NCBI GenBank assembly: GCA_031283505.1
Contig: JAITBO010000281.1
Coordinates: forward strand, 1-12,401
Source: Treponema sp.
GTDB lineage: Bacteria > Spirochaetota > Spirochaetia > Treponematales > Breznakiellaceae
Direction of reading: 5' to 3'
DNA: 12,401 nt
Both the position numbers and the translations under genes were made by a program. Numbering within the stretch: position 1 is the first letter of the stretch; every line of letters begins with the position of its first letter. The notes under the pieces are model-generated. The model was not told where the DNA came from. It was given only the letters and a program-made list of their open reading frames with translations, and made no database searches. Of the stretch, positions 1-12,401 are shown piece after piece.

Positions 1-17
1 CCAGTTCGCCATTGAGT

Positions 18-57
18 TTGGCAAAGAACGGGTTCCGTTCTAATGATATTTTGCCAA
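18..57. repeat. Two-part inverted repeat at the window edge
   Basis: TTGGCAAA (18-25) pairs with TTTGCCAA (50-57). Inside it, GAACGG (26-31) pairs with CCGTTC (35-40) around a three-base loop, leaving a nine-base bulge on one side only. It covers the TAA that ends the plus-strand reading frame at 41-43. There is no T-run after it on the plus strand, so a standard terminator is unlikely. Confidence 0.6.
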
Positions 58-199
58 TTACACAAAAAATCTGACAGGCCCCCGTTACAAGAAAAAACAA
101 GTATATGTTGACTTTGATGTTGTTTAGTGTAGGTCATTCTGGAAAACCCAAACGAAAAATCCTGCTTTTTTAATACTTTATAGACAGACTCCAGGTAGT

Positions 200-234
200 G
201 TCTGTCCACAAAGTCGGTTACTTTGCGGACAAAC
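200..234 (-). repeat. 15-bp inverted repeat, fully paired only in minus-strand RNA
   Basis: Arms 200-214 and 220-234 surround a five-base loop. Thirteen of fifteen positions are Watson-Crick pairs. The two others (202/232 and 208/226) are C-A or A-C on the plus strand but become G-U pairs in an RNA copied in the direction of the GH57-like gene. A hairpin in that 3' region is therefore favoured on the minus strand. No T-run follows. Confidence 0.6.
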
Positions 235-237
235 TCT

Positions 238-268
238 GCATTTTCTCGCCTAAAGGCTGCGAAAATGC
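238..268 (+). repeat. AT-rich hairpin followed by a plus-strand T-run
   Basis: GCATTTTC (238-245) pairs with GAAAATGC (261-268), and a short GCC/GGC stem (248-250 with 255-257) closes a TAAA loop. On the plus strand GGTTTTTAAGG follows directly, so this could weakly terminate a plus-strand transcript entering from the window edge. The stem is weak for a terminator, so I do not call it one. Confidence 0.45.
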
Positions 269-280
269 GGTTTTTAAGGT

Positions 281-316
281 AGTCTGTCCATAATGTGTCT
301 ACATTATGGACAGACT
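281..316. repeat. Perfect 16-bp inverted repeat with a four-base loop
   Basis: AGTCTGTCCATAATGT (281-296) and its exact complement (301-316) flank GTCT. It begins 14 bases past the stop of the GH57-like gene on the minus strand. A perfect 16-bp stem in an intergenic gap is not expected by chance. It is not followed by a T-run on either strand, so RNA 3'-end protection, a protein binding site or the tip of a mobile element fit better than an intrinsic terminator. Confidence 0.8.
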
Positions 317-329
317 CTAAATAGAAAAA

Positions 330-2270
330 CTACCGGTGAGAAAGTTTCAGCCGGTACCCGGTTTCCAGGGAGGCTTCCGGGTTCAGGACCACTGCGGTCA
401 CCGGAAGGATGCAGGTAAACTGGTAGAGCGGTACGTCCCTGCCATGAACAGGACAGGAAACCCTGACGGGCTGTATATAGGCGTCGAAGTTCGAGTCCGA
501 TTCCAGGGTGAGGCTCACCTCATTTTTAAGGTCCTGAAATTCAACCCCGGCGGTATCCGGTATGATTCCTTCGGCCCCGGGGAGAGCGCTTTCCACGCCG
601 CCGCCGGGCTTCAGGACCCGCTGATAATTCTCCCCCTCTCCGGGAAAAGACAAATCAAGCCGGGGGATAAAATTGAACCTGAGTTCTTCGCCGCCCCGGT
701 TGGTCAGAAGGTATCTGATCGAAAGAGTATCCTTTTTAAGGTAGTAGGTTTTTTCAATCTCTACGGAACCCAGGGGCAGATTCATATTCGGTAAAAGACG
801 GAAACAGAGTTTCTTGTGAACCTTGTTCACTTCGAGGGCTTCGTAACGCTCCAGAACGCAGCAACGACCCGGGAAAGCGGATGGGCCTGTGGCCAGAGCT
901 TCCGGAGGAAAACCAGGGGGCGCCAAAAAATCGGCGAAACCGGTCCTGAACCGACCGTCCCCGGCGCCTTCTTTCCGGGCTTCCAAAACGGCAAGATAAT
1001 TCCAGGTTTTGGGGAGATAATCAAACTCAAAAATCCCGGCGCCCACAGCCTTTACATAGCAGTTGATACGCTCATCCTGGAACAGGTATTCATCTTCCCC
1101 ATCAAGATCAAAATCCACCGTCATAAGGGAAGGAATAAAAATACCCTTTTCCCTGGCGATCTTCTCGGCCCCCAACAGGGCCCGGTAGGCGGCGTTCCTA
1201 ACCGTGTTTCGGTATATCCCCCCCCCGGGCCGCCGGTAAAAGGAATCCAAACCCTGGGCTTTCCAGAGCGATTCCCGGGCGTTGCGCTTACGGGACTTGT
1301 CCCCCCTAAGTTGGTTGATGAGTACGTGGATAAACATCATCTTGGCATAGACGCCGTTCGCTTCCGGATAGGTAATGAGGAATTGCCGGGGATAAAAATC
1401 AATTTTAGGCTCATTGTCTCCATCAGAGGAATTCTCCACCGGTTCTCCCTCAAAGGAGGGGGGAAAATACGCCCTGGTCAATCCCTGCCGGCTCTTATAG
1501 AGCTTTGCCGGGGTATTGAAGTTCACAAAGGACTCGCACTGAGAAAGTTCCTCGAAAAGGCGGAACAAACCTTCTTCAATTTCCTGAACATCCCCGCTTC
1601 CCAGGGACCATTGCTCAGGAAACACTGAAACAACCCGCCTTCCGTCCACGGGTATCTCTTCGGCCAGTTGTTTCATGGCGCGGGTCAGCTTTCCGGAGGT
1701 AAAATCCCGGGTTAACCGGCTCGAAATGGGAAACACTGTAATGATCTTCCCCTGATCTTCCGTGATATGGGGGGTGTACAGGGCTTCTCCGGACAGACCC
1801 GCCCGGATAAATTGTTCCTCCCGGAGAAAGGTATATCCTATACCGGAATTATGCAGAACCCCCGTAAGGCTCTGATCCCAGGCCAGAGCGGGCAGCCAGC
1901 AACCCTGGGGACGCTTGCCGAACTCTTTCCTTATATATGTAGTCATAAGTTCAATCTGCCCGAGCTTATCCGTCTGGGAAAGCAACGTCAATAGGGGTTC
2001 GTAAAACGCGCCTCCCAGCAATTCCACCTGTTTCCGGGCGATAAGTTCTTCCATGAGGGAGAGATATTCCGAATGGGCTTTATCGAGCCACTGGAGCAAA
2101 AAGCCGGAATGGTGCAAAACCGCCTGTATATTTGGGAATTTATTCAACGCCGTAATAAATGGCTTTAATTTTTTGGCATAAAAACGTTCTATTTCATCTT
2201 CCCCTATCCCATAGGGAATATGATTGTGAGAACCTATAATCAATGTTAGAGGAACACTCATCGTAACCAT
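330..2270 (-). CDS. GH57 4-alpha-glucanotransferase-like protein, probably catalytically altered
   Basis: Homologue of GH57 alpha-amylase/4-alpha-glucanotransferases, 646 residues, in the size range of Thermococcus-type enzymes. The N-terminal barrel has SHNHIPYG (14-21; family HNHxPxG) and QVELLGGAFYEPLL (81-94; family GGFYEPIL). A DUF1925-like region follows (about 295-370; YPEANGVYAKMM and AAYRALLGAE), then a C-terminal beta-rich DUF1926-like region (about 390-640). Two catalytic motifs are changed. The family's WL-x-ERVW, with the nucleophile Glu, reads WLPALAW (125-131), with Ala128 at that position. The family's DDGEKFG reads PEQWSLG (218-224). The YWHG-x-FGG stretch is FYRRPGGG. Activity on glucans is therefore doubtful; sugar binding could remain. 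A G9 tract encodes G349-G351. ATG at 2270 and ATG at 2261 are both possible starts: AAGGATA sits very close to the first, while the second matches the usual N-terminus. Confidence 0.85.
   Translation of the reverse strand: MVTMSVPLTLIIGSHNHIPYGIGEDEIERFYAKKLKPFITALNKFPNIQAVLHHSGFLLQWLDKAHSEYLSLMEELIARKQVELLGGAFYEPLLTLLSQTDKLGQIELMTTYIRKEFGKRPQGCWLPALAWDQSLTGVLHNSGIGYTFLREEQFIRAGLSGEALYTPHITEDQGKIITVFPISSRLTRDFTSGKLTRAMKQLAEEIPVDGRRVVSVFPEQWSLGSGDVQEIEEGLFRLFEELSQCESFVNFNTPAKLYKSRQGLTRAYFPPSFEGEPVENSSDGDNEPKIDFYPRQFLITYPEANGVYAKMMFIHVLINQLRGDKSRKRNARESLWKAQGLDSFYRRPGGGIYRNTVRNAAYRALLGAEKIAREKGIFIPSLMTVDFDLDGEDEYLFQDERINCYVKAVGAGIFEFDYLPKTWNYLAVLEARKEGAGDGRFRTGFADFLAPPGFPPEALATGPSAFPGRCCVLERYEALEVNKVHKKLCFRLLPNMNLPLGSVEIEKTYYLKKDTLSIRYLLTNRGGEELRFNFIPRLDLSFPGEGENYQRVLKPGGGVESALPGAEGIIPDTAGVEFQDLKNEVSLTLESDSNFDAYIQPVRVSCPVHGRDVPLYQFTCILPVTAVVLNPEASLETGYRLKLSHR
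1218..1226 (-). repeat. Run of nine G inside the GH57-like gene
   Basis: Nine consecutive C on the plus strand (G on the coding strand) encode three glycines, residues 349-351. A gain or loss of one base would shift the frame a little past the middle of the protein. Poly-G runs of this size are known as variable sites in Treponema pallidum; whether this one varies cannot be seen from one sequence. Confidence 0.9.
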
Positions 2271-2375
2271 TATCCTTTTAATTTCAATTTTAGACTACTT
2301 TCTTTGATATGAAAAGCTAAAATCGCAGAGTAATGTAAAAAAAGAAGTTGTTTAAGGCTTAATCCGTACTGGACA
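2271..2375. other. AT-rich intergenic gap between rnfA and the GH57-like gene
   Basis: This 105-base gap is clearly more AT-rich than the coding sequence on either side. After the rnfA stop, the minus strand has a small TTAAG/CTTAA palindrome and a run of seven T, but no stem strong enough to call an intrinsic terminator. The part closest to the GH57-like gene holds a promoter candidate and AAGGATA before the start codon. Ordinary Rnf operons have rnfB at this place; nothing resembling it is present. Confidence 0.6.
2287..2315 (-). promoter_or_regulatory. Candidate sigma-70-type promoter for the GH57-like gene
   Basis: On the minus strand TTTTCA (2315-2310) and TAAAAT (2292-2287) are separated by 17 bases. 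They match the -35 consensus at four of six positions and the -10 consensus at five of six. The predicted start of transcription, near 2280, leaves a very short leader containing AAGGATA. The region is AT-rich, so chance matches are likely. It is supported mainly by position. Confidence 0.35.
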
Positions 2376-3005
2376 TCATCTTCTTTCCAGGACCTGAAAC
2401 AGTACGGCCACGACGGAAGAAAAAATCAAGGACATAAGGCCCATTGATATGAAGAGAAGGGGCCTCCCCCGCAAGGTATGGGGAAGACGCTCCAGGGACG
2501 AACGCCGGTGTATGTCCCGCAGGATAAGGACCGCCGCCGCTCCTCCCAGGGAAAACCCCAGAGAAAGGACCACCGCTTCTGGAAAGGAACCGGCGAGACG
2601 CAGGGTCAAAATAAGAGCGGCTATGGTAAGGCCATCGTAAGCGGTTACGGCGGGAAACAGATCGGAGGCCGACAATTCTTCGAGTACCGGCCTGGGTATC
2701 CATGCCGCCTGCGGAACATCGGAGAATAAAAAACGCCGGACCAGGACCTCCAGCCCCTTCCCCGCCGCCTTTATCAGGGGAAAGAGCAAAAAATACTCAA
2801 AATACCCCAGGGCCAAGGGGCTTAGGATATACGAAAAGAGGAGCCAGAACAGGAGAACAGAAAAGAAGAGTATTCCCCATTGAAAAAGGGTAGCTCTGAT
2901 AAGCCGTTCCGGGTGAGAACCTATATCCCGTATCCCCAACCCCATTTGAAGCAACAGGTTGAGGGAAAGGCCCGACAAAACCGCCAGGATGATTATATCG
3001 CTCAT
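2376..3005 (-). CDS. rnfA: RnfA-like membrane subunit without any cysteine
   Basis: Integral membrane subunit of the RnfA/NqrE family, 209 residues against about 193 in E. coli. It begins MSDIIILAVLSGLSLN and has about six hydrophobic segments. GRPLLFISMGLMSLIF near the C-terminus matches the RG-x(5)-I-x-x-GLMSLAF block of the family. In RnfA the cluster ligands lie in FLG(I/L)CPF and TTNCAVLG. Here the first reads GLGIRDIG (22-29), putting Arg26 at the cysteine. The second reads VTAYDGLT (120-127), putting Asp124 at the cysteine. The protein contains no cysteine anywhere. The ATG at 3005 has AGGAGG four bases upstream and overlaps the rnfE stop. No rnfB follows: the next 105 bases are non-coding and then a separate GH57-like gene begins. 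The identification rests on gene order, topology and the C-terminal block. Confidence 0.8.
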   Translation of the reverse strand: MSDIIILAVLSGLSLNLLLQMGLGIRDIGSHPERLIRATLFQWGILFFSVLLFWLLFSYILSPLALGYFEYFLLFPLIKAAGKGLEVLVRRFLFSDVPQAAWIPRPVLEELSASDLFPAVTAYDGLTIAALILTLRLAGSFPEAVVLSLGFSLGGAAAVLILRDIHRRSSLERLPHTLRGRPLLFISMGLMSLIFSSVVAVLFQVLERR

Positions 3006-3658
3006 GATTCCTCCTGGTTTTTTTCACCGGATTCCTTGCGAAACTGACGTTTCTTCTCCCGGCGGTACATGGCAAGACCATAACCAAACAGCAAAAGGGC
3101 CCCGGCGGAACTGCCTATGATCTGTATGGGAAAGAGGGTGTCTTCTCCATTGTCAAATATCTCAACGGTACCTCTCATGCCGCCGGGTAGTGAAAGGGAA
3201 CCGAACCCCAGGGGTTCCCGTACCAGGGCAAAAGCCAGGATCAAAAGTCCCAGGGTCAGGGCTTCGGAAACGACCTGTATCAGAGCGTCTTTTAGAGGCA
3301 GAGTCTTAACACGGGGAAGTACCCCGGCGGCGATACAGCATACCGGCGTCAGGATGATAAACAGAGATGTTTCCGCAGCCAGAAAAGGACTTATGAGGCA
3401 AAAGATGAGATAATATACCCCTCCAAAAAAAGCGGACAGGGTGATCATCGTAAGGTTTTTCCCCTTTTTCGGCAATACCGGCGCGGCAAGGCAGAAAACC
3501 AGGGCGGTCAGGGCGTATACCCAGGCCAGAGCGCCCAGAGTTACCAGGGCAAAGGCGGTACGGCTCGAAGCCATAATAAGAAGCCCTACCCCGATGAGGG
3601 TAGAAAGAGGAGAACGGGAACCCCAAAAAAGGTGGTTTTGCGGATACGAATTATTCAC
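3002..3658 (-). CDS. rnfE: RnfE-like membrane subunit with one of two cluster cysteines
   Basis: Integral membrane subunit of the RnfE/NqrD family. The 218 residues align with E. coli RnfE without gaps over the first half-repeat: SPLSTLIGVGLLIMASSRTA (16-35) sits where the family has a LLGLCP block. The cluster cysteine becomes Gly25 and the following Pro becomes Leu26. At the second site, IILTPVCCIAAG (101-112) replaces IPLIVTNCIVVG and keeps a cysteine at C108. VREPLGFGSL (146-155) matches the LRE-x-x-G-x-G turn. Six hydrophobic segments are apparent, with a very basic C-terminus (RREKKRQFRKE). The start is GTG at 3658 with GGGAGG seven bases upstream, overlapping the stop of rnfG. The stop overlaps rnfA by ATGA. 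RnfA and RnfE normally hold one [2Fe-2S] cluster between them in the membrane; it is unlikely to form here. Confidence 0.85.
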   Translation of the reverse strand: MNNSYPQNHLFWGSRSPLSTLIGVGLLIMASSRTAFALVTLGALAWVYALTALVFCLAAPVLPKKGKNLTMITLSAFFGGVYYLIFCLISPFLAAETSLFIILTPVCCIAAGVLPRVKTLPLKDALIQVVSEALTLGLLILAFALVREPLGFGSLSLPGGMRGTVEIFDNGEDTLFPIQIIGSSAGALLLFGYGLAMYRREKKRQFRKESGEKNQEES

Positions 3659-4134
3659 TCTTTATCCTCCCACGCCCTGCGGAGTAAGGCATAACTTGTC
3701 TCTATGTGCCGGGCATAGATGCGGAACTGCCCCGGCGGGAGCCTCTGGAATACCGCTTCCGCGTGAATGCTTAACGGGATGAAGGGACTGGCCTTTCCAT
3801 CCGGGGAAATAAGGGCCAGAAAGGGGGTAAAAACGCCGTCTGACGCCACAGTGAAAACAACCGCCCATTCTTCGGAATTGACGGTGGTAAACCAGGTCCC
3901 CGACTGAACAGCCCGGCCAGGCATACCCCAGGAAGAAAGCGCCGTTTCCAGGCGGATTTCCTCACCTACTGTACTCAGAATCCTATTCACCCCATTGAGA
4001 AGCGCCCGGTTCCGTACCGGCTGAGTGAGCCCCCAAAGCAAAGCGCTAATCAGAATCAAACCGGCTATCCATCCGGCAAAGAGCCCCATGCGTCTGACAG
4101 GCGGCGGAAGGTCCTTTAACTTCTCCAGGATCAC
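3655..4134 (-). CDS. rnfG: Short RnfG-like protein lacking the FMN-attachment motif
   Basis: The call rests on position between rnfD and rnfE, on architecture, and on weak sequence similarity. The 159-residue protein has a short charged N-terminus, one membrane segment (about 17-36), then QPVRNRALLNGVNRILSTV, which resembles the segment after the anchor in RnfG. A globular part follows with VVFTVASDGVFTPFLALISPDG, like the FMN-binding domain strand. Ordinary RnfG is about 190-215 residues and ends in a domain with S(G)AT-type covalent FMN attachment. That motif is absent here and the C-terminus (ETSYALLRRAWEDKE) is short. The start is GTG at 4134 with an excellent AAGGAGG five bases upstream, and it overlaps the rnfD stop. 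The stop overlaps rnfE by GTGA. An unrelated small anchored protein that replaced RnfG cannot be excluded. Confidence 0.72.
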   Translation of the reverse strand: MILEKLKDLPPPVRRMGLFAGWIAGLILISALLWGLTQPVRNRALLNGVNRILSTVGEEIRLETALSSWGMPGRAVQSGTWFTTVNSEEWAVVFTVASDGVFTPFLALISPDGKASPFIPLSIHAEAVFQRLPPGQFRIYARHIETSYALLRRAWEDKE

Positions 4135-5210
4135 GCCGGCCTCCTTGTTTCATCAGGACAGGGATTATGAAACACCCTGCTTTCCATAGACCGGATCACG
4201 GGAGTCAGAACATTAAGCAGGGCGATGGCGAAAAACGCCCCGTAGGGCTCGTTCCCCCGGTACCGAAAAAGAAAGGTGAGAACCCCGCCCAAAAAAGCGA
4301 TGACCGCCGCCCCTATCCATGTTTTCGCTCCCGAAGCGGGTTCCAGGGCCAGAAGGAAGGCAGCCGCTATTGTTCCCCCCGAGAAAAGCCCGTAGAGTAT
4401 GTCCCCCCTTCCCAGGCCCTCTCCCAGCGCCAAGATTCCGGGCGCGGCATCAATAACGGTTTCGTTTATAAAACCCGGCAGGGCGCCGAAAAAACGGACT
4501 AGGAGGGCGTAAGTACCCAGAAAAAGGGGAGCAACCCAGAACCGGCTTACCTGGGAAGCGGTGATCAGAATGGTACCCAGGAGCAGGGCCATGAGCCCCC
4601 GATCCGCGATGATGGACGGAGAAGACGAAAAGAGGAGATTGATATACCCTGCGGGTAACTCCGAGCCGGTCAGAGAAAAGATAGTGTGGTTCAGGAATTC
4701 TGTAACGCTCCTGTCCAGAGAGCCGAAAAACGAAAGAAGCCCACCAGGAACGTTGATTCCCGAGGAAGGAACCCCTGACAGAGCTTTTTCAAATGGACCG
4801 GGCCATGAAAAGCGGATAAACAGCCAGCCGCCAAGGGCGGGGTTCAGCCAGTTGGCCCCCAAGCCTCCAAAACTCTGTTTGACAACCGCCATGGCAAAAA
4901 CAGCTCCCAGAACGGCAAGCAGAGGATTTATATGATTGGGCAGGAGCAGGGTAAGCGCCAGGGCCGACGCAACGGCGCTTCCGTCCCGCAGGGTACGGGT
5001 CCCCATCATCCGGTTTATTACGAATTCCGTAAAGAACGCCGCCACCACCGCCGCAAAAGCAAGACCCAGGGAAGAAAAAGAATCGGTCATGGAAGACTGA
5101 AGTATTCCCAGGCCGGCGCAGACGCTTATTATCACCATCCGTCCCATGGTAGGGCGGGCAAGATTTATCTGGGGGCGCTGTAATAAAAATCGCGGAAGCT
5201 GATCGGACAT
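4131..5210 (-). CDS. rnfD: RnfD-like membrane subunit lacking the flavinylation motif
   Basis: Integral membrane subunit of the RnfD/NqrB family. The 359 residues contain family blocks in order: an N-terminal RPTMGRMVI, DGSAVASALALTLLLP (76-91), KQSFGGLGANWLNPALGG (111-128), YGLFSGGTIAAAFLLALEP (273-291) and FFAIALLNVLTPVI (326-339), with about nine to ten hydrophobic segments between them. In ordinary RnfD a (S/T)GATP motif shortly after the NPALxG block carries covalent FMN on its threonine. Here the matching stretch reads LSGVPSSGINVPGG (144-157) with no GAT. The usual GExS motif before a later helix is also lost (ADRGLMALLLG, 202-212). The ATG at 5210 has GGGGGA nine bases upstream, inside the end of rnfC. 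The tail NPCPDETRRPA is hydrophilic and overlaps rnfG by GTGA. Family membership is clear, but flavin transport of electrons is unlikely. Confidence 0.88.
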   Translation of the reverse strand: MSDQLPRFLLQRPQINLARPTMGRMVIISVCAGLGILQSSMTDSFSSLGLAFAAVVAAFFTEFVINRMMGTRTLRDGSAVASALALTLLLPNHINPLLAVLGAVFAMAVVKQSFGGLGANWLNPALGGWLFIRFSWPGPFEKALSGVPSSGINVPGGLLSFFGSLDRSVTEFLNHTIFSLTGSELPAGYINLLFSSSPSIIADRGLMALLLGTILITASQVSRFWVAPLFLGTYALLVRFFGALPGFINETVIDAAPGILALGEGLGRGDILYGLFSGGTIAAAFLLALEPASGAKTWIGAAVIAFLGGVLTFLFRYRGNEPYGAFFAIALLNVLTPVIRSMESRVFHNPCPDETRRPA

Positions 5211-5211
5211 T

Positions 5212-6513
5212 TCAATTTTCCCCCAGTGCGTATCGAATGATGGTGGTACTCAGGGGCAGCCGGGAAGGACAGACCGCTTCGCAGCATCCGCAGCCATGAC
5301 ACTCCCCTGCCCGGCTGGTGCCGTCTTTCTTCCCGCTTACCAGCGACCGTTTGTACAGTTCTTCCGGATCAAGACCCACGGGGCACACAGACCGGCACTC
5401 CCCGCAACTGATACAACTACGGCTCAGTTCTCCCCCGGCCCGGGATTCAAGAAGGGCGAAAACCGCGCCGCTGGTCTTGATCACCGGTTCGTCCAGGTCC
5501 GTCACCAGCCGGCCATGGAGGGGCGATCCCACGGCTATACGTTTGGGTTTTCCTACAAAACCACCACATTCGGCAAAAATTTCACCAAGCCGGGTCCCTA
5601 TCCTCACCTTCATGATCTGGGGATTCTTGACAGCCGAACCCCCGACCGCTATATACCGGTCCAAAATAGGCTTTTTTAACTTTACCGCGTCATGAACTGC
5701 CGCCAATGTTGCGGGACCCAGGATGAGAAAGGACCCAAGAACCTCATTTTCTTTTTTTTCGTAAACCCTGAGTACCAGTTCCAGTTCCCGCCTGTTCCGC
5801 TGGGGATACCGGGAACCGACCAGGACCAGGGACGCGGGGATACTCCACTGCTCCGCCTCCGCCAAAAGCCCGGCGCCCAGGTCCTTTTCCCGGTAAGAAA
5901 CAGCAAAAACAATGCGATTTGCTCTGGCAGCCCTGGCGGTGATGGCGCTCCCCTCCACCACCGCCTTGATCCGCTCCCGACAAAGCGCGTAATCCGCCGC
6001 AAGCCAGGGATCGTCGAACACGCACCTGACTACCAGGGTAAAAGGAGCTTCGGCGGACCAGAAGGCGGAAATCAGGTCCGAAACCGGACGGCCAGGCATT
6101 TCCATTTCAACAATACCGTAATCGGAGATGATATGTCGGAGAACATCTGAGGAAAGATTTTCCCAGGAAAAAGTCTCCTCCCGTTTCCCCAGTTTTTCAA
6201 AGGCCCCTTCCATACGGATAACCAGGCCGTCGTTGGTATAGCCTTCGGCGGTTTTCCATGAAACCATCCTGACCACCTGGCCGGGAACTGTGGCATGGAT
6301 GTTTGCGGAACCCGGTCCCTGACCCTGGCCTATGAGCATCCCCTCCTGAACCTTCTCTCCCACCGCCACTGTGGGATGAGCCCGTCCGCCGGTATGTTGA
6401 ATCAGAGGAATTACCGAAAGGCCGGGGAGAAAAGCGGTTACGCTTGTGTATCTTGAGGGAACCGTGGAATCTTCAAACTGAATCCCTCCCCGGGGAAAAG
6501 AATAAACTTTCAT
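5212..6513 (-). CDS. rnfC: RnfC-like subunit with Fe-S motifs but degenerate FMN/NADH site
   Basis: Peripheral electron-input subunit of an Rnf-type complex by homology. The 433 residues follow short RnfC proteins along their whole length: an N-terminal PRGGI, then IPLIQHTGG (35-43), VGEKVQEGMLIG (51-62), NIHATVPGQV (71-80), RIGTRLGEIFAECGGF (304-319) and GSPLHG (329-334). Two C-terminal [4Fe-4S] motifs are intact: C367, C370, C373, C377 (CISCGECRSVCP) and C405, C408, C411, C415 (CHGCGCCEAVCP). The nucleotide and flavin parts are altered. The family's GLGGAGFPTHVK is EMEMPGRPVSDL (136-147), NGAECEPY is RCVFDDPW (163-170), and YPQG-E is YPQRNRRE (236-243). NADH oxidation is therefore doubtful. 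A run of eight A lies in the EKKE region. The start is an ATGA overlap with the upstream gene, and the end is one base from rnfD. Confidence 0.87.
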   Translation of the reverse strand: MKVYSFPRGGIQFEDSTVPSRYTSVTAFLPGLSVIPLIQHTGGRAHPTVAVGEKVQEGMLIGQGQGPGSANIHATVPGQVVRMVSWKTAEGYTNDGLVIRMEGAFEKLGKREETFSWENLSSDVLRHIISDYGIVEMEMPGRPVSDLISAFWSAEAPFTLVVRCVFDDPWLAADYALCRERIKAVVEGSAITARAARANRIVFAVSYREKDLGAGLLAEAEQWSIPASLVLVGSRYPQRNRRELELVLRVYEKKENEVLGSFLILGPATLAAVHDAVKLKKPILDRYIAVGGSAVKNPQIMKVRIGTRLGEIFAECGGFVGKPKRIAVGSPLHGRLVTDLDEPVIKTSGAVFALLESRAGGELSRSCISCGECRSVCPVGLDPEELYKRSLVSGKKDGTSRAGECHGCGCCEAVCPSRLPLSTTIIRYALGEN

Positions 6514-8006
6514 GCGGCGATCCGTTTATCGTTGAATACCAGAGAACTTCCTCCCTTGCGCTCTCTCCGGCCACCCCGAATCAAAGAAGAAAGGGCCGGG
6601 ATTAAAATGAGCAATATCACTATCAAATTCCCGGAAGTACGGACAAGACTTACCGCAGGAGTATAACCTTCCAGGAAACCCATAAAATCCGCCAGGGGAA
6701 AGGGGGGAAATTCCCCATAGTCCCCATAAACAGGAGCGCCAAAACCGGTTTGGGCGATCCCCTCCCCGTCTTCCTGTCCGGCCTTCATGACAAGACCGTC
6801 ATCTCCTATAGAATAACGATAATAGTCAGAATACGGAAGAGATTCAGGATGGGTTTTGAATCTTTCGGCATCCTCCAGGGGCCGTAACGAGAAAGACCGC
6901 TGAAAAGCCAGATGAGCCTCGTAATCCTCGGCGCAGAGTATCGGAATATCTTTCGTCAGTAGTTCCATATTCGGTTTCGCATCCGCTCCCGTCTGGAGGA
7001 AGGACAAGACCAGGGGAAAGATCGCTGCCGGAATCCAGGGAAGGATAGTACGGGGACAATTCAACTTAAAATACCGGAAAAAACCGGGAATACCCACAGC
7101 CGTCTTCTTAATAGGCGCCGGATGAAACCTTATGTGTCCATCCCGGTCTGTCCCGGCCCACAGAACGGTCCCGGTGACGCAGCAACACGAAAGAAGAACC
7201 GATAAGGCGGACAAAAACAGGATATTTCCAGCCCTGAGGATCATCACATAAACAAACGCGAACACCAGGGGCATAAGGCAGGAAAATACGGGGACCCCCA
7301 GGCGGTCCGGCGGCTTATGGGACAACCTGCGGCGGCAGGTGAAGAATTCCCGCGCCGGCGGGGTAAGGCTGCCGGAAAAAGCGAAAAGCGTCCCCGTAAG
7401 GGCCATGCCGGGAGACCCCAGGAACACCAAAGGTACGCAGAGGGGAATGAGGAAAACCAGCGGAAAAGGCGCCTCCGACAGGAAAAGGGAAGCCAAAACA
7501 GCCGCCGCAAAAACGGCGAACAGGATTAATGTCCGGGAAAAAGGCTGGTTACGGACCAGGAATTCCAGAGTATAGGGGGTATCCCCTAAAGTGGCGCCCA
7601 GGCGGCCCGCAAGTTTTTTGCGGGAATCCCCCTTTTCCAGGTTAAGGGGGATGAAAAAACGCCGCGTTCCGTCCCGAACAAAGAATGAACGCAGCCGCTC
7701 CGCATAGCCGTCATTACGGGGATCGAAGGGTTCCAGCCGTTCGGAGTATTCATCCAGGGGAACTTTAACCAGTTCCCCAAAATCGTCCAAATATACCCAT
7801 TGGCTGGATTCGGAAAAAAAGGGCTCTATTCCCGCCGAAGTTAACGCCCTCCCGATGGTACGGTCAGAACAGGACTGATCCACAGAAAGTACCCCATACT
7901 CCCCGAATGAAGCGCCGCCGGCGGAAGGACGGAAAAGAAAAAAAGAGAAGAAACCGGCGCCAAGAGAAACACATACTGTTATAATCACTGACCTTTGAAA
8001 CACCAT
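6510..8006 (-). CDS. Unrecognised multi-spanning membrane protein upstream of rnfC
   Basis: I do not recognise this 498-residue protein. It starts with a membrane segment (about 6-24), followed by a soluble stretch of about 125 residues containing SSQWVYLDDFGEL and EPFDPRNDGYAERLRSFFV. Hydrophobic segments follow at roughly 158-176, 181-196, 198-211, 239-257, 261-284 and 320-338. A second soluble stretch (about 340-455) holds an acidic, tyrosine-rich part (PYSDYYRYSIGDDG), and a last segment at about 459-476 precedes a basic tail (RGGRRERKGG). CCC at 274-276 and other cysteines lie in or near membrane segments, but no metal-binding spacing is evident. The TGA overlaps the rnfC start by ATGA, so it is almost certainly co-translated with the Rnf-like genes and is a good candidate for an extra subunit or assembly factor. 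It may be a conserved Treponema protein; I cannot verify that from sequence alone. Confidence 0.8.
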   Translation of the reverse strand: MVFQRSVIITVCVSLGAGFFSFFLFRPSAGGASFGEYGVLSVDQSCSDRTIGRALTSAGIEPFFSESSQWVYLDDFGELVKVPLDEYSERLEPFDPRNDGYAERLRSFFVRDGTRRFFIPLNLEKGDSRKKLAGRLGATLGDTPYTLEFLVRNQPFSRTLILFAVFAAAVLASLFLSEAPFPLVFLIPLCVPLVFLGSPGMALTGTLFAFSGSLTPPAREFFTCRRRLSHKPPDRLGVPVFSCLMPLVFAFVYVMILRAGNILFLSALSVLLSCCCVTGTVLWAGTDRDGHIRFHPAPIKKTAVGIPGFFRYFKLNCPRTILPWIPAAIFPLVLSFLQTGADAKPNMELLTKDIPILCAEDYEAHLAFQRSFSLRPLEDAERFKTHPESLPYSDYYRYSIGDDGLVMKAGQEDGEGIAQTGFGAPVYGDYGEFPPFPLADFMGFLEGYTPAVSLVRTSGNLIVILLILIPALSSLIRGGRRERKGGSSLVFNDKRIAA

Positions 8007-8012
8007 GAAGTA

Positions 8013-8016
8013 TCCT
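8013..8016 (-). promoter_or_regulatory. Ribosome binding site overlapping the upstream stop codon
   Basis: AGGA lies six bases before the ATG at 8006 and shares bases with the TAG stop of the YuiD-family gene (TTGTAGGATACTTCATG on the minus strand). This supports the ATG at 8006 as the start of the 498-residue protein and suggests that its translation is coupled to the gene before it. Confidence 0.6.
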
Positions 8017-8503
8017 ACAAATAAGCATACGCGGCTGCAATAAAAATGCCGAGAAACGCTCCAATTACTACTTCCAGGGGGGCATGACCATGCACTTCCT
8101 TAATGGGATGATACTCGATTCTTACACTCTCCACCAACTGCCGTCCCAGTAAATTCAGAGTTCTGGCTTGAATCCCCGAAGACCGCCGCACCCCCATGGC
8201 ATCACGCATAACGATCAGCGCGAAAAAAAAGGCGATTATGAATAAATTTGAGTTGATTCCCTCCCGAAAAGCCACGGAAGTTGTCATAGCGGACACCAGA
8301 GAAGCATGGCTTGAAGGCATACCACCGGTACGCCAGGCTATAGTCCCCAATATCTCCCTGCCGTTCCTCCTGTGTCCTTTAAGGAGGACTATTGCCGCCT
8401 TCATCAATTGGGCGATAAACCAGCTTGACACGCTGGACAAAAAAATAGGGTTTTCAAAAAAAGCTTTTATTGACTCTGACCGGGCAACTATAGCAAAAGA
8501 CAT
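8015..8503 (-). CDS. Divergent PAP2 family membrane protein (YuiD/DUF212)
   Basis: Small integral membrane protein of the DUF212/YuiD family, distantly related to PAP2 acid phosphatases and vanadium haloperoxidases. From the ATG at 8503 it has 162 residues, close to Bacillus YuiD (about 158). It shows NPIFLSSVSSWFIAQLMK near the N-terminus, then GGMPSSHASLVSAM (PAP2-like PSSH), ALIVMRDAMGVRRSSG, and GHAPLEVVIGAFLGI near the C-terminus. Each of these matches a conserved YuiD block, and three to four membrane segments are apparent. An in-frame TTG at 8539 would add 12 residues without a ribosome site; the ATG has GGAG about 13 bases upstream, which is long but better. The stop codon lies eight bases before the next gene. 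Its biochemical role is unknown, though lipid-pyrophosphate chemistry is plausible from the fold. It is the first gene of a run leading into the Rnf-like genes. Confidence 0.87.
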   Translation of the reverse strand: MSFAIVARSESIKAFFENPIFLSSVSSWFIAQLMKAAIVLLKGHRRNGREILGTIAWRTGGMPSSHASLVSAMTTSVAFREGINSNLFIIAFFFALIVMRDAMGVRRSSGIQARTLNLLGRQLVESVRIEYHPIKEVHGHAPLEVVIGAFLGIFIAAAYAYL

Positions 8504-8590
8504 TATACTAACAATTCTCCAGTAACTAAAATTTGTCAAGTATGTTTCGCACCGAGTTCCCGGCCAGACCCGGCGCTCCGGGATTGGGAA

Positions 8591-9421
8591 TTATCTGCCG
8601 TCAGCTATGCGGTAAACACCTCCCTTCTCCGCGACCATTAAATCTTTCTCTAGACTCTCCGCCGCCTTGTACGCCTCCTCTTTCCCTATTCCCGTGCGGC
8701 GGGCCAGATCTTCCGCTGTGGCAGGGCCCTGGAAGACAAGGGCCTTTATGACCATACCCCGGAGCCGGCGGAAGGACCCTTCAAAAGGACTCTGCTTGGC
8801 GTAATGGGCGCTTTTGCGGTTCGGGTTCGCCGTGAGCTTTTTCAAGGCGGCGCCGTAGTCCATCAGGGCCCAGTACCATTTCCGGGGGTTTTCCCTGTCC
8901 AGGGCGGCTTCCAGAACGGGGAACACTTCCTTGTCCTTTACCCCTTCCCGGCCCTGGAAAAAAAAATGAAGCGCCGCGGCGCGGATATTGGTTTCGATGA
9001 AGACCGCCGGGTAGTTGTAGGCGAAACAGGCGACGGCGCCCGCAGTGTAGGGACCTATACCGGGCAGGGTTTGCAGTTCCCCAGGCGTTTGAGGGACCAG
9101 TCCCTGGTAATCCTTTGCGATAGTCCCGGCGCAATCCCTGATATACCGGGCCCGGCGGTTGTAGCCCAGGCCGCTCCAGTCCCTCATCACGGTTTCCAGA
9201 GGGGCACGGGCCAGGTCCCGGGGAGAAGGCCAGAGGCGCATCCAGCGTTCCCAATAGGGGATCACCCTGTCTGTCTGGGTTTGCTGCAACATGAATTCCG
9301 AGACCAGGACCCCCCAGGGATCGGCGTTTTGCCGCCAGGGAAATACCCGCCCCGCTTCCTCATAATGGGAATAGATGACGTGCCGGAATTCGGCTATGCC
9401 GGTAGGAACGCTGCCGTTCAT
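8591..9421 (-). CDS. mutY: MutY-like A/G-specific adenine glycosylase without Fe-S cluster
   Basis: HhH-GPD DNA glycosylase predicted to remove adenine mispaired with 8-oxoguanine (GO repair). Visible motifs are FPWR (27-30); SEFMLQQTQTDRVIPYWERW, with the catalytic Glu of MutY at E42; GLGYNRRARY; and the helix-hairpin-helix LPGIGPYTAGAV (119-130). The usual catalytic Asp, found in a (L/V)D(G/T)N(V/I) context, is replaced by Glu in FIETNIRA (E143). The four C-terminal cysteines that bind a [4Fe-4S] cluster are absent: the ALMDYGA stretch is followed by KKLTANPNRKSAHYAKQS with no Cys. The NUDIX-like 8-oxoG recognition domain is also missing, and about 55 residues resembling a winged helix (PATAEDLARRTGIGKEEAYK) end the protein. 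At 276 residues it is shorter than E. coli MutY (350). Clusterless MutY homologues are known in some bacteria and protists. The start has only a distant AGGA, about 14 bases upstream. Confidence 0.88.
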   Translation of the reverse strand: MNGSVPTGIAEFRHVIYSHYEEAGRVFPWRQNADPWGVLVSEFMLQQTQTDRVIPYWERWMRLWPSPRDLARAPLETVMRDWSGLGYNRRARYIRDCAGTIAKDYQGLVPQTPGELQTLPGIGPYTAGAVACFAYNYPAVFIETNIRAAALHFFFQGREGVKDKEVFPVLEAALDRENPRKWYWALMDYGAALKKLTANPNRKSAHYAKQSPFEGSFRRLRGMVIKALVFQGPATAEDLARRTGIGKEEAYKAAESLEKDLMVAEKGGVYRIADGR

Positions 9422-9424
9422 GAG

Positions 9425-9973
9425 TTAATTCGGAATCCTGGCCTTAGCTTCTTTGATGATGATGTCTGCTATGGCGGGAGGATTAAGGGCGTCGGTTTCG
9501 ATGACGACATCCGCGAAATCGTACTTATCGTTGTCGATGTTGTAGATCCTCAGGTATCGTTCCCTATCCTGCCTGTCCCGGTATTCCGTGAAGGCGGCCA
9601 CCGCCGCAGGATCGCCCCCTTCCCGGTTCAGTATGCGCTTTACCCTGGTGTCGGACGAAGCGGTGAGAAAAACCTTGAGGTCCGCCTCGGCGAGCATCCA
9701 GATGGCCAGGCGGGAACCCAGCACGCATCCCCCACCCTCCCGCGCCAGGGCCACCTGACGGCTGTCAATCTCCCTGTCCCAGGAGTCATCTTCTTTCGCC
9801 AGGGGGAGCACTTCTTCAAGCGTCATCCCCCGTTCTTCCGCCAGGGTCCTGAAGGTAAAGTTGATAAACCTCAATCCCAGGATTTCCGCCACAAGACGGC
9901 TCACCGTGGTGTTGCCGCAGCCGCTTTTCCCCGAAACAGCTATTTTAATGTCCTTTATTCCCCGTTTTTCCAT
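9425..9973 (-). CDS. cmk: Cytidylate kinase-like P-loop kinase (archaeal-type Cmk)
   Basis: Probable cytoplasmic (d)CMP kinase making (d)CDP for nucleic-acid and lipid precursor synthesis. The 182-residue protein (from the ATG at 9973) has the Walker A loop GKSGCGNTT at residues 15-23. A middle block reads DREIDSRQVALAREGGG followed by VLGSRLAIWML, which in the short archaeal-type CMP kinases surrounds the substrate. The lid-like region RDRQDRERYLRIYNID precedes a terminal FADVVIET strand. It is shorter than E. coli Cmk (about 225 residues), as expected for the compact subfamily. An in-frame TTG at 10000 would add nine residues (MEQTQRRGN); I prefer the ATG because GGGG lies just before it, although that spacing is short. 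It follows yicC closely and precedes mutY by three bases. An AAA-type nucleotide kinase of other specificity is possible, because the family is often annotated only as cytidylate kinase-like. Confidence 0.82.
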   Translation of the reverse strand: MEKRGIKDIKIAVSGKSGCGNTTVSRLVAEILGLRFINFTFRTLAEERGMTLEEVLPLAKEDDSWDREIDSRQVALAREGGGCVLGSRLAIWMLAEADLKVFLTASSDTRVKRILNREGGDPAAVAAFTEYRDRQDRERYLRIYNIDNDKYDFADVVIETDALNPPAIADIIIKEAKARIPN

Positions 9974-10012
9974 ATTTCCCCGTCTTTGAGTTTGTTCCAA
10001 ACCCGCCCTACC

Positions 10013-10879
10013 CTATTCCACGTTCCGGAGCTGTTCCCGGATGTTTTCCAGCGCGTCTTTCATGTCCACCACCGCGCGGCTTACCTCCAGGTTCGGCGTC
10101 TTGGAACCTATGGTGTTGATCTCCCGGTTGATCTCCTGGCAGAGAAAATCGAGCTTTTTCCCCGGACTCCCGTTCCGTTTGACTTCGGCCCTGAATTCGG
10201 CCAGATGGGATGAAAGCCGGGAGATTTCCTCGGCAATAGTGTACTTTACCAGAAGGACCGCCGTCTCGGTAAGGATGCGGTTTTCGTCAACCGCGTCTCC
10301 CAAAACCTCGGTAAAGCGGCTCCTAAGGTTCTCCCGGAAAGCCGCTTCCATAGCCGGCACATGGTTCGAGACGGTTTCCGTCAGGGATTCCAGAATCACG
10401 ATGTAAGAGAGTATGTCCGCTTCGGTATGGTTTCCTTCCCGTATGCGTTCAGCTTCAAACTGATCCGCCGCGGCTTGCAGCACCGGCTCTATGATTTGGC
10501 GGTACCGCCCGTCGTCCCGGTTTTTTTCAACGTCCAGTATTCCTTCCATACCCAGAAGCGCCGGCAGGGAAGGTTTTTCTTCGACACGGAGTTCTTCGGC
10601 CAAAACCGCAATGGCCTCCCTATAGGCGCGGACAGCCTCCCGGTTCACCGAAATCGAGACCGGAACATTGTGTTCCCTGAGCCTGATGTTTACCTCAATC
10701 TTTCCCCGGTTGAACCTGCCCGACAGGTATTCCCGTATTCCCGGTTCCAGGGCGGAAAGAAAGGACGGCAGAACGACCGGTATTTCCAGAAACCGGTTGT
10801 TATAGCCTTTAAGTTCCACCGACAGGGATATGTTTTCGTCCTGCCGGGCGGCGTATGCGTATCCTGTCATGCTTTTCAT
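10013..10879 (-). CDS. yicC: YicC family endoribonuclease
   Basis: Member of the YicC/YloC family, whose E. coli and Bacillus members act as endoribonucleases. The 288 residues begin with the family signature MKSMTGYA, followed by LKGYNNRFLEI at about residues 24-34, matching the usual E-(I/V)-x-x-N-x-R-(Y/F)-L-(D/E) block. The C-terminal DUF1732 domain is well conserved: GKKLDFLCQEINREINTIGS, then SRAVVDMKDALENIREQ up to the end. Length is normal for the family. The start is firm: GGGAGGG lies four bases upstream, inside the end of murC, and the ATG overlaps the murC TGA, so the two are translationally coupled. In many bacteria yicC precedes gmk (guanylate kinase); here a cytidylate-kinase-like gene follows instead. 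The family call is certain from the two signatures; substrates in this organism cannot be inferred. Confidence 0.93.
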   Translation of the reverse strand: MKSMTGYAYAARQDENISLSVELKGYNNRFLEIPVVLPSFLSALEPGIREYLSGRFNRGKIEVNIRLREHNVPVSISVNREAVRAYREAIAVLAEELRVEEKPSLPALLGMEGILDVEKNRDDGRYRQIIEPVLQAAADQFEAERIREGNHTEADILSYIVILESLTETVSNHVPAMEAAFRENLRSRFTEVLGDAVDENRILTETAVLLVKYTIAEEISRLSSHLAEFRAEVKRNGSPGKKLDFLCQEINREINTIGSKTPNLEVSRAVVDMKDALENIREQLRNVE

Positions 10880-12384
10880 TGAACCCTCCCGGCGCTTTCA
10901 TCGCGGCTGTAAGCCCCGCGGTAGTAATCCGCCAAAAGCCGCCCCAATTTCCAGTTGTCTCCGGCCCCCATGGTAAGGAAGAGGTCGCTGGGGCGGAGCG
11001 TTTTTTCCAGCGTTTCCGCCGCCTCCGGGGGCTCCTCGATATAGTAAACCTGGTCCCGCAGGGCTGAAGTCTTTTCAAACAGCGTCCTTCCCGTAACGCC
11101 GCCGCCGTATTCTTCCCGGGCGGACCCGTAAATCTTGTGAAGAAAAAGAATGTCCGCCGCATTGAAGGAAGAAGCGAACTCGTCCAGCAGGGCGGCGGTC
11201 CTGGTGTAAGTGTGGGACATGAAGCTCAGGACAATCCTCCTTTGGGGGTAGAATTCCCTGAGACCCTCCAGGGTTGTCTTTATCGCCGTAGGATGATGCC
11301 CGTAATCGTCCATGAAAAGGATGCCTCCATATTCGCCCAGAATCTCGGACCGCCGCTTGCTCCCCCGGAAATCCTCCAGGGCCCGACGTGCGTTTTCCCG
11401 CCGTTCTTCCGTCCAGCCGTCTTCCCCGAATTCGGCTCTGACCAGGGAATCGGTCAAGACCAGAGCCGCCGCCGCGTTCAGGGCGTTGTGGCGGCCCGGG
11501 ACCCGCAGTCTGAATTCCCCCGGCAAGCAAAAGTTCTTATCCGATGCTCCCCGCAGGCGTACCGCCATGCGTTCCTCCGAAACCTCGCAACTTGTTATAC
11601 CGAAAGGGCCCGGCGCGGTAAAACCATAGGGGACGAGACGTATCCCCTGCCCTGTCCGGGCGGCCTTCTCCGCCACTTCCCGCGCTCCGGGATTGCCGGC
11701 GCAGAAGAAGAGTTCCCCGCCGGGAGGAAGTTTGGCGGCATATTCCAGAAAGGCATCCCGGATTGCCTCGTAGGTAGGGAAACAGTCCTGATGATCGCTT
11801 TCCACGCTGGTAAGGACGATGCGTCTGGGATGGAAGGCAAGAAAATGCCGGCGGTACTCGCAGGTTTCGGCGACAAAATATTTATCCCCCAGATTGAGGG
11901 TGGACCGGCCCCCGAAGCCGCTTACGGCGCTTCCGGCCAGAACACAGGCGGGAAGACCGGCCCCCTTGATAAGGGCGCCGGCCATGACGGCGGTGGTGGT
12001 TTTGCCGTGGACCCCCGCTATGCCCGACGAGTCAAACCCTGCGGAATAGGCGCCCAGGGCATCGGGGTATTTCAGCATGGGGATTCCCAACTCCCCAGCT
12101 TTCAGGAGTTCCGGATTTGTCTCCGGCGAATAGGCTGCGGAATAGATCACCAGGTCCGTTTCCGGATATATATGGGAAGAATCAAAGGACTCATAATAGG
12201 GTATGCCTAATTCCCTGAGTATGCCGTCGGTGTAAAAAATTTCCTTTCCGTCCGATCCGGAGACCCGGACGCCGGAATTATGCAGCAACTCCGCCAGAGC
12301 GCAGGTTCCCGTTCCCTTAATGCCCACAAAATAGACGGTCCGTCCCGGCTGCATGGCCGGCCGTATGGCCTTTGCCGTTTCCAT
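10876..12384 (-). CDS. murC: UDP-N-acetylmuramate--L-alanine ligase (MurC)
   Basis: Cytoplasmic ATP-dependent ligase that adds L-alanine to UDP-MurNAc, the first amino-acid step of the peptidoglycan stem peptide. The 502 residues show the three Mur-ligase domains in order: an N-terminal Rossmann domain with GIKGTGTCALAE (residues 21-32), a central ATPase domain with the P-loop GVHGKTTT (124-131) and AETCEYRRHF (172-181), and a C-terminal domain with DDYGHHPTAIKTT (359-371), HTYTRT (391-396) and GAGDNWKL (473-480). The CEY form of the central acidic motif differs from the EADESD form of E. coli MurC; I recall the CEY form from some clostridial MurC. The ATG at 12384 is preceded by only a weak AGG about 17 bases upstream, close to the window edge, so the start is less certain than the gene. 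The stop overlaps the yicC start (ATGA). Mpl (murein peptide ligase) is the main alternative; the overall motifs fit MurC better. Confidence 0.93.
   Translation of the reverse strand: METAKAIRPAMQPGRTVYFVGIKGTGTCALAELLHNSGVRVSGSDGKEIFYTDGILRELGIPYYESFDSSHIYPETDLVIYSAAYSPETNPELLKAGELGIPMLKYPDALGAYSAGFDSSGIAGVHGKTTTAVMAGALIKGAGLPACVLAGSAVSGFGGRSTLNLGDKYFVAETCEYRRHFLAFHPRRIVLTSVESDHQDCFPTYEAIRDAFLEYAAKLPPGGELFFCAGNPGAREVAEKAARTGQGIRLVPYGFTAPGPFGITSCEVSEERMAVRLRGASDKNFCLPGEFRLRVPGRHNALNAAAALVLTDSLVRAEFGEDGWTEERRENARRALEDFRGSKRRSEILGEYGGILFMDDYGHHPTAIKTTLEGLREFYPQRRIVLSFMSHTYTRTAALLDEFASSFNAADILFLHKIYGSAREEYGGGVTGRTLFEKTSALRDQVYYIEEPPEAAETLEKTLRPSDLFLTMGAGDNWKLGRLLADYYRGAYSRDESAGRVQ
10884..10890 (-). 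promoter_or_regulatory. Ribosome binding site for yicC inside murC
   Basis: GGGAGGG lies four bases before the yicC ATG and within the last codons of murC. It fixes the yicC start and, together with the ATGA overlap, shows translational coupling between the two genes. Confidence 0.75.
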
Positions 12385-12401
12385 ATTGTAATGATAACCT
12401 G

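Follow-up and report, generated by a model that had tools for sequence, protein, structure and literature searches.

An Rnf-type operon of treponemes that lacks most redox ligands and is probably uncoupled from electron-driven ion pumping

Rnf and Nqr complexes are the textbook redox pumps, and the locus described here raises the question of what an Rnf-type complex does when most of its cofactor ligands are missing. The window, that is, the whole 12,401-nucleotide stretch of Treponema DNA that was analysed, carries five intact genes on its minus strand (6513-2376) in the order rnfC-D-G-E-A. Primed names are used for members of such stripped sets, and residue changes are numbered by the Acetobacterium woodii Rnf.

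5212..6513, minus strand: rnfC' (433 aa), RnfC without NADH/FMN motifs and with two [4Fe-4S] motifs
4131..5210, minus strand: rnfD' (359 aa), RnfD/NqrB fold
3655..4134, minus strand: rnfG' (159 aa), single anchor helix and extracytoplasmic domain, without FMN motif
3002..3658, minus strand: rnfE' (218 aa), C25 replaced by G, a Cys at the C108 position, R67 replaced by K and E115 by P
2376..3005, minus strand: rnfA' (209 aa), C25 replaced by R and C113 by G, without both [2Fe-2S] cysteines

A single base separates C from D, and 4-base overlaps join D to G, G to E and E to A. An earlier note on this DNA had described adjacent genes in canonical rnf order with tight overlaps, and both gene coordinates and family matches agree with it; the strong ribosome sites it reported can be seen clearly at G, E and A but are weak at C. 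RnfD' (PF03116, 3e-48), RnfC' (PF13375, 7e-15) and RnfE' (PF02508, 6e-6) score above the Pfam cut-offs, and the NCBIfam rnf matches all lie under theirs (C TIGR01945, 1e-64; D TIGR01946, 6e-27; A TIGR01943, 2e-7). The window RnfG' matched no rnf family in Pfam or NCBIfam, and comparison of the window-group G' profile with canonical RnfG gave no direct match (probability 0.5%). The Treponemataceae G' profile links the two, with a 74% match to canonical RnfG (E 3e-5) and a 92% match to window-group G' (E 5e-7), so rnfG' is identified through these intermediates, with support from its operon position. Homologues of rnfC, D, G, E and A are therefore present in one operon, RnfG' only by way of intermediate sequences. 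A sequencing artefact or frameshift was rejected, as syntenic operons 78% identical occur in two named metagenome-assembled genomes (MAGs).

The RnfC' of the window lacks the GxGGAxFP and ExEP motifs. NADH/FMN motifs were found in none of 58 stripped loci (0/7 in the window group) vs 40/40 canonical loci, and the eight [4Fe-4S] cluster cysteines are present in 58/58 stripped loci, the window included. The reading that RnfC retains only its two [4Fe-4S] motifs was thus correct.

5989..6027, minus strand: RCVFDDPWLAADY, at the position of the canonical N-G-x-E-C-E-P-Y-L-T-x-D FMN/NADH motif of RnfC
5365..5415, minus strand: first [4Fe-4S] motif of RnfC', CISCGECRSVCPVGLDP (C367-P383)
5257..5301, minus strand: second [4Fe-4S] motif of RnfC', CHGCGCCEAVCPSRL (C405-L419)

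Residue D168 of RnfC' is shared by 34/34 stripped rows, where the canonical residue is E. Stripped RnfC sequences form a single clade in the tree (100/99) spanning two genome-taxonomy families; two partly stripped loci, L046 and L053, fall on the canonical side and are not counted among the 58.

The covalent-flavin motif (S/T-G-A-T type) of RnfD' is absent from all 58 stripped loci, T156 being lost in the window, and the riboflavin ligands of RnfD' persist among the relatives of the window.

4611..4784, minus strand: RnfD' loop, residues 143-200, at the position of the covalent-FMN segment, without an S/T-G-A-T type motif
4842..4844, minus strand: RnfD' N123, riboflavin ligand, kept in 39/39 rows (alignment A2)
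4341..4343, minus strand: RnfD' E290, aligned to riboflavin ligand D249, 24 D and 15 E among 39 rows (A2)

Among 27 Treponemataceae rows, which still include L125 (a locus with a wrong RnfA ORF), the D249 position holds D in 6, E in 6 and W in 9, and about half are without an acid. The RnfD' fold is kin to Amt and urea channels; the same is true of ordinary RnfD, and hence the kinship says nothing on function. The loop around N174 is partly present in L046, L053 and the canonical locus L058, an observation that counts against the reading proposed below.

The RnfG flavin motif (S/T-G-A-T) is lost in the window and was found in 0/52 RnfG' sequences, some of them chosen by position and one (L119) entered as a wrong 70-aa ORF, for which the correct ORF was used in the profile comparison. 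The [2Fe-2S] site, to which RnfA and RnfE each contribute two cysteines, retains one of its four cysteines in the window, namely the RnfE' Cys at C108, which is seen in 3/7 window-group loci, the window among them. RnfA C25 occurs in 0/53 stripped rows, and C113 in 0/27 Treponemataceae rows of one alignment, the column being a gap in two others. The RnfA entries of L125 and L126 were wrong ORFs taken by position (omega 4.1) and were excluded from the C25 count and from the omega range given below; L129 has no E or A on its contig, and in L172 the set is reduced to C, D and X. The ion pair of the Na+ path is likewise depleted in the window group (RnfE R67 2/7, E115 0/7). No rnfB was found within the window or in any of the 7 window-group loci, which bears out its reported absence here; the genome may carry one elsewhere. 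In 26 partly derived Treponemataceae loci an RnfB' persists, shortened but with two ferredoxin-like motifs, and the N-terminal cluster motif of RnfB, searched by pattern, occurs in 0/26 of these vs 39/40 canonical forms. The losses are common to the orthologues. The claim that ligands are gone in four products stands for most of them, but not for the RnfE' Cys at C108 or the RnfD' riboflavin ligands.

With RnfC' clusters and RnfD' riboflavin ligands kept, and the NADH/FMN, covalent-flavin and [2Fe-2S] sites and rnfB gone, the set is best read as a half-wire in the cytoplasm, mounted on a membrane scaffold and perhaps used for sensing or gating, and not as a ferredoxin:NAD+ pump. Reduced ferredoxin or flavodoxin would pass electrons to the RnfC' clusters, and the electrons would stop at the riboflavin of RnfD', on its cytoplasmic side. 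The redox state would then govern the RnfD'/A'/E' membrane part, which may move or gate an ion or small solute with no electron flow across the membrane to power it. Because the Na+ ion pair is lost, transport by the stripped complex would need a new path. Of the ideas in the earlier note, a scaffold fed electrons only via the RnfC clusters fits best; the transport or gating role, also suggested there, is a putative one. The same retained parts could instead form a cytoplasmic electron port, in which RnfC' clusters and RnfD' riboflavin pass ferredoxin or flavodoxin electrons to an acceptor at the membrane face and the other subunits are scaffold only. This is a rather doubtful alternative: the conserved RnfC' cysteines, the riboflavin ligands in the relatives of the window and the short RnfB' agree with it, but no acceptor or quinone site has been recognised, many Treponemataceae lack the riboflavin acid, and the retention of RnfA', E' and G' as separate selected genes is left unexplained.

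The surroundings of the operon were compared with 31 canonical rnfCDGEAB loci read in Spirochaetia.

6510..8006, minus strand: gene X (498 aa), membrane protein with extracytoplasmic alpha/beta domain, 4-base overlap with rnfC
8015..8539, minus strand: DivPAP (DUF212) gene, upstream neighbour in 38/38 stripped loci counted and 1/31 canonical loci
330..2270, minus strand: GH57-like gene, downstream neighbour in 33/38 stripped and 29/31 canonical loci

The five-gene description was right as to the gene set, and it is extended by X (8006-6510) as a sixth gene. X lies directly upstream of rnfC in 22/31 canonical loci, overlapping it or at most 13 bases away in 22/22; it was found there mainly through a profile grown from the window X, and the E-values are thus not independent. 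X had no Pfam or NCBIfam match above cut-off, and its model matched no solved structure at E <= 0.001, with weak RND/SecDF-like rows only. Canonical rnfB sits between GH57 and rnfA. Since X and GH57 flank both stripped and canonical sets, the stripped set occupies the canonical rnf locus of other spirochaetes. The transmembrane electron wire would accordingly have been removed from the spirochaete Rnf in its original locus, with a canonical second Rnf now elsewhere in most genomes. The DivPAP gene, common to stripped loci and rare in canonical ones, counts against a shared-locus reading. That the stripped set arose by recent duplication of the second Rnf was rejected, as it has neighbours in common with canonical loci elsewhere in the spirochaetes and its RnfC lies outside the canonical rows.

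The refuting conditions set in the earlier note turned out mostly in favour of its interpretation. As to the second, complete rnf with rnfB that it proposed to look for, both named close relatives of the window carry rnfB in a second rnf operon, which is a separate canonical set, and canonical-strength RnfD is present in 196/274 Treponemataceae and 86/98 genomes of the family of the window. In 52/274 Treponemataceae genomes the stripped set is present and no canonical-strength RnfA or RnfD was seen, although some of these are incomplete MAGs in which a second Rnf could fall into a gap; for that count 58 genomes were chosen by eye from weak best E-values, where 255 - 196 = 59 would be expected. 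The locus was read in 25 of these 52 genomes and was stripped each time; two of the 25 are single contigs, of 1.14 and 2.90 Mb. The stripped complex might regulate the second Rnf, assist in its assembly or act as its hetero-partner, and the frequency of second Rnf sets suits this idea; it is already weakened by the 52 genomes and is quite unlikely.

A single-contig genome of 1,139,633 bases with the stripped operon alone is, we presume, that of Treponema pallidum. The 'RNF pump' published for this species is apparently the stripped operon. A 2015 paper in mBio on flavinylation in T. pallidum is reportedly one source of the RNF proposal. Among the literature matches listed, no earlier account of a treponemal Rnf poor in cofactors was recognised, and the 2015 paper may discuss it. 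In their available parts, the published accounts rest the T. pallidum energy scheme on an RNF pump, a noncanonical flavodoxin:NAD+ oxidoreductase (PMC7512555, PMC10194888, PMC11717252), and the one rnf operon identified in the corresponding genome is without the needed ligands. That the set is still such a pump is improbable: it has the gene order and the fold of Rnf, but the NADH/FMN, RnfG and RnfD flavin motifs and RnfA C25 are missing from every stripped sequence counted, the genome taken to be T. pallidum has 0 rnfB matches, and the A. woodii Rnf is inactive when the corresponding ligands are mutated.

Selection on the stripped subunits is purifying, with omega of 0.04-0.33 in the pairs compared. 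Canonical omega is 0.011-0.156 in four pairs, three with dS near or above 1, which makes the comparison rough; stripped genes seem to be under looser constraint than canonical ones, and X under looser constraint still (0.098-0.378 in stripped pairs). Pseudogenes were rejected on omega, and the statement that the genes are not decaying holds, with overlapping frames intact in the pairs compared; as to frameshifts in relatives, RnfD' is split into two ORFs in L127 and L128, both among the 58. A decaying remnant heading for loss could account for the split RnfD', the looser constraint and the missing rnfB, with X also gone in the presumed T. pallidum genome. As a general explanation it is largely refuted and highly implausible, given intact overlapping frames in two families, the omega values, the invariant RnfC' cysteines and retention in a reduced genome of 1.14 Mb. 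The concerted loss of cofactors from intact genes, first proposed from one contig, is confirmed; these genes are under selection, and the loss is the property of one clade in two families.

The stripped complex very probably has a job other than electron-driven ion pumping, and from sequence comparison it is in all likelihood a redox-uncoupled Rnf descendant held by selection. A redox-sensing transport or gating role is put forward tentatively, as possible and no more than that. Taken as a whole, an uncoupled Rnf descendant with a redox-gated membrane part would be the best explanation, although it falls somewhat short of an even chance. The chances are about even that treponemes hold a third functional Rnf/Nqr branch, a pump turned redox-sensing transporter or gate, and that this is the only Rnf of T. 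pallidum, which would then have no Rnf-type redox pump and an energy scheme to be revised. A conserved member without the wire suggests that the scaffold is useful in its own right, and it offers a natural experiment on which Rnf parts serve electrons and which serve ions. Beyond the earlier note, the analysis adds the stripped set in the canonical locus, the cut-down rnfB in partly derived forms and X in the operon.

Among known systems, the set resembles Rnf (RnfABCDGE; A. woodii 9eri, C. tetanomorphum 7zc6) in C-D-G-E-A order, RnfC dicluster, RnfD fold, anchored RnfG, RnfA/E pair and X/GH57 flanks. Unlike Rnf, it lacks the NADH/FMN motif, the covalent-flavin motifs, the full [2Fe-2S] site and the Na+ ion pair, and has either no RnfB or an RnfB' minus the N-terminal cluster motif. 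The Rsx complex of enterobacteria, likewise of Rnf type, serves more than energy conservation, and it retains its redox cofactors; the window proteins score under the RsxA, RsxC and RsxD cut-offs (23 vs 240, 194 vs 345 and 73 vs 415 bits). The 'noncanonical RNF' of T. pallidum (tp0151 region) is an orthologous stripped complex with GH57 and DivPAP neighbours; it differs in having been published as a flavin-dependent redox pump, and the available parts of the publications do not mention the missing ligands. Assignment to NQR was rejected, as A', E', D' and C' reach at best 24.6, 19.0, 50.3 and 35.6 bits on the nqr models, whose cut-offs are 247.6, 235, 414 and 450, and no nqrF-like gene lies between rnfA' and GH57 in the window. 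Na+-NQR is described, in the available parts of the sources, as going back to an rnf operon that lost rnfB and whose C/A subunit was altered (PMC4014512, PMC12174285). The loss there was the opposite one: NqrA lost its cofactors and the membrane wire stayed, whereas the stripped set kept the RnfC clusters and lost the membrane wire.

The window is a treponeme contig of 12,401 bases. Its X-rnfC-D-G-E-A genes overlap or almost abut their neighbours, and they lie among the following minus-strand genes:

murC, minus strand
yicC, minus strand
cmk, minus strand
8591-9421, minus strand, mutY-like gene
DivPAP (DUF212), minus strand
6510-8006, minus strand, gene X, encoding a membrane protein of spirochaetes that belongs to no known family
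rnfC, minus strand
rnfD, minus strand
rnfG, minus strand
rnfE, minus strand
rnfA, minus strand
GH57-like gene, minus strand

The closest named relatives, Treponema MAG contigs JAIRLK010000267.1 and JAISOQ010000219.1 (RnfD identity 78%), have intact frames and a gene order identical to that of the window. The mutY-like protein contains only two cysteines (97 and 132) and aligns with the mutY model no further than profile position 189 of 277, where the [4Fe-4S] loop should start; it therefore appears to be a MutY-type glycosylase that lacks the cluster.

Ligand residues were taken from passages of PMC11889175 on the A. woodii Rnf, whose numbering (9eri chains) is used here. Canonical loci, those with the usual ligand motifs (26 syntenic and 11 second sets placed elsewhere in the genome), all kept RnfE C25 and C108, RnfA C25 and C113, and RnfD N123 and D249 (37/37). 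Among the seven loci of the window group (the window and its closest loci), RnfA C25 and C113 were kept in none, the latter being G in all; RnfE C25 and E115 were kept in none, R67 in two and C108 in three, including the window; and RnfD N123 was kept in all seven and D249 in three, with E in the remaining four. The 27 stripped loci of Treponemataceae kept RnfE C25 in 12 and C108 in one, RnfA C25 and C113 in none (the RnfA row of L125, included in this count, is a wrong ORF), and RnfD N123 in 23, with D, E and W at position 249 in 6, 6 and 9 loci. In the motif totals, which include 20 additional loci, the eight cysteines of RnfC were present in 58/58 stripped and 40/40 canonical loci, and its GxGGAxFP and ExEP motifs were each present in 0/58 and 40/40. 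The flavin motif was found in 0/52 stripped and 39/40 canonical RnfG, and in 0/58 and 38/40 RnfD. RnfA C25 was kept in 0/53 stripped loci, RnfE C25 in 12/56 and C108 in 4/56. The riboflavin ligands were retained in the RnfD' relatives of the window (N in 39/39; D or E in 39/39).

The lost motifs have been replaced by recurrent residues. In the NADH/FMN loop of RnfC, the canonical N-G-x-E-C-E-P-Y has become F-D-D-P-W throughout the window group (7/7), and among the Treponemataceae rows 45 of 51 show x-L-(F/Y)-(D/S)-x-(D/E)-(P/T) instead. Position 168 of RnfC' (window numbering), E in canonical proteins, is D in 7/7 window-group and 27/27 Treponemataceae rows, and R204 and N174 of RnfD' are invariant in the same 34 stripped rows. 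The loop around N174 is not all new to the stripped clade, since part of it also occurs in L046 and L053 and, partly, in the canonical locus L058. RnfA position 111, which adjoins the former [2Fe-2S] ligand and the Na+ site, is Glu in 23 of 27 Treponemataceae RnfA' rows (one of the 27 being the wrong ORF).

In the RnfC tree, the 7 + 30 stripped rows form one side of a branch (support 100/99), with the partly stripped L046 and L053 on the canonical side. A quick RnfD tree gave the same split (support 97); the RnfA tree was weak (support 81), with long branches meeting. In ten stripped pairs, omega for C', D', G', E' and A' was 0.036–0.329, leaving out one wrong-ORF pair, and in the same pairs it was 0.098–0.378 for X and 0.045–0.196 for GH57. 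Canonical rnf genes gave 0.011–0.156 in four pairs, a rough contrast because dS was near or >1 in three of them. Judged from these sequences, the stripped complex is intact and under selection, and its transmembrane electron path is gone.

A class-wide search gave RnfD matches in 210/248 genomes, from which 39 loci, chosen around matches of differing strength, were read (a filler, L076, is not counted). Among the 31 canonical loci, X adjoins rnfC in 22, GH57 follows rnfB in 29 (L068 and L071 show none before the end of the fetched piece) and DivPAP is nearby in only one. Of 38 stripped loci counted for neighbours, X was present in 37 (not found in L119), GH57 in 33 and DivPAP in all. None of the three was found beside the second canonical sets (11 loci). 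Because X and GH57 are common to both kinds of locus and absent from the second sets, the stripped set occupies the place of other spirochaetes' canonical Rnf, with the full Rnf of these genomes forming a second set elsewhere; any order given to the stripping and the arrival of the second Rnf would be inferential. X, lying directly upstream of rnfC in those 22 canonical loci and in stripped ones, may be an overlooked Rnf partner in this phylum. Besides the stripped rnfD (E 1.9e-48 and 3.4e-49), the genomes of both named relatives carry another rnfD that matches at canonical strength (E 8.5e-107 and 3.8e-107 in the same search). Its locus is C-D-G-E-A-B, rnfB included, in one genome; in the other, D-G-E-A-B lies at the end of a contig. 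Both second sets retain the ligand motifs. Canonical-strength RnfD occurs in 86/98 sampled genomes of the window's family. In Treponemataceae (family of G026), rnfD-model matches were obtained in 255/274 genomes and exceeded the cut-off in 196. Since 6 of the 58 genomes with weak matches alone had strong RnfA (four over the cut-off, two just under), no canonical-strength RnfD or RnfA was seen in 52/274, some of which are incomplete MAGs. The locus was read in 25 of these 52 and was stripped in all 25, including L169 on a single contig of 2,895,582 bases and L172, whose contig piece carries only C, D and X. Genome G224, with a canonical and a stripped set, has a third rnfD-like gene (contig 1, 1923360-1924235; 195.7 bits, just under the cut-off).

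Genome G079, one contig of 1,139,633 bases, is taken to be T. pallidum because codon 260 (Val) and base 778 (G on the coding strand; position 174,137 here) of its rnfD fit the tp0151 variant reported in part of PMC7162541 (778C>T, Val260Ile, at 174,174), together with the annotation, in passages of PMC4403809, of TPASS_0153 as an acid phosphatase/haloperoxidase-like gene and TPASS_0154 as a pseudouridylate synthase gene. Its sole rnf operon (~172–176 kb) is C-D-G-E-A, with GH57 on one side and DivPAP on the other; neither X nor rnfB was found at this locus, and RnfC keeps all eight cysteines. Whole-genome profile searches gave no match to the rnfB or rnfA models and a single weak rnfD match. 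Passages of PMC11371664 assign tp0151 to an Rnf complex as its rnfD gene, and those of PMC7512555, PMC10194888 and PMC11717252 make a flavin-dependent RNF pump the basis of the T. pallidum energy scheme, one of the three calling the pump atypical or noncanonical; the sections of these four papers seen on this Rnf make no mention of missing ligands.

No rnfB was found in the seven window-group loci. A short rnfB-like gene was present in 11/31 Treponemataceae loci (185–232 aa in ten; the eleventh ORF call begins far upstream) and in 15 of 20 further ones (178–222 aa), namely L127, L130-L133, L146, L150-L152, L155, L156 and 15 of L159-L178. All 26 products carry two ferredoxin-like cysteine motifs; a pattern search found the N-terminal NC..C type motif in 0/26, against 39/40 canonical RnfB, and in the fortieth (L067) it is present by eye. 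These short proteins represent an intermediate stage of rnfB loss. If the missing motif belongs, as we presume, to the single-cluster domain that hands on electrons, the parts removed would flank the membrane wire on both sides. In A. woodii, a small single-cluster RnfB domain passes electrons to the membrane cluster (PMC11889175, in part). The partly stripped operons L046 and L053, from two other spirochaete genomes, fall outside the stripped clade of the RnfC tree; neither locus has RnfB or a recognised RnfG, and each genome has a second canonical set (L138, L139). In these two genomes the stripping may have begun independently. In L127 and L128, RnfD' lies in two overlapping ORFs, either a real disruption or an assembly error.

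Because the RnfC clusters are always kept, and the riboflavin site is also kept near the window, electrons would enter from a soluble carrier and halt on the cytoplasmic side. A redox-controlled transport or gating role is slightly favoured over a pure electron port, since the three membrane subunits and RnfG' are also retained. As described in parts of PMC4014512 and PMC12174285, NQR is a known precedent for an rnf operon without rnfB turned to a new job; it differs in that the opposite half of the wire was lost.
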